Origin: Myxococcus dinghuensis
GTDB lineage: Bacteria; Myxococcota; Myxococcia; Myxococcales; Myxococcaceae
Length of the DNA: 64,000 nt
Assembly: GCF_024198235.1 (NCBI RefSeq)
Contig: NZ_JAKCFB010000015.1
Span: forward strand, 124,001-188,000
Reading direction: 5' to 3'
Shown here piece by piece: positions 1 to 64,000 of the stretch (positions are counted from its first letter, which is position 1; every line of letters begins with the position of its first letter). Position numbers and translations under genes: made by a program. Below the pieces are notes generated by a model. It made no database searches, was not told the origin of the DNA, and was given only the letters and a program-made list of their open reading frames with translations.

Positions 1-805
1 CCTCCAGCGCCGCCTCGCGCCGCCCCGCCGAGCGGTGCCAGGCCTCCAGGTCCCCCATCACCGCCGCCACCTTCAGGAGCGGATGGATGGCGGGGTCGCT
101 CAGGTCCACCGTGGGCGTCCCCTCCAGCAGGGAACCCAGGTCGAGCCGGAAGACCTCGTTGGCGTGCTCCGGACGCCAGGTGCTGCTGTCCTGCAACAGG
201 TCGACGCGCAGGTAGGAGACGGCGTCCCGCAACGTGGGGCGGATGCCGGCGGGGAACGTGTTGGGCTCGAGGAACTCGCCGAGCGCCTTCACCGGCTCCG
301 CCCCCAGCGCCTGGCGCTGCTTCCACAGCGCCTCGAAGGCCCGCTGCGCCTCGGTGATGATCTGCTCGTACGTCCACGCCTTGAGGTCCACCGGGCCGGA
401 GGACACGACCTGCTCGCGCTTGCGGACCTCCCAGGCGTAGGCCCGCGCGTACGTCACCAGCGCGTTGGCGTAGTAGAGGTCGAGCGTGGCGTGGGCCAGC
501 GTGCCCTTGGGCCAGGGCTGCTCGCGCAGGAAGCGCACCGCCGTCTCGTAGCCGTGCAGGGCGGTGCGCAGTTGCACCGTGCGCACCAGCGCGCGCGTCC
601 ACTCGGCCTCGTCCGGACCGTTCCGGGCGGCCTCGAGCCGGGCCTCCGTGCCCTGCGCGGCGGCCTCCACCTTCTGGTCGTCCACCAGCGCGTCGATGGC
701 CTTCCACGACGGCGGGGCAGCCGCCAGGGCGGGGGCGGCGCTCAGGAGACACAGCAGCAACGACAGGGCGATGGACGGTGTCCGTATCCAAGGGGCGGCG
801 AGCAT
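1..805 (-). CDS. N-terminal part of a secreted alpha-2-macroglobulin-like or related myxobacterial protein (partial)
   Basis: The reading frame opens at an ATG whose first base is 805 and stays open to base 1, so only the first 268 residues are here and the C-terminus lies outside the window. The protein begins with a signal peptide (WIRTPSIALSLLLCLLS, then APALAA), followed by an all-alpha, TPR-like region rich in Trp, Tyr, Glu and Ala. A segment near residues 185-230 (RPTLRDAVSYL, then WRPEHANEVFRLDLG) resembles, from memory, the N-terminal region of very large alpha-2-macroglobulin family (MG2) proteins of myxobacteria. The diagnostic macroglobulin domains are outside the window, so the name is an inference. 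The gene points the same way as rlmE upstream of it, with 61 bp between them. Confidence 0.6.
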   Translation of the reverse strand, partial: MLAAPWIRTPSIALSLLLCLLSAAPALAAAPPSWKAIDALVDDQKVEAAAQGTEARLEAARNGPDEAEWTRALVRTVQLRTALHGYETAVRFLREQPWPKGTLAHATLDLYYANALVTYARAYAWEVRKREQVVSSGPVDLKAWTYEQIITEAQRAFEALWKQRQALGAEPVKALGEFLEPNTFPAGIRPTLRDAVSYLRVDLLQDSSTWRPEHANEVFRLDLGSLLEGTPTVDLSDPAIHPLLKVAAVMGDLEAWHRSAGRREAALE

Positions 806-866
806 GGTCGGCACTCTAGACGCAGGCCGCCGCCCGGGCGTTCCACTTCCCGCGCGACCCGTGGCG

Positions 867-1487
867 TCAGGGAGCCGGCGCGGACACGGGGGCCTTGCGG
901 CGAAGACCCACGAGGTAGACCTCCATGCTCGCCCCGCGCGTGGCCTCCGGGCGGACCACCTTCACCTCTTCGAAGAGGGCGCGCACCTGGTTGCGGAAGT
1001 CCTCGAAGTCCCCGCCCATGAACACCTTGGCCACGAAGGACGAGCCGGGCCGGCCACGCGCCGTGGCGATCTCCAGCGCCTTGCCCGCCAGCCGCAGGCT
1101 GCGCGCCTCGTCCGTGGCCTTGATGCCGCTCGTCTTGGGCGCCATGTCGGAGATGACCGCGTCGAACGGCCCGTCGTACAGCGCGGAGAGCTTCGCGTCG
1201 AAGTCGTCCGCGAGTACGTCCAGCACCGCCGTCTGCACGTGCCGCTGGGTGAAGGGGCGGATGGCGACGATGTCCACGCCGATCACCCGGCCGGCCCCTC
1301 CCACCGCGTCCGCGAGGATCTGCAGGAACCCTCCGGGCGCCGCGCCCAGGTCGAGCACCACGTGGCCCTTCTTCACCATGGGGAAGCGCTTGATCAGCTC
1401 GTCGACCTTGAAGGCCGAGCGCGCGCGGAGCCCCTCTTGCTTCGCTTTCTGGAAATAGTGGTCTTTAGGACGGTAGGGCTTGCCCAT
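867..1487 (-). CDS. rlmE: 23S rRNA (uridine-2'-O) methyltransferase RlmE (FtsJ/RrmJ)
   Basis: 206 residues, usual for RlmE. The enzyme methylates the 2'-OH of U2552 in 23S rRNA, a late step in 50S assembly, using S-adenosylmethionine. The SAM-binding motif VLDLGAAPGGF is at residues 44-54. The family's K-D-K-E catalytic set can be read as K27 (ARSAFKVDE), D114 (ISDMAPKTSG), K154 (SFVAKVF) and E189 (ASMEVYLVG). The start MGKPYRPKD was chosen because family members begin there; another in-frame ATG 21 bp upstream would add MVGTPSD, and neither has a strong ribosome binding site. The C-terminal tail (about 10 residues, Pro/Ala) is dispensable-looking. Confidence 0.96.
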   Translation of the reverse strand: MGKPYRPKDHYFQKAKQEGLRARSAFKVDELIKRFPMVKKGHVVLDLGAAPGGFLQILADAVGGAGRVIGVDIVAIRPFTQRHVQTAVLDVLADDFDAKLSALYDGPFDAVISDMAPKTSGIKATDEARSLRLAGKALEIATARGRPGSSFVAKVFMGGDFEDFRNQVRALFEEVKVVRPEATRGASMEVYLVGLRRKAPVSAPAP

Positions 1488-1586
1488 GTCAGAGGGGGTC
1501 CCTACCATCCGCTACTGTCTTCGGGAAGCCGGAGCAGTCGCGGGTGTGTGCAGGCCCGCGCAATGGCGTGCCCGGAGGACGTCCCG

Positions 1587-2006
1587 ATGTTTACCCGGAG
1601 CTTGACGGTGGCGCTGTGCATCACCCTCCTGTCCTCGGGTGCTGCCCTCTACTGCTACACCCGGGCGGACGCCCTGCAGGTCCGGGGGCAGTGGCTGATG
1701 GAGCGCGGGACGGCCCAGGCGGAGGACTACGCCACGCGGCTGGATGGCCGGGCCGCGGACGCGCAGCTCAAGACGTTCGCGGAGCGCCGGGGCGTCCTCG
1801 AGCACGCCCACCTCTGGCAGCGCGGGATGATGCTGAGCGTGCTGGTCTCCGCCCTGTCGCTGGTGGGGGCGTACGTCTTCTTCCTCCTCAAGCGGCTGGA
1901 CGACCAGTTGCTGGACGCCATGGGCGAGCTGCGCGCGTCGGCGCCGTCGCCGGGGCCCTCTCCCGCAGAGCGGACACCCGCGCTCGTCTCGAGCCTCCAG
2001 CGCTAG
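1587..2006 (+). CDS. Small two-helix membrane protein, unknown function
   Basis: 139 residues. A hydrophobic segment at about residues 5-24 (SLTVALCITLLSSGAALYC) and another at about 78-98 (MLSVLVSALSLVGAYVFFLL) suggest two membrane spans with about 50 polar, Arg/Glu/Ala-rich residues between them, probably periplasmic. The C-terminus is Pro/Ser-rich. The start is the ATG preceded at 7 bp by GGAGGAC; an in-frame ATG 24 bp upstream has no such site. It is divergent from rlmE. I do not recognise the family. Confidence 0.75.
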   Translation: MFTRSLTVALCITLLSSGAALYCYTRADALQVRGQWLMERGTAQAEDYATRLDGRAADAQLKTFAERRGVLEHAHLWQRGMMLSVLVSALSLVGAYVFFLLKRLDDQLLDAMGELRASAPSPGPSPAERTPALVSSLQR

Positions 2007-2064
2007 GACTCGCCGCTCCCCGCACCCGCTGGCACAATGGCCGCGCCTTCCCCTGGAGGTGGCC

Positions 2065-2352
2065 ATGGCCGGCTGCGCGCACTGCGGACACCCGCTCGAC
2101 ATCATCGCCAACCAGGTGGGCCGCGGCGACCGGTGTCCCCACTGCGAGGAGGACATCCGCTCGTGCCGCAACTGCCGGCACTACGACGCCACCCTGGCCA
2201 AGGAGTGCAAGGAGCCCTTCGCCGAGGTGCCCTCGGACAAGGACGGCGCCAACTTCTGCGAGCTGTTCCAGGTGGGCGAAGGCGGCCTGCACCAGAAGGC
2301 CAGCCGCGACGCGATGCTCAGCGCCGCCGAGGCCCTGTTCCGCAAGAAGTAG
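2065..2352 (+). CDS. Small zinc-ribbon protein, unknown function
   Basis: 95 residues. Four CxxC-like knuckles are visible: CAHCGHP near the start, CPHCEED, CRNCRHYD and the pair EC...C around KECKEPF and NFCELF. That many paired cysteines in a small acidic protein indicates bound zinc. The second half (DATLAKECKEPFAEVPSDK) looks like the bacterial small-protein type in which a ribbon precedes a Cys-containing EC..PFAE motif. An in-frame GTG two codons earlier overlaps the ribosome binding site GGAGG, so the ATG at 2065 is preferred. It follows the two-helix protein by 58 bp and may share its transcript. Confidence 0.8.
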   Translation: MAGCAHCGHPLDIIANQVGRGDRCPHCEEDIRSCRNCRHYDATLAKECKEPFAEVPSDKDGANFCELFQVGEGGLHQKASRDAMLSAAEALFRKK

Positions 2353-2418
2353 GCCCCGCCGCCGCCGGCCCCACGCTCACCGCACCAGGGGCGTCATCGC
2401 GCCCCCGGCGCGGGGTGC

Positions 2419-3558
2419 TCAGAAGCCGTAGAGCTTGGAGATGATCTCCTTCATCACCTCGGAGGTGCCACCGCCGATGGTGATGAGGCGCACGTCGCGC
2501 CACATGCGCGCGATGGGCGTCTCCTCGATGTAGCCCATGCCGCCGAAGAACTGCTGCGTGTCGTAGGCCACGCGCTGGGCCAGGTCGCCGGCGAACAGCT
2601 TCGCCATGGAGATCTCCTTCACCGGGTTCTCCTTCCGGTCGTAGAGGTCCACCGCGTGGTACGTCAGCCGCTTGGCCGCCTCGATGGCCGTCAGGTGCTC
2701 CACGAACTTGTGGCGCCACACCTGGAACTTCATCAGCGGCCGGCCGAACGCCTCGCGCTCGTTGCCGTACTGGATGGCGTCCTCCATCATCCGCTCCATG
2801 CCGGCGACCGTGGTGATGGAGCCCACCAGGCGCTCGCCCTGGAAGTTGGTCATGATGTGGTAGAAGCCCTCGTTCTCCTCGCCCAGCACGTAGCGGGCGG
2901 GGATGCGGCAGTCCTCGAAGAAGAGGATGGCCGTGTCCGAGGACAGGTTGCCCACCTTGTCCAGCTTCTTGGAGACGCTGAAGCCCTTCACGTCCGTGGG
3001 GAACGTCACCAGCGAGATGCCGCCGTAGCCCGCCTCCCCCGTGCGCACCGCCAGGGTGATGAAGTCCGCCCGCGTGCCGTTGGTGATCCACATCTTCGAG
3101 CCGTTGATGACGTAGTCGTCCCCGTCCCGGCGCGCCGTCGTCTTGATGCTCGCCACGTCCGAGCCACACCCCGGCTCGCTCACCCCCAGCGCCGCAATCT
3201 TGTCGCCCTTGAGCGCCGGCTCCAGGAACTCGCGCTTCTGCTCGTCCGTTCCAATCTCGTTGATGATGGGCGTGGCCATCTGGCTCTGCACCAGCAGCGC
3301 CATGTTCACGCCCGCGTTGCGGCTGTAGCTCATCTCCTCGCAGAACGCCGTCACGTACCAGTAGTCCAGCCCGCTGCCGCCGTACTTCGGGTCGTGGCTG
3401 ATGCCGAGGAAGCCCAGGTCACCGCACTTCTTGAACAGCTCCTTCGGGAAGATGCCCGCCCGGTCCCACTCGAGCCCGTACGGCGCCATCTCCTTGTCCA
3501 CGAAGGCGCGCACCGTCTTGCGGAAGGCCTCGTGTTCCTCGGTGAAGGGATTCGGCAT
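2419..3558 (-). CDS. Acyl-CoA dehydrogenase (FAD-dependent)
   Basis: 379 residues, full length for the family. It oxidises an acyl-CoA to the trans-2-enoyl-CoA and passes electrons to ETF. The N-terminal helical domain is followed by the FAD/substrate signature [10 protein letters not shown] (125-134) and KMWITNG (155-161). In the C-terminal helical domain the medium-chain type catalytic Glu of the YEGT motif is absent: the sequence there reads [11 protein letters not shown]. Instead there is a Glu at 242 ([10 protein letters not shown]), which is where isovaleryl- and long-chain type enzymes place their base. This suggests a branched- or long-chain substrate, but the exact one cannot be read. 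An operator-like palindrome lies 41 bp upstream of the start. Confidence 0.95.
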
Positions 3559-3598
3559 TCTCGACTCTCCAGGTGTTATTGGCTGCTCGACAACAGCA

Positions 3599-3614
3599 TT
3601 GATTCTGGAATCAG
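3599..3614 (-). promoter_or_regulatory. Operator-like palindrome TTGATT-N4-AATCAG upstream of the acyl-CoA dehydrogenase
   Basis: The core TGATTC-TG-GAATCA is a perfect inverted repeat and is AT-rich against a GC-rich background. It sits 41 bp before the acyl-CoA dehydrogenase start. The same arrangement, TTGATT-N4-AATCAA, occurs at 11914-11929 before the SCP2/CoA-transferase pair. Two copies before two fatty-acid genes suggest a common repressor of the TetR or GntR kind, which is inference. Confidence 0.5.
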
Positions 3615-3783
3615 TACCCGCCGAAATCCAGGGCGCTCTCGGGCAGGCCCCGCACCGCGACGCTGACGCGGCGGGCCAAATTGGGTTACCCTGCAGGGCA
3701 GGTCGTGTGAAAAGTCCTGCCAGCCCAGCAGCCAGGCGTTAACAAGGCCCGGCGGGAGATAGTCCGTACCACGGAGTATCTCC

Positions 3784-3811
3784 TTGACAGACAGTTCAGG
3801 GTCTGTAGTTT
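3784..3811 (+). promoter_or_regulatory. Candidate promoter with internal operator for the RND efflux operon
   Basis: TTGACA at 3784-3789 is a consensus -35 box; 16 bp later TAGTTT (3806-3811) could be a weak -10. Between and overlapping them lies the perfect inverted repeat ACAGAC-N8-GTCTGT (3787-3806). A dimeric repressor bound there would block RNA polymerase. The operon's third gene encodes a MarR regulator, the obvious candidate. It lies in the 338-bp gap 3559-3896, which holds nothing else I can support apart from the palindrome at 3599-3614. Confidence 0.5.
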
Positions 3812-3896
3812 CCGGGGCGCAGACTTTCAAAGGTTCAGCTGGCGCGTTCGGCCCGGAGGGGTCCGGGGACCGCGAGCCGGCAGGAGCAGGACGACC

Positions 3897-5000
3897 GTGA
3901 TTCGACGCATGTGGGTGGCCGCGGTGCTGGCGGCGGTGGTGACGACGGGGTGCGGCAAGGGTGCGAACAAGCCCGCGCTTCCAGAGGCGCAGCAGGGCTC
4001 CAACGCGGTGGGTGTGAAGGCCATCACCCCGTCCACGGAGCTGGAGGCGAGCGTCACGCGCGTGACGGGGCAGATCCGGTCGAAGCAGGAGGCCACGCTC
4101 AGCCCCCAGGCCACCGGCACCATCGCGAAGATGCTGGTGAAGGTCGGCGACCGGGTGAAGAAGGGCCAGACGCTGGCGGTGCTGGACACGTCCAACGTGG
4201 CCATCGCGGTGGAGCAGGCCCGGGCGGTGAAGGCGGCCGCTGACGCGGCGCTCCAACTGGCCACCTCCAACCTCGAGCGCACCCGGAAGGTGGCCGAGGG
4301 CGGCGGTATCGCCGCGGCCGGGTTGGATCAGGCGGAGATCGGCCAGAAGCAGGCCGCCGCCCAGGCGGCGCAGGCCGCCGCCGCCGTGAAGATGGCGGAG
4401 GAGAACCTGCGCGACATGGCCATCCTGGCGCCCTTCGACGGGGTCATCACCGCGCGCCTGAAGAACCTGGGCGACACGGTGGCCATGACGCCGCCCACGT
4501 CCGTCTTCACGCTGGTGGACGTCACCGGCCTGGAGGTGCGCGCGCTGGTGCCGGAGTCCGTGGTGGACAAGGTCAAGCCGGGCGCGAAGACGCAGGGCAC
4601 GTTGAGCCCCAGCGGCGTGCGCTTCGAGGCCACCGTCACCACGGTGGGCTCCGTCGTGGACACCACCAACCGCACGGTGGAGGTGCTCGCGGACGTGGCC
4701 GGTGACGAGAAGACGGTGCTGCGCCCCGGCGCGCTGGTCGACCTGGACTTCTCCTCCGTGAGCCAGGCCGAGGACACCACCAAGGGCCTGTTCCTGCCCA
4801 CCCAGGCCGTCTCCGCCCGGGGCCAGGAGGGCTTCGTGTGGGTCGTGCAGGACGGCACCGTGCGCAAGCGCGACGTGCGCGTCGAGCGCATCCTCCCCGG
4901 TTACGTGCGAGTGCTCCAGGGCCTCAGCGCGGACGAGCGCGTGCTCGCCGACTCCTCCCTGGACGTGAAGGAGGGGACGGCCGTCCGCGTGGTGCAGTGA
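3897..5000 (+). CDS. RND efflux periplasmic adaptor (membrane fusion) lipoprotein
   Basis: 367 residues with a lipoprotein signal (VAAVLAAVVTTGC, lipidated Cys19). The order is that of HlyD/AcrA-type adaptors: a beta-strand/lipoyl half (TGQIRSKQEATLSPQ; VGDRVKKGQTLAVLD), an alpha-hairpin rich in Ala and Gln (about 95-150), the second lipoyl half (ILAPFDGVITARLKNLGDTV), then beta-barrel and membrane-proximal domains. It bridges the inner-membrane pump encoded next (35 bp downstream) to an outer-membrane channel. No TolC-type channel gene is present here, so one must be supplied from elsewhere. Start: GTG behind CAGGAGCAGG. Confidence 0.95.
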   Translation: MIRRMWVAAVLAAVVTTGCGKGANKPALPEAQQGSNAVGVKAITPSTELEASVTRVTGQIRSKQEATLSPQATGTIAKMLVKVGDRVKKGQTLAVLDTSNVAIAVEQARAVKAAADAALQLATSNLERTRKVAEGGGIAAAGLDQAEIGQKQAAAQAAQAAAAVKMAEENLRDMAILAPFDGVITARLKNLGDTVAMTPPTSVFTLVDVTGLEVRALVPESVVDKVKPGAKTQGTLSPSGVRFEATVTTVGSVVDTTNRTVEVLADVAGDEKTVLRPGALVDLDFSSVSQAEDTTKGLFLPTQAVSARGQEGFVWVVQDGTVRKRDVRVERILPGYVRVLQGLSADERVLADSSLDVKEGTAVRVVQ

Positions 5001-5035
5001 CGCCCGTCCTTTCCTACCCTTTTGGGAGTAGCTGA

Positions 5036-8178
<3,143 letters not shown>

Positions 8179-8179
<1 letters not shown>

Positions 8180-8754
8180 TGCGGGTGCCGGCGAACAGAC
8201 CGGCCCTCCGCGTCCAGCCGTCCGACGGCGGGGGCGAGGAGGACCTCGAGACAACGGAGGAGCCGGGCTTCGTGGATGAAGCCCCGAGCTCCGACGTCGA
8301 GGCCTCCACGCCCGCGTCCGAGCGGCTGCACGAGCTCATCGTGAAGCTCGGGCGTTATCGCTCGCTGAGGGATCCGCTGGGAGGCATCTGCGAGAGCACC
8401 CAGCTCACGCCCACCCAGCTGCATGCGTTGATGTGGCTGGGCAATGATGGCCCCACGCACGTGGGGGTGCTGGCGCAGCGCATCGGCATCACCAAGAAGA
8501 CCATCACCGGCGTGGTGGACCGACTGGAGGCGATGAAGCTGGTGGAGCGCGCGAGGGACGCCGAGGACCGGCGCGCCGTCGTCGCGCAGCTCACCGGCGA
8601 GGGTGCCTCACTCTACCAGCGCCTGCGTCGCAGCACGGACCAGGGGCTGCGTCGCATGCTCGCCCTGCTGACCGACGAGGACCAGGAGGCCCTCTTCGGC
8701 CTGCTGGAGCGGGTCCTCCAACGGCTCTCTTCCAAGACCGAGCCAGACTGCTGA
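8179..8754 (+). CDS. MarR family transcriptional regulator
   Basis: 191 residues. The winged helix-turn-helix is at about 75-150: LTPTQLHALMWLGNDGPTH, GVLAQRIGITKKTITGVVDR (recognition helix) and the wing ARDAEDRRAVVAQLTGEG. The first 48 residues form an acidic, Pro/Ser/Glu-rich tail that most MarR proteins lack. The start codon overlaps the pump's stop (TGATG), so translation is coupled. It most likely represses the operon through the inverted repeat at 3787-3806, an inference from gene order. Confidence 0.93.
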
Positions 8755-8756
8755 CC

Positions 8757-9911
8757 ATGCGCGAGCGCGCGCCGTTGTGGCCTACAGCCCGGCGCGCGCT
8801 CCGCGCGTTCAGCCTCCTCTCCTTCCTGCTCACGAACACCCCCACCGCTTTCGCGGGGGCGACCTCGCCGCTCGCGGACGAGTTGGCGGGCCGCTGCCGT
8901 GCCTGGGCCGCCGACGCGCGCAACCCGTGGACGCTCGCGCACGGCATGGCCCTGGATGGACAGGGCTTCCGCGCGAGCGACGGACGCGCGGCGAGTGACG
9001 TCATCGTCTCCGACTTCCTGCGCCGCGCATCCGACGCCGCCACGCCTGCCTCGGAGGACCTCTTCTTCGAGGCGGCCACGGCCGAAGGAGTGCCCGTCGA
9101 GCCCCACCCCACCCTGCTCCTCAAGACGTTGCTGCGCGCCGGGCTCCCGCTGTCCCACCGCTTCCAAGCAGGCTGGGGAGCCACCGTGACGCTCCAGGAG
9201 CTGGTGGACGACCTGCGGCGAGACCTCCGGCCGGAGCAGGTGGTGAGCCCCGACAGCGCGTGGACCCTGGACGCGATCTCCCTGGTGTCCCGTCCCGGGG
9301 ACACGTTCCGCTCGCGACAGGGAATCCAGGTCCACGTCGACGCGGTGATGGAGGCGGCGCTGGTGGCGCTCGAAGCCGCGCACACGGAGCTGGCCACCGG
9401 AATGAAGGCGGGACGACCCGAGGTGCCCAAGCGTGGGCTCGGCATCTACGCGCACCCCTGCGGAGGGCTCCATTACTTCCAGGCCGTGGCGGGCTGGGCG
9501 CGCCACCGCGCGGTGCGGACCGCGTGGCGTGAACGACTCGACGCACAACGGGACGTGCTGCTGTACCGGCTCGACTCGGAAGCCCGGCAGTACGAGCGCG
9601 CGCTCGGCGTGGCCGGCCCCGGCGAACGCGAGCAGGTGCTGTTGCAGATGCTGAAGTTCTACGGACACCTGCTGGAGACTCTCGGGCGCTACCGCGACGA
9701 CACGGGCTGGCGCCCTTCAGCGGCCCAGCGACAGGTCATCGAGCGCGCCCGACGCTACCTGGCGAACACCATGCGGCGGATGGATGCGACAGGAACGTTG
9801 GGCGCGCCATCGGCCATCGCCAAGGAAGCCCCCCAGCGCGCCCTCGACCTCGTCGGCGACACCTGCCACGCGGCCCGTGGCGAGGCCGCCTGGAGCGAGC
9901 CGCGCCGGTAA
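8757..9911 (+). CDS. Exported protein of unknown function
   Basis: 384 residues starting two bases after the MarR stop, so it may be the fourth gene of the efflux transcript. A signal peptide is clear (RAFSLLSFLLTNTPTAFAGA). The mature part is mostly helical with conserved-looking aromatic and charged patches (NPWTLAHGMALDGQGF, GLGIYAHPCGGLHYFQAVAG). The CGGLHYF patch, the repeated Arg-Tyr pairs near the C-terminus and the late Cys (GDTCHAA) could make a disulphide or metal site. I do not recognise the family and see no known enzymatic motif. Confidence 0.8.
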   Translation: MRERAPLWPTARRALRAFSLLSFLLTNTPTAFAGATSPLADELAGRCRAWAADARNPWTLAHGMALDGQGFRASDGRAASDVIVSDFLRRASDAATPASEDLFFEAATAEGVPVEPHPTLLLKTLLRAGLPLSHRFQAGWGATVTLQELVDDLRRDLRPEQVVSPDSAWTLDAISLVSRPGDTFRSRQGIQVHVDAVMEAALVALEAAHTELATGMKAGRPEVPKRGLGIYAHPCGGLHYFQAVAGWARHRAVRTAWRERLDAQRDVLLYRLDSEARQYERALGVAGPGEREQVLLQMLKFYGHLLETLGRYRDDTGWRPSAAQRQVIERARRYLANTMRRMDATGTLGAPSAIAKEAPQRALDLVGDTCHAARGEAAWSEPRR

Positions 9912-9926
9912 CCCGCGTGGCGTGGG

Positions 9927-10334
9927 CTCACGGCCCCGGTCGATTCAGCGCGTCTTCGGCGAAGACGTCTCGGGAGTGCGCGCCCCGCAGGTCGAGAGGA
10001 CACACAGTCCCGACCACGTCAGCGACTCCTCGGACAGGTAGCCTCGATGTGGACATCCCGGGCGTGCGCTCCTGCACGTCACGAAGGCACACAGGTCCAA
10101 GCCTCGTCAGCGTCTGCTCGGAAAGGACCACCTCCGCGAGGACGTCCCGGGCGTGCGCTCCTGCGCGTCACGAAGGCCCACAGGCCCAAGCCGCGTCAGC
10201 GCCTGCTCGGAAAGGACCACCTCCGCGAGGCCCCCCGGGAGTGCGCACCCTCTCAGCGCGAGGGCTCACAACCCCAATCGCTTCAGCTCCTCCTCGGTGA
10301 AGCCTGCCTCCGCGAGGACCTCGCGGGAGTGCTC
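9927..10334. repeat. Degenerate 88-bp tandem array duplicating the 3' end of the CoA-transferase gene
   Basis: The landmark GGG(A/C)GTG recurs at 9972, 10060, 10149, 10237 and 10325, spacings of 88, 89, 88 and 88 bp. The last unit is the true end of the CoA-transferase gene. Read on the minus strand the older units still encode recognisable versions of its terminal peptide: the gene has REVLAEAGFTEEELKRLGL, two middle units give LAEVVLSEQ(A/T)LTRLGP, and the outermost gives RDVFAEDALNRPGP after a 15-base deletion. The two middle units are nearly identical to each other. The unit length is not a multiple of three, so these copies lie outside the live reading frame. The array fills the 354-bp gap 9912-10265. 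Confidence 0.85.
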
Positions 10335-11438
10335 GCCCAGCGTGGGCGGCGCGCGCACGGGCGTGGGCCCCATGCGCAGCGGAGTCAGCAGGTGGGTCAC
10401 CTTGCGACCGAGCCGCGCGTCCTCGGCCTCCGCGAAGAGGCCCCGCGCGCGCAACTGTGCGTCGTCGAGCACCTCGTCCCCCTCCGCCACCGACTCCACG
10501 CACAGGTCCGAGCCCGCGAAGCGCTCCTTCCAGTGGGCCATGGGGTGCTCGGAGAACAGGCGCGTCAGCTCGGCCTTCACACGAAGCCCCGCGTCGCCCG
10601 GCGCGTACGCGTCCTCCAGGAGGTCCAAGCGCCCCAGCCGCTCCAGCACGCCAGAGAAGAACTTGGGCTCCAACGCGCCCACCGCCAGCCAGCGATCATC
10701 CGCGGTGCGGTACAGGCCGTAGCACGCATAGCCTCCGTTGAGAGCCTCGCGCCCACGCTGGAGCGCACCGCCCTGCTCGCCCATGAACAGCCGCGCCGCC
10801 AGGTGCATGTGCAGGAACGCCGTGGCGCCGTCCGTCATCGACACGTCCACCAGCCGCCCCAGCCCCGTGCGCTCGCGCTCGTACAGCGCCGCCAGGATGC
10901 CCACCAGCGCGAAGAGGCTTCCCCCGCCGATGTCACCCATCTGTACGCCGGGGAGCGACGGAGGCCCGCCCGCCTCGCCGCCGTAGCCCACGAGCCCCGC
11001 GCGCGCGACGTAGTTCAGGTCATGCCCCGCCTTGAGCCGGTCCGGCCCCGTCTGTCCGTAGCCAGAGATGGCGCAGTAGATGAGCCGGGGGTTCTCCGCC
11101 CGCAGCACGGCCTCGCCCACCCCCAGCTTGTCCATGACACCCGGCCGGAAGCTCTCCACCAGGACGTCGTAGTCGCGAACCAGCCGCTTGAGCGCGTCGC
11201 GCCCCTCCGGGCTCTTGAGGTTGAGCGTCAACGAGCGCTTGTTGCGGTTGAGCCCGTAGAACAGTGCGCCCACGCCGTCGCGCTCGGGGGGCATCTGCCG
11301 CACGTAGTCGCCCCCGTCCGGCTCCTCCACCTTCACCACCGTGGCGCCCAGGTCCGCCAGCACCAACGTGGCGTAGGGGCCGGGGAGCAGCCGCGACAGG
11401 TCCAGCACCCGCAGACCGGAGAGGGGAAGCGTCGACAT
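10266..11438 (-). CDS. CaiB/BaiF family CoA transferase (alpha-methylacyl-CoA racemase-like)
   Basis: 390 residues, class III CoA-transferase/racemase fold. The N-terminus LSGLRVLDLSRLLPGPYAT and LADLGATVVKVEEP are hallmark motifs; the conserved active-site Asp region reads VQMGDIGGGSLFA (about residue 180). Members move CoA between acids or epimerise 2-methylacyl-CoAs. The full-length AMACR-like layout and the SCP2 protein encoded upstream fit a role in branched-chain or sterol-type acyl-CoA breakdown, which is inference. Start chosen at the ATG preceded by ACAGGAGTCCCC; the frame is open 30 codons further. Its last codons are the newest unit of the 88-bp array. Confidence 0.93.
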   Translation of the reverse strand: MSTLPLSGLRVLDLSRLLPGPYATLVLADLGATVVKVEEPDGGDYVRQMPPERDGVGALFYGLNRNKRSLTLNLKSPEGRDALKRLVRDYDVLVESFRPGVMDKLGVGEAVLRAENPRLIYCAISGYGQTGPDRLKAGHDLNYVARAGLVGYGGEAGGPPSLPGVQMGDIGGGSLFALVGILAALYERERTGLGRLVDVSMTDGATAFLHMHLAARLFMGEQGGALQRGREALNGGYACYGLYRTADDRWLAVGALEPKFFSGVLERLGRLDLLEDAYAPGDAGLRVKAELTRLFSEHPMAHWKERFAGSDLCVESVAEGDEVLDDAQLRARGLFAEAEDARLGRKVTHLLTPLRMGPTPVRAPPTLGEHSREVLAEAGFTEEELKRLGL

Positions 11439-11564
11439 GGGGACTCCTGTGGCTGGAACGACGTGCGGCGCGCCCTCCACACCGGAGAACGCGCCGCGCG
11501 AGAACCGGAGCCAGAGGCACCTCGCCACGGTGGCGGGCCTCTTCCGCTCCAGGGACTTCCGGGA

Positions 11565-11891
11565 CTAGCCCAGCAGCTTGGCCAGCTTCATCGCCAGGCC
11601 CATGTCCATGGGCTTGAACTTCAGCTTGCCCTGCATGGCCGCCATCTGCGCGTTCAGCTTCTTCTCGCGAATCTTCACGAAGTCGTCGTTGCTGACCGAG
11701 ATGGTCATCTTCGACGCACCCTCGAGACCCGACGTCACCCAGCCCTCGGCCTTGGTCAGGTCGAGCGTCCACTTGCCGCCGCCCTCACCGGAGACGTCGA
11801 AGTGGATGATGGCGTTGATGTCCTTCGCCAGCTCCGGCTTCGCCTTGAGAACCTCGGGGATCTGACCCTCGATGATGTCCTTCGCGTTCAT
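11565..11891 (-). CDS. SCP2 sterol/lipid-transfer domain protein
   Basis: 108 residues, a single SCP2 domain. The pattern KDINAIIHFDVSG, WTLDLTKAEGWVTSG, MTISVSNDDFVKI and a C-terminal helix (GLAMKLAKLLG) is typical. SCP2 folds form a hydrophobic tunnel that carries fatty acyl-CoAs or sterols. The gene precedes the CoA transferase on the same strand with 126 bp between, a gap containing hairpin-forming sequence, so read-through may be partial. An operator-like palindrome lies 22 bp before the start. Confidence 0.92.
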   Translation of the reverse strand: MNAKDIIEGQIPEVLKAKPELAKDINAIIHFDVSGEGGGKWTLDLTKAEGWVTSGLEGASKMTISVSNDDFVKIREKKLNAQMAAMQGKLKFKPMDMGLAMKLAKLLG

Positions 11892-11913
11892 GACTCGCTC
11901 CTTGCCCTGGTCA

Positions 11914-11929
11914 TTGATTGGTGAATCAA
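11914..11929 (-). promoter_or_regulatory. Operator-like palindrome TTGATT-GGTG-AATCAA upstream of the SCP2 gene
   Basis: Six-base perfect arms with a four-base spacer, AT-rich in a GC-rich background, 22 bp before the SCP2 start and so likely over or just after its promoter. The arms match those of the palindrome at 3599-3614 before the acyl-CoA dehydrogenase (TTGATT-N4-AATCA in both). A shared regulator of lipid catabolism is inferred. Confidence 0.55.
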
Positions 11930-11992
11930 GACGGTGGGGGGACCGTAATGTCGCCCCCCTGGCAGGTCAAGCAGCGCGATGCGCGCGCTGTC

Positions 11993-12418
11993 TCAAGGAG
12001 CGGTGGTGGAGGTCCCCACGCCCGAGGGCGGGTTCAGTGAGCGACGGACCATCTCCAACAGGTCGTTGAGCTCGAACGGCTTGGCCAGATGCCCCACCGC
12101 GCCGATGTCCGCCGCCTTGCTGCCGACGTTGCGGTCCGCGCTGAGGACGATGAGGGGGATGCCCGCCACCTCCGGCGGCTTCTGGCGCATCTTCTGGGCG
12201 AACTCCCATCCGTCCATCACCGGCATCATCAGGTCCAGCAGGATGAGGTGCGGGGGGACGGGCTCGAGACGCTCCAGCGCCTCCTTGCCATTGCGCGCGC
12301 GGCGGATCTCGAACCCTTCGGCCTCGAGGATCTCGGAGAGTGCTTCCAAGATGTCCGGGTCGTCGTCGACGACGAGAACGACTGGTGCACCAGCAGGCTG
12401 TGAGTTGTGCGGGGTCAG
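11993..12418 (-). CDS. Stand-alone response-regulator receiver protein
   Basis: A single receiver domain: acidic pair VVLVVDDDPDI, phospho-acceptor Asp in LILLDLMMPVMDG, the Ser switch LIVLSADR and the Lys in HLAKPFELND. No output domain follows, only a short Ser/Thr/Pro tail. The start is uncertain. No ATG, GTG or TTG lies in frame shortly before the domain; a CTG codon at 12418 has a good site (GAGGGAG, 6 bp away) and gives 141 residues. The only in-frame ATG, at 12610, would add 64 unlikely residues and overlap the divergent kinase gene. It faces that kinase head to head, so the two may be partners. Confidence 0.85.
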   Translation of the reverse strand: MTPHNSQPAGAPVVLVVDDDPDILEALSEILEAEGFEIRRARNGKEALERLEPVPPHLILLDLMMPVMDGWEFAQKMRQKPPEVAGIPLIVLSADRNVGSKAADIGAVGHLAKPFELNDLLEMVRRSLNPPSGVGTSTTAP

Positions 12419-12575
12419 GGCAGTCTCCCTCGGTGCGGCGCTCAGGATTCTTCCACCATCCTCTCCCCATGCGGCGCAAGAAAGTACGACCTCCGAGCGC
12501 GGCGGGGTTCCACGTTGCAAAACCGACAGTCCCTCCCCACCCTTTCCGTGACCTGCTGGACAGGAGGTGGAAAAC

Positions 12576-13595
12576 GTGAGGAGCCCGGGGGAGATGGGAG
12601 CAGGAAGCACGGTGGAGTCGCCCGGCCTCGTCCGGGTCCCCCGGCAAGGGCCCCCCCGCCTGGTGGGCCGGACACTCCTCGAGCACCTGGGCCTGTCCGC
12701 CCTGCCGCCTGGTGTCGCTTCACTGGAGGCGCTGCTGGCATCGGCGGGGTTCCATCGCCAGGACGGAGACCCGCGCGTCTGGGAGAAGGAGGACCGCGCG
12801 GTGCTGGCCGGCGAGGAGGCGCTGGGGGACGGGGACGCGCTGTGGTGGACGTTCCCCCTGGCCTGGAGCGACGAGGAGACGCGCCGCCGGGTGCGCTACC
12901 TGGGCATGGCCTCCCACGACCTGCGCGGCTCGCTGGCCAACGTCCGCTCCTACGCCGCGCTGCTGCTCAACGGCCGCGTCCCGCTGGAGCCCAAGGTGCA
13001 GCGCGGGCTGGAGACCATCCTCCGCAACGCGGACCGCTCCATCGCCTTCTCCCAGGACTTCTTCGACTCCAGCCGGGCCGACCTGGGCTCGCTGGCCTGC
13101 GAGCGCGACCGCCAGGCACTCCTCCCCATCCTGGACGCCGCCGTGGAGAAGCAGCGGGCGGCGGCAACGGCGGCCAACGTCTCGCTCGTGCTGGACGTGG
13201 ATCCGCTGGGCACGCTGCCGGAGGTCGTGGTGGATGGCGCGCGCATCCAGCACGCGCTGGAGGCCTTCATCCTCTACCAGTTGACACGCGCGCAGCCCGG
13301 CGAGGTCGTCCGGCTGCGCGCCCATCCCGGGGGCGCCCGGGTGCGGGTGGAGGTGCGCCGCGACGGCGTCCCCCTGTCGGACGAGGATGCCTCCGCTGTC
13401 TTCCACCGCGAGGAGCGCGCCTTCCGCGAGAAGAAGCTGGAGGACCCGCTGCGCGTCTTCCTCGCCCGCCAGGAGGTGGAGGCGCATGGCGGCAGCGTCG
13501 GCGTGGAGACGGATGCGGGTGGCAGCGCGCTGTTCCTCTCCCTGGCCACCGTGCAGGCCGACGAGCTCGCCCCGCCAGCGGCCCTCCAGGCGTGA
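12576..13595 (+). CDS. Histidine-kinase-like protein with degenerate ATPase domain
   Basis: 339 residues, no membrane span. The dimerisation/phospho-acceptor helix is clear: YLGMASHDLRGSLANVRSY with His114. The ATPase part is eroded: where the N-box Asn should be, the helix reads RIQHALEAFILYQLT with no Asn, and the G1 box DxGxG is replaced by RRDGVPLSDED. Only the G2 end (EAHGGSVGVETDAGGSALF) looks normal. It may not bind ATP and could act as a phosphotransfer or scaffold protein. GTG start 8 bp after AGGAGG. Divergent from the receiver protein. Confidence 0.85.
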   Translation: MRSPGEMGAGSTVESPGLVRVPRQGPPRLVGRTLLEHLGLSALPPGVASLEALLASAGFHRQDGDPRVWEKEDRAVLAGEEALGDGDALWWTFPLAWSDEETRRRVRYLGMASHDLRGSLANVRSYAALLLNGRVPLEPKVQRGLETILRNADRSIAFSQDFFDSSRADLGSLACERDRQALLPILDAAVEKQRAAATAANVSLVLDVDPLGTLPEVVVDGARIQHALEAFILYQLTRAQPGEVVRLRAHPGGARVRVEVRRDGVPLSDEDASAVFHREERAFREKKLEDPLRVFLARQEVEAHGGSVGVETDAGGSALFLSLATVQADELAPPAALQA

Positions 13596-13668
13596 GGGAT
13601 CCGCTCTTGCTGGCGGTCGGGCCCGCCCCCCGCTATGCTCCGCCCGTTTTTCGCGAAGGAGTCGTGCG

Positions 13669-13911
13669 ATGCTGGGGCTGAAGCCGATGGAACTTCTGCT
13701 GATCCTGTTTGTGATGCTGCTCCTGTTCGGAGCCACGCGTCTGCCGCAGCTCGGTTCGTCGCTGGGCAGCGCCATCCGCAACTTCAAGCGCGGCTTCGCC
13801 GGCGAGGACGAGGCGGGCACCCCGGGCGAGAAGAAGGGCGGCGGCACGCTCGCCAGCGGTGGCACCATCGACAAGGACGTCAAGTCCCAGACGCCCAGCA
13901 GCCACGCCTGA
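13669..13911 (+). CDS. tatA: Twin-arginine translocase subunit TatA/TatE
   Basis: 80 residues. One N-terminal membrane helix (PMELLLILFVMLLLFGA), a short hinge (TRLPQLGSSLGSAI), then the amphipathic helix RNFKRGFAGEDE and a charged disordered tail. TatA oligomers form the passage for folded proteins carrying twin-arginine signals. No tatB or tatC is adjacent. The Phe-Gly pair at the membrane edge (LLLFGATRLP) is the family's conserved hinge. A strong hairpin follows 39 bp after the stop. Confidence 0.95.
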   Translation: MLGLKPMELLLILFVMLLLFGATRLPQLGSSLGSAIRNFKRGFAGEDEAGTPGEKKGGGTLASGGTIDKDVKSQTPSSHA

Positions 13912-13950
13912 AGCGTCCCTGAAGGCCCCTCGCGGGCCCTCTGACGCACG

Positions 13951-13990
13951 ACGCCCGATCCACCCTGGCATCCCAGGGTCGATCGGGCGT
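13951..13990. terminator. Hairpin terminator between convergent tatA and acyl-CoA ligase genes
   Basis: Perfect ten-base outer arms ACGCCCGATC / GATCGGGCGT, one mismatch, then seven more pairs closing on a CATC loop. There is no T-run on either side, so it may act in both directions by stem strength or with Rho. Confidence 0.75.
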
Positions 13991-14087
13991 TGGCGTTCCA
14001 GGCCCTGTCTCCGCCCTTCCTCGCGCCTCGCGGGTGGGAGGGGGCACCCCCGGCGCCCACACCGGCACCGGGGGTCGACGACCGCGG

Positions 14088-15956
14088 CTAGTCCAGGACC
14101 GCCGCGTTGTCGTACATGGCGTCGATCTGCGCCTTGTACTTCTGGCTGCACACCTTGCGCTTCACCTTGAGGGTGGGCGTCAGCTCGCCGGTCTCCTGGG
14201 TGAAGTCGGCGGGCATGATGGTGAAGCGCTTGATGGTGGCGTACGGCGGCTGGTCCGAGTTCACCTTGTCCAGCACGGCCTTCACCGCCGCGTGGATCTC
14301 CGGGCGCTTGGCGTTGTCCGCGTAGGAGCCCACCGGCGCGCCCTTCTCCGCGAGCAGCTTGCGGGCCGCCTCGTCCGCCACGGTGATCAGCGCCACCAGG
14401 TACGGGCGCTTGTCGCCATACACCATGGCCTGGCTCATGACGGGGAACGTCTTGAGGGTGTTCTCGATGTTCTGCGGCGCCACGTTCTTGCCGCCCGCGG
14501 TGACGATGATGTCCTTCTTGCGGTCGGTGATGCGCAGGTAGCCGTCGGCGTCGATCTCACCGATGTCACCGGTGTGGTACCAGCCGTCCTTATCCAGGGC
14601 CTCAGTGGTTTCCTTTTCGTTCTTGTAGTAGCCCTTCATGACGCAGGGACCACGAACAAGGACCTCGCCGTCCGCGGCGATCTTCGCCTCGGTGCCCGGC
14701 ATCGTCGGGCCCACGGTGCCGATCTTGATCTTGTTCGGCCGGTTGGCGTTGGTGGGCGCGGCCGTCTCCGTCAGGCCGTAGCCCTCCACGACCTTGAAGC
14801 CCAGCAGGTCGAAGAAGTAGCCGATCTTCCGGGACAGGGGCGCGCCGCCGGAGACGAACAGGCGCATGTTGCCGCCCAGCTTCTCGTCGAGCGTGCCGCG
14901 CACCTTGGAGAACACCAGCTTGCGCGCCAGCGCGAAGGCCAGGGTGTTGTACTCGCGGCCCTGCATCTGGGCGTCGACGTACTCGTCGAAGAGCTTGAAG
15001 GCCCAGCGGAACATCCGGCCCTTGAGGCCCGGGGCCGAGGAGCCGTTGGCCACGACGTTGTTGTAGACCTTCTCGAAGACGCGCGGCACGGACGGCAGCA
15101 CCGTGGGGCGCGTCTCCACCAGGTTGGCCAGCAGCTTGTCCACCGACTCCGCGATGATGAGCCGGAAGCCCATGGAGAGCCACGCGGCCTTCACCACCTG
15201 CGCGAACACGTGCGCCAGGGGCAGGAACAGCATGACGGAGTCCGCCGGCTCCATCATCCCGATGGCCTGCACCGCGTGCGCCTGGTACGTCCAGTTGCCG
15301 TGGGTGAGGATGGCGCCCTTGGGCAGGCCCGTGGTGCCCGAGGTGTAGATGATGCAGTTGGTGTCCTCGGACTTCACGGAGCCCACGCGCTCGTCGAAGG
15401 AGCCGGGGTTGGCCTGGTGGGCCTTCTGGCCCGTGGACAGCACGTCCGCCAGGGTGAGCTCCTGCCCGCCGGCCACCGCGCCCTCGAAGAGGACGAGCTT
15501 CTGGATGGAGGGACAGTCCGCCAGCTTCTGGCGCACGCGGGTTAGGCGGCCGGCCTGCTTGGCGTCCTTCTCGTCGTTGTCGACGAGGACGAACGTCGCC
15601 TCCGAGTGGTTGATGATGTACGCGAACTCGTCCGGGGTGTTGGACGAGTAGATGGGGACGGTGATGGCCTGCGCGGCGGTGATGGCCAGGTCCGCCACGA
15701 TCCACATGAGGCTCGTGTTGGCGAACAGGGCCACGCGGTCCCCGGGCTTGACGCCCTGGGCGACGAGGCCCGCCGACAGCGCCTTCACGTCATCCAGCAC
15801 CTGCCCGAACGACACATCCTGCCAGCGGCCGTCCTTCTTGTGCGTCACACCCGCCTTGGAGGCGTTCTGCGCGCGCTGGATCAGCAACTGGACCAGGTTT
15901 CCCTCCTGCGCTCCGGCCGCCGGAGCCGAAGGTGCTACCTGATTCTCTGCTCTCAC
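14088..15956 (-). CDS. Long-chain fatty acid--CoA ligase (AMP-forming)
   Basis: 622 residues, typical of the bacterial long-chain ligases closer to eukaryotic ACSLs. It activates fatty acids to acyl-CoA through an acyl-adenylate. Seen: the P-loop CIIYTSGTTGLPKGAILTHG, the motif VEGYGLTETAAP, and the hinge/Lys region YHTGDIGEIDADG and LRITDRKKDIIVTAGGKNV. The GTG start shares four bases (GTGA) with the stop of the TPR gene upstream and has GAGGAG in front, so the two are translationally coupled. Confidence 0.94.
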   Translation of the reverse strand: MRAENQVAPSAPAAGAQEGNLVQLLIQRAQNASKAGVTHKKDGRWQDVSFGQVLDDVKALSAGLVAQGVKPGDRVALFANTSLMWIVADLAITAAQAITVPIYSSNTPDEFAYIINHSEATFVLVDNDEKDAKQAGRLTRVRQKLADCPSIQKLVLFEGAVAGGQELTLADVLSTGQKAHQANPGSFDERVGSVKSEDTNCIIYTSGTTGLPKGAILTHGNWTYQAHAVQAIGMMEPADSVMLFLPLAHVFAQVVKAAWLSMGFRLIIAESVDKLLANLVETRPTVLPSVPRVFEKVYNNVVANGSSAPGLKGRMFRWAFKLFDEYVDAQMQGREYNTLAFALARKLVFSKVRGTLDEKLGGNMRLFVSGGAPLSRKIGYFFDLLGFKVVEGYGLTETAAPTNANRPNKIKIGTVGPTMPGTEAKIAADGEVLVRGPCVMKGYYKNEKETTEALDKDGWYHTGDIGEIDADGYLRITDRKKDIIVTAGGKNVAPQNIENTLKTFPVMSQAMVYGDKRPYLVALITVADEAARKLLAEKGAPVGSYADNAKRPEIHAAVKAVLDKVNSDQPPYATIKRFTIMPADFTQETGELTPTLKVKRKVCSQKYKAQIDAMYDNAAVLD

Positions 15957-16696
15957 TTGAGCTCCTCCTCGATGTCGGCTTCGACCTTCTTCGCCCACTC
16001 TTGAACGCGCTGACCCTCCGCCGGGTCGTACGCGACGCTGCCCTGCTTCACCGCCTGGATGGTCTCGTGCGCCTGCTTGGCCTTGTCGTCCTTGAGGAGC
16101 GTCTCGGCGAGGAAGTATCGCGCGCGCAGCATCTGCGGGTGCTTCTTGATGACCTTCTCGTAATACTCCGCGGACTTCTTGAGGTCTCGCTTCGGCCACG
16201 GCAGCTCGTAGAAATAGCGGCCCTTCACCAGCAGCGGGGCGCCCATCGAGAAGTCCGGGTCGATCTTCAGCGCGGTGTCGATGCGCTCGTTGAACTTGCC
16301 CTCCAGGCCCTCACCCAACGCCTTCATCACCCCCACTGCCTGGGAATATGCGCCGATGCCGGTGGCCGCGAAGTAGTGCCCCTCCACGCGGGCGGGGGCC
16401 AGCTTCACGGCCTTCTCCGCCACGTCCCAGGTCTGCCGGCCCAGGACCTTCTTCAGCTTGTCGTTTCCCACCGCCCCGTCCGCCTGCCACTGCAGCAGTC
16501 GCGCCTGCCGCCACACCAGCTCGAAGTCGTCCGGCGTCGCCGCCAGGGCCTGCTTGAGCGCCGCCTCCAGCTCCTTCACCGCCGCCGCGTCCGCGCGCCT
16601 GGCATGCAAAGCCTCCAAGCGGGCCAACACCTCGGGGTCCGCGGCACGTGCCGGGAAGGCAACGAGCGCGCACAAGGCGAGCAAAATCAAGCGCAT
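15953..16696 (-). CDS. Exported TPR protein, TatT-like
   Basis: 247 residues with a clear signal peptide (RLILLALCALVAFPARA). The mature part is TPR-like helical repeats: ALAATPDDFELVWRQARLL, a segment HYFAATGIGAYSQAVGV, then PDFSMGAPLLVKGRYFYEL and YYEKVIKKHPQMLRARYFLA. The YFAATGIGAY and GRYFYELPWPKRDL patches resemble TatT-type periplasmic TPR lipid/TRAP-associated proteins, although no lipobox is present. Coupling to a fatty-acid ligase suggests handling of a fatty ligand in the periplasm, an inference. The ribosome binding site is weak. Confidence 0.8.
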   Translation of the reverse strand: MRLILLALCALVAFPARAADPEVLARLEALHARRADAAAVKELEAALKQALAATPDDFELVWRQARLLQWQADGAVGNDKLKKVLGRQTWDVAEKAVKLAPARVEGHYFAATGIGAYSQAVGVMKALGEGLEGKFNERIDTALKIDPDFSMGAPLLVKGRYFYELPWPKRDLKKSAEYYEKVIKKHPQMLRARYFLAETLLKDDKAKQAHETIQAVKQGSVAYDPAEGQRVQEWAKKVEADIEEELK

Positions 16697-16851
16697 GGCC
16701 GAGGGGCTTAGCACGCACGCTCGGCCGCACGCAAACCACCCGGGCAGTCCTGGGCGCCAAAAAACGAAGGCGGGTCCGGCAAGGGTGGAAGACCCCGCCA
16801 GTCCCGCCCCTGGATGACCCCTCCCCGGCTGGGGAGGGCTCGCGTGAGGCC

Positions 16852-17589
16852 TCAGGCCGCGTCCGCGGCGGCCTGCTCCTCGTTCTCGTTGAAGGCCGAC
16901 AGGTAGCGCTCGAGGAACGTCTTGGTCTTGAGCTCCACCTGGCGCACGCGCTCGCGCGACACGCCCCAGCGCTGGCCCAGCTCCTCGAGGGTCAGCGGCT
17001 TGTCCTGCGTGAGCCGCTCCGTGAGGATGTCCCAGCCCAGGTCGCCAATGCGCTTGCGCACCTTGGTGAGCGCCTCCTGGATCTCCGTGTCCTGCTCGTT
17101 GGACAGGAAGACGTCCTGGGGGGACGGCCCCGAGTCCTCCAGGCGGTCGAGGAAGGTGGTCTCCCCCTCCTCGTCGATGGAGGCGTCCAGGGAGAAGTCC
17201 ACCATGCTCCCCCGCTCGGCCTCGCCCCCGCGCACCTGGCTGCGATTGTCCTTCAGGTAGCGGGTGATGTAGGCGCGGATCCACCACACCGCGTAGGTCG
17301 CGAAGCGTACGTTCTTCTTCGGATCGAAATGCTCGATCGCCTTCATCAAGCCGACGTTGCCCTCCTGGATGAGGTCATCCAGGCGCGCGCCGCGATTGGC
17401 GAACTTCTTCGCCACGGCGACAACGAAGGCCAGATTGGAGGTGGCGAGCGTCTGTCGCGCGGACTCGTCGCCCTTGCGAGCGCGGCGAGCCAGCTCATAT
17501 TCCTGCTCGCGCGTCAGTTGCTGGTGCCCCCCCAGGTGACGCAGGTATTGCGACAGGCCCTCCGCCGCAAACTTCGTCGAGTTGGCCAT
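16852..17589 (-). CDS. RNA polymerase sigma factor, RpoH-like (Myxococcus SigB/SigC/SigD/SigE group)
   Basis: 245 residues, alternative sigma-70 factor with regions 1.2, 2 and 4. Region 2: LATSNLAFVVAVAKKFANRG, LDDLIQEGNVGLMKAIEHFD, FATYAVWWIRAYITRYLKDN. Region 4: LTLEELGQRWGVSRERVRQVE. These are close to heat-shock-type RpoH and to the myxobacterial developmental/stress paralogues; which paralogue it is cannot be settled here. The start MANSTKFAAEGLS follows GGAGGACGGG; an upstream in-frame ATG 57 bp earlier is unlikely. The 219-bp upstream gap to 17808 has no clear promoter I can defend. Confidence 0.94.
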   Translation of the reverse strand: MANSTKFAAEGLSQYLRHLGGHQQLTREQEYELARRARKGDESARQTLATSNLAFVVAVAKKFANRGARLDDLIQEGNVGLMKAIEHFDPKKNVRFATYAVWWIRAYITRYLKDNRSQVRGGEAERGSMVDFSLDASIDEEGETTFLDRLEDSGPSPQDVFLSNEQDTEIQEALTKVRKRIGDLGWDILTERLTQDKPLTLEELGQRWGVSRERVRQVELKTKTFLERYLSAFNENEEQAAADAA

Positions 17590-17808
17590 GATTTCCCGTC
17601 CTCCGTTCGATGCCGGACGCGCTGTCCCCGCCGACCCCGCGTCCACCTGCTACTAGGACGCGCAACGAGCGAAAGGGTTTCGCATTCCATCGACAAACCC
17701 CGTTTCGTCTGTCGACCTTCGGGTCCTGGCGGGCTCGAAGCCAGCCCTTCCAGTGACTTGCAAGGTTGACGAGCCCGACGGACCTGTCGACCAGCGCGCA
17801 ACGGCTAC

Positions 17809-19242
17809 TCACTTAGAACGCACGAGCGGCGGGAAGATTTTCTCCGGATTGAGGAGCCCTGATGGGTCGAAGAAGTCCTTGAGCCGACGCTGCAGCGCGA
17901 TGAGCGGCTGCTGCTGCTCCAGCGCCAGATATTCCCGCTTCGCGAGGCCTACACCGTGCTCGCCTGTGATCGTTCCGCCCAACTCGACGGTCATCTCCAG
18001 CATGCGCCGGAGCGCTTCATCCACCAGGTGACGCTGATGCGGGCCCTCGTAGAGGATGTTGGCGTGCAGGTTGCCATCGCCCGCATGACCATAGGTGGCC
18101 ACGGTGAGCCCCAGCTCCGCGCCCATGGCCTTCAGCCGCTGGATGATTTCGGGAATTTTCGAACGCGGGACGACGATGTCCTCGGACACCTTGCGCGGCT
18201 TGAGTGCGCGCAGCGCGGGGGAGATGACCCGTCGCACGGCCCACAACTTCTCGCGCTGCGCGTCGTCCTGCGCGACGAGCGTCTGGGTGGCGCCCTGCTG
18301 TGTGCAGATGTCACCGAGGCGTGACAGCTCCTCCCAGAGCCCGTCCTCGCTGGCGCCGTCCACCTCGGCGATGACGGCCGCGCCCGCGCCCGCCGGGAAC
18401 GTGAAGCCCCGGCCGTCCACCGCGCGCAGGGCGACGTCGTCGATGAGCTCCAGGCAGCGCGGGAGGATGCCTCCCGCCAGCACGGCGGACACGCCCCGGG
18501 CGGCGTCCAGCACGGACGGAAACACGACCAGGGCCGTCATCACCTTCCTGGGCAGGGGGATGAGCTGGAGCGTGATTTCCGTCGCGACGCCGAGCGTCCC
18601 CTCCGAGCCCACGAACAAGCCCACCAGGTCGTAGCCGGCCACGCCCTTGATGGTGCGCCGGCCCACGCGAACGACCTCTCCGTCCGGAAGCACCCACTCC
18701 AGGCCGATGACGTAATCACGGGTGACGCCGTATTTGAGCGCGCGGGGCCCGCCCGCGTTCTCCGCCACGTTGCCGCCCAGCGTGCACGACTCCCAGGAGT
18801 TGGGGTCCGGGGGATAGAAGAGGCCCACGGCCTCCACGGCCCGCATCAGGTCGCCGGTGATGACGCCCGGCTCCACCACCGCCGTCAGGTCCTCCACGGA
18901 GATGGAGCGGATGCGGTTCATCCGCTCCAGGCTCACCGCCACCCCGCCGCGCAGGGGCAGCGAGCCGCCGCTCTTGCCCGTGCGCGCCCCGCAGGGCGTG
19001 AAGGGCACGCCCTGCTCGACACAGGCCTTGAAGACGGCGGAGACCTGCGCCGTGTCGCGCGGGAACACCACCACGTCGGGAGGGAACACGCCGCTGTCGG
19101 ACTCGTCCCGGGCGTAGCTCGCGAGCGTGTCCGCGTCGCGCCGCAACTGGTCCGGGGCGAGCACCGTCACCAGCCGCGCCCACAGCCGCTCGATGCGCTC
19201 GGGCTCCACGCGGATGGGCGCGGGCCCGGGCGTGGTGCTCAT
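17809..19242 (-). CDS. FAD-linked oxidase, GlcD/D-lactate dehydrogenase type
   Basis: 477 residues. The FAD-binding PCMH/VAO half shows PCGARTGKSGGSLPLRGG and TLGGNVAENAGGPRALKYG; the C-terminal FAD-oxidase half shows YGHAGDGNLHANIL and GEHGVGLAKREYL with the metal/substrate His residues. Relatives oxidise glycolate, D-lactate or D-2-hydroxy acids, handing electrons to a quinone or an FeS partner. A 4-base overlap (ATGA) with the FolE-like gene upstream, itself 28 bp after a Rieske ferredoxin gene, makes a three-gene operon. Whether the Rieske protein is its electron acceptor is speculation. Confidence 0.93.
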   Translation of the reverse strand: MSTTPGPAPIRVEPERIERLWARLVTVLAPDQLRRDADTLASYARDESDSGVFPPDVVVFPRDTAQVSAVFKACVEQGVPFTPCGARTGKSGGSLPLRGGVAVSLERMNRIRSISVEDLTAVVEPGVITGDLMRAVEAVGLFYPPDPNSWESCTLGGNVAENAGGPRALKYGVTRDYVIGLEWVLPDGEVVRVGRRTIKGVAGYDLVGLFVGSEGTLGVATEITLQLIPLPRKVMTALVVFPSVLDAARGVSAVLAGGILPRCLELIDDVALRAVDGRGFTFPAGAGAAVIAEVDGASEDGLWEELSRLGDICTQQGATQTLVAQDDAQREKLWAVRRVISPALRALKPRKVSEDIVVPRSKIPEIIQRLKAMGAELGLTVATYGHAGDGNLHANILYEGPHQRHLVDEALRRMLEMTVELGGTITGEHGVGLAKREYLALEQQQPLIALQRRLKDFFDPSGLLNPEKIFPPLVRSK

Positions 19243-19880
19243 CGCCGGGCCCCCAGGCGGGCCCACAGCTCCCGTCGCAGCGCCCCGTCCTTGCGCAGCT
19301 CACCCTCGTACGCCTCCGCGTGGGTGATGGCCTGGTGCTGCCTGGCGCCGCGCAGGCGCAGACACGACTGCTCCGCCTCGATGATGCACGCGGTGCCGGG
19401 GCTTCCCAGCACGCGGGCCAGGGCGCTCGCCACCTCGCGCGCCAGGTCCTCCTGGAGGATGAGCCGGTGCGCGAAGACGTCCACCAGCGCGGACAGCCGG
19501 CCGAAGCCCGCCATGCCCTTGCCCGGCACATAGGCGACGTGCGCCACGCCGGCCACGGGCAGCAGGTGGTGCGGGCACATCGAGTGGAAGCGCAGGTCCG
19601 TCACCACCACCAGCTCCCGGGACTCGCCTCGGGACGAGGAGGACGAGGTGAACGTCCCGCCGAGGGCTTCCTCCGGGGTGACGGCATAACCGTCGAGGAA
19701 CTCGCGGCACCACGCGTCCATCACGCGTTGAGGCGTGCCCCGCAGGTTCTCGTCGTCCAACGGGAGACCGGCGGCGCGCAGGAAGTCCTCCACCGCCCGG
19801 GTCATGGCGATGGGGTCCGGCACGCTGACGGGCGGCGGTGGCGGCGGGGCGCGACGGGAGCGGGGCTTGGAGGGGCTCAC
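19239..19880 (-). CDS. GTP cyclohydrolase I (FolE)-fold protein with altered active site
   Basis: 213 residues, T-fold of the FolE family. The zinc ligands are kept: Cys and His in FHSMCPHHLLPV (E. coli Cys110, His113) and Cys in EQSCLRLRG (Cys181). But the catalytic His two residues before the last Cys (E. coli His179, VHYC) is Gln, and the triphosphate-binding GLSK...R (Ser135, Lys136, Arg139) reads GFGRLSA. The Gln-Glu pair of LQED is retained. It may make something other than dihydroneopterin triphosphate or be inactive. GTG start behind GTAGGAG; a longer frame would overlap the Rieske gene. An unusual Pro-rich N-terminus (about 20 residues) precedes the fold. Confidence 0.85.
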   Translation of the reverse strand: MSPSKPRSRRAPPPPPPVSVPDPIAMTRAVEDFLRAAGLPLDDENLRGTPQRVMDAWCREFLDGYAVTPEEALGGTFTSSSSSRGESRELVVVTDLRFHSMCPHHLLPVAGVAHVAYVPGKGMAGFGRLSALVDVFAHRLILQEDLAREVASALARVLGSPGTACIIEAEQSCLRLRGARQHQAITHAEAYEGELRKDGALRRELWARLGARR

Positions 19881-19908
19881 GGGGCAGGGGCTCCTACGGA
19901 GAGACGGT

Positions 19909-20253
19909 TCAGCGGCCGGCGACCCTAGCCGATGCCGCGACGAGGATCTCCTCGCCACGCACACGGACGTCATGGATGCGAACCTGGACCCCTTCGCGCA
20001 GGGGGCAGCGCCCCGTGCGGACATCGAACGGCCAGGCATGCAGGGGGCAGTACAGCAGGTGCCCGTCCAGATCCCCCTCCGACAAGGGGCCACCCCGGTG
20101 GGGACAGGACTCCTCCAACGCGTGGAGTCGCCCCTCGACCTGGATCAACACCAGCCGGGTGCCGCCCACGTCCACGACGGCACGGCCGCGTGCGTCCAAC
20201 GCATCGAGCCGAGCCACCGGAATGAAACCGTCGTCCGGTTGTCCTTGTCCCAT
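19909..20253 (-). CDS. Rieske [2Fe-2S] ferredoxin-like protein
   Basis: 114 residues. Both cluster-binding motifs are intact: CPHRGG (Cys-x-His) and CPLHAWPF (Cys-x2-His), spaced as in small soluble Rieske proteins such as NirD or dioxygenase ferredoxins. There is no signal peptide, so it is cytoplasmic. It is the first gene of an operon with the FolE-like and GlcD-like proteins, suggesting electron supply to one of them. Divergent from the metal-uptake island, 150 bp away. Confidence 0.92.
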   Translation of the reverse strand: MGQGQPDDGFIPVARLDALDARGRAVVDVGGTRLVLIQVEGRLHALEESCPHRGGPLSEGDLDGHLLYCPLHAWPFDVRTGRCPLREGVQVRIHDVRVRGEEILVAASARVAGR

Positions 20254-20352
20254 TCGCGCTGGCTCCAACGGCTCCGAGGACCGGGGACATCCCGGTGAAT
20301 GCCGGGCGGATTGCATGCGTCCCCCGGTCGTGTCACACCGTGATAGCCTGCC

Positions 20353-20381
20353 TTGACTCCGCCGGGTGCCGTCAGTAGAGC
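20353..20381 (+). promoter_or_regulatory. Candidate sigma-70 promoter for the metal-uptake island
   Basis: TTGACT (20353-20358), a 17-base spacer and TAGAGC (20376-20381) end 22 bp before the ATG at 20404. Just upstream lie small palindromic elements (GTGTCACAC and TCACACCGTGA around 20331-20342), which could bind a metal-sensing repressor, but no recognised Zur or Fur box can be seen. Confidence 0.35.
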
Positions 20382-20403
20382 ACTCGGGTCCCATCCGCCG
20401 ACA

Positions 20404-20829
20404 ATGACCTCGCGCGCCCACAGCCTCGTCCGTAGCACCGCGACGTTGCTGGTCGTGCTGTGGGCATTGCAGCCGGTGGGAGACCTGCTCCACCTGCGGG
20501 ACGCGCACGCGCACCGGTTCTGTCCGGAGCACCAGACCTTCGAGGAGACGGCGCGAGGGACCAGCTCCATCCAGGCGAGGCTGGTTCCGAAGCGCACCGT
20601 GCAGGTGTCCGCCCTGCCCGCCTCGGGCACGGACCCGGTGAAGTCGACCCACGAGAAGTGCCCGCTGCTGACGTCCAGCACGCGGGAGCCGCTCGCGTTC
20701 GGCGCCCCGGTGTCCTGGGCGGTGGAGTGGCTCGTGGAGAGCCGCCCCGCGACCGCGCCGCCCCGCGTCCGCCCTCCCCTCTCCGTCCTCGACACCGCTC
20801 CCAAGGCCTCACCGCCCGCGCACGCCTGA
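20404..20829 (+). CDS. Small exported His/Cys protein, paralogue of the one at 31871-32311
   Basis: 141 residues. A hydrophobic N-terminal helix (STATLLVVLWALQPVGDLL) serves as signal or anchor. Two potential metal patches follow: HLRDAHAHRFCPEHQTFEE and STHEKCPLL. The C-terminus is Pro-rich and ends with TAPKASPPAHA. The same order (H..C.EH, then H..C, then LAPKASPP) is found in the protein at 31871-32311, so the two are paralogues. Lying first in front of a metal transporter operon, it could be a periplasmic metal chaperone or sensor. The family is not one I can name. Confidence 0.7.
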   Translation: MTSRAHSLVRSTATLLVVLWALQPVGDLLHLRDAHAHRFCPEHQTFEETARGTSSIQARLVPKRTVQVSALPASGTDPVKSTHEKCPLLTSSTREPLAFGAPVSWAVEWLVESRPATAPPRVRPPLSVLDTAPKASPPAHA

Positions 20830-20909
20830 AGTCGCGTCCGGCAGGTGCTGTCTCGCCATTGGGAGTGGACGTGCGCGCACGCGTGCGTCCGGTTTCGAGG
20901 AGTCATCCG

Positions 20910-22271
20910 GTGTCATCCGTCTCACGTCGTCTTCACGGCGCGCTCGTCGCCGTGTCCATCGCAGCGTTGTTGTCCGCGGCCAACGCCGTGGCCCAGGAAT
21001 CCCCCCCGCCCCCTCCATCCCATGCCGGGAGCGATACACCCGACGCGGGCGCGGATGCGGGCGCCTCCGAAGTCCCTCCGGGCCTCACGGCCGAGGAGAT
21101 GGCGGAGATCCAGAAGGCGTTCGGAGGAGACACCCAGCAGGGGGTTCCCTCCAGCACGTCGGCCGCGCCGGACGGGAAGCCCGGTGGCGCGCTGCCGCTG
21201 TCCATCCCCGGCGCGGGCAGCGGCACCAACTTCCTGGACCTGAGCTTCATCCTCGACATCGCCGCGGCGGGCTTCTCCTCCAAGGAGCCCCTCCAGGGCG
21301 GCGCGCACGACCCGACGCGCAACGGCTTCAACCTCCAGCAGCTCGAGTTGTCCATCGGGTCGGTGGTGGACCCGTACTTCCGCTTCGACGCGAACATCGT
21401 CTACAGCCAGTTCGGCGTCGAAATCGAGGAGGCCTACGGCACCACGCTCGCGCTGCCGCACAGCCTCCAGGTACGCGCGGGCCAGTTCCTCACGCGCTTC
21501 GGGCGCATGAACGCCACGCACCCGCACTCGTGGGACTTCGTGGATCAGCCCTTCGCGTTCAGCCGCGTCTTCGGCGCGGAAGGCAACCGCGGGCTGGGCG
21601 TGGAGCTGTCCTGGCTCACGCCGCTGCCGTGGTTCGTGGAGGTCACGGGCAGCGCCACGGACGCGACCGGCGAGGCCACCGCGCGCAGCTTCCTGGGCGC
21701 GTCGGGCGACCGGGTGCTGTCGCCCCTGGACCTCCAGCTCACCGGCGTGGTGAAGCAGTTCTTCCCCCTGTCGGATGACCTGTCCCTGATGTGGGGCCTG
21801 TCCGCGGCCACCGGGCCCAACCCCACCGGCTACCGCAACCGTACGGACATCTACGGCACGGACCTGTACCTGCGCTACCGCCCCATCACCGAGGCGAGCG
21901 ACACGCTGCTGACGTTCCAGGTGGAGGCCCTCTACCGGCGGCGCCAGGTGCCCGACGACGTCCTGACGGACTACAACGGCTACGCCCAGCTCGCGTGGCG
22001 CTTCTCGCAGCGCTGGGCCACCGCGGCGCGCTACGAGCTGGGCACCGCCGCGCACGGCAAGGGTGGCGAGGTGGTGACGGATCCGCTCGACCCCGAGTGG
22101 ACCCAGAACCGCAACCGCGTCTCCGCCAACCTCACCTACTGGCCCACCGAGTTCTCGCGCCTGCGCCTGCAGGCCGCGCGGGACCGGGCGGGTTGGCGCG
22201 ACGAGGCGGACTACTCCGTCTTCCTGGCGCTCGAGCTGGTGACGGGCGCCCACGGCGCCCATGCGTTCTGA
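20910..22271 (+). CDS. Outer-membrane beta-barrel protein of the metal-uptake island
   Basis: 453 residues. A signal peptide (ALVAVSIAALLSAANAVAQ) is followed by about 80 disordered residues rich in Pro, Asp, Gly and Ala, then a barrel of alternating strands (NFLDLSFILDIAAAGF, YFRFDANIVYSQFG, HSLQVRAGQFLTRFGR, TLLTFQVEALYRRR) ending in Phe. It resembles porin-like proteins found next to zinc/manganese ABC importers; no TonB box or plug domain is visible, so passive or ligand-gated transfer is more likely than TonB-driven uptake. GTG start behind CGAGGAGTC; longer in-frame GTG starts exist. The stop overlaps a spurious ATG before the binding-protein gene. Confidence 0.85.
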   Translation: MSSVSRRLHGALVAVSIAALLSAANAVAQESPPPPPSHAGSDTPDAGADAGASEVPPGLTAEEMAEIQKAFGGDTQQGVPSSTSAAPDGKPGGALPLSIPGAGSGTNFLDLSFILDIAAAGFSSKEPLQGGAHDPTRNGFNLQQLELSIGSVVDPYFRFDANIVYSQFGVEIEEAYGTTLALPHSLQVRAGQFLTRFGRMNATHPHSWDFVDQPFAFSRVFGAEGNRGLGVELSWLTPLPWFVEVTGSATDATGEATARSFLGASGDRVLSPLDLQLTGVVKQFFPLSDDLSLMWGLSAATGPNPTGYRNRTDIYGTDLYLRYRPITEASDTLLTFQVEALYRRRQVPDDVLTDYNGYAQLAWRFSQRWATAARYELGTAAHGKGGEVVTDPLDPEWTQNRNRVSANLTYWPTEFSRLRLQAARDRAGWRDEADYSVFLALELVTGAHGAHAF

Positions 22272-22296
22272 ACCTCTTTCCCGGGAGAACCTCCCC

Positions 22297-23223
22297 ATGC
22301 GTCACCTCCACTTCGTCGCGGCGATGTGCGCCGCCCTCTGCCTCCTCGCCGCCGCTCCCGCGCGCGCGGCCGTCAATGTCGTCACCACCGTCCCGGACCT
22401 CGCCGCGCTCGCCAAGGCGGTGGGCGGCGAGTACGTCGACGTGCAGTCCATGGCCCTGGGAAGCCAGGACCCGCACCGCGTGGATGCCAAGCCCAGCCTC
22501 GCGCTCGCGCTCAACCGCGCGGACCTGCTCATCAGCGTGGGGTTGGACCTGGAGATCGGCTGGCTGCCCAACCTGCTCACCGGCTCGCGCAACCCGCGCA
22601 TCCAGATGGGCAGCCCGGGCTACCTCAACGCGTCGCAGTTCGTCCGCGTCCTGGAGATTCCCCCTGGAAAGGTGGACCGCAGCGAGGGCGACGTCCACCC
22701 GGGCGGCAACCCACACTACCTCTATGACCCGCGCCAGGGCGCGGCCGTGGCCCGGGGCATCGCGGAGCGACTGGCCCAGCTCGACGCGAAGCACGCGGCG
22801 GACTACCGCGCCAACGCCGCGAAGCTGACGGCGGAGATCGACAAGGCCCGCGAGGACTGGGAGAAGCGGCTCACGGGCCTGCGCGGCGCGCCCGTCATCG
22901 CGTTCCACAAGACGACGGCCTACCTGGCGGACTGGCTGGGCTTCGAGCCCATCGCCTTCCTCGAGCCCAAGCCGGGCATCCCGCCCAACCCGTCCCATGT
23001 CGCCGGCGTGCTCGTCCTCGCGCGGCAGCGCAAGGCGCGCATGGTGCTCATCGAGAGCTACTACAACGACCGCGAGGCGAAGATGCTCGCCAACATGATT
23101 CCGGCCCCGCTCGCCACGCTGCACGGGGGCACGGACTTCCGCGCGGGTGAGACGTACATCCAGCACATCAACGAAATGGTCGGCGCGCTCGAGAAGGGCC
23201 TCGCCGGCTCCAAGGGGGGGTGA
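22297..23223 (+). CDS. Metal ABC transporter substrate-binding protein (ZnuA/TroA family)
   Basis: 308 residues with signal peptide (MCAALCLLAAAPARA). Cluster A-I metal-binding fold: strand NVVTTVPDLAALAKAVGG, first ligand region SQDPHRVDAKPS, ADLLISVGLDLEIGWLP, second ligand NPHYLYDPRQG, third FHKTTAYLADWLGFEP and a Glu in VLIESYYND. Three His plus a carboxylate fits Zn(II) or Mn(II). The His-rich loop seen in many zinc-specific members is absent, so the metal cannot be fixed. It delivers the metal to the ATPase/permease encoded downstream. Confidence 0.93.
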   Translation: MRHLHFVAAMCAALCLLAAAPARAAVNVVTTVPDLAALAKAVGGEYVDVQSMALGSQDPHRVDAKPSLALALNRADLLISVGLDLEIGWLPNLLTGSRNPRIQMGSPGYLNASQFVRVLEIPPGKVDRSEGDVHPGGNPHYLYDPRQGAAVARGIAERLAQLDAKHAADYRANAAKLTAEIDKAREDWEKRLTGLRGAPVIAFHKTTAYLADWLGFEPIAFLEPKPGIPPNPSHVAGVLVLARQRKARMVLIESYYNDREAKMLANMIPAPLATLHGGTDFRAGETYIQHINEMVGALEKGLAGSKGG

Positions 23224-23226
23224 GTC

Positions 23227-24087
23227 ATGAAGACACGACTGCTGCTTCCCCTGATGTTGCTGTCCGGTTGCGCGCTGGACTCGGGTGAGGGCTTCGCCGT
23301 GCTGGAGCCCACCGTCCAGGCCCGTTATGCCCCCACCCAGGACCGGCAGACGGGCGACGGGTTCCAACGCCTCTCCTCCGACTTCCAGGTGCGGCTGGAC
23401 AACGCCGCGCTGGGCGTGTCCCACGTGGAGCTGCTCGGCGGCGCGGGCACCAGCGGCCCCACCACCTTCGACCCGGCCAACCCGCCTCCGGGCTACAGCC
23501 TGTGCCACAACGGCCACTGCCACCGCTCCGACGGCGCGCTCGTGGACTACGCGGACATCGAGGCGGAGCTGAATGGCGGCGGCGGCTCCGGTGCGTCGCT
23601 GGTCGCCGCGCTGCACGTCGACGGAGAGCTGGACCTGGTCTCCTCCGAGCCAGTGGCCGTGGAGTGCGAGCCCGACTGCGAGCTGCCCCGCACCACCCTC
23701 ACCCGCGGCGTCTGGGAGGTCACCACCGTGAAGCTGGAGGGGCAGGTCCGCGACGCCCGCGTCCCGGCCCGCATCCTCGCGCGGGCCTTCCGGCTGTCCC
23801 TCACGTCGACAGGTGGCGGCGGAGGACACGAAGAGGAGGCGTTGTTCACCGTGACGGGCGCGGTGGACGTGCCCTCGGACCGCGAGCACGAGCCCCGCGT
23901 CAAGCTGGCGCTGTCGCTCCCCGTCCCCTCCTCCATCTTCGACGCGGTGGACTGGTCCACCGTGGTCGTGGACGCGGACGGCGTGGCGGACCTGGGGGAC
24001 AGCCGCAACGAGGCGGCACGGAAGGGAGTGCTCGACGCGCTCGCGGACCTGACACCCCAGGCGGAGGTGCGACGTGAAAACCGATGA
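23227..24087 (+). CDS. Lipoprotein with CHNGHCH motif in the metal-uptake operon
   Basis: 286 residues; signal LLLPLMLLSGC gives a lipidated Cys15. The mature protein is predicted mostly beta. A cluster LCHNGHCHRSDG near residues 91-102 and a Cys pair in VECEPDCELPR are likely metal or disulphide sites, and a Gly/His/Glu stretch (TGGGGGHEEEA) follows. It starts 3 bp after the binding-protein stop and overlaps the ATPase gene by 14 bp, so it is an integral part of the operon. A periplasm-facing metal-handling role is inferred; the family is not known to me. Confidence 0.8.
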   Translation: MKTRLLLPLMLLSGCALDSGEGFAVLEPTVQARYAPTQDRQTGDGFQRLSSDFQVRLDNAALGVSHVELLGGAGTSGPTTFDPANPPPGYSLCHNGHCHRSDGALVDYADIEAELNGGGGSGASLVAALHVDGELDLVSSEPVAVECEPDCELPRTTLTRGVWEVTTVKLEGQVRDARVPARILARAFRLSLTSTGGGGGHEEEALFTVTGAVDVPSDREHEPRVKLALSLPVPSSIFDAVDWSTVVVDADGVADLGDSRNEAARKGVLDALADLTPQAEVRRENR

Positions 24088-24895
24088 GCCCGTTTCGAGC
24101 GGAGAGGCCCCCCACGAGGTCCCGCCCACCTTCACCCTGGGCGAGCCGCTGCTCACCTGCACCGGGCTGGTCATCGGGTACAACGACAAGGCCATGTTGC
24201 CGCCCATCGACATGGTCATCCGTCGCGGCCAGTTCATCGCGGTGGTGGGCCGCAACGGCTCCGGCAAGAGCACCTGGTTCAAGACGCTGCTGGGGATGAT
24301 CTCCCCGGTCTCCGGCAGCATCACCCGCAGCCACCCGGAGATGCGCAGCGCCTATGTGCCGCAGACGTCCGGCATCGACTCGCTGCTGCCGCTGCGCGCC
24401 CGCGAGCTGACGGCCTGGGGACGGCTGCGGGGGTGGAGCTTCCTGTGGCCGTTCGCGAAGAAGGTGGATCGCGACGCGGTGGAGGGCGCGCTGGAGACGG
24501 CGGGCGCGAAGGCCATCGCCGCTCGGCCGTACCGCGAGTTGTCCGAGGGCCAGAAGCAGCGCACGCTCCTGGCCCGGCTCATCGCCACCGAGGCGGACCT
24601 GGTGCTGCTCGACGAGCCCACCGCCGCGATGGACGCGGTGGCCGAGCGCGAGACGATGCAGCGGTTGTGCTCGCTCGCGCGACAGCGGGGCCTGGGCGTG
24701 GTGGTGGTGTGCCACGACCTGGAGGTCGCCGCCGAACACGCGGACGTGCTGCTCTTCGTGGACCGGGAGACCTCCGCGTTCGTCGTGGGCGACGCGCGCA
24801 CCGTGTTCTGTCATCCCGCCTTCCGCCGCCAATACGGCGACGAGTACTGCCACCGCGCCCCCGAGGGTCCTCATCGTGGAAACGACGCTCGCTGA
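24074..24895 (+). CDS. Metal ABC transporter ATP-binding protein (ZnuC-like)
   Basis: 273 residues. Walker A VVGRNGSGKSTW, Q-loop region YVPQTSG, ABC signature ELSEGQKQRTLL, Walker B LVLLDEPTAAMD and the switch His in VVVCHDLEV are all present. It powers import of the ion bound by the periplasmic protein. The GTG start lies inside the end of the lipoprotein gene with GGAGG five bases before; the stop overlaps the permease gene by 20 bp. The C-terminus contains extra Cys/His residues (FCHPAFRRQYGDEYCH) that are unusual in this family. Confidence 0.93.
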   Translation: MKTDEPVSSGEAPHEVPPTFTLGEPLLTCTGLVIGYNDKAMLPPIDMVIRRGQFIAVVGRNGSGKSTWFKTLLGMISPVSGSITRSHPEMRSAYVPQTSGIDSLLPLRARELTAWGRLRGWSFLWPFAKKVDRDAVEGALETAGAKAIAARPYRELSEGQKQRTLLARLIATEADLVLLDEPTAAMDAVAERETMQRLCSLARQRGLGVVVVCHDLEVAAEHADVLLFVDRETSAFVVGDARTVFCHPAFRRQYGDEYCHRAPEGPHRGNDAR

Positions 24896-25748
24896 ACCAA
24901 CCCAGTGGCAACAGTTCGTCGCGGGCTTCGAGCTGTTCCGGGACCCGCTGCTGTGCGCGCTGCTGGCCGGTGGCGTGCTCGGCTTCCTGAGCGTCTACGT
25001 GGTGCTGCGGCGCATGGTGTTCGTCAGCGCCGCGGTGGCCCAGTCCGCGGGCCTGGGCGTCGCGGTGGCCTTCTATGCGGGCATCCACCTGGGCTTCGAG
25101 GTGGAGCCTGTGGTGGGCGCCACGGCGCTCGCGCTGGTCGCGACGATGCTGCTGATGATGGACCCCAGCCGGTTGAGGCTCACGCGGGAGAGCCTGCTCG
25201 GCCTGGCCTATGCGCTGTCGGGCGGCGCGGCGGTGCTCGTCGGAGATCGCATCGCGCAGGAGTCCCACGACATCCAGGGCATCCTCTTCGGCACCGCCGT
25301 GCTCGTCACCCCCGAGCAGCTCCGCACGGTGGCCATCGCCAGCGTCGTGGTGATGCTCATCCATCTGTGGTGGTACCGGGGCATCACCTTCGCCAGCTTC
25401 GACCGCATCGGTGCGCTGGTGCAGGGCCTGCCCGTGCGACTGCTGGACGGCGTGCTGATGGTGTCCATCGGCGTCATGGTGGGCGTGTGCGCCCGGGCGC
25501 TGGGCGCGTTGCCGGTGTTCGCCTTCTCGACGCTGTCGGCCATCGCCGCGCTGATGCTCGACCTGCGGCTGCCGTGGACGTTCCTCGTCGCCACCCTGGC
25601 GGGCATCATCTCCGGCGTGGGCGGCTACATGTTCGCCTACTTCTTCGACTTCCCCGTGGGTGGGTCGCAGACGGTGCTGGCGGCGGCGCTGGTGGGCGTG
25701 GGCATGGCGATTCGCTTCCTCATCCAACTCATCCAGCGCGCGCGCTGA
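24876..25748 (+). CDS. Metal ABC transporter permease (ZnuB/TroC family)
   Basis: 290 residues, eight or so membrane helices (for example PLLCALLAGGVLGFLSVYVVLRRMVFVSAA over the first two, and TFLVATLAGIISGVGGYMFAY). The motif RRMVFVSAAVAQSAGLGVA is the family's hallmark near the cytoplasmic coupling region (normally RR.VFVGDALSHAALPG). The GTG start overlaps the ATPase gene. It completes the importer; with the barrel and binding protein it could move a metal ion from outside the cell to the cytoplasm. Confidence 0.93.
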   Translation: METTLAEPTQWQQFVAGFELFRDPLLCALLAGGVLGFLSVYVVLRRMVFVSAAVAQSAGLGVAVAFYAGIHLGFEVEPVVGATALALVATMLLMMDPSRLRLTRESLLGLAYALSGGAAVLVGDRIAQESHDIQGILFGTAVLVTPEQLRTVAIASVVVMLIHLWWYRGITFASFDRIGALVQGLPVRLLDGVLMVSIGVMVGVCARALGALPVFAFSTLSAIAALMLDLRLPWTFLVATLAGIISGVGGYMFAYFFDFPVGGSQTVLAAALVGVGMAIRFLIQLIQRAR

Positions 25749-25922
25749 GAGGAACCCTCGGCCGGGCGATATGCACTCTTGGTGCGGGACGTTTCAAAAA
25801 CGTCCCCCCTCCATGGAGCCTCGATGCGCTCGCGACCACGTGGTCCCTCTGGTGAAGCCAGGCGTCTCCTCGTTCCGGACGAGTCCCGCGTCCACCGTCT
25901 GGCCCGCATGCGGGCCAGGGGT

Positions 25923-27440
25923 ATGCGCCGCGGAGAGGTGCAGTGTCCACGGGGAGCGGTGACCTGGGGGATGGCCCTGTTGGCGGCGACGCTCGTGGCG
26001 TGCGCCCACTCGGGCCGCTCCGCCTCGGCGGACGAGCGCCCCCAGTTCGAACATGTGTTCCAGAAGCCACTCGCCGAGGCCCTTCAGGTCACCCGGGAGG
26101 TGCTCGAATCCCACGGCCACCAGTTCGAGCCGACGGAGGACCCCGCCCAGCTCCTCACCACCTGGCAGTACCCCATCGGCGTCGGCACCGGGAACAACCA
26201 CTTCACGCGCTATCTGGTGACCGGCATCTCGGTGGGGCCACGCCAGTCGGTCGTCCGCATCTTCCGCATGGCGTTCGACACCGCGGGGAACGACGCCAGC
26301 AAACAGAACGTCTGGTGGAAGATGTACCGCGAACGCGCCGAGTCGGCGGCGCTGCCGGACCTCACCCCCGCGACCTATGCCAGGAACCGTGGCGAGACGC
26401 AGAGCGAGATGCGCGCGAACCTGCGAGGCACCCGCGACCTGGAGCTGGAGCGGGAGCTGACGCTGCGCCTGGAGTCCGGCCCCTCCATCGAGGTCGTGAG
26501 CGGCAACATCGCCCCAGAGGCACGTCCCCCAGAAGCCGTGCGGCCGGCGGACTTCTACCTGGACCGCTGGAAGGACGTGGCGGCCACGGACACGAAGCCC
26601 TGTGGTGACGCGGTGCGCGGGGCGGAGCGGCTCGCGCGCACGGGACTGACGCTGGTCATCGGCGAGCAACTGGGCAGCCACGAAGCGCCCCAGGTGGTGG
26701 GGAACCTCGTGTGCCAGTTGGCCGAGACGTCCCTCCCCGTGGTGCTGGGCTTGTCGCTTCCCCAATCCGAGCAGGAGCGGGTGGACCGTTACCTGGCCAG
26801 CCCGGGCGCGCCCACGGACCAGGACGCGCTGCTGGAGGGGCGCTTCTGGCATCGCCCCTATCAGGACGGTCGCAGCAGTCGCGCCATCCTCGACCTCATC
26901 GACCGCGTGCGCGCCATGCGGCTCGCGGGGCTTCCCGTGTCACTGGTGGCCTACGACACCAACCTGGCCCGGGGCAGCGAACGGGACGAGCAACTGGCCC
27001 AGGTCTGGAAGAAGCGGCGGTCGGCGCATCCCGACGAGGTGCAGCTCATCCTCGCAGGCAACGCGCATACCCGCACCACCACCGGCACCGAGTGGGACCG
27101 GGACTTCACGCCCATGGCCCATCACCTGAAGGGGAGCGACCTCGTGGTGCTGGAGCTCAGCTATGCCCAGGGGACGCGCTGGGGTTGCGACCTGAATCGC
27201 GCCGGACAACTGACCTGTGGCGTCATCGGTGCGACGCCCTTCGGACGCGCCGCCGCCCTCCCCGGCCAGACGCCCTACATCACCTGGTTCGAAACGCCCT
27301 CGGCCGAAGGCAGCCACGGCCTGTTGTACGTGGGCGCCTTGTCCCCCTCGTTGCCGGCCACGTCCCCGCACAAGGTGGCTCCGCCGCCCTCGAGCATCCC
27401 TCAGCCCCCGCCTCCGAACGGACTGCCGCCCGTGTTCTAG
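25923..27440 (+). CDS. Lipoprotein with a ChaN/EreA-like C-terminal domain
   Basis: 505 residues from the chosen ATG; signal AVTWGMALLAATLVAC would lipidate Cys30. The N-terminal third (LAEALQVTREVLESHGHQF, LLTTWQYPIGVG) looks like a BamC/NlpB-type beta-alpha domain. The C-terminal half has LVIGEQLGSHEAPQVVGNL, GRSSRAILDLIDRVRAMR, VSLVAYDT and LILAGNAHTRTT, an order matching ChaN/EreA-like hydrolase or haem-uptake folds (acidic/His residues in GEQLGSHE and GNAH). The function is tentative. Several in-frame starts exist between 25779 and 25970. The tail is Pro-rich. Convergent with the hydrolase gene, 3 bp apart. Confidence 0.7.
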   Translation: MRRGEVQCPRGAVTWGMALLAATLVACAHSGRSASADERPQFEHVFQKPLAEALQVTREVLESHGHQFEPTEDPAQLLTTWQYPIGVGTGNNHFTRYLVTGISVGPRQSVVRIFRMAFDTAGNDASKQNVWWKMYRERAESAALPDLTPATYARNRGETQSEMRANLRGTRDLELERELTLRLESGPSIEVVSGNIAPEARPPEAVRPADFYLDRWKDVAATDTKPCGDAVRGAERLARTGLTLVIGEQLGSHEAPQVVGNLVCQLAETSLPVVLGLSLPQSEQERVDRYLASPGAPTDQDALLEGRFWHRPYQDGRSSRAILDLIDRVRAMRLAGLPVSLVAYDTNLARGSERDEQLAQVWKKRRSAHPDEVQLILAGNAHTRTTTGTEWDRDFTPMAHHLKGSDLVVLELSYAQGTRWGCDLNRAGQLTCGVIGATPFGRAAALPGQTPYITWFETPSAEGSHGLLYVGALSPSLPATSPHKVAPPPSSIPQPPPPNGLPPVF

Positions 27441-27443
27441 GCG

Positions 27444-27992
27444 TCAGCGGACCGCCGCGGAGACCTTCTTGAACTCGGGCGTGCCCGCGCGCCCGAGCAG
27501 GTCGAACAGCGCGGCTTCCACGGTGGCCACCGTGGCGCCCGCGTCGCGACACAGGTCCAGGCCCACGCGGCGGTCCTCGGCCGAGCGGGACAGGAGCGCG
27601 TCGGCGAGCAGCACCGGAGACAGTCCCCGCTCCGCCAGGTCGCGCACCGTCTGGAAGACGCAGATGTGCGTCTCCATGCCGGCAATCAGCACCTGCTTGC
27701 GCCCCCCGAGTTGGGACAGCACGTCCGGCACGGCGGCGCTGAACTCCAGCTTCTCCACCGGCTTCAGGTCCTTGATGCGCATGCGCAGCAGGGAGTGCGT
27801 GGGGCCCAGGCCCTGAGGGTACTGCTCGGTGACGACGATGGGCAGCCCGAGCGCCCTCGCCCCCTCGATGGCCGCGTTCGTGCGGGAGAGCATGCGGTCC
27901 AGCGCGTCACGCTCCATGACGGCGCACAACCGCTCCTGGATGTCGATGACGAGCAGCGCGGACTGGTCCTGAGCGAGGCGGAAGGTCGGCAT
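27444..27992 (-). CDS. Isochorismatase-family cysteine hydrolase
   Basis: 182 residues. The catalytic triad of the family is complete: Asp17 (ALLVIDIQE), Lys81 (PVEKLEFSA) and Cys111 (GMETHICVFQT). Members hydrolyse amides or the vinyl ether of isochorismate; the short length and ETHICV motif are nearer to the YcaC/nicotinamidase-like hydrolases than to siderophore isochorismatases. The start follows GGGAGGAGGGGGC. Upstream, 266 bp up to the terminator side of the next operon contain no gene. Confidence 0.92.
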   Translation of the reverse strand: MPTFRLAQDQSALLVIDIQERLCAVMERDALDRMLSRTNAAIEGARALGLPIVVTEQYPQGLGPTHSLLRMRIKDLKPVEKLEFSAAVPDVLSQLGGRKQVLIAGMETHICVFQTVRDLAERGLSPVLLADALLSRSAEDRRVGLDLCRDAGATVATVEAALFDLLGRAGTPEFKKVSAAVR

Positions 27993-28202
27993 GCCCCCTC
28001 CTCCCGCGAACACGTCCAGCCCGTCAAGCGCGGGGACCGAGGCACTGCGCGGAGGCGACGCTCCTCGCCGCGCGGCATCCTGCGGGTGACAGTCCTCCGT
28101 CCACCGTGGCGACACCGGACGGTTTCGGCGGAGGGAGGAAGACGACGGCCATTCGTTCGGGGCGCTGAGACGCCATCGAGCTTGCGTTCATCGACCGACC
28201 AC

Positions 28203-28244
28203 CCCCTCCGCGGTGGCATCGCCACGCCACCGCGGGCGGAGGGG
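28203..28244 (-). terminator. Hairpin after the TPR operon
   Basis: Arms CCCCTCCGC-GGTGGC and GCCACC-GCGG-GCGGAGGGG pair with a four-base bulge around an ATCGCCAC loop. It starts 15 bp beyond the stop of the TPR gene on the minus strand. No T-run follows. Confidence 0.55.
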
Positions 28245-28258
28245 ACTCCCGAAACGGC

Positions 28259-29983
28259 TCAGCAGGACACCTTCTCGAGGGGGCGGAAGTCCGGCGCGGC
28301 GGGAGGCGGCAGGTCCGCGTTGTGGACCAGCCGGAGGATGCGTCCCCGGCCCGCCACGAACACACGGGCGCGGTGCAGCTCCGGCAGGTGCGCATCCGCG
28401 TCGCGCCAGCACTCCAGGAACGCCGTGAAGTCCCGCACCGCCGAGGCATGCTCCTTCTGCGCGGCGTGGGCCTCCGCCATCAACAGCCGGTAGTGACCAC
28501 ACCCGGGCCGCTCCTCCACGAGCACCCGCGCCAGCTCCAGCGCCTTGGCCTCGCGCTCGTCGCGCAAGCGCACGCGCGCGAGCGTCTCCCGCGCCGGACG
28601 GGAGAATGGCGCGGGACCCGCGGGCCGCAGACGCCGCTCCATGCGCCCGGCGCGAGTCAACGTGGCCTCCGCGCGTCCGGCCTCGCCACGACGCGCCTCC
28701 ATCGCGCCTCGCAGCTCCTGGGCGGCCACCTCCACCACGCGCGCCACGTCCCGAGGGCACAGGGCGCGCCCTTCGCCTCGACGGTGCTCGGACAGCCGCG
28801 GGTGCAACCCATCGAGCGAATCACAGGCCCGCTCCACGTCCTTCAACCGTCCCGCGTCCAGTGCGCTGATGCCGCGCGTGTACAGCCGGAGCCCATCCCG
28901 CAGGCCCAGCTCCGCGGGCGTGGGCTCGCCCACCAGCTCCATGGGCACGTCCGCCGCCGCGCGGCAGAACCCGAAGCGCAGGTGCGTCGACACCAGCGTG
29001 GACGCGGCGAACAGCACGGCCTGGGGCTCGGCCCCCGCGGACTCCACGCGGTGGCGCAAGCGGCGCGCCCACGCCTGCGCGTCGCTGTACCGGCCGCTCT
29101 CCGCGCAGCCCTGGCTGAGCAGGCGCATCGCGTGCTCCGCGCACGGGGCCACGTCCACCGGCAGCGACTCGCGGGCGAGGTACGCATCGTCCAGCGCCAC
29201 CGCCGCCTCGAGCGCGCGGTTCGCGTCCGCCGTATCCCCCACGCGCGCCAGCAGGCGCCCCGCGGCGAGCATCGCGGGACTCGCCTCGGGCGCGAGCACC
29301 AGCAGCCGCAGCGCGCTCTCCCGCGCGGCCTCCGGCCGGGGGCTGGGCAACATCGCGTTCACCCAGGCCATGTGCACCCCGGCGTGGTCGGGGTGCGTGC
29401 GCAGCAGCTCGCGCAGCAGGGCCTGCGCGTACGGCTGTCCCTGGGAGGGGCGCCCGTCCGCCTCGTAGCCCTCCAGCAGGAACCCCGCGAGCAGCAGCCG
29501 CGCCTCGGCGTCATCCGGGCAGCGGTCGATGAGGCACTCCATCTCCCGCACGAACGCGTGACGCCCGTTCGCCGGGCCCTTCTCCGCGAGCAGACTGGCC
29601 GCGACGATGTACCGCTGCTCGAGGTCCGGCAGGCCCTCGCTCAACGCGAGCGCGCGTTGTATCGCCTCGGCGCGCGCCGTGGCGAACCGCGCGCCCGGGC
29701 CCCGCGTCAGCGCCAGGCCCCACCACGCCATCGCGAGGTCGGGGTCGTGGCGCGTCGCCTCCGCGAAGGCGCGGCGGGCCTCGGGGCCCCAGCCCAGGTG
29801 CAACAGGCGCAGCCCCTGGTCGAAGAACGCCTGGGCCAGGGGGACCCGCGTGCTCACGGCCAGGTGTGAGGCGCCCAACCCCTCGCGCAGCGGCGGCCGC
29901 GCGAGCGCGCGGTCCGGCAGGTCCTCCCACGGAGCCTGGACGTAGACGGATGACTCATCGTTGCGAAGCAATCGTGCCAGCAT
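28259..29983 (-). CDS. Large TPR-repeat protein, unknown function
   Basis: 574 residues without signal peptide or membrane span. Helical pair repeats run through most of it: PLAQAFFDQGLRLLHLGWGP, EARRAFAEATRHDPDLAMAWW, later DDAEARLLLAGFLLEGYEAD and GHYRLLMAEAHAAQKEHASA. The opening FFDQGLRLLHLGWGPEARRAFAEA..DP is a pattern of bacterial proteins that count food-like TPR scaffolds of unknown task. ATG start after GGGAGGTCATC. It overlaps the preceding gene by 29 bp and is the last gene of a three-gene group (30992 to 28259). Confidence 0.85.
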   Translation of the reverse strand: MLARLLRNDESSVYVQAPWEDLPDRALARPPLREGLGASHLAVSTRVPLAQAFFDQGLRLLHLGWGPEARRAFAEATRHDPDLAMAWWGLALTRGPGARFATARAEAIQRALALSEGLPDLEQRYIVAASLLAEKGPANGRHAFVREMECLIDRCPDDAEARLLLAGFLLEGYEADGRPSQGQPYAQALLRELLRTHPDHAGVHMAWVNAMLPSPRPEAARESALRLLVLAPEASPAMLAAGRLLARVGDTADANRALEAAVALDDAYLARESLPVDVAPCAEHAMRLLSQGCAESGRYSDAQAWARRLRHRVESAGAEPQAVLFAASTLVSTHLRFGFCRAAADVPMELVGEPTPAELGLRDGLRLYTRGISALDAGRLKDVERACDSLDGLHPRLSEHRRGEGRALCPRDVARVVEVAAQELRGAMEARRGEAGRAEATLTRAGRMERRLRPAGPAPFSRPARETLARVRLRDEREAKALELARVLVEERPGCGHYRLLMAEAHAAQKEHASAVRDFTAFLECWRDADAHLPELHRARVFVAGRGRILRLVHNADLPPPAAPDFRPLEKVSC

Positions 29984-30596
29984 GATGACCTCCCACGGCC
30001 CCGGAGCCCGGGGCGACACAGGCGTTGAATCCAGAATCGATGGAGCGGATGCGCGAGCCGAGCCGGCTCCAGGCCTCGGCCAGCGCCTCCGCGGCGACCA
30101 GGGGCGCGCGGCGCCGGGACTCCAGGCACGCGCGCCTCCAATCAGGTCCCACTTCCCGGGCCACCCACTCCTCGTGCCCGGCGAGCCACGCGGCCAGCTC
30201 CGCCAACCTCCGGCGGACCTCGCGTCGCTCGACCTCCGTCGCGGGCGGCCGCCCCGTGCCCAGCTCACAGGCACGGTAGGCGGGCCCCGCGGGCGCGCAC
30301 TCCAACCAACGAGGGGAGAAGCCGTCCCGTGGGACGAAGACGGCCTCACCGCACTCGCACAACGCGCCGAACCCCCACAGGAACAGGCGCCCTCCGCCCG
30401 GCAGCACCACCGAATACGCGCTCTGCCCCTCCACGCCCGCCGGACGTGCGTGCCGGACGAGGCCTCGTCGCAGCAGCAGGTTGCCCTCCGGACAGAGCAC
30501 GTCCTGTCCGAGGCACCACAACGTGGCGTCGAACAGCCGGTCTCCCTCGCGGAGGACGTCGGCGGGCAGCAGGGGCTGGGTGGCGTCACCGGACAC
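29955..30596 (-). CDS. Hypothetical protein with CxC motif
   Basis: 213 residues with a GTG start 15 bp after the upstream gene's stop. Features seen: LFDATLWCLGQDVLCPEGNLL, then LWGFGALCECGEAVFVPRDG (a CxCG pair), and a Trp/Arg/Ala-rich helical second half. A single-knuckle zinc site with the earlier two Cys is possible. The end overlaps the TPR gene start. No recognised family. Confidence 0.75.
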   Translation of the reverse strand: MSGDATQPLLPADVLREGDRLFDATLWCLGQDVLCPEGNLLLRRGLVRHARPAGVEGQSAYSVVLPGGGRLFLWGFGALCECGEAVFVPRDGFSPRWLECAPAGPAYRACELGTGRPPATEVERREVRRRLAELAAWLAGHEEWVAREVGPDWRRACLESRRRAPLVAAEALAEAWSRLGSRIRSIDSGFNACVAPGSGAVGGHHAGTIASQR

Positions 30597-30611
30597 GAAG
30601 GCGCCCCTTCC

Positions 30612-30992
30612 TCAGCTCGCGGCCTTCTTCGCCGGCCCCGAGCGCACCGCCACGCCGCCGAACAAGGCCTGGGTGTCCGCCGTGCCGCCGCCCTGCCTGG
30701 CCAGCGCCGCGTTGATGGCCCGCACGAGCTTGCCGCGCACGCGGCGTGGCAGCGGCTGGTCCGCGAGCGCGGCGCCCAACTGCTGCGCGCTCACGCCCCG
30801 GCCGCTCCGGGGCTTGCCCAAGCCCAGCTCCGTGTAGCTCTTGCCCTGCGTCTCCTTCTCACGCCGCTTGGAGGAGCGCTTGCGGGTGAGGGTCCGGTCC
30901 TCGTCGCCGCGGGCCTCGAGCTGCCGCGACAGGCGCAGCACCGTGGCCTCGCTGATGTGCTTCTCGTTCAGGAACTGCTGGAAGATTCCCAT
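30612..30992 (-). CDS. Small basic hypothetical protein
   Basis: 126 residues starting MGIFQQFLNEKHISEATVLR after AGGAGATACGAC. Basic throughout (RTLTRKRSSKRREKETQGKS), with two helical parts joined by a Gly/Arg linker. The second part (VSAQQLGAALADQPLPRRVRGK) ends in a Lys/Ala tail like nucleic-acid-binding proteins, which is only suggestive. First gene of a group with the CxC and TPR proteins; 84 bp after the His-rich lipoprotein's stop, possibly on the same transcript. Confidence 0.75.
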   Translation of the reverse strand: MGIFQQFLNEKHISEATVLRLSRQLEARGDEDRTLTRKRSSKRREKETQGKSYTELGLGKPRSGRGVSAQQLGAALADQPLPRRVRGKLVRAINAALARQGGGTADTQALFGGVAVRSGPAKKAAS

Positions 30993-31076
30993 GTCGTATC
31001 TCCTGGAGACCCGGCGCGGGGGCCGGGTCGGATGTCCGGGCGGACGACCCGGGCCCACAGGCCCGGGCCGCGCCTG

Positions 31077-31571
31077 CTAGTGCTCGTGCCCCTCGTGAGA
31101 CGCCTCTTCGACGACGAGCGAGACGGAGGACGAGGCGGTGGGACCGAAGGTGAAGGTGAACGTGCCGACCGTGAGCGGGACGACGTGGCGACCCTTGATC
31201 TCCGTGCACGAGGCGGAGCCCTTGGCGCTCTCCTCGAGCTCCACCGCCGCGCCCGACGCGTCGGTGACGCGCACGGGGACATCCGCGCCCAGGTAGAGGA
31301 CGTAGTCGGTGGCCTCGGACGCGGCGAAGCTCACGGCGCCCGAGTGACCCGCCTCCCCGCTCACCAGGGTGATGTCGTAGCGGCGGTGGTTGTCGTCGAC
31401 CGCCGGGGGCGTCCCCGTGGTGGTGGCGGCCACGGCGACCGACGGGCCCTCGCGCAGGTGCTCGCAACCCTCGACGTCGACCCCCTCCTCGGGCGTCGCG
31501 TCGTCATCGCCGCAGGCGGCGGTGAGCAGCGCGGTGGACATCAGGAGGACGGACAGAAGCTTCTTGTGCAT
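31077..31571 (-). CDS. Small lipoprotein with His-rich C-terminus
   Basis: 164 residues; the signal KLLSVLLMSTALLTAAC lipidates Cys20 and is followed by the acidic stretch GDDDATPEEG. The mature domain looks like a beta sandwich (YDITLVSGEAG, DYVLYLGADVPVRV, TFTFTFGPTASSSVSLVVEE) and ends EASHEGHEH, a probable metal site; DVEGCEHLREG and GSASCTEI supply two more Cys. It lies 299 bp downstream of the small His/Cys protein on the same strand, echoing the pairing of such a protein with a metal lipoprotein at 20-24 kb. Confidence 0.8.
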   Translation of the reverse strand: MHKKLLSVLLMSTALLTAACGDDDATPEEGVDVEGCEHLREGPSVAVAATTTGTPPAVDDNHRRYDITLVSGEAGHSGAVSFAASEATDYVLYLGADVPVRVTDASGAAVELEESAKGSASCTEIKGRHVVPLTVGTFTFTFGPTASSSVSLVVEEASHEGHEH

Positions 31572-31870
31572 GTGTATTGCTCCACGTGGATGGACTGCGG
31601 AATGCCAGCCACCCACGCCGCACCGGCCCCCACCGGTGGAGGCGAGGACGGAACGGACGCCGGAGGCATGGCGGGAATCGCGCGGGACGCGCGCGACACG
31701 GGGGGCGAGAGCGTGCACGCAGGGGAAACGAGCCATCCCCCGACGCGTCGCGCGGCGAGTGACTCAGCGCCCCATGGGTGTAGGGAGCGAGATCACACGA
31801 CGGCCACGAACCAGGGCCCGCTCAGGACATTCGGGTGTCCGGAGACGGGACGGCGTCCCGGTGCGACGGC
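31572..31870. other. 299-bp gap, no gene seen
   Basis: Short frames exist on both strands but none has a ribosome binding site or protein-like composition. It probably holds the promoter of the His-rich lipoprotein (minus strand) and the end of the upstream transcript. Confidence 0.5.
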
Positions 31871-32311
31871 TCAGGCGCGAGGCGGAGAGGCCTTGGGGGC
31901 CAGGTGCAGCCGGGCGACGGGCTCCGCGTGGAAGCGGAACACGGCCAGCGCCGGCTCGGAGCGGGTCGACACCCCGGTGATTCCAGGGGTTCCCGTCGCC
32001 GGAGGCGGGGCCTCACGGCGGATCAACGCATGGGCGCAGTGGGCTTCCGCGCCGTGGCCGGCCGGCGCGTCCTGGCGCCGCGAGGCGACCCGGACGTCGT
32101 CGAAGTGCTCCTCCGCCACGGAGACGGACGCATGTGCGTCGTTCCCCTCCACGTGGACCACCTCACCGTGTTCCAGGCACGTCACGTGCTGGACCAGGGC
32201 GAAGTGCAGCACACTCCCTATGTAGGCCATCGCGCACACGAGCACGAGCGGCAGCGCCAGGAGGCGCGACCGGACGAGACGCGGGGGCAGCGAGGGCGAG
32301 GGGCGGCTCAC
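31871..32311 (-). CDS. Small exported His/Cys protein, paralogue of the one at 20404-20829
   Basis: 146 residues. An N-terminal hydrophobic helix (LLALPLVLVCAMAYIGSVLHF) is followed by QHVTCLEHGEVVHVEG, an acidic/His stretch (VSVAEEHFDD), GAEAHCAHALI and a C-terminus ending LAPKASPPRA. The arrangement H..C.EH, then H.C, then APKASPP matches the protein at 20404-20829. Start at GTG 32311 has a poor ribosome binding site. Possible role in metal sensing or delivery with the His-rich lipoprotein downstream. Confidence 0.7.
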   Translation of the reverse strand: MSRPSPSLPPRLVRSRLLALPLVLVCAMAYIGSVLHFALVQHVTCLEHGEVVHVEGNDAHASVSVAEEHFDDVRVASRRQDAPAGHGAEAHCAHALIRREAPPPATGTPGITGVSTRSEPALAVFRFHAEPVARLHLAPKASPPRA

Positions 32312-32506
32312 GATTCAGGGAGGCAAAAAGGGAGCAGTGTTTGTAAGCCAGACGCAAGGCATGTGCAAGCCACACGGAAAGACACACGCCGCGACACGGC
32401 TGGCGGGAGCGGGCCCGCGGCACGTGCGCGATGGACCGGTGCCCCGGTCCGGACATAGGTTCCCCCGCCCCGGCGACGCCCGGGCCAGTGAAGGACAGAC
32501 ATTTCC

Positions 32507-33979
32507 GTGCAAGAGCTCATCGACGTGCTGAAGCACCAGGCGCGCCACTTCGCGCAAGAGCTGTCGCAGCTCGCGTACAAGCGGGGCCTGGCGGTGACAC
32601 AGCTGGACGGCGCCACCCGCCCCATCCCCATCACCGCGACACCGGTGATTCTCGACGCCGCGGAGATCCGTCGCCGCGCGGAGCTGTCCGCGCGCCTGTC
32701 CTCCGCCACGGTGAAGATGGCGCGCGCCATCCTCGGCGGCCCGGACGCCGCGGAGCTGCTGGGCGCCCTGTCCCCGCTCGAGCGCGCGCTCGCCGAGCGC
32801 ACGTGGCGGGACTCCCAGCGGCTGGCCACGACACGCGTCGACTACTTCGTCTCCGGCGGCAAGCCCTATGCCCTGGAGGTCAACGCGACCATCCCGGCCA
32901 TGCAGGGCTACTCGGACATCGCGGCCCGCACCTTCATCGAGGTGGTGGCGCGCCACGTGCGCTACCCGGAGAAGGCCCTGCCCTCGCTGCTGGCGCTCAA
33001 CGGCAGCAACGCGCTGGCCCTCTACCGCGCGCTCCTGGACGGCTACGCCGCCGAGCGCCCGGGGAAGATGCCGGACACGGTGGCCCTGCTGTGCCGCCGC
33101 AACGACGCGCAGATCTCCGAGCTTCGCTGGCTGTGCGAGCGCTTCCGGGAGTTCGGCGCGGACGCGGACCTCGTCCACCCGGACGAGGTCTCCGGTGACG
33201 ACGCCTTCGAGGCGCACGGCAAGAAGTACGACCTCGTCTACCGCCACCTCTTCGTGCGCCGGCTGGAGCAGGCCCCGTCGCCCTGGGTGGAGGACTTCCT
33301 GGGAACGGTGCCGGGCCGGAAGGCCGTGTTCCTCAACCCGCCCGCCTCGCAGGTGGAGGTGAAGTCCACCTTCGCGCGACTGTCGCAGGCGCTCGCGGAG
33401 CCCGCGCTCGCCGAGGCCGCCGGGTTGACGCCGGAGGAGTTGGAGGCCATCCGCGCCTCCGTGCCGTGGACGCGTGTCTTCCGCGCGGGTCCCACCACGG
33501 GGCCGGACGGGGACCGGGTGGAGGACCTGGTCGCGCGCGTCGCGGCGACGCCCGCCCGCTTCGTGCTCAAGCGGGCCTGGGACTATGGCGGCAAGGCGGT
33601 GTTCCTCGGCCGGTCGGCGGGCACGGTGCCCTACGTCGAGCGCGTGAAGGCCGCGTATGGAGAACTGCTGGCCTGGCCGGAGCTGTGCGCACGGGCCGCC
33701 GCGGACCCGACGGGGGGCGGCTTCGTGGTCCAGGAGATCGTCGACTCCCCGCCGGAGGAGCACCTGCTGTGCGAGCAGACGGGCTCCGTCGTCCCCACCT
33801 CCTTCTTCGTGGATTACTCGGCCTACGCGTCGGTTGGGTTGGCGAAGCAGCCCGCCTGGGGCGGGGTGTGCCGGGGTTCGGTGGCGGAAATCGTGAATAT
33901 CGTGGGCGGCGGCGGGGTGCTGCCGCTCATCACCACGGAAGTGGCCTCGAAGCTTTTGCTGGCGTGGAAGGCCCTTTAG
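32507..33979 (+). CDS. ATP-grasp-like protein, unknown substrate
   Basis: 490 residues, cytoplasmic. Two stretches look like ATP-grasp pieces in swapped order: PYALEVNATIPAMQGYSD (about 122-139, as in the metal-binding end of the fold) and RFVLKRAWDYGGKAVFLG with GGFVVQEIVDSP (about 348-410, as in the nucleotide-binding part). That circular permutation is known in glutathionylspermidine-synthase-like enzymes, which ligate an amine and a carboxylate. The substrate is unknown. GTG start at 32507. Divergent from the small His/Cys protein, 195 bp away. Confidence 0.75.
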   Translation: MQELIDVLKHQARHFAQELSQLAYKRGLAVTQLDGATRPIPITATPVILDAAEIRRRAELSARLSSATVKMARAILGGPDAAELLGALSPLERALAERTWRDSQRLATTRVDYFVSGGKPYALEVNATIPAMQGYSDIAARTFIEVVARHVRYPEKALPSLLALNGSNALALYRALLDGYAAERPGKMPDTVALLCRRNDAQISELRWLCERFREFGADADLVHPDEVSGDDAFEAHGKKYDLVYRHLFVRRLEQAPSPWVEDFLGTVPGRKAVFLNPPASQVEVKSTFARLSQALAEPALAEAAGLTPEELEAIRASVPWTRVFRAGPTTGPDGDRVEDLVARVAATPARFVLKRAWDYGGKAVFLGRSAGTVPYVERVKAAYGELLAWPELCARAAADPTGGGFVVQEIVDSPPEEHLLCEQTGSVVPTSFFVDYSAYASVGLAKQPAWGGVCRGSVAEIVNIVGGGGVLPLITTEVASKLLLAWKAL

Positions 33980-34081
33980 GTAGGGTGGGTCAGGCCGGGA
34001 CTTCGCGCACGTCCCGGTCGTCGACCTCATCGAGCAGTGCGCCGCCGGGCCTGGGCCTGGCGTGAAAGGACGAGAAGATTC

Positions 34082-34792
34082 ATGGCCTGGGAAACTTCGG
34101 GATGGCAGACGAGCGAGCGGGGCTCGGTCGACTCCGTGCTCGTGCAGGAGTCTCAGCGCGCGTTCATGTCGCGCGTGCACGGGTGGATGTTCGGAGGGCT
34201 GCTGGTCACCGGCGCGATGATGCTGGTGACGCTGGCCAACGAGCCGCTCCTTCGCCTGGTGGCCCGCTGGCCGCTGGCCCTCATCCTCGCGCAGTTCGGC
34301 GCGGTGTTCGCGCTGTCGTTCCTGGCGCCGCGGCTGTCGGGGCTGGCGGCCGGCGCGCTGTTCATCGGCTACTCGGCGCTGACGGGGATGACGTTCTCCA
34401 TCTTCGCCCTCATCTACACGTTCGGCAGCATGGCGCAGGCGTTCTTCCTCACCGCGGGCGTGTACGGCGCGATGGCCCTGTATGGCACCTTCACCAAGAA
34501 GGACCTGAGCAGTTGGGGCACGTTCCTCTACATGGGGCTCTTCGGCATCGTCCTCGCGGGCTTCGTCAACCTCTTCGTGCGCAGTGACGCGCTGTCCTTC
34601 GTCAAGTCGTGCGCGGCCGTCCTCGTCTTCTCCGGCCTGACGGCGTACGACACCCAGAAGCTGCGCGAGATGCACGCCAACACGGGCTACAGCAGCGCCG
34701 CCACCGTGAGCATCGTCGGCGCGCTGCGGCTCTACCTCGACTTCATCAACCTGTTCATCGCCCTCCTGCGGCTGATGGGCCGCCGCCGCTAG
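34082..34792 (+). CDS. Bax inhibitor-1 / YccA family membrane protein
   Basis: 236 residues, seven hydrophobic helices. Hallmarks: a cytoplasmic N-terminus QESQRAFMSRVHGWMFGGLL, then the C-terminal FSGLTAYDTQKLREMHA segment, where the Asp pair region (D in AYDTQ) matches the pH-sensing carboxylate of BsYetJ. Members are thought to conduct Ca2+ or protons, or to modulate FtsH as in E. coli YccA. Followed by a strong terminator. Confidence 0.92.
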   Translation: MAWETSGWQTSERGSVDSVLVQESQRAFMSRVHGWMFGGLLVTGAMMLVTLANEPLLRLVARWPLALILAQFGAVFALSFLAPRLSGLAAGALFIGYSALTGMTFSIFALIYTFGSMAQAFFLTAGVYGAMALYGTFTKKDLSSWGTFLYMGLFGIVLAGFVNLFVRSDALSFVKSCAAVLVFSGLTAYDTQKLREMHANTGYSSAATVSIVGALRLYLDFINLFIALLRLMGRRR

Positions 34793-34821
34793 GCGGGCCA
34801 CGGGCCTCTCCGTCTCGAACG

Positions 34822-34865
34822 GCGGCGGCGCGCTCCTCCCGGGAACGCGTCGCCGCTTTTTCTTT
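34822..34865 (+). terminator. Rho-independent terminator after the Bax inhibitor-1 gene
   Basis: Eleven-base arms GCGGCGGCGCG / CGCGTCGCCGC with one wobble pair, a 13-base loop and the T-run TTTTTCTTT right after. It is the clearest intrinsic terminator in the window. Confidence 0.85.
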
Positions 34866-34925
34866 GCCGCGCGATGACCCGGTCCGCCGCGTCCCCGCCT
34901 CCATCTGCTCGCACAGGAGGAAGGG

Positions 34926-36095
34926 ATGCACCCAGCAATCCAGAAGCCCCTCGCATCGTCGCTCGTCGTGTTGTCGTTGTTGTCCGCCGGCCTCGCCCAG
35001 GCACACGGCTCCATGGAGGTCCCCCTCAGCCGCGTCTACAGCTGCTTCAAGGAAGGACCGGAGACGCCCAAGTCCGCCGCATGCAAGGCCGCCATCCAGG
35101 TGGGAGGGACCCAGGCGCTCTACGACTGGAACGGGGTGCGCCAGGGCGCGGCCAACGGTCGCCACCGCGAGCTCATCGCCGACGGCAAGCTGTGCAGCGC
35201 GGCCAACGAGAGCCACAAGGGCCTCGACCTCGCGCGCACGGACTGGCCCTCCACCCTCATCACCCCGGACGCCAACAACCGCTTCGAGTTCGTCTTCCAC
35301 GCCACGGCCGTGCACGCCACGGCCTACTTCCACCTCTACGTGACGAAGGAGGGCTACAACCCCGCGCTGCCGCTGAAGTGGTCGGACCTGGAGGACGCGC
35401 CCTTCTGCACCCTGACCGCCCCCGCGGCGCCCACGAACAACCGCTACCGCTTCACCTGCCCCTTCCCCCAGGGACGCACCGGACCGCACGTCGTCTACAC
35501 CATCTGGCAGCGCTCCGATTCGCCGGAGGCCTTCTACGCCTGCAACGACGTGAAGTTCAGCGACACGCCGCCCCCCGCCACCTCCTGGAAGGAGCTGGGC
35601 GCGGTGCAGGCGCGCGAGGATCTGCCCGCCCAGAGCAAGGTGACGTTGCGCGTGTTCAACAGCAGCGGGGGTGACGCGGAGACCCACCCGCTGTCGCTCG
35701 GCGCCGAGACCCCCGCGGCCACGTGGATGTACAGCCTCGCGCAGCGGGTGAACGCCGCCTCCAGCCGCGTCCAGGTGGGCGTGCTGCAATCGACCGGCGG
35801 CGTCGTGCCCGAGCAGAGCGCGACCACCAACCGCGTCTACTCACGCGAGGCCAGCGACACGTTCCAGCTCGACATCGAGAAGCCCACCGGAGGCGGCGGT
35901 GGCGGCGAGACGCCGCAGTACGCGTACCCCGACGGGCTGGCCAGCTACACCGCCGGCACGCTCGTGCAGGGCACCGACGGCCACGTCTACCGCTGCAAGC
36001 CCTTCCCCTACTCCGGCTGGTGCAAGGGCTCCGCGCCGTACTACGCCCCGGGCACGGGCAGCCACTGGACGGACGCCTGGGAGTTCGTGCGCTAG
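34926..36095 (+). CDS. Secreted lytic polysaccharide monooxygenase (AA10, GbpA-like) with C-terminal chitin-binding module
   Basis: 389 residues. Signal peptide ends AGLAQA, leaving His27 as the mature N-terminus (HGSMEVPLSR); with His130 (TAVHATAYFHLY) it forms the copper histidine brace. AA10 catalytic domain about 27-200, a GbpA domain-2-like region about 205-310, a Gly-rich linker (TGGGGGGE), then a small Trp/Tyr/Cys module (GTLVQGTDGHVYRCKPFPYS, SHWTDAWEFV) resembling CBM5/12 or CBM73 chitin-binding domains. It oxidatively cuts crystalline chitin or similar polymer, useful to a predator of fungi. It has its own ribosome binding site CAGGAGGAAGGG. Confidence 0.94.
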   Translation: MHPAIQKPLASSLVVLSLLSAGLAQAHGSMEVPLSRVYSCFKEGPETPKSAACKAAIQVGGTQALYDWNGVRQGAANGRHRELIADGKLCSAANESHKGLDLARTDWPSTLITPDANNRFEFVFHATAVHATAYFHLYVTKEGYNPALPLKWSDLEDAPFCTLTAPAAPTNNRYRFTCPFPQGRTGPHVVYTIWQRSDSPEAFYACNDVKFSDTPPPATSWKELGAVQAREDLPAQSKVTLRVFNSSGGDAETHPLSLGAETPAATWMYSLAQRVNAASSRVQVGVLQSTGGVVPEQSATTNRVYSREASDTFQLDIEKPTGGGGGGETPQYAYPDGLASYTAGTLVQGTDGHVYRCKPFPYSGWCKGSAPYYAPGTGSHWTDAWEFVR

Positions 36096-36184
36096 CCATC
36101 CACGCGGAGCACGCGTCCGGCCGGCCAGCATCGACACGACGCCCGGGTGGGCCCGTCCCGCCCGGGCGCCTCGACAGGGGGCGC

Positions 36185-36526
36185 TCAGCCCTCCGCCTTC
36201 TCCTTGCGGGAGAACGGCATCAGCAGCCGCTCCACCGGGCGGCCCTGCAGCAGGTGCTCCTCGACGATTTCGGGGACGTCCTCCACCTTCACTCCGCCGT
36301 ACCAGGTGCCCTCCGGGTAGACGACCACGGAGACGCCGAAGGCGCAGGTGTCGAGGCACCCCGCGGCATTCGCCCGCATCCGCCCCTTCACGCCCCGCTT
36401 GTCCAGCTCCGCCTTGAACGCGGCGCGGACCTCCTCGGCCCCCTTGGTGGCGCAGCACCCCTTGGGGTGGCCGTCGGGACGCCGGTTGGTGCACACGAAG
36501 ACATGACGCTGGAACGGAGGAGGCAT
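36185..36526 (-). CDS. Thioredoxin-like (2Fe-2S) ferredoxin
   Basis: 113 residues. Four Cys are placed as in thioredoxin-fold ferredoxins: HVFVCTNRR, PKGCCATKG (two adjacent), then AAGCLDTCAFGVSVVVYPEG. Strand/helix order VFVC, CxxxC, VSVVVYPEGTWYGGV is that of the NuoE-like/shallow ferredoxins. It is an electron carrier of unknown partner. ATG start after AGGAGGCGGAGC. Convergent with the LPMO gene, 89 bp away. Confidence 0.9.
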   Translation of the reverse strand: MPPPFQRHVFVCTNRRPDGHPKGCCATKGAEEVRAAFKAELDKRGVKGRMRANAAGCLDTCAFGVSVVVYPEGTWYGGVKVEDVPEIVEEHLLQGRPVERLLMPFSRKEKAEG

Positions 36527-36861
36527 GCTCCGCCTCCTAACGCGGCCGGGGACTGAAATCGACGACCCAGGGGGCCTCGCGACGCCCCGTGTGTCCACCC
36601 CGACGGCCAGGCGTGCCGCCGAACAGGCCTGTAGCGCCCGCCCCTGGACAGGCGCAACTCCCGTGCAAAGACTTTCAGCAAACGTCCCCCAGTGATCACG
36701 CTCGTTTGCATCGGAGTGACGATACATGGCTCGCCACCTGTTACCCGTCGAAGTAGCGCCCCGATTGCCATGGCGCCGGACAGGTTCTAGATCGTCGGAT
36801 CCCGGCTGACGGTGCTACAGGCCGCTACGTCTTCCGCTCGTCCGGACGCCTGGGCGCGCCA

Positions 36862-36908
36862 CCCCATTTGATAGTGTGTACGACAACTCCCAACACTATT
36901 AGTGGGGT
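36862..36908 (+). promoter_or_regulatory. Candidate tandem NrdR boxes upstream of nrdJ
   Basis: The NrdR consensus is two 16-bp palindromes of ACACTATA-TATAGTGT type, centres 31-32 bp apart. Here the inner half-sites GATAGTGT (36870-36877, 7 of 8) and ACACTATT (36893-36900, 7 of 8) put the two centres 31 bp apart. The second site continues as CACTA-T-TAGTG, a near-palindrome. The outer halves are poor. NrdR represses ribonucleotide reductase genes. No nrdR gene lies in the window. Confidence 0.5.
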
Positions 36909-37101
36909 CATCACGTTCTTGCGTAGCCGTGACGGTGATCGTATGGATCCACCCCGCCCGGTCGCTGGCCGGGCGTCTTCCACGACAACAGTGCGGGCTT
37001 CCAGGCCCTCGACCGAGCGCTGGGCTCCCAGGATTCGGAATGTCTCTCGTGTGTCGAACGGGCCACGAGCGATCCTCCGGATCTCGGGTGCTTAGCGTTT
37101 C

Positions 37102-37113
37102 GCAAAATTTTGC
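37102..37113 (+). promoter_or_regulatory. Perfect palindrome GCAAAATTTTGC near the nrdJ start
   Basis: A 12-bp perfect palindrome with an eight-base A/T core, 35 bp before the ribonucleotide reductase start, in otherwise GC-rich DNA. It could be an operator or contribute to a promoter. No protein is known to bind it. Confidence 0.35.
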
Positions 37114-37148
37114 ATTCCAACCCAGAGTGAACCCCGGAGGGTGGCGAC

Positions 37149-39938
<2,790 letters not shown>

Positions 39939-39965
39939 GTCCCCGCTCGACCTGACGCGGTGAGC

Positions 39966-39999
39966 AAGGGCTCCGGAGCCACATGGTTCCGGGGCCCTT
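39966..39999. terminator. Bidirectional hairpin terminator between nrdJ and the MshEN-protein gene
   Basis: Fifteen-base arms AAGGGCTCCGGAGCC / GGTTCCGGGGCCCTT, with two wobble pairs, around an ACAT loop. A smaller second hairpin GGCCTC-GTC-GAGGCC follows at 40012-40026. The genes on either side are convergent. Confidence 0.75.
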
Positions 40000-40047
40000 C
40001 GTCGTAGCGGAGGCCTCGTCGAGGCCCCCTGAGACTGCTCGTCGGCC

Positions 40048-43000
40048 TCAGTCCGCGCGAGACGCGGGCAGCCGGTCGTAGGTCTCGGCGGCCTTCACCG
40101 CCACGCGGGTGAGCTCATCGAACGCCGTCTCCCCCATCGGCTCCACGCCCGGGTCCGCGACGACGAAGGCGACGGGCCGCCCACGCGCGCGGATGGGGAC
40201 GACCACGAGCCGCGAGGACGGACCGCCCAGCGACGAGAAGATGGCCTCGTCCTGGGCGCAAGCGGGCGCGTCGAAGCGGCTGGGCCCCGGGCTGCCCAGC
40301 GAGGACATGAGCAGCGACGGCCCCTCGAGGTCCACCTTGAGGGCGGAGACCGCCGGGCTGTCACTTCCCGGTCCCCAGGCGTGCCCCACCCGCACGAGGC
40401 CGAAGCTCTCGCCCAGGAGGAAGGCTCGCTGGAAACGGCCCGCGCAGTAGGCGATCAACACCTTGCCGAGCGTGCCCTGCGTCGCGACGTTCTCCAACGC
40501 GGACAAGACGTGCTCCACCGTCACCGCGGGGTTGCCCATCTCGGCACTCGTGGCGGCCGTGGCCGCGGCCAGCAGCGACGTGAGGACCTCCGAGGTCTCC
40601 ACCGCCTGGGGCTGCCACGGCTGCTGGATGAAGTCCCACGCCGAGGCCAGGGGCATGTCGCCCGTCGTCGGCGCCGCGGGCGCTTCGCGCACGAGGGGCC
40701 CGTCGATGTCGACGGTGCGATCCGCCCACGTCGTCTCCGGCGAGTGGCCGATGGGCCCACTGGTGTCCGCCCCCTGCCAGCCCACGAACTCCCACGTCGA
40801 GGCCAGTTGCATCGGCGCGTCGTCCGCCGGGGGCAGCTCATCCAGTTCGATGGGCGCACGCCGAGAGGGGACCACCGGCGCTGGAGCAGACACGGGCGAC
40901 AGCTCGGTCACGGACAGCGGCGCATCCGTGCTGGAAGCAGCGGACTCGGAGCGCTCCGGCGACGGCGACTCCGCGCTGACGACCGTCAGGTGTGGCGAGG
41001 ACTCGCCCCCAGACGCCGGAGCCTCCGCAGGCACGGGGGGGACCGTGGCTCCGGCGAGTTCGGGCGGACGTTCCGTGGACGCGCCGCTGTCATCCAGGTT
41101 CGGCGCGGCTTCGTCACGTGGCGCGGACGCGGACTCGGCGGAAGCCTTCGCATCGACCGCTGTGTCCGGGGTCTGGGCGGATTCCGTCTGCGCCACGGGT
41201 GCGTCGACCGTCACGGGCTGGGGCTCGTCGGTGACGGCCTTTCCCACGAGGCTCGCCACCGATTCACCATGCGAGGCCAGGAACGTCCCCGCGGCCTCCA
41301 TCGTGAGCGCCTCGCTCGAGTCGTCCAAGGGAGACGGTCGCGAGTCCGCTGCGTCCTTGGCCTCGGATGGCGCGGCCTCGACTTGCTCGCTCCCAGGAGC
41401 CCGCGCGATGGACCACGCCTCTTCCGTCACGCTCGCACGGGTATCGCTGTCGCGGGAGTCCCCCACTTCGCCGGAGGGCTTCGGCGTGGGCAGCGCGACC
41501 GCCTCCGCCGTGAAACTGAGCGAGGAGATTCCATCATCCGAAGGAGCCTCGGAGGAGGCACTCCCGGCGAGCGACGCCACCCGGGCTGTGATGCCATCGG
41601 ACTCGGGGGTTGCATCCACCGCGACATCGCTGTGTTCCGCGGCGGTGACAGGCGTAGCGGAGGACTCCACCGCTGGAGAGTCACTGACCGCGGACAACGG
41701 AGGCTTGGACTGAAGCGATCCAGGCTCCGCCGGACCGGTCGCCGCGACGGTCTCGCCCACGGTCGAGGGGCTGGCCTCGGAGGCCGAAACGGACTCCACC
41801 TCGACAGGAGCCCCCGCTCCCGCTTCCTGTGCCACTTCGCTCGCGGCGCCAATCGGAGTCGCCTCGAGAACCGACGGAGCGTCTCCAGCCTCCACCTGAG
41901 GAGCAGCTCCTTCCTCGACAGCGAGCCGGGGTTGCTCGGGGACCGCGTCTTCACGCGCCACGGCGGCATCCCCGAACTTCTCTTCCTCCTGCCCCGCGAC
42001 CGGGGAAATGGCGGCCACGGCGACGACAGGCTCCGCCTCCGGCGGCGCAGCGCCGTCGCTCACGACCTCGAGCGGCGCGGTGGGCTCCGACGTTTCATCC
42101 TTCCGCTCGGGCGCGGAGACGCGTTCCACCGCAGGGGCCACATCCTCCTCGTGGCCCTTCTCGGAGGCCCGCTCCAGGTGCTCCGAAATCGGAGCAACCG
42201 TGATCGGGGCGTCTTCGACCACCGGGGGTTCGGAGAGCGCGGGCTGCGCGTCGATTGACGCCGGAACCGTGCTCGCGACCTCGAGCTCCTCGATTGGCTC
42301 AATCGCCTCGGCTGGCGAATCCACCTCTCGTGTCGGAGGTGGAACAGGCGCTCCAGCCACTTCGACAGGGACGACCGCCGTATCGAGAGAAAGAGCCACG
42401 GGCTCAGGCATCGACGGAAGGTCGACGTCCAGCGACGGCGACACCGGCACCATCTCCGGTTCGACGACTGGTGCGCTCGGGCTCCCCGGGACTGGCACCA
42501 CTGGGGCACCGCGCATCGGAGGAACGGGCAGCCCTCCTGATGGCGTGTTGCCACCTGGCATCGGTCCTGGGACCGGCGGCATCCCTCTGGGCGGCATGTG
42601 GCCGGGAGGCGGCGCAACAGGCCCCCCCGGGGGCATCGCACGCGTCATTCCGGGAGGCTGAGGTGCTCCCATGGGAGGACGAGGAACCGCGCCCGGGGGC
42701 CCCATCGGAGGTGGCGGTCGCCCGACGACAGGACCCGGCGGCATCACGCCTTGAGGACCAGGAACGGCTGGGAGCCCCGTGACCGAAGGAGGCCTCGCGC
42801 CAGTCATCCCGGGTGGCACCGGGCCGTGAGGTCCCGGAGCCGGCGGGGGTCGCCCCATGCCTGGGGCCATGTGCATGCCGGGAGGAATCGGCCCCTGAGG
42901 GCCGGGCACGGCGGGAATGCCCGTCGCGGAGGGCGGCCTCCCGCCCTGCATGCCTGGAGGGGGTGGGCCACCCACGGAGGGAATCCCCGTAGCGGAGGGA

Positions 43001-45351
43001 GGTCGTGCCCCCGGAGGCATCATTCCGGGAGGCACACGGCCCTGCGGCCCTGGCCCCGCGCGCGGCGGCCCGCCCGGAGACATTGCTCCCGCCGGCCCGA
43101 CACCCGCGATTCCCCCTGGAGGAACCATCCCGGGTCCCTGCCCAGGCGCGGCAACACCAGGGTGTCCCGGAGCGACAGGTCCCCCTGTGACCATGGCGGG
43201 AGACATCCCCGCTTGCGGTGCACCGGAAGGCGCTGGCGCCATCGGTCCACCCGGGCCAGCTCGACCACCGGAATTCGGAGACACCGCGCCAGGAGGCGCC
43301 GCCTCCACGCTCGGAGCCCCCAAAGGAGGAACACCTGCTCCGTGAATCCCAGAGGGCACCGGAGCGGGAGGGCTCATCCCTGGCACGCCACTCGATGACG
43401 CCTGTGACGGAGCAACGCTCGCGGCGTGCAGCCCCGGAGCACCCGGTGGCGGAACACCGCCTGCCCCCTGACTCCCCGGAGCGGGAGGATTCAGCCCTGG
43501 CACGCCACTCGATGACACCTGTGTCGGAGCGCCGTTCCCAGCGTTCAGCCCCAGACCACCCGCCCCCTGCATCCCCATGGGCACCGGTGCGGAAGAAGGC
43601 CCCACAGGCGCCACACCCGAGGCCCCCTGAGGCGGAGCACCGCTCGCGGCGTGCAGCCCTGGTGGCGTCGACATCGACGGATGAGCCCCCGGAGCAACCG
43701 GCATCGGTGCGCCACGCGGCCCCTGCCCCACCGCAGGCACCGGCGTCATGGGAGGAGGTCTCGCCACTACGCCTGGAGGCCCACCTGCGGAGGAACCGAT
43801 ACCAGCCGGCTGCGCTGCCACCACGGGCGCTGGAGCCCCACCCATCGCTGGCGGCAGTCCACCCGGAGCAGGCGCGATTCCCGGCCCCGACGGACGCATG
43901 CCGCTCGGAGGCATGGCCGCGGCAGGCGGCACGGGCAGCGGCTGTGCCCCCGACGGAGTCCCCACCACGGGCGGTTGAGGAGCGGCGGCACCCACCATTC
44001 CCGGCGGCTGAGGAGCGGCGGCACTCACCATTCCCGGCGGCACCGGGCCCTGAGGCGGCGTCCCGCCCATCTTCGCCACGAGGCCTGGAGCAGGAGCCCC
44101 GGAGCCCGCAGGGGGACGCCCTCCCACGCCCGTCATGCCTGGAGGAATCGCTCCCGACGGGGGCAGCACGCCCTCGCCCGTCCCTGGCGGCCTCGGAGCC
44201 CCCATGGGCGGCGTTCCGGGTCCCCGTCCCGCCGGAGCAGGCGCATGCGGCGACCACTGCCCTTGCGGTTGACGTGACACCAATCCAGGGGGCTGCGAGG
44301 GCGATGGCCCCGAGCCATCGACACGCTCCGGCGGTGGCATGCTCGGAGCGGCGCGCAACGGAGGCACCGGCACGGGAACCTCCTCCACGCCCTCCACCAC
44401 CTCCTCGGCGTCCATGACCTCGAGTTCCTCGGTGGGCTCGATCTCCTCCGTGGCTTCGATCTCCTCCTCGGGCTCGATCTCCTCAGCCACCTCCTCCAGG
44501 GGAGGCGGAACCATCGCGGCGGGCGCCAGGCGAGGAGGCGCCATCGCCGCGAGTTTGGGCGGCGCGTCGGGCCGCCCCACGCCTGCGCCACGCCCCACCT
44601 GCTGCGGCGGCCCGAGGGGACGCTGCGGGCTCGCAGGCGCGAGGACCGGGGGCCCCGAAGACTCCGCCACGACCGGAGGCGCGGCCGGCGACCACGGCGC
44701 CTCCTCGGCGGGTGCCTCTTCCGCGTCGTCGCTCAGGAACTGCCCCGGCGCCAACCCGCCGAACATCCCTTCCGCCCCAGGCTGGGGGCGAACCGGCGCA
44801 GGAGGCGGCGCGAGCCCCGGGTCCATGAAGCGACCGCTCGCCGCGGGCGCGGCCTGCGCCGGCCCCAGGCTCTTCATCTGCGCGCGCTTCGCCGCGACCA
44901 TCTGCCCGAGGCGCGAGTCGCGGTGGATGCCGTAGCGCTTGGCCTGGTTGCGGAACAGCCGGAGCTCGGGAGTGATGTGCGGGATGATCCGCAGGCCGGT
45001 GATGAACCCGAGCGCATCCGTGTGCTGGATTTCGAAGGGGCTCGCCATGGCCACCTTCAGCCGCCGCCCCTCCTGGGCCAGCGGAAAGGCCAGGTGCTTC
45101 TCCGCGAGGGCCGCCGGCAGCAACGTCAGCGTCGCGTCCGTGACCGCATCGAAGTCCGCGTCCTGGGCGACCGGGAAGCGCGTCTGCTCCCCCAGCACCA
45201 TGGCGAGGGTGTCGATGTCGAGGATGTCCAGTTCGACGAGGATGGAGCCCAGCCGCCCGCCGTAGATGAGCTGAGCCTTGAGGGCTTCGTCGAGCTGCGC
45301 CTGCGTGATGAGGCCCTTGCGGACCAGGATCGCTCCGAGCTTTTCGGCCAT
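40048..45351 (-). CDS. Giant Pro/Gly/Ala-rich protein with N-terminal MshEN (GspE N-terminal) domain
   Basis: 1767 residues. Residues 1-150 form a GspEII_N/MshEN domain: MAEKLGAILVRKGLITQAQL, DEALKAQLIYGGRLGSILVE, FPVAQDADFDAVTDATLTLLPA. Such domains can bind cyclic-di-GMP, though the two 24-residue repeats are only partly kept here. Then come about 1400 residues of disorder: first Pro/Gly/Met-rich repeats (residues about 400-1050), then an acidic Glu/Val/Ala/Ser stretch with many PEPVV-like segments. The last 180 residues are folded, GAF-like (VLIAYCAGRFQRAFLLGES, RLVVVPIRARGRPVAFVVAD). There is no ATPase domain. No ribosome binding site is clear. Confidence 0.85.
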   Translation of the reverse strand: MAEKLGAILVRKGLITQAQLDEALKAQLIYGGRLGSILVELDILDIDTLAMVLGEQTRFPVAQDADFDAVTDATLTLLPAALAEKHLAFPLAQEGRRLKVAMASPFEIQHTDALGFITGLRIIPHITPELRLFRNQAKRYGIHRDSRLGQMVAAKRAQMKSLGPAQAAPAASGRFMDPGLAPPPAPVRPQPGAEGMFGGLAPGQFLSDDAEEAPAEEAPWSPAAPPVVAESSGPPVLAPASPQRPLGPPQQVGRGAGVGRPDAPPKLAAMAPPRLAPAAMVPPPLEEVAEEIEPEEEIEATEEIEPTEELEVMDAEEVVEGVEEVPVPVPPLRAAPSMPPPERVDGSGPSPSQPPGLVSRQPQGQWSPHAPAPAGRGPGTPPMGAPRPPGTGEGVLPPSGAIPPGMTGVGGRPPAGSGAPAPGLVAKMGGTPPQGPVPPGMVSAAAPQPPGMVGAAAPQPPVVGTPSGAQPLPVPPAAAMPPSGMRPSGPGIAPAPGGLPPAMGGAPAPVVAAQPAGIGSSAGGPPGVVARPPPMTPVPAVGQGPRGAPMPVAPGAHPSMSTPPGLHAASGAPPQGASGVAPVGPSSAPVPMGMQGAGGLGLNAGNGAPTQVSSSGVPGLNPPAPGSQGAGGVPPPGAPGLHAASVAPSQASSSGVPGMSPPAPVPSGIHGAGVPPLGAPSVEAAPPGAVSPNSGGRAGPGGPMAPAPSGAPQAGMSPAMVTGGPVAPGHPGVAAPGQGPGMVPPGGIAGVGPAGAMSPGGPPRAGPGPQGRVPPGMMPPGARPPSATGIPSVGGPPPPGMQGGRPPSATGIPAVPGPQGPIPPGMHMAPGMGRPPPAPGPHGPVPPGMTGARPPSVTGLPAVPGPQGVMPPGPVVGRPPPPMGPPGAVPRPPMGAPQPPGMTRAMPPGGPVAPPPGHMPPRGMPPVPGPMPGGNTPSGGLPVPPMRGAPVVPVPGSPSAPVVEPEMVPVSPSLDVDLPSMPEPVALSLDTAVVPVEVAGAPVPPPTREVDSPAEAIEPIEELEVASTVPASIDAQPALSEPPVVEDAPITVAPISEHLERASEKGHEEDVAPAVERVSAPERKDETSEPTAPLEVVSDGAAPPEAEPVVAVAAISPVAGQEEEKFGDAAVAREDAVPEQPRLAVEEGAAPQVEAGDAPSVLEATPIGAASEVAQEAGAGAPVEVESVSASEASPSTVGETVAATGPAEPGSLQSKPPLSAVSDSPAVESSATPVTAAEHSDVAVDATPESDGITARVASLAGSASSEAPSDDGISSLSFTAEAVALPTPKPSGEVGDSRDSDTRASVTEEAWSIARAPGSEQVEAAPSEAKDAADSRPSPLDDSSEALTMEAAGTFLASHGESVASLVGKAVTDEPQPVTVDAPVAQTESAQTPDTAVDAKASAESASAPRDEAAPNLDDSGASTERPPELAGATVPPVPAEAPASGGESSPHLTVVSAESPSPERSESAASSTDAPLSVTELSPVSAPAPVVPSRRAPIELDELPPADDAPMQLASTWEFVGWQGADTSGPIGHSPETTWADRTVDIDGPLVREAPAAPTTGDMPLASAWDFIQQPWQPQAVETSEVLTSLLAAATAATSAEMGNPAVTVEHVLSALENVATQGTLGKVLIAYCAGRFQRAFLLGESFGLVRVGHAWGPGSDSPAVSALKVDLEGPSLLMSSLGSPGPSRFDAPACAQDEAIFSSLGGPSSRLVVVPIRARGRPVAFVVADPGVEPMGETAFDELTRVAVKAAETYDRLPASRAD
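43381..43614 (-). repeat. 117-bp (39-codon) near-repeat inside the giant protein gene
   Basis: TGGCACGCCACTCGATGA occurs at 43381 and again at 43498, and the sequence after each copy continues alike (gcagccccgg, ctccccggagcgggagg). It encodes SSSGVPG-type segments. Many shorter Pro/Gly repeats surround it between 42500 and 44300. Confidence 0.6.
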
Positions 45352-45674
45352 GCCGGCGCGATTGTAGACGGCTTCACGGTCGACGGGACCGGCCTCGGAC
45401 GCGAGCCCCTCTTTTCGTCCGGGGTGCTCTCGACTCGCACCCCGGTGGGCAGGGCCAACCGCGCTCGGTGTGAAATCCGGCGACGCCTGCCCCCTCCCCC
45501 GGAGCCCCGTTGCGCGGCGACTCGCGAACCTTTCCTCCGACCGAACGCAGACCGGGGCACACATCCCCCGCTTGATGTAACTCAGTCATCAGGAGCGCCC
45601 CGGGCGACTCGGAGACGGAGACCTATAAACACGAGCGCAGCAAGTGCTGCGCAGTCCCCCTCCGAGGAGAATCG
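45352..45674. other. 323-bp divergent promoter gap, no gene seen
   Basis: The frame of the giant protein stays open 71 codons into this gap, but that stretch has out-of-frame composition and no start signal. The segment 45580-45674 is the most AT-rich part (AACTCAGTCATCAGGAG, CCTATAAACACGAG) and likely contains the protease promoter; TATAAA at about 45623-45628 is a possible -10 element. Confidence 0.4.
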
Positions 45675-47591
45675 ATGTCCCCCTCCCAGCTCGTGAGTCT
45701 CATGGTCGCGCTGTCGCTCGGCGCACCGGCCGCGAGGGCCGCCGTGCCCGTCTGCCACGCTCCCCCATCCCCCGCCTCCCAGCGGGCCAGACGGGTGGGC
45801 GAGGACGTCCCCCAGCGCTTCGAGACCGCCCCCCCCTATGCCCACGCCCTGGCGCTGGAGGGGGGGCTGGTCCACACGGACACCCTCCACCACCCGGGCG
45901 CGTCCTACATCGCCGCGCACTTCGAGCGGCTGGAGCTGGAGGACGGGGACTTCGTCGTGGTGCGCTCCCCGGATGGCACCCGCTCGCGGCGCTACGACGC
46001 CAGCCCGCCGGGCGCCAGTGACGGGTTCTGGGCCATGCACATCCCCGGGGACACCGCCGTCGTCGAGCTGCACCGGTCCGCGAGCCCCGCCCACCTCGGG
46101 CGGCACGGCTACAGCATCGACCGCTTCGCGCGCGGCGACTCCAACGCGGAGCTGCCGCAGGCCGTCGGCTCCAACGAGGCGGTCTGCGGGGCGGACGACA
46201 CCGACTGGGCCCCGTGCGTCGGCGCCACCCAGCCCGCCCTGTACGCGCGGGCCCGCTCGGTGGCCCGCCTGCTCATCAACGGCACCACCGCATGCACCGG
46301 CTGGCTGGTGGGCAGCCAGGGCCATGTCCTCACCAACCAGCACTGCATCGCCTCCGCCCAGGACGCGGCCAACACCGACTTCGAGTTCATGGCCGAGGGC
46401 TCCGGCTGTGCCGCGAGCTGCGCCAGTTGGATGGGCTGTCCCGGCCACGTCATCTCCGGCGCCACGCTGGTCCAGGTCGACGCGCCGCGGGACTACGCGC
46501 TCGTGAAGCTCCCGGTGAACCCCACCGCCAGCTTCGGCTACCTCCAGCTTCGGGCCTCGGGCGCCGTGGTGGACGAGCGCATCTACGTGCCGCAGCACCC
46601 CGCCGGCTACGGGAAGAAGATCGCCGTGCGCTCCACCGCCAGCGCGGATGCCTCCGGCTACGCGGAGGTCTTCAGCCTCAACGAGCCCTCCTGCCAGAGC
46701 GGCGGCCCCAACGACGTGGGCTACTTCGCCGACACGCAGGGCGGCTCGTCGGGAGCCCCCGTCATCGCCTACGCGGACCACCTGGTGGTGGCGCTCCACC
46801 ACTGCGCGGACTGCCCCAACCGGGGCGTCCCCATCCAATCCGTCATCAGCCACCTAGGCGCGAACCTGCCCCCGTGCGCCCTGCCCGCCGCCGGATGCCC
46901 CAACCCCACGGGCAGCGGCGAGCCGCCCCCCAACCCGGCGCCCAACGCCTTCGTCTTCAACGCCACCAACACCAACAGCGCCCAGCAGAACACCACCAAC
47001 AAGAAGCTCGTGCTCGGCGCGGGCCAGTCGCTCGCCGTGGGCACCTGCGGCCTCACCGGCGCGAAGGTGACGGGCGACACCTTCCTGCGCCTCGTCAACC
47101 CCGCGGGTGTCCCGGTCGCGAGCAACGACGACGCGTGTGGTGGACGGGGCTCCAGCCTCGTGTTCACCGCGCCCTCCACGGGCGAGTACGAGGTCCGTGC
47201 CGGCTGCTACTCCAACGCGACCTGCGGCGGCACCGTCGTCTGGCAGCTCACCGGAGGCCAACAGCCGCCGACGCCCGCCCACGGCACGTTCGCCTTCAGC
47301 GTCGTCAACACCAACTTCGCCCAGCAGGCGACGGCGAACCGGGAGCTCACGCTCTCCGCGGGTCAGGTGCTGACCGTGGGCACGTGCGGCGTGGACGGCG
47401 CGAGCTTCACCGGCGACACCTACGTGCGGCTCTTCAGCGGGGGCCTCGAGGTGGCCTTCAACGACGACGCGTGCAGCGGCCGAGGCTCCAGCATCACCTA
47501 CTCCGCGCCGGCCTCCGGCAGTGTCCAGGTGCGCATCGGCTGCTACGGCAACACCGCGTGCTCCGGCAACGCGGCGTGGACCATCCAGTAG
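45675..47591 (+). CDS. Secreted trypsin-like serine protease with two C-terminal beta modules
   Basis: 638 residues. Signal peptide (SLMVALSLGAPAARA). A propeptide-like domain of about 170 residues precedes the chymotrypsin-fold domain, whose triad is His223 (VLTNQHCIAS), Asp273 (APRDYALVKLP) and Ser359 (GGSSGAPVIAY). Then two about 100-residue modules repeat the pattern VGTCG..A..TGDT..RL, NDDAC.GRGSS, GCY..A.C, in tandem; they resemble bacterial pre-peptidase C-terminal domains that aid secretion. The many Cys pairs fit an extracellular enzyme. ATG after GAGGAGAATCG. Confidence 0.92.
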   Translation: MSPSQLVSLMVALSLGAPAARAAVPVCHAPPSPASQRARRVGEDVPQRFETAPPYAHALALEGGLVHTDTLHHPGASYIAAHFERLELEDGDFVVVRSPDGTRSRRYDASPPGASDGFWAMHIPGDTAVVELHRSASPAHLGRHGYSIDRFARGDSNAELPQAVGSNEAVCGADDTDWAPCVGATQPALYARARSVARLLINGTTACTGWLVGSQGHVLTNQHCIASAQDAANTDFEFMAEGSGCAASCASWMGCPGHVISGATLVQVDAPRDYALVKLPVNPTASFGYLQLRASGAVVDERIYVPQHPAGYGKKIAVRSTASADASGYAEVFSLNEPSCQSGGPNDVGYFADTQGGSSGAPVIAYADHLVVALHHCADCPNRGVPIQSVISHLGANLPPCALPAAGCPNPTGSGEPPPNPAPNAFVFNATNTNSAQQNTTNKKLVLGAGQSLAVGTCGLTGAKVTGDTFLRLVNPAGVPVASNDDACGGRGSSLVFTAPSTGEYEVRAGCYSNATCGGTVVWQLTGGQQPPTPAHGTFAFSVVNTNFAQQATANRELTLSAGQVLTVGTCGVDGASFTGDTYVRLFSGGLEVAFNDDACSGRGSSITYSAPASGSVQVRIGCYGNTACSGNAAWTIQ

Positions 47592-47637
47592 CGCGCGGGT
47601 CGGCGTCCCCGGCCCGGCGCGCCAGACCGCCGGGCCC

Positions 47638-49032
47638 TCAGTACGCGTTCTTCGACAGGAAGCCGCCCAGCGCGGTGCGCACGAGGATCTTCAGGTCCAT
47701 GAGCAGCGACCAGTTCTCGATGTAGTACAGGTCGTACTCGATGCGCTTCTCGATGCACGTCTGGCCGCGCAGGCCGTTGATCTGCGCCCAGCCGGTGATG
47801 CCCGCCTTCACCTTGTGCCGCAGGTGGTAGCGCGGAATCTGGCGCTTGAACTCCTCGATGAACACCGGGCGCTCCGGGCGCGGGCCCACCAGGCTCATGT
47901 CCCCGCGCAGCACGTTGAAGAACTGCGGCAGCTCGTCCAGCGAGTACTTGCGCAGGAACGTGCCGATGCTCGTGCGCCGGGGGTCGTCCCGCCGCGCCAT
48001 CATCGCGCCGTCCAGCTCCGCGTCCACGCGCATGGTGCGGAACTTGAGGATGTGGAAGGTGCTGCCATCCATCCCCATCCGCTCCTGGCGATAGAGCAGC
48101 GGCCCGCGGCTGGTGAGCCGCACCGCCACGGAGGTGGCCACCATCAGCGGCGCCGTGACGAGGATGGCCAGGAGCGAGAAGAGGATGTCGAAGGCCCGCT
48201 TGGCCACGCGGCTCCAGCCCTCCATCGGGTCGCCCTGGAGGCGGATGATGGGCAGGCCGCCGAACTCCTCCAGCCCGCCGTACAGGGTGATGTACTGGTA
48301 CAGGTCCGGCACCACCCTCACGTCCACCGTGCGCAGCGCCAACTGCTCCATCAGCGGCTTGACGTGGGCCTGGTCCTCCAGCGGCAGCGCGAGGATGACC
48401 TGATCCACCGGCTGCGCGTCGAGCACCCGGGCCACGTCGTCCACGTGCCCCACCACGCGCACGCCATGGACATGTTGTCCGACCTTCTCCCGCCGCAGCG
48501 ACAGGACGCCCGTCACGCGGAAGCCCAGCTCGAGGTGTCCCTCCACCGTCTCGATGACCCGCTGCCCCAGCTCCCCCGCCCCGATGACCAGGATGGACTT
48601 GAGGTTGTGCCCCCGGCGGCGCACCTCGCTGAGCACGTAGCGGAACGCCAGCCGGCTGCACGTCACCAGCACGAACGAGTAGACGATGAAGATGCCCAGC
48701 GTCAGGCGCGAGTAGCGCTCACGCACGAAGTACGTCAGCGCGACCAGGATGAGCGTGGCGGTGATGGTGGACTTGAAGACCTCGAACACCTCGCCGGTGT
48801 TCGTGCGCGACCGGTTCGTCTCGTACAAGCGCCCCTGCTTGAACGTCACCGGGAAGATGACCAGCACCATCAGCAGCGAGACGAGCGTGTCCTCCCAGGG
48901 GGGCACGCCCTCCGTCACCGGCACGATGCCGGAGAAACGCGTCACGTACGCGAGCCCGAAGGCCATCGCGAGCATGACCATGTCCGCCACAACCTTGATG
49001 GACGTGTAGAAGCGCTGGAGACGACTGAACAC
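47638..49032 (-). CDS. Polyisoprenyl-phosphate sugar-1-phosphate transferase (exopolysaccharide initiating enzyme)
   Basis: 464 residues. It starts polysaccharide repeat units by moving hexose-1-phosphate from a UDP-sugar to undecaprenyl phosphate. Four N-terminal membrane helices, a Rossmann-like CoA-binding/PglD-type middle (SILVIGAGELGQRVIETVEG), a fifth helix (KRAFDILFSLLAILVTAPLM) and the catalytic core: FHILKFRTMRVDAE, LRKYSLDELPQFFNVLRGDM, SLVGPRPE. The layout is that of WcaJ/EpsZ-type enzymes. GTG start after ACAGGAGTCC. It convergently faces the protease gene. Confidence 0.93.
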   Translation of the reverse strand: MFSRLQRFYTSIKVVADMVMLAMAFGLAYVTRFSGIVPVTEGVPPWEDTLVSLLMVLVIFPVTFKQGRLYETNRSRTNTGEVFEVFKSTITATLILVALTYFVRERYSRLTLGIFIVYSFVLVTCSRLAFRYVLSEVRRRGHNLKSILVIGAGELGQRVIETVEGHLELGFRVTGVLSLRREKVGQHVHGVRVVGHVDDVARVLDAQPVDQVILALPLEDQAHVKPLMEQLALRTVDVRVVPDLYQYITLYGGLEEFGGLPIIRLQGDPMEGWSRVAKRAFDILFSLLAILVTAPLMVATSVAVRLTSRGPLLYRQERMGMDGSTFHILKFRTMRVDAELDGAMMARRDDPRRTSIGTFLRKYSLDELPQFFNVLRGDMSLVGPRPERPVFIEEFKRQIPRYHLRHKVKAGITGWAQINGLRGQTCIEKRIEYDLYYIENWSLLMDLKILVRTALGGFLSKNAY

Positions 49033-49250
49033 GCCTGGACTCCTGTGACTTGGTCAACGGGGCGCCACCCCACTGCAAGACTCGCACCCCGCCTTCGCGA
49101 GCACGCCTCTTGCCCGACTCCCTTCGACGCGCGGGCGTCGTAACACAGAAAACTCTGTGAAACCGAAGAGTTACCGGTTCATCCACGAACGAGTGACGAG
49201 GGGTGGACACTCGCTGACGACGAATCACGGAGACGGGGATGACAGCGGCG

Positions 49251-50393
49251 TCACACCCGCGCCGTGGACGCTGGGGATTTCCTCGACACCCTGAGGAGGC
49301 CCTCCACCTCCGCGAGCATCGCGCGCTGGAAGTGGCCCCTCGAGAAGCGCTCCGCCTGCGCGCGCGCCGCCCTCGGTTGGAAGCCGGCCTCCCAGGTCTC
49401 GAAGCGCCGCACCGCCTCCATGAGCGACTTTGCCGTCTGCTCTGGAAAGAAGACTCCGCTCTCAGCGGTCACCGTCTCCAGCGCGCCGCCGCGGCCGTAG
49501 GCGATGACGGGGCGGCCGGTGGCCTGGGACTCGAGCGGGGTGATGCCGAAGTCCTCCTCGGGCGTGAAGATCAGGGCGCGAGCGTCGCGGTAGAGGGACG
49601 GCAGTGCGTCGTCCGGGACGTTGCCGAGGAAGCGGATGTTCGGCGGGGGCGCGCCGGACGTGAGCTTCGCGGCCTCCTGGCCCGTGCCCACGACCCACAG
49701 GGGCGCGCCCAGCTCGCGGAACGCCTCGAGCGCGATGTCGAGCCGCTTGTAGGGCGCGAACGCGCCGAGCCACAGGAAATAGCCGCCGCGACCGCCGCCC
49801 TCCAGCGGCACGCGGGCGAAGCGCTCCAGGTCCACCGGCGGGTGGACGACCGCGGCCTCCCGGCCCCAGAAGCGCGCCACCTTGGCGGCGACGTGGTGGC
49901 TGTTGACGACGAAGCGGTCCACCCGTTGCGCCGACGCGCGATCCCACCGCTGGAGCCACGGTCGCACCGCGTGGGCGGCGGCGCGCACCGGCAGCCGCGC
50001 GCGCCCCGGTCCGAAGTAGTCGTCGAACAGGTCCCACATGTACCGCATGGGCGCGTGCACGTAGCTCAGGTGCGGCGTGCCGGGCGGCGCGCGCAGCCCC
50101 TTCGCGACGCAGTGGCTGGAGGAGAGGACCAGGTCGTAGTCCCCCTGGAGGCGCAGCGACTCGATGGCGCGCGGCATCGCGGGGAGGAAGTGCCGGTAGC
50201 GAGCGTGGATGCCGGGGACGTGTTGGAGGAACGAGGTGAAGATGCGCCGGGATTCGATGGCGGGCGACTGGCTGCCGGGCTTGTGGATGAGGGTGTAGAT
50301 GTCCGCGTCGGGCAGGGCTTCGCAGAGCGCGTCGAGGACGCGCTCACCGCCGCGGTGGGTGACGAGCCAATCGTGGACCAGGGCAACCTTCAC
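49251..50393 (-). CDS. Family 4 glycosyltransferase
   Basis: 380 residues, GT-B fold. N-terminal acceptor half opens VKVALVHDWLVTHRGGERVL; the C-terminal nucleotide-sugar half has YFLWLGAFAPYKRLDIALEA and the E-x7-E motif TPEEDFGITPLESQATGRPVI. The canonical start is GTG (MKVALVHDW); an ATG 18 bp upstream is also possible. It shares a divergent control region of 103 bp with the next glycosyltransferase, and the sugar-phosphate transferase lies downstream, so they probably build one surface glycan. Confidence 0.92.
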   Translation of the reverse strand: MKVALVHDWLVTHRGGERVLDALCEALPDADIYTLIHKPGSQSPAIESRRIFTSFLQHVPGIHARYRHFLPAMPRAIESLRLQGDYDLVLSSSHCVAKGLRAPPGTPHLSYVHAPMRYMWDLFDDYFGPGRARLPVRAAAHAVRPWLQRWDRASAQRVDRFVVNSHHVAAKVARFWGREAAVVHPPVDLERFARVPLEGGGRGGYFLWLGAFAPYKRLDIALEAFRELGAPLWVVGTGQEAAKLTSGAPPPNIRFLGNVPDDALPSLYRDARALIFTPEEDFGITPLESQATGRPVIAYGRGGALETVTAESGVFFPEQTAKSLMEAVRRFETWEAGFQPRAARAQAERFSRGHFQRAMLAEVEGLLRVSRKSPASTARV

Positions 50394-50496
50394 GCTGGCG
50401 GCTTCTAGCATCCAAGGCCGACCTGTGCAGACAACCGTGAACAGGCGCCCGTCCACCTGCTGCCCACGACGCTCGCGCGTGTGGTAGGCGGGGAGC

Positions 50497-51594
50497 GTGG
50501 CCCACGTCCTCCTCGACCTGCGCATGGTGCGCGGCCGCCTGCACGGCATCGCCCGCTACGCGCTGGAGCTGGCCCGGCGCGCGCCGGCGCTCGCGCCGGA
50601 CCTGCGCTTCTCCGCCCTGGTGCCGCCCCAGGGCCTGCCTGGGGACCTGGGAGGGCTCGCGCCCCGGCTCCCCCTCCACCGCGCGCGGGCGGGGTTCCTG
50701 TCGCCGTTCGAACAACCCGCCCTGGCCCTGGACCTCACCCAGCTCGCGCCCGACGTCTTCCACGCCACCTCCTTCGCCCTCCCCCTCTTCTGGAGTGGCC
50801 GGCTCGTGGCCACGCTCCACGACGCCAACCACGTCGTGCTCGCGGACCAGTACACCCCGGCCCAGTCGCTGTACTACCGCGTCGTGGTGGGGCCGCGCGC
50901 GAAGCGGGCCTCCGCGCTGGTGACGGTGTCCGAGTTCTCGCGCGAGGAGCTGGCGCGGCACCTCGGCCTGTCGCCCTACCGGTTGCAGGTGATTCCCAAT
51001 GGCGTGGACGCCCGCTTCCAGCCCCCCACGCCCGCGGAGGCCCGGGCCTTCCGGGCGCGCCACGAGCTGCCGGAGCGCTACGTGGCGGCGGTGGGCAACG
51101 CGAAGGCGTTCAAGAACCTGGCCCTGTTGGGACGCTTCGCCGGGGAGCTGCCGGTGCCCGTCGTCCTGCTCGCGGGCAAGGGCGCGGTGGCGCACGAGCT
51201 GGGGTTGCACGAGAACGTGCTCGACCTCGAGGAGCTGCCCGAGGCGGACATGCCGCTGTTCTACGGCTCGGCGGCGGCGCTGCTCCTGCCCTCCCGCTAC
51301 GAGGGCTTCGGCCTGCCCGCCCTGGAGGCGATGGCGACGGGCTGCCCCGTCCTGGTGGCGGACGCCACCGCGCTGCCGGAGGTGGTGGGCAACGCGGCGG
51401 TGAAGCTCCCGCCCAACGACGCCCAGGCCTGGTGCGACGCCACGCTGCGCGTGCTGCGCGACGACGGCCTGCGCGTCGAGCTGGCGGAGCTGGGCCGCGA
51501 GCGCGCCGCGCGCTTCACCTGGGACGAGTGCGCCCGGAAGACGGTGGCCGTGTACCGGCGCGTGCTGGAGTCCCGCGCGGACCTCGCGCGCTGA
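50497..51594 (+). CDS. Family 4 glycosyltransferase
   Basis: 365 residues, GT-B fold. Opening HVLLDLRMVRGRLHGIARYA is typical of the mannosyl/rhamnosyl-type GT4 group; the C-terminal half has YVAAVGNAKAFKNLALLGRF and the E-x7-E region SRYEGFGLPALEAMATGCPV. The GTG start follows GCGGGGAGC. It is convergent with the ligase gene, 6 bp apart, and divergent from the other glycosyltransferase. Confidence 0.92.
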   Translation: MAHVLLDLRMVRGRLHGIARYALELARRAPALAPDLRFSALVPPQGLPGDLGGLAPRLPLHRARAGFLSPFEQPALALDLTQLAPDVFHATSFALPLFWSGRLVATLHDANHVVLADQYTPAQSLYYRVVVGPRAKRASALVTVSEFSREELARHLGLSPYRLQVIPNGVDARFQPPTPAEARAFRARHELPERYVAAVGNAKAFKNLALLGRFAGELPVPVVLLAGKGAVAHELGLHENVLDLEELPEADMPLFYGSAAALLLPSRYEGFGLPALEAMATGCPVLVADATALPEVVGNAAVKLPPNDAQAWCDATLRVLRDDGLRVELAELGRERAARFTWDECARKTVAVYRRVLESRADLAR

Positions 51595-51600
51595 GGCCCG

Positions 51601-52893
51601 TCAGCCGGGGCGGCCCGCGGGCCTGTCCCTCAGCACCTCGCTGCCGTCGCACAGCCCCAGCCCCCACATGAGCGCGAACGACAGGTGGACGCTCGTGTGG
51701 AACGGCAGGTAGTGCACCAGCGCGAGGATGTGGAAGCCCACGAAGGACAGGAGGGCCCCCGTCGCCGCGAGCGAGCCCGCCCGGTGGCGCCGCACGAGCG
51801 CCCACCCCAACAGCACGTGCACCGCGAGCAGCAGCACCAGCCCCACCAGGCCCGTCTCCGCCCATGTGGTGAGCCACAGGTTGTGCGAGTCGGTGGCCAG
51901 CAGCTCGGTGATGCCGGACTGCGCCTGGTTCGCCAGCGCGGCGCTCTTGTGGTTGCCGAAGCCCACGCCCACCCATGGGTGCTCGCGCACCAGGCTCCAG
52001 CCCACGGACATGGCCAGCTCTCGCTCGCCGCCGTAGATGTTGCCCAGCGCCTTCCCCATCCGGGCGCGCCACGCGGACGAGGAGAGGACGACCACCACCA
52101 GCAGCGCGATGAGGACCAGGCCCACCTTGCGCAGCGTGCCGTGGACGAGCAGCAGCAGCGCCACCACGCTCACGAGCAGCGCCGCGCCCAGGGCGGCCCT
52201 CGCGTAGGCGTTGTAGATGGACATCAACATGCCCAGCACCACCGCGCCCGCCAGCAGGCGGCGCCGCGCGACCTCGGAGCCACCGAGGATGGCCAGCGCC
52301 GGACCGAGCGCGGCGATGGCGCCGTGCGCGAAACGCAGGCGGTGGAAGAAGATACCGCCCGCCGCGTAGCGCGGGGACGCCTCCGTGCCGAAGTTCTCGT
52401 GCAGCCGGCTCAGGTTCAGCTTGAGGAAGGCCGGTGGCTCCCAGGGCCAGCGCACCCGGCTCTGGAACATGCCCAGCGCCGCCGCGAACAACCACCCCGC
52501 CGCCACCGTCCCGGCCAGCGCCATCCACGGCACGCCCACCGAGCCGATGGACGCCACGGCCGCGCCCGCCACCGAGTCCAGCACCTGCCCATAACGCGCC
52601 GAGCGGGGCCACCCACTGGCGGTGCCCGTCGCGAGCGCCAGCGCGGGCGACACCAGTTGCCATGCGCACAGCGCCATGCTGGCGAACACGTAGGCGCGGA
52701 CATCCGGCGCCAACCTCAGCTGCCGGCGGGCCGCCAGCACCAGCGCCAGGAGCACCGCCGCCGCCGCGGCCACCTGGAGCACCACCTCCGCGAGCACCAA
52801 CCCCACGGCCCACATCACCAGGACGGCGGCGACAGCGAGGCGGAGGCGCGGCTCCAGCGAGGGCCGGGAGGAAGGGTCCATGGAGGGTGACAC
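51601..52893 (-). CDS. O-antigen ligase/polymerase family membrane protein (WaaL/Wzy_C)
   Basis: 430 residues with about ten hydrophobic helices. A large periplasmic loop ends in the family motif ATDSHNLWLTTWAETGLVGL; the His-Asn pair is the conserved core of Wzy_C proteins. These join O-polysaccharide to lipid A-core, or polymerise repeat units; which reaction applies cannot be told. It is one base after the lptG-like gene, with the translation start inside that overlap region (GTG, or ATG 12 bp later), so it is part of the purine/LPS operon. Context with LptF/LptG favours a ligase. Confidence 0.85.
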   Translation of the reverse strand: MSPSMDPSSRPSLEPRLRLAVAAVLVMWAVGLVLAEVVLQVAAAAAVLLALVLAARRQLRLAPDVRAYVFASMALCAWQLVSPALALATGTASGWPRSARYGQVLDSVAGAAVASIGSVGVPWMALAGTVAAGWLFAAALGMFQSRVRWPWEPPAFLKLNLSRLHENFGTEASPRYAAGGIFFHRLRFAHGAIAALGPALAILGGSEVARRRLLAGAVVLGMLMSIYNAYARAALGAALLVSVVALLLLVHGTLRKVGLVLIALLVVVVLSSSAWRARMGKALGNIYGGERELAMSVGWSLVREHPWVGVGFGNHKSAALANQAQSGITELLATDSHNLWLTTWAETGLVGLVLLLAVHVLLGWALVRRHRAGSLAATGALLSFVGFHILALVHYLPFHTSVHLSFALMWGLGLCDGSEVLRDRPAGRPG

Positions 52894-52894
52894 G

Positions 52895-54010
52895 CTATCT
52901 CACCGCGAGGAATCGGCGAGGAACGTGGAGATAGCCCTCTCGGTTCAACCAAAGCGCCGCCGCCGCCACCACGAGCAGGACCACGGGGGTCCAGGCCGCC
53001 ACCAGGGGCGACAGCCGCTCGGTGAGCACCAGGGTCCGGCACACCATCATCAAGCCCCACATGGCCACCGCCACGAGCAACCCTTCGACGATGGCGGCCG
53101 TCAGGTGGCCGCGCCGGTTCGCGCGCAACGCCAACCCCACCCCGAGCAGCGCCGCGGGCAGGGCCGCGAGTGGATACGCGAAGCGGTTGTGCAGCGCGAG
53201 TTCGTACTGCTTCGTCTCCAGCCCCACGTCCCGGCGCGCGACGATCTGCTCGCGCAACACCGGCACGCGCATCTGCTCCGGACGCCCCGGACGGATGCGG
53301 AAGGCGGAGGCCTCGATGCCCAGGTCGTACTCGGCGCTCTCCAGGTTGCGCACCGTGGTGTGCTCCTCCCCGGAGAAGGAGCGCTCCACCACGCCCTCGA
53401 GCCGCCAGCGGGTGCCCCCCAGCGACGTCATCCCGGCGGCGTCCAGCCGCTTCACCAGCTTGAACTCGCGCGACAGCGTGAAGATGGAGACGTCCTGGAA
53501 GCCGTCCTGGGCGCTCCCGGAGCGGAGGAAGAAGATGCTGTCCCCGCGGCGGAACCGCTGCTTCGGGGAGTAGTAGAAGTTGTAGTCCCCCCAGCGGTTG
53601 AAGCGCTGCGTGGTGATTTCGTCGACGCGCCGCCCGGCGTGGGTGGCGACGTATTCATCGAAGGCCACCAGGCCCGTGCAGGCCACCAACCCACAAGCCA
53701 GCACCGGCGCGTAGAGCGCGGACGGCCCGAAGGTCAGCGCCCGGATGGCCGTCACCTCGCCCTTCTTGCGCAGCGCGGACACCGTCGTCCCGGCCGCCAG
53801 CAGCAGCGCCGCCGGCCCCAGTTGCTGCACCGCCATGAGGGCCTTGTAGCCATACAGCTTGGCCGCATCCAGCGCCCAGCCCTCGCCCGTGTACGTCTTC
53901 GCGCGGTCCACGAAGTCCACCACCACGAAGACGAGCACCAGGCCGCCGAGGATGCCCAGTATGAAGCCCAGGTAGTTGCGCAACACGTAGCCGAAGAGTG
54001 TCAGCCTCAC
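52895..54010 (-). CDS. lptG: LPS-export permease of the LptG (YjgQ) type
   Basis: 371 residues, six membrane helices in the LptF/LptG layout: three N-terminal (LRNYLGFILGILGGLVLVFVV), a beta-jellyroll periplasmic domain about 140-270, three C-terminal (LVAVAMWGLMMVCRTLVLTE). With LptF it forms the membrane part of the ABC machine that pulls LPS out of the inner membrane. No LptB ATPase is here. GTG start overlaps the lptF stop by four bases (GTGA). Assigned as LptG rather than LptF by position and sequence flavour (VTAIRALTFGPSALYAPVL). Confidence 0.88.
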   Translation of the reverse strand: MRLTLFGYVLRNYLGFILGILGGLVLVFVVVDFVDRAKTYTGEGWALDAAKLYGYKALMAVQQLGPAALLLAAGTTVSALRKKGEVTAIRALTFGPSALYAPVLACGLVACTGLVAFDEYVATHAGRRVDEITTQRFNRWGDYNFYYSPKQRFRRGDSIFFLRSGSAQDGFQDVSIFTLSREFKLVKRLDAAGMTSLGGTRWRLEGVVERSFSGEEHTTVRNLESAEYDLGIEASAFRIRPGRPEQMRVPVLREQIVARRDVGLETKQYELALHNRFAYPLAALPAALLGVGLALRANRRGHLTAAIVEGLLVAVAMWGLMMVCRTLVLTERLSPLVAAWTPVVLLVVAAAALWLNREGYLHVPRRFLAVR

Positions 54011-55119
54011 CGGACCGTCCCCGAGCGGCTCACCCGATAGAGGGCCACCGCGCCCACCAGCATGAAGACGACGTTCGCGAGCTGTCCCGCCACCACCACC
54101 GGCAGCTTGCCCTGCTGGCCGAGCTGCTCGAAGGCGCGGCTCAGCAGGTAGTAGAAGACGTAGCCTCCCAGCGTCAGCAGGTAGCCCCACGCCCGCCCCG
54201 CCTGACGCCGGCCGATGGCGAGCGGCGTCCCCAGCAAGGCGAAGGCGATGGGGGCCAGCGAGCCACCGAGCCGGCTGTGCAGCGCCATGAGGATGGTGCG
54301 CGAGCTCTCGCCCTTCGCCTCGGCCTCGCGCGCGGCCTCCAGCAGCTCACCGGGCGTCAGCTCCTCCTTCGAGGACGTGAAGCGCCCCCGCTTGCTCATC
54401 GAGGCCCCCACGCCCACGCTGATCTCCGCGCCGTCGAAGTGGATGACGTTGTAGTCCTTGGACTCGCGGCCCGAGCGGTGGACCTCGCCGTTCTCCAGCG
54501 CGAAGCGCAGCACCTCCCCACTGTTGGACGTGCCGACCTGCCCGCGGTGCGCCAGGACGAGCATGGGCGAGCTGGGCTCGCGCTCGTCCTGCAGGAGCAC
54601 GTTCGTCCACTTGCCGTCGGCCGTCGACACCTGCTCCGTGTAGAGCGTCAGCTTGCTGAGGTCCTCGTAGAAGACGCCGGGCTTCACGTCGCCCACCACG
54701 TTCTTGCGGATGACCTCGCTCACCAGCAGCTTCACCCCCGTCAGCCCCCAGGGCTGGGCGGTGGACGTCAGCAACAGCATGAACAGGCTGATCGCCAGCG
54801 CGACCCCGAGCGGCGCCGCCAGCAGCCGCATGGGCCCAATGCCCAGCGCCTGGAGCGCCGTCAGCTCCCGGTCCTCGCCCATCCGTCCCAGGCCCAGCAG
54901 GATGGCCAGCAGGAACGCGACGGGCAGCGCCGTCATGAGGAAGTGCGGCGTCAGGTAGGCCACCAACCGCCCCAGGTCCATCACCGTGACGGACGACCCC
55001 AGGAGCACGTCCGTGCCGCGCAGGAACTGCATCACGAACAGCAGCAGGAACATGAACGCCACCCAGACACCGAGCGGCACCAGCAGCTCCCGGAGCAGGT
55101 AGCGTGAGATGCGCGTCAC
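54007..55119 (-). CDS. lptF: LPS-export permease LptF (YjgP)
   Basis: 370 residues with the same 3+3 helix plan. Features: RYLLRELLVPLGVWVAFMFL, the coupling segment GRMGEDRELTALQALGIGPM (cytoplasmic elbow that docks to LptB), jellyroll with YTEQVSTADGKW and EDLSKL, and three C-terminal helices (GYVFYYLLSRAFEQLG). GTG start, GTGA overlap with purD. It partners LptG. Confidence 0.92.
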   Translation of the reverse strand: MTRISRYLLRELLVPLGVWVAFMFLLLFVMQFLRGTDVLLGSSVTVMDLGRLVAYLTPHFLMTALPVAFLLAILLGLGRMGEDRELTALQALGIGPMRLLAAPLGVALAISLFMLLLTSTAQPWGLTGVKLLVSEVIRKNVVGDVKPGVFYEDLSKLTLYTEQVSTADGKWTNVLLQDEREPSSPMLVLAHRGQVGTSNSGEVLRFALENGEVHRSGRESKDYNVIHFDGAEISVGVGASMSKRGRFTSSKEELTPGELLEAAREAEAKGESSRTILMALHSRLGGSLAPIAFALLGTPLAIGRRQAGRAWGYLLTLGGYVFYYLLSRAFEQLGQQGKLPVVVAGQLANVVFMLVGAVALYRVSRSGTVR

Positions 55120-56381
55120 GACGCGGCCTTCAGTCCCTTCGCGCCGATGTCACGGCGGAAGTGCATGCCGTCGAAGCGCACCGCCGCCACCGCCGCGTAG
55201 GCCCGCTCGCGCGCCCGCGCCAGGTCCTCGCCCCGCGCGCACACCGTGAGCACCCGGCCGCCGCTCGTCACCAGCGCGTCCGCGCGCTGCTCCACGCCGG
55301 CCAGGAACACCGTGGCGTCCGCCGGCACCGCGTCCAGCCCGTCGATGCGCTGCCCCTTGCGCGGCGCCTCGGGATACCCCTCCGCCGCCACCACCACGCC
55401 CACCGAGGCGCCCGGTGCCACGGCCAGCGTCCGCGCCTCCAGTTGCCCCCGCGCGCACGCGTCCACCAGCGGCAGCAGGTCCTCACCGAGCTGCATCATC
55501 AACACCTGCGTCTCCGGGTCCCCGAAGCGCGCGTTGAACTCCAGCACCTTCGGCCCGCTGCGCGTCAGCATCAGCCCCGCGTAGAGCACGCCCCGGAAGC
55601 CGAGCCCGCGCCGCCGCAGCACGGCCAGCGTGGGGGCGATGACCTGCTCGCCCACCTGGGCCAACTGCGCCGCGTCGAGGAAGGGCGCGGGAGCATAGGC
55701 ACCCATGCCGCCGGTGTTCGGCCCCGTGTCGCCGTCCCCGACCCGCTTGTGGTCCTGCGACAGGGGCAGCATCGCGTAGCGCTCGCCGTCACACAGCGCC
55801 ATCGCGGAGACCTCCTCGCCCTCGAGCACCTCCTCCAGCACCATGCGCTGGCCGGAGTGGCCCATCGCCGCCACCGCGCGCACCGCCTCGCGCGCGGCCT
55901 CCACGTCGTGCGCGACGATGACGCCCTTGCCCGCGGCCAGCCCGTCCGCCTTCACCACGATGCGGCCCTGCGCCACCGCGTAGGCCTCCGCCTCGGCCGC
56001 GTCCGTGAAGGTGCGGAAGGCCGCGGTGGGCACGCCCGCCTCGGCCATGATCTCCTTGGCGAACGCCTTGCTCCCCTCGATGAGCGCCGCGCCCGCCACC
56101 GGCCCGAAACAGGGGATGCCCGCGGCGGCCAGGGCGTCCGCCACGCCCGCCACGAGCGGCGCCTCCGGCCCCACGACGACGAGGTCCACCGCCTCGCGAC
56201 GCGCGAGCGCCACGACCTCGTCGGGCACCTCGGCTCGCACCGGAACGTTGGTGGCGACCCTCGCCGTCCCCGGGTTGCCCGGCGCGCACAAGAGCCGGGT
56301 CAGTCGAGGACTCTGGGCCAGCTTCCACGCCAGCGCGTGTTCACGGCCTCCGGAACCGAGCAGCAGGACCTTCACATCCAC
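55116..56381 (-). CDS. purD: Phosphoribosylamine--glycine ligase PurD
   Basis: 421 residues. It makes GAR from 5-phosphoribosylamine, glycine and ATP, second step of purine synthesis. N-domain VKVLLLGSGGREHALAWKLA and GPEAPLVAGVADAL; ATP-grasp part IVVKADGLAAGKGVIVA, GPNTGGMGAYAPAPFLD and FNARFGDPETQV (metal ligands). It begins one base after the TPR gene's stop (GTG; another GTG is two codons on). It ends overlapping lptF. Confidence 0.96.
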   Translation of the reverse strand: MDVKVLLLGSGGREHALAWKLAQSPRLTRLLCAPGNPGTARVATNVPVRAEVPDEVVALARREAVDLVVVGPEAPLVAGVADALAAAGIPCFGPVAGAALIEGSKAFAKEIMAEAGVPTAAFRTFTDAAEAEAYAVAQGRIVVKADGLAAGKGVIVAHDVEAAREAVRAVAAMGHSGQRMVLEEVLEGEEVSAMALCDGERYAMLPLSQDHKRVGDGDTGPNTGGMGAYAPAPFLDAAQLAQVGEQVIAPTLAVLRRRGLGFRGVLYAGLMLTRSGPKVLEFNARFGDPETQVLMMQLGEDLLPLVDACARGQLEARTLAVAPGASVGVVVAAEGYPEAPRKGQRIDGLDAVPADATVFLAGVEQRADALVTSGGRVLTVCARGEDLARARERAYAAVAAVRFDGMHFRRDIGAKGLKAAS

Positions 56382-56382
56382 C

Positions 56383-59283
56383 TCACCGTTCCAACTGGTA
56401 GAGCATCCGCTTGGCGGTGAGGTAGGCGGGGTCCAACCCCACCACGCTCACCAGCTCCGCCCTCGCCTCGTCACGGCGCTGAGGAACCTCGAGTGCGGCC
56501 AGGCGCGCCTTCGCGGACAGCAGCGTCGGCGCCTGGCCCAGCGCGTCGCGCAGGGAGCGCTTCGCCGGCTCCGCCTGTCGAGCGTCCTCCGCCAGCGCCA
56601 GGCCCTGGGCCAGGTTCGCCACGGGCAACTGTCGCCCGCCCACCGCGATGGCCCGCGCCGCCAGCGTGCGCGCCTCCGCGGCGTTGTCCCTGCGCAGCGC
56701 GATGAGCGACCGGTACGACAGCGCGCTCGCGTTGTTCGCGTCCGCCTCCAGCACGTCGCGGAAGAGCCGGTCCGCCGTGTCGAGCTCGCCCTGGTGGAAG
56801 CGCACCAGCCCCTCGTACAAGAGCTTGCTGGGCTCGTCGGAGCGCTCGGCGGGCGGATGGATGATGCCCTCCACCCCCTTCACCGTCTCCGCCGGCCGCA
56901 TCCAGAAGCGCGTCACCAGGAGCCGGGGCTCCAGGCGGAGCGGGTCGCCGTTGAGCGCCTGGTTCAGGACGCGGAACGCATCCTCGCGCCGCTTCGCCGC
57001 CATGGCCGCCACACCCTCCAGCAGCCGCGCGTCGAGCCGCCGCGAGTCCAGGTGCGACGCCGCCTGGAAGCGCTCCACCGCCTCCAGGGGCTTCTGCTCC
57101 AACAACAGGAGCCGGCCCTCCAGCACCTTCTCCAGCGCGGAGTCCTCCATCCGCCCCTGCAGGCCCGACAGGTGCTCGCGCGCCTTCGCCGCGTCCTTCT
57201 TCTCCAGCGCCACGAGGAAGACCTGCAGGCGCGCCGGGGCCAGGTCCTTCACCAACCCCAGGGCCTCCTCCGCCGCCTTCAGCCCCGCCTCGCTGTTGCC
57301 CGTGGCGCGCTCGGCCGCCGCCAGATGCACGAGCACGTCCGCCACGTCGCGGTCGGCGTAGCGCCCCCGGTTCTTCAGCAGCGCGCGCAACTCCCGCACA
57401 CCCGCCGCGGCGTTGCCCTCCGACTGGTAGCGCAGCGCCGCGAGCGGCAGCAGCGCCCTGAGCTCGGTGGCGTCCGCCTTCACCCGGGCCTCGTACAGCT
57501 TGCGGGCCTCGGAGACCTCACCGACCTCCTGGTAGATGCGGGAGATGGCCGCGAGGCTGTCCCAGTCCTTCGGGTCCTCCGCCAGCCGCTTGCGCAACGT
57601 CTCCAGCGCGAGCCGGTACTCTCCCGCCGACTCGTGCGCGAGCGCGCGGTAGAACTGGATGCGCTTGAAATCCGGCGCGAGCTTCTGCGCGGCGTCGAAG
57701 TGCTGTCGCGCGAGACCACCCGACGAGGACAGGTACACGCGCCCCAACACCAGATGCGCCTCCGCCTTCTGCGCGTCGGCGGCCTGGGCGTGCGCGAGCG
57801 TCTCCTCCGCCAGCGTCTTCGCCTCCCGCAGCGGCTCCTCCTGGCGCGTGCGCGTCAGCAGCAGGTTCGCGTGCGCGAGCAGCAGCGCCGGCGTGCGTCC
57901 CGCGCGGGACTCGGAGGCCTCGACGAGCGAGCGCGCCTCCTGGAAGGTCGCGTCGTCCAGCCCGGCCCCGCGCCCCAGCGCCACCGCCTGCACGTAGCCG
58001 GCGATGGCCGCGTCGCTCGACGGGTCCAGCAACAACGCCTGCTGGAAGGACTCCTCCGCCTCGGCGTACGCGAAGCGCTCGTCTCGCGCGAGCTGGGCCT
58101 GGCCATCCGCGAGCCGCTCGGCTCCCGTGCCCTCCAGCTCCAGGTACTTCAACTTCCAGCGAGGCAGCACCGCCTGCACCGCCTCCGGGATGCCGGGCGC
58201 GACGGGCGCCTGCGCCTGACGCCGGGCCTCCTCCTGCCGCGAGTAGAAGAGGTAGCCGCCGCCCGCCAGCACGAGCAGCGCGCCGATTCCCCCGACGAGC
58301 CCCCAGCGCAGCCCCGGACGCGAGCCCGTCGCCTGCTTCGCCGCGGAGCCCGAGCGGATGCCCGAGTTGCGCGACACACCGGAGACGGCCGCCGCGCGCT
58401 GCCCGCTGCGAGGCTCGGCCCCCAGCTCCGGCGCGGCCGCGCTCCGTGGATTGCTGCGCGGCTCGGAGCCCAGCGGCGGCGCCATCACCCCGCGAGGCAT
58501 CACCTCCACGGTGCCACTGCCATCCCCATCCTCGGGAGAGGACAGGGGCGGCAGGAAGTCCACCGCCCCACCGGGCACCGCCGCCGGCGGAGGCTCCACG
58601 GCCTTCGCCTTGGGCGCGCCCCCGGACGACTCGCGCTGACGACAGTCGTCACACGTCCCGAGCGCCTGGTCGAACGGGTCCGCCAGCGGCTTGCCGCAAC
58701 TGCGACAGCCCATCGTCGCGGGCTTGGCCGCCGGCGCCGGAGCCGCGGGCGCACGTGCGGACGGAGGAGGCGAGACGGAGACGGGCACCGCGCCCGGCGC
58801 CGCGGAGACACGCGCCACGGGCGCGGGAGGCGCCGCGGGCGCCGGCCCCAGGAAGTCGAGCAGCGGGTCGCTTCCCGCTGGCGACGCCGCGGGAGTGCCC
58901 AGGTCCGCGAACGGATCCACCGGCGGCGACGACGCCGGCTTCGGAGCGGGCATCGCGCCGAAGTCCGCGAAGAGGTCCGCGTCCGGAGCCGCCGCGCCGC
59001 CGAACGCGGGACGGGCCACCTCCGTCGGTGCCTGGCTGTTGCCGTCCCCACCGAGCAGGTCGTCCGTGGACGCAGCGGGAGGGGCCGCGGCCTGCGCCGA
59101 GGGAGCCGCGGCGGCGGGACGCGACGCGGGAGCCGGCACGTCCGCGGAAGGGACGGCCGAGGGATCGCGCCGGACGAGCTGGAGGTTCCGGCAGCGAGGA
59201 CATTGCGCGCGAACGCCTTTGGCCGTGATCAGTCGATCATCGATCGCGTAGGCAGCCGCGCATTTCTGGCAGACGATGCGCAT
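56383..59283 (-). CDS. Membrane-anchored zinc-ribbon and TPR protein
   Basis: 966 residues. An N-terminal MJ0042-type ribbon (RIVCQKCAAAYAIDD, VRAQCPRCRNLQ, 37 residues) is followed by about 140 Pro/Ala residues, a second ribbon (GCRSCGKPLADPF, TCDDCRQ), a Ser/Arg-rich linker, one membrane span (LVGGIGALLVLAGGGYLFYS, about 330-350) and about 600 residues of TPR repeats outside (SAISRIYQEVGEVSEARKLY-like units, one every 34-40 residues). The ribbons are cytoplasmic. This plan is widespread in myxobacteria, linked to motility and envelope machines in other loci. Sits between purH and purD. Confidence 0.88.
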   Translation of the reverse strand: MRIVCQKCAAAYAIDDRLITAKGVRAQCPRCRNLQLVRRDPSAVPSADVPAPASRPAAAAPSAQAAAPPAASTDDLLGGDGNSQAPTEVARPAFGGAAAPDADLFADFGAMPAPKPASSPPVDPFADLGTPAASPAGSDPLLDFLGPAPAAPPAPVARVSAAPGAVPVSVSPPPSARAPAAPAPAAKPATMGCRSCGKPLADPFDQALGTCDDCRQRESSGGAPKAKAVEPPPAAVPGGAVDFLPPLSSPEDGDGSGTVEVMPRGVMAPPLGSEPRSNPRSAAAPELGAEPRSGQRAAAVSGVSRNSGIRSGSAAKQATGSRPGLRWGLVGGIGALLVLAGGGYLFYSRQEEARRQAQAPVAPGIPEAVQAVLPRWKLKYLELEGTGAERLADGQAQLARDERFAYAEAEESFQQALLLDPSSDAAIAGYVQAVALGRGAGLDDATFQEARSLVEASESRAGRTPALLLAHANLLLTRTRQEEPLREAKTLAEETLAHAQAADAQKAEAHLVLGRVYLSSSGGLARQHFDAAQKLAPDFKRIQFYRALAHESAGEYRLALETLRKRLAEDPKDWDSLAAISRIYQEVGEVSEARKLYEARVKADATELRALLPLAALRYQSEGNAAAGVRELRALLKNRGRYADRDVADVLVHLAAAERATGNSEAGLKAAEEALGLVKDLAPARLQVFLVALEKKDAAKAREHLSGLQGRMEDSALEKVLEGRLLLLEQKPLEAVERFQAASHLDSRRLDARLLEGVAAMAAKRREDAFRVLNQALNGDPLRLEPRLLVTRFWMRPAETVKGVEGIIHPPAERSDEPSKLLYEGLVRFHQGELDTADRLFRDVLEADANNASALSYRSLIALRRDNAAEARTLAARAIAVGGRQLPVANLAQGLALAEDARQAEPAKRSLRDALGQAPTLLSAKARLAALEVPQRRDEARAELVSVVGLDPAYLTAKRMLYQLER

Positions 59284-59286
59284 GAG

Positions 59287-60831
59287 TCAGTGCCGGAAGT
59301 GTCGCACTCCGGTCACCACCATGGCCATCCCATGTTCATCGGCCGCGGCGATGACCTCGGGATCCCGCACCGAGCCTCCGGGCTGGATGACGCAGGTCGC
59401 CCCGGCCCGTGCCGCCTCGTCCAGGCCGTCCCGGAAGGGGAAGAAGGCGTCCGAGGCCACGGCGCTGCCCTTGAGTGCCGCTCCGCCACGCTGCATGGCG
59501 ATGCGCACCGAATCCACCCGGTTGGTCTGTCCGCCGCCCTGGGCCAGGAGCTGGGTGCCCGAGGAGAAGACGATGGCATTGCTCTTGACGTGCTTGCAAA
59601 CCCTCCAGGCGAAGCGCAGCGCCCGCTCCTCCTCCGGGGTGGGGGCCCGCTTGGAGACCACCTTCCACGTCAGCTCCGGCTCCACCGCGTCCCGGTCCAT
59701 GAGGAGCAGGCCGCCGGACACGCTCCGCCCGTCGAGCTGGGCCCGGGGCCGGGCGTCCGGGGAGGCCAGGGCGGGGCCCGCCTCCAACAGGCGCAGGTTC
59801 TTCTTCGCCCCCAGCACCTGGAGCGCGGCCGGGGCGTAGGACGGCGCGATGACCGCCTCCAGGAACGTCTCCGCCATCGCCTGGGCGGTGGCCTCGTCCA
59901 CCTCGCGGTTGAAGGCCACGATGCCGCCGAAGGCGGACACCTCGTCCACCGCCCGGGCCGTGCGGTACGCCTTCACCAGCGCGTCGTCCACCGCCACGCC
60001 ACACGGGGTGTTGTGCTTGATGATGACCGCCGCGGGCTTCTGCGGGAACTCGAGCACCAGCCCCAGCGCCGCGTCCAGGTCCAGGATGTTGTTGTACGAG
60101 AGCTCCTTGCCCTGGAGCACCCTGGCGAACCCCACCGTGGGCTCCGCCGGGGCCGAGTGCTCCCGGTAGAAGGCGCCGCGCTGGTGGGGGTTCTCGCCGT
60201 AGCGCAGGTCCTGCGCCTTGCGGAACGACAGCGACAGCTCGCCGGGGAAGGGCTCGCCCGCCTGGGCGGACAGCCACGCGGAGATGGACGCGTCATAGGC
60301 CGCCGTGTGCGCGAAGGCCTTGCGCATCAGCGCGCGGCGCGTCTGCTCGCCCACCGCCTTGTCGCGCTCCAGCTCCGCCAGCACCGGCCCGTAGTCGTCC
60401 GGGTCCACCACGATGGCCACGTGGCGGAAGTTCTTCGCGGAGGCGCGCACCATCGCCGGCCCGCCGATGTCGATCTGCTCGACGACGTCCGCCTCCGCCG
60501 CGCCCGCCGCCACCGTCTGGCGGAACGGGTAGAGGTTCACCGCGACCAGGGAGATGGGCTCGATGCCGTGCGCCTTCATCTCCTCGCGGTCCGCCTCGAG
60601 CTCCAGCCGGCCGAGGATGCCGCCGTGGATGCGCGGGTGGAGCGTCTTCACGCGGCCCCCGAGTATCTCCGGGCTATGCGTGTGCTCGGACACCTGCGTG
60701 GCGGGGACGCCGGCGCCCTTGAGCGCCTCGAGCGTCCCTCCCGTCGACAGCAGGCGGAAGCCCAGGCGGACCAACCCCTGGGCGAAGGGGACCAGACCTC
60801 GCTTGTCGGAAACGCTCAGGAGTGCCAGCAC
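59287..60831 (-). CDS. purH: Bifunctional AICAR transformylase/IMP cyclohydrolase PurH
   Basis: 514 residues. It catalyses the last two steps to IMP. N-terminal cyclohydrolase (MGS-like): [39 protein letters not shown]-terminal transformylase: [11 protein letters not shown], the Lys-His catalytic pair [12 protein letters not shown], and [18 protein letters not shown]. The start GTG at 60831 matches the family N-terminus; the frame is open 13 codons upstream. First gene of the six-gene purine/LPS operon. Confidence 0.96.
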
Positions 60832-60934
60832 GTGTGCGCCTCGGTGTGCGGGGAGCGGCGGTAGTAGCAACCACCCCCAGGGGTGTCAACGCAACACGTC
60901 GGGCAGCGTCGGCGGGTGAAACCCGCCGGTATTC

Positions 60935-61423
60935 TCAGGGCTTACGCGCCGAAGCAGGCGGCTCGGCCTCGGTGGCCTCGCGCAGCTTCATGAGGCCGCG
61001 CGTCTCCACCTGGCGGATGCGCTCACGGGTGAGGTTCATGATCTCCCCCACCTCCTCGAGCGTGATGCCGCCCTTCTCCGCCACGTCCAGGGCGCAGGTG
61101 TGCTCCAGCTCCCAGATCTCCTTGTCCGGGAAGTTGAGCTTGATGGACCCCGTCTCCGGATTCACGTCCAGATACAGGTTGTGCTTGCAGGAGACGAACA
61201 TGCACGGGCGCGGGCCGTTGACACAATCGGCGCGCGTGCGCGGGCGCGTATCGTCCATCTGCTTGAGCAGGTCCGCCTCTTCCGGGTCCACCTGCCCGGT
61301 GAGTCGGCGACGACGCAGGTCGCGCGCCATCTCCTTGCGCGACATCGTCTTGGACCGTCGGCGCTCCTGCGCCAGGTCCTCTGCCTGGTCTCCGCCCTCC
61401 TCCACTTGCTTCACTTCCGACAT
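60935..61423 (-). CDS. Stand-alone sigma-region-4-like DNA-binding protein with four cysteines
   Basis: 162 residues. The C-terminal half is sigma-70 region 4.2: [20 protein letters not shown] (119-138) then [13 protein letters not shown], close to primary sigma factors. No region 2 is present. The middle has Cys67, Cys74, Cys79 and Cys110 ([20 protein letters not shown], and [11 protein letters not shown]), a likely zinc or iron-sulphur site, with the fixed phrase [11 protein letters not shown]. The N-terminus is charged and disordered. Such proteins are annotated in deltaproteobacteria as sigma-factor-like HTH proteins of unknown role. ATG after GGAGGGGAC; 55 bp after the MerR gene's stop. 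Confidence 0.85.
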
Positions 61424-61478
61424 GTCCCCTCCACGTGAGGCCAGTCTACCCGGGTCCACCAGTTCCAGGGCCGGCATC

Positions 61479-62003
61479 TTATTGCGAACTCATCGATTCG
61501 TCTGCGCGAGCTGTGACAGCGCTGCCCAGCCGGGCCACGTCCCGGACCAGATCCTGCGCTCTTTGCCGCAGGGTTGCCAACTCCGCTTCGAGCGTCCGAC
61601 GGTGCTCGCCCCCGAACGCGCGCTCCCCCAGCTCCTCCGCCAGCCCATCCAATAGACCACCGAGCTCCCGCTCCACCTGGTCGATGTGGTTGCGGTGGAA
61701 GACGAAGGACCGCTTGATGTCCTCCAGGGTGTGGCCCTCCGCCATCATCTTCTTGATGACATTGATACGGCGCACAGCCTCGACCGGGTAGAGCCCGAGG
61801 CTCCCCTGGTGCTTGCCCTTCCGCCCCACCCGACGGCTCCGCGGTAGCAGCCCCGCCTGGACGTACTTGCGGAACGTGGCCTCCGACAGCCGGACGCCCC
61901 TCGGACGGAAGATCTCCAGGATTGCGCTCGCGGGCAGACCTCCCGCGTTCTCTTGCTCAATCCGAGCGATTTCGTCGGGAGCCAGCAGGTCCATCGGTTC
62001 CAT
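61479..62003 (-). CDS. MerR family transcriptional regulator
   Basis: 174 residues. A winged helix of MerR type begins around residue 28: [71 protein letters not shown], then a coiled coil (residues 115-160: [38 protein letters not shown]). No metal-binding Cys. An unusually long N-terminal segment precedes it. The start ATG has no ribosome binding site; TATATT ends about 1 bp before it, so the message could be leaderless. The next gene downstream is the sigma-4-like protein. Confidence 0.9.
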
Positions 62004-62386
62004 TGAATATAAGCTACTGAGAAGAGGACACTGAGTGCCAGAATCGGCCCTTCGGTGTCAAGGCAGACCGCTACAGGTCCGTTGCGCTGTTGGCCAGCTC
62101 ACGACTCGTGAGAAGGCACTCCGGTGCGAACAGGGCTTCGTCAGGGGTGATGGGTCGCGCCGCACCAGGACGTGCGCGTCGACGCGGGTGGTCTCGGACT
62201 CACCGCGAGGACGACATGAACGGCTGCGCAGTGCGGGGACCCGTCGGCGACACGCGCGCCAGCGGACGGGGCTTCGTCGCGTCGCGTGTATCGAGACAGG
62301 GGATGTGCGGAACCACGGGCGCGAGCGGGACGCCACCCGTGCGCCGCGCGGTGGGCGTCATCCCATCGAGGACGACAGCCGCGCCG
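62004..62386. other. 383-bp gap, no supported gene
   Basis: A plus-strand frame of 128 codons runs through it but has Arg-rich, shadow-like composition and no ribosome binding site, so it is not called. The gap should contain the MerR promoter (minus strand) and the end of the PEGA-protein transcript. Confidence 0.5.
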
Positions 62387-64000
62387 TCAGCGAGGACGGG
62401 CCGGACGGAACTCGCGGGTGACGGTGCCGCCCGCGGTGATGGTGACGTCGAAGCGCTTCTCTCCCGACGGGTGCTGGAAGAGCAGCTTGTGCTCGCCGGG
62501 AGACAGCTTGTAGGTGGCGCGCCCGGAGACCTCACCGAGCCGACGACCATCGAGGAAGACGGTCGCGTAGGGCGTGGCTCGGATGATGAGCGTCCCCGTC
62601 GTCACGGGGGCCTCGGCTTGGGCCGACGTGCGCACCGCGACCTCCGCCACGGGTCGCGGCTCGGGAGCGAGCTCCGCCTCGCGCTTCAATCCCTCGACCT
62701 CCGCGGCGACCTCCGACGACACCGCTCCGGGTGGAACGAGCACCGCTCCGGGGGGCGTCACGGTGGACTTCGTGGCCCCGTCCGAGGGTGCACCGAGGAC
62801 AGGCGTCGGAGGACCCGCTTCGTCCCGCGCGCGTCCCCGAGCGACCTGCGCTTCGTTGGCGGGGGACGTGGTCGCCTCCGGCTCCGCGCCATCGACCGCT
62901 GCGCCACCGAAGCGGCTCAGCGCCACCGCGCCGACAACGACGACCAACCCCACGCCGACGGCGAGCCCCATGGCGGAGCGGCGCCACCACGGCGTGGGCT
63001 GGGGCGCACCGGAGGGGGACGGTTCGGTGATGGTCGGCACCTCGCCGCTCGCGGCGGGCAACCGGTAGAGCGGCTCCGTCGCATGGACCTCGAGGGCCTC
63101 CCGCGACGAAGACTCCGAAGCCACGATTCCTCCCTCGACCACGCGTGGCAGCTCCGGACGGCTCGTGCTCCGGGCACGACCAAGAGCGCCCTCTCCTGCC
63201 GCCCCGGAAGCCCCTTCGGCCACCCGTGGCAGCTCCGGACGGCTCGTGCTCCGGGCACGACCAGGAGCGCCCTCTCCTGCCGCCCCGGAAGCCCCTTCGG
63301 CCACCCGTGGCAGCTCTGGACGGCTCGGGCTCCGGGCACGACCAGGCGCTCCCTGCCCCTCAGCCCCAGAATCCGCTTCAGCCACCCGTGGAAACTCCGG
63401 ACGGCTCATGCTCCGGGCACGACCAGGAGCGCCCTCTTCTGCCGCCCCGGAAGCGCCCTCGAGGCCCGTGGCCGCATCGACGTCCTCGGACACCGCACCC
63501 GCGCCGGGGAGCACGGCCATGGCATCGGGACGACTCGGACGCCGCGCCGCGTTCGCGCTCCCATCGGGGATGGACGCAACGGCCTCGCCCCGGGAGCGGC
63601 TGGGCGTTCGGGTCGGGACGGCGACCTCTTCGGGCGCGGACGGCGCCACGGAGGGAGTGCCCTCCGGACGGCTCGGTCGAACGGCGGCGATGGGGGCCGC
63701 CACGGGCGGCAGCGGGCGAGGCACCGGAGACGAGGCCACCGCGGGCAGCGGCAGCATCGGCGTGGCCATGGGTGGCAACGGCACGGAGACCTCGATGGGC
63801 GCCTCCTCCCGTCGGGGCAACACGAAGGTGGACGCGTCGAAGTCCTCGTCGGGCGACAGCGCCCGCGCGGCACCGACCCGCCCCGCGGACATCACCGCGG
63901 TAGGCTCGCGCGCCACGGGGCTGCGCACCGCGTCCGCGCCAGGCACCGGCCCGCCCTCTACGACGTGGGTGCGCTCCTGCACCGTGGGGAGCGCCTGGGT
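62387..64000 (-). CDS. C-terminal part of a PEGA-domain protein, probably a serine/threonine kinase tail (partial)
   Basis: 537 codons, open at the window edge, so the N-terminus is missing. A long disordered Pro/Ala/Ser/Arg region with four 27-residue repeats precedes one membrane span (SAMGLAVGVGLVVVVGAVAL), then a linker and a C-terminal PEGA domain (LIIRATPYATVFLDGRRLGE, then TYKLSPGEHKLLFQHPSGEK) on the far side. This order (disordered region, span, PEGA) is usual for myxobacterial Ser/Thr kinases with surface PEGA domains; the kinase domain itself is not in view, so the assignment is inference. Confidence 0.8.
   Translation of the reverse strand, partial: TQALPTVQERTHVVEGGPVPGADAVRSPVAREPTAVMSAGRVGAARALSPDEDFDASTFVLPRREEAPIEVSVPLPPMATPMLPLPAVASSPVPRPLPPVAAPIAAVRPSRPEGTPSVAPSAPEEVAVPTRTPSRSRGEAVASIPDGSANAARRPSRPDAMAVLPGAGAVSEDVDAATGLEGASGAAEEGAPGRARSMSRPEFPRVAEADSGAEGQGAPGRARSPSRPELPRVAEGASGAAGEGAPGRARSTSRPELPRVAEGASGAAGEGALGRARSTSRPELPRVVEGGIVASESSSREALEVHATEPLYRLPAASGEVPTITEPSPSGAPQPTPWWRRSAMGLAVGVGLVVVVGAVALSRFGGAAVDGAEPEATTSPANEAQVARGRARDEAGPPTPVLGAPSDGATKSTVTPPGAVLVPPGAVSSEVAAEVEGLKREAELAPEPRPVAEVAVRTSAQAEAPVTTGTLIIRATPYATVFLDGRRLGEVSGRATYKLSPGEHKLLFQHPSGEKRFDVTITAGGTVTREFRPARPR
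63143..63470 (-). repeat. Four 81-bp tandem repeats in the PEGA-protein gene
   Basis: The landmark (C/T)GGACGGCTC recurs at 63155, 63236, 63317 and 63398, exactly 81 bp apart, so 27 residues each: GRARS(T/P/M)SRPE(L/F)PRVAE plus GASGAAGEGAP. The first three units are nearly identical; the fourth is diverged. In frame, so expansion would not break the protein. Confidence 0.85.

Follow-up and report, generated by a model that had tools for sequence, protein, structure and literature searches.

A conserved FolE-like protein without the catalytic histidine is a candidate diverged GTP cyclohydrolase I in Myxococcota

The window, that is, the whole 64,000-nucleotide stretch of Myxococcus dinghuensis DNA analyzed here, encodes on its minus strand a FolE-fold protein (positions 19239 to 19880) with proline and glutamine at the positions of Glu111 and His179 of Escherichia coli FolE. 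By residue comparison and phylogeny, this variant is a conserved form of FolE without His179 that is widespread in the phylum and distinct from canonical FolE. It is probably a divergent GTP cyclohydrolase I whose active site has been rebuilt and which feeds the synthesis of folate and queuosine. As a zinc-dependent enzyme of the tunnelling fold, it would open the guanine ring and re-form it to yield 7,8-dihydroneopterin triphosphate or a closely related compound, the common precursor from which FolB and FolK lead to folate and QueD, QueC, and QueF to queuosine. In favor of this reading, no GTP cyclohydrolase I candidate other than the variant was found in most of the classified genomes that keep the downstream genes; against it count the missed TIGR00063 cut-off, the acidic position 68, the product reported for His179 mutants of the E. 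coli enzyme, the occurrence of the variant beside canonical FolE or FolE2 in certain genomes, and the presence of FolK with neither FolE nor FolE2 elsewhere. If most Myxococcota do obtain their dihydroneopterin triphosphate from the variant, either a differently constructed site can do without His179 or the chemistry starts in another way, and the lack of a match to the standard FolE model need not mean that the function is missing. No paper on the Pro111/Gln179 variant was retrieved by title or abstract beginning among the open-licence literature.

The gene lies in a three-gene operon with a Rieske protein and a GlcD-like oxidase, as a preliminary description of this DNA had proposed; the span given there (19239 to 20253) covers FolE and the Rieske gene. 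The first gene of the operon (19909 to 20253, minus strand) encodes a soluble Rieske-type ferredoxin-like protein (PF00355, E value of 7e-17), whose best match among solved chains is a dioxygenase ferredoxin (E value of 1.6e-10). The start of FolE, picked by eye, is a GTG at 19880 located 3' of a GGAG sequence, and the conserved domain begins at a methionine at 19805. The ATG of the GlcD-like gene (17809 to 19242, minus strand) overlaps the FolE stop by 4 bases (ATGA). Its product is an FAD oxidase of the D-2-hydroxyacid dehydrogenase family, with matches to FAD-oxidase_C (PF02913, E value of 9e-62) and FAD_binding_4 (PF01565, E value of 8.1e-41). By sequence, it most resembles glycolate oxidase and lactate dehydrogenases, and its best PDB chain is the glycolate oxidase 9qgz (E value of 1e-98); with the TIGR00387 model for glcD, it scores 417.8 bits, below the cut-off of 567.9.

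The assignment of the variant to the FolE fold is supported by the Pfam family PF01227 (E value of 1.2e-47; 162.1 bits versus a gathering score of 27) and by the AlphaFold2 model of the monomer (pLDDT of 93.7 and pTM of 0.89), whose closest solved fold is the GTP cyclohydrolase I 1wm9 (E value of 1.2e-18 and TM score of 0.88). The folE equivalog model TIGR00063 gives 126.8 bits for the window protein, against a cut-off of 181.6; three further variants (L009, L060, and L065) score between 117.7 and 158.6 bits, and the canonical L002, L003, and E. coli FolE are above the cut-off. With His179 absent and the TIGR00063 score too low, the protein is not filed as canonical FolE. It does pass the subfamily model NF006825 (PRK09347.1-2, NCBIfam “GTP cyclohydrolase I FolE”), with 178 versus 174 bits. 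This model does not define the variant, as the canonical L002 passes it (270.2 bits), whereas variant L060 (162 bits) and E. coli FolE (172.4 bits) fail. PF02649, which represents FolE2 (GTP cyclohydrolase IB), is absent from the Pfam matches of the window protein at an E value of 0.001; FolE2 is a different family, although its product is proposed to be the same as that of the variant. The variant is under purifying selection, with dN/dS values of 0.17 to 0.39 against seven sequences of the same family and 0.50 against L028, values by which a decaying gene was ruled out.

GTP cyclohydrolase I works as a decamer with an active site common to three subunits, and its His179 is regarded as catalytic. 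Gln151 and Glu152 are taken here to recognize guanine, and Arg65, Lys68, Ser135, Lys136, Arg139, and Arg185 presumably contact the triphosphate. The location of this active site between three subunits is also described in PMC6718149. Alignment of the window protein to E. coli FolE shows that the zinc ligands Cys110, His113, and Cys181 are kept, together with His112, Gln151, Glu152, Arg65, and Arg185, features shared with GTP cyclohydrolase I (EC 3.5.4.16) as represented by Thermus 1wm9, Mycobacterium tuberculosis 9p8z, and the E. coli enzyme. In contrast, Glu111 is replaced by proline within a Cys-Pro-His-His motif that corresponds to Cys110-Glu111-His112-His113 (19566 to 19577, minus strand), and a Gly-Arg-Leu-Ser-Ala stretch replaces Ser135-Lys136-Ile-Asn-Arg139 (19488 to 19502, minus strand), such that Ser135 becomes glycine, Lys136 arginine, and Arg139 alanine. 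Furthermore, Lys68 is replaced by aspartate, Leu134 of canonical FolE by phenylalanine, and His179 by glutamine, encoded by the CAG codon at 19368 to 19370 (minus strand). The same alignment bears out the preliminary description in its account of these residues: retained zinc ligands, glutamine for His179, and Gly-Arg...Ala for Ser-Lys...Arg.

The glutamine is no local oddity. PF01227 was found in 169 of the 195 Myxococcota genomes that make up the phylum sample, of which 144 were classified by residues and 25 were left unclassified; a second copy in G099 and a third copy in G108 fall outside the classification. The classified sequences comprise 126 Pro111/Gln179, 15 Pro111/His179, 1 Pro111/Met179 (in G104), and 10 Glu111/His179 sequences, the last group including E. 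coli FolE and two G108 frames. Position 179 in the Pro111 clade (n = 142, window included) is thus Gln in 126, His in 15, and Met in 1. The three zinc ligands are present in all 126 Pro111/Gln179 sequences, and of the guanine-site positions, Glu152 is kept throughout the clade (142/142) and Gln151 nearly so (134/142). Histidine at position 146 is a feature of the variant (137/142), whereas the seven canonical sequences kept for comparison (L006 and two L007 frames were left out) have arginine, glutamine, or lysine there.

The presumed phosphate site combines retention with replacement. Arg65 is found in 139 and Arg185 in 133 of the 142 clade sequences, and position 136 is arginine or lysine, mostly arginine, in 117. 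In contrast, position 68, which is basic in all seven canonical sequences, is aspartate or glutamate in 107, position 135 is glycine in 136, and position 139 is other than arginine in 112 (the counts of 107, 112, and 117 are sums over individual residues). Because the arginine at 136 stays positive and Arg65 and Arg185 remain, the phosphate grip that the preliminary description had considered lost is better described as remodeled, although position 68 has turned acidic. The changes at 68, 135, and 139 suggest that the substrate could be a guanine nucleotide of another phosphorylation state (GMP, GDP, or a modified form), with the PTPS partner adapted to it, an explanation that is rather unlikely in view of the basic residues conserved at 65, 136, and 185. 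In the diverged GTP cyclohydrolase I favored here, we infer that these three residues would hold the phosphates.

A tree of 111 rows, built without L007 and near-copies (more than 93% identical with the same residue 179), places the variant outside canonical FolE, as a clade of its own: a branch with support values of 100/99 separates 11 canonical from 100 variant rows. Within the variant side, histidine at position 179 takes three changes, one of them nested among relatives that carry glutamine (L062 and G031), which indicates that His179 and Gln179 can interchange. A genome scan, in which 80 loci were kept out of 189 confirmed, names Hyalangium, Archangium, Pyxidicoccus, Corallococcus, and Anaeromyxobacter among the relatives; one record of these 80 (L166) is titled Acidobacteria. 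FolE-like matches were also obtained in phage records (360) and plasmid records (241), and the 10 listed of each are less than 40% identical.

E. coli GTP cyclohydrolase I mutated at His179 reportedly forms a formylated pyrimidine, to go by the title of a 1999 paper by Bracher, and a natural enzyme with glutamine at this position must compensate or stop there. Compensation might come from water on the zinc, from His112, or from the clade-specific His146, any of which could take over the work of His179; the remodeling at Pro111 and Phe134 is, together with His146, a candidate for this role. An enzyme that opens the ring of GTP but goes no further than the formylated pyrimidine nucleotide, or releases it, leaving a separate enzyme to remove formate and complete the pterin, would agree with the behavior of those mutants and with the prevalence of glutamine in the clade. 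Two-step routes of this kind exist elsewhere, namely GCH III with ArfB and a route that includes the formamidase BrbF, as described in PMC9478397. Such an early stop is nevertheless improbable, as the two residues interchange within the clade and no formamidase gene was seen in the neighbor lists, in which a minority of the genes were family-scanned.

The gene content of the genomes argues for a role in pterin synthesis. The genome of the window (10.4 Mb, 100% complete) contains one PF01227 gene; profile searches found no second, canonical FolE in it and no match to FolE2 (PF02649). It does contain FolB, FolK, two PTPS genes, QueC, and QueF. One of the PTPS proteins, judged by eye, has the motif CxxxHGH and the other ExxHGH, the signatures of QueD and PTPS-III, respectively (PMC5041015). 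These two genes flank an SDR gene in a segment away from FolE (C103, L184:8760-10387), and FolB, which is likewise located away from FolE, has an overlapping SDR gene in front. Across the 195 genomes of the phylum, FolE2 was counted in 27, FolK in 184, FolB in 122, and PTPS in 177. The glutamine type is the only FolE type among the classified copies in 122 of the 144 classified genomes, one of which (G099) carries the second, unclassified copy. Of these 122, 119 are without FolE2; FolK is present in 117 of the 119, and 116 of those also have a PTPS/QueD homologue. QueF and QueC occur together in 41/41 genomes, including that of the window, and 33 of the 41 have the glutamine-type FolE only and no FolE2. 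Judging from these genes, folate synthesis in the variant-only genomes appears to be normal; for queuosine, salvage of preQ0 is a possible alternative.

The preliminary description had proposed that the protein acts on a new substrate, which would mean that it has left pterin synthesis and works together with the Rieske protein and the GlcD-like oxidase. The loss of catalytic residues and the frequent retention of the GlcD neighbor are compatible with this proposal, and so are the genomes that hold canonical FolE or FolE2 besides the variant. The proposal would, however, mean that 116 classified genomes that have FolK and PTPS are without a recognized source of dihydroneopterin triphosphate. 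The genome of the window itself has the variant as its only FolE beside FolK, FolB, PTPS, QueC, and QueF, and pterin enzymes (PTPS and FolB) are neighbors of the variant in relatives. The description had itself named the absence of canonical FolE elsewhere, combined with normal folate synthesis, as speaking against a new substrate, and this is largely what was found, with folate synthesis read from the genes. A departure from pterin synthesis is thus distinctly improbable.

The downstream genes are in themselves no proof of a FolE. Among 20 listed genomes of the phylum without PF01227 (six more are unlisted), 8 have FolE2 and 12 have neither. FolK is nevertheless present in 11 of these 12, six of the 11 being at least 90% complete, and its persistence there is a further point in favor of a new substrate for the variant. 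One such genome (G013, given as 100% complete) has FolK, FolB, and two PTPS genes, and neither FolE nor FolE2 was found in it. Some Myxococcota thus seem to use another, unrecognized source, or else the gene was missed by assembly or models. Replacement of FolE by a RibA-type enzyme is known from Chlamydia.

Six genomes (G020, G021, G033, G034, G040, and G108) have a canonical FolE besides the variant, and all 12 genomes of family f2 (L058 to L061 and relatives) carry FolE2 besides a Pro111/His179 variant; in the four f2 loci examined, a PTPS gene adjoins the variant. In genomes with canonical FolE or FolE2 as well, the variant may do something distinct. In G040 (L003), G034 (L004), and G033 (L005), a canonical FolK-FolE-FolB run lies beside the variant cluster, so that both types coexist.

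The gene neighborhood in relatives is consistent with the pathway context of FolE. Gene calls around the variant were made from codon-position GC and are rough, with some genes merged or misframed. Of the 81 loci with room for it, 41 have a PTPS gene no more than 200 bases upstream of the variant, though no such gene was found in the loci from the genus of the window, and each of the families f2 to f9 contains one or more loci with the order PTPS-FolE-GlcD. The QueD motif C-x3-HGH, without glutamate after the cysteine, is present in 40 of the 42 PTPS frames that adjoin the variant, the other two frames being incomplete; two PTPS copies with CExxHGH (L099 and L100) came from the PTPS search and not from FolE loci. 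FolB is found upstream on the same strand in 14 genomes, at a gap of 0.8 to 1.6 kb, with the match in G154 being under the FolB cut-off. PTPS and FolB both belong to pterin metabolism, and this context is most simply explained if the variant supplies dihydroneopterin triphosphate.

Of all 82 variant loci, 70 have a GlcD homologue downstream on the same strand, at most 1 kb away (48/57 in an automatic count limited to loci with at least 1,500 bases of room). In 26 of the 70, the gap between FolE and GlcD is 455 to 878 bases, enough to accommodate one gene, which is an SDR gene in both loci tested (L028 and L072). A Rieske homologue is present within 1 kb upstream of the variant in 31 of 79 loci. 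Of the preliminary description, the FolE fold with a non-canonical catalytic site and the conserved operon with a GlcD-like gene, often joined by a Rieske gene, are supported, and the neighbors in relatives point to pterin metabolism; the new substrate is not supported. In the GTP cyclohydrolase I reading, the GlcD-like and Rieske proteins would probably take part in a connected redox or by-product reaction. More tentatively, the variant might be a GTP cyclohydrolase that lacks the catalytic histidine, has a reconstructed phosphate pocket, is coupled to the GlcD-like oxidase, and operates through different zinc-site chemistry, another phosphorylation state of the guanine nucleotide, or a two-step route with a formylated intermediate. 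Part of the conservation of neighbors is plain synteny, because a sigma factor and an acyl-CoA ligase, both identified by eye, are also kept nearby in several Myxococcaceae loci. In the window, the sigma factor, a sigma-70-type protein by eye, is encoded at 16852 to 17646 (minus strand), 3' of the GlcD-like gene.

Divergent from the FolE operon, the plus strand encodes at 22297 to 25745 a ZnuA-type zinc-binding protein (PF01297), an ABC ATPase, and an ABC-3 permease, which probably form a zinc-uptake set. As FolE is a zinc enzyme, the FolE operon and this putative uptake set might be under common zinc control.
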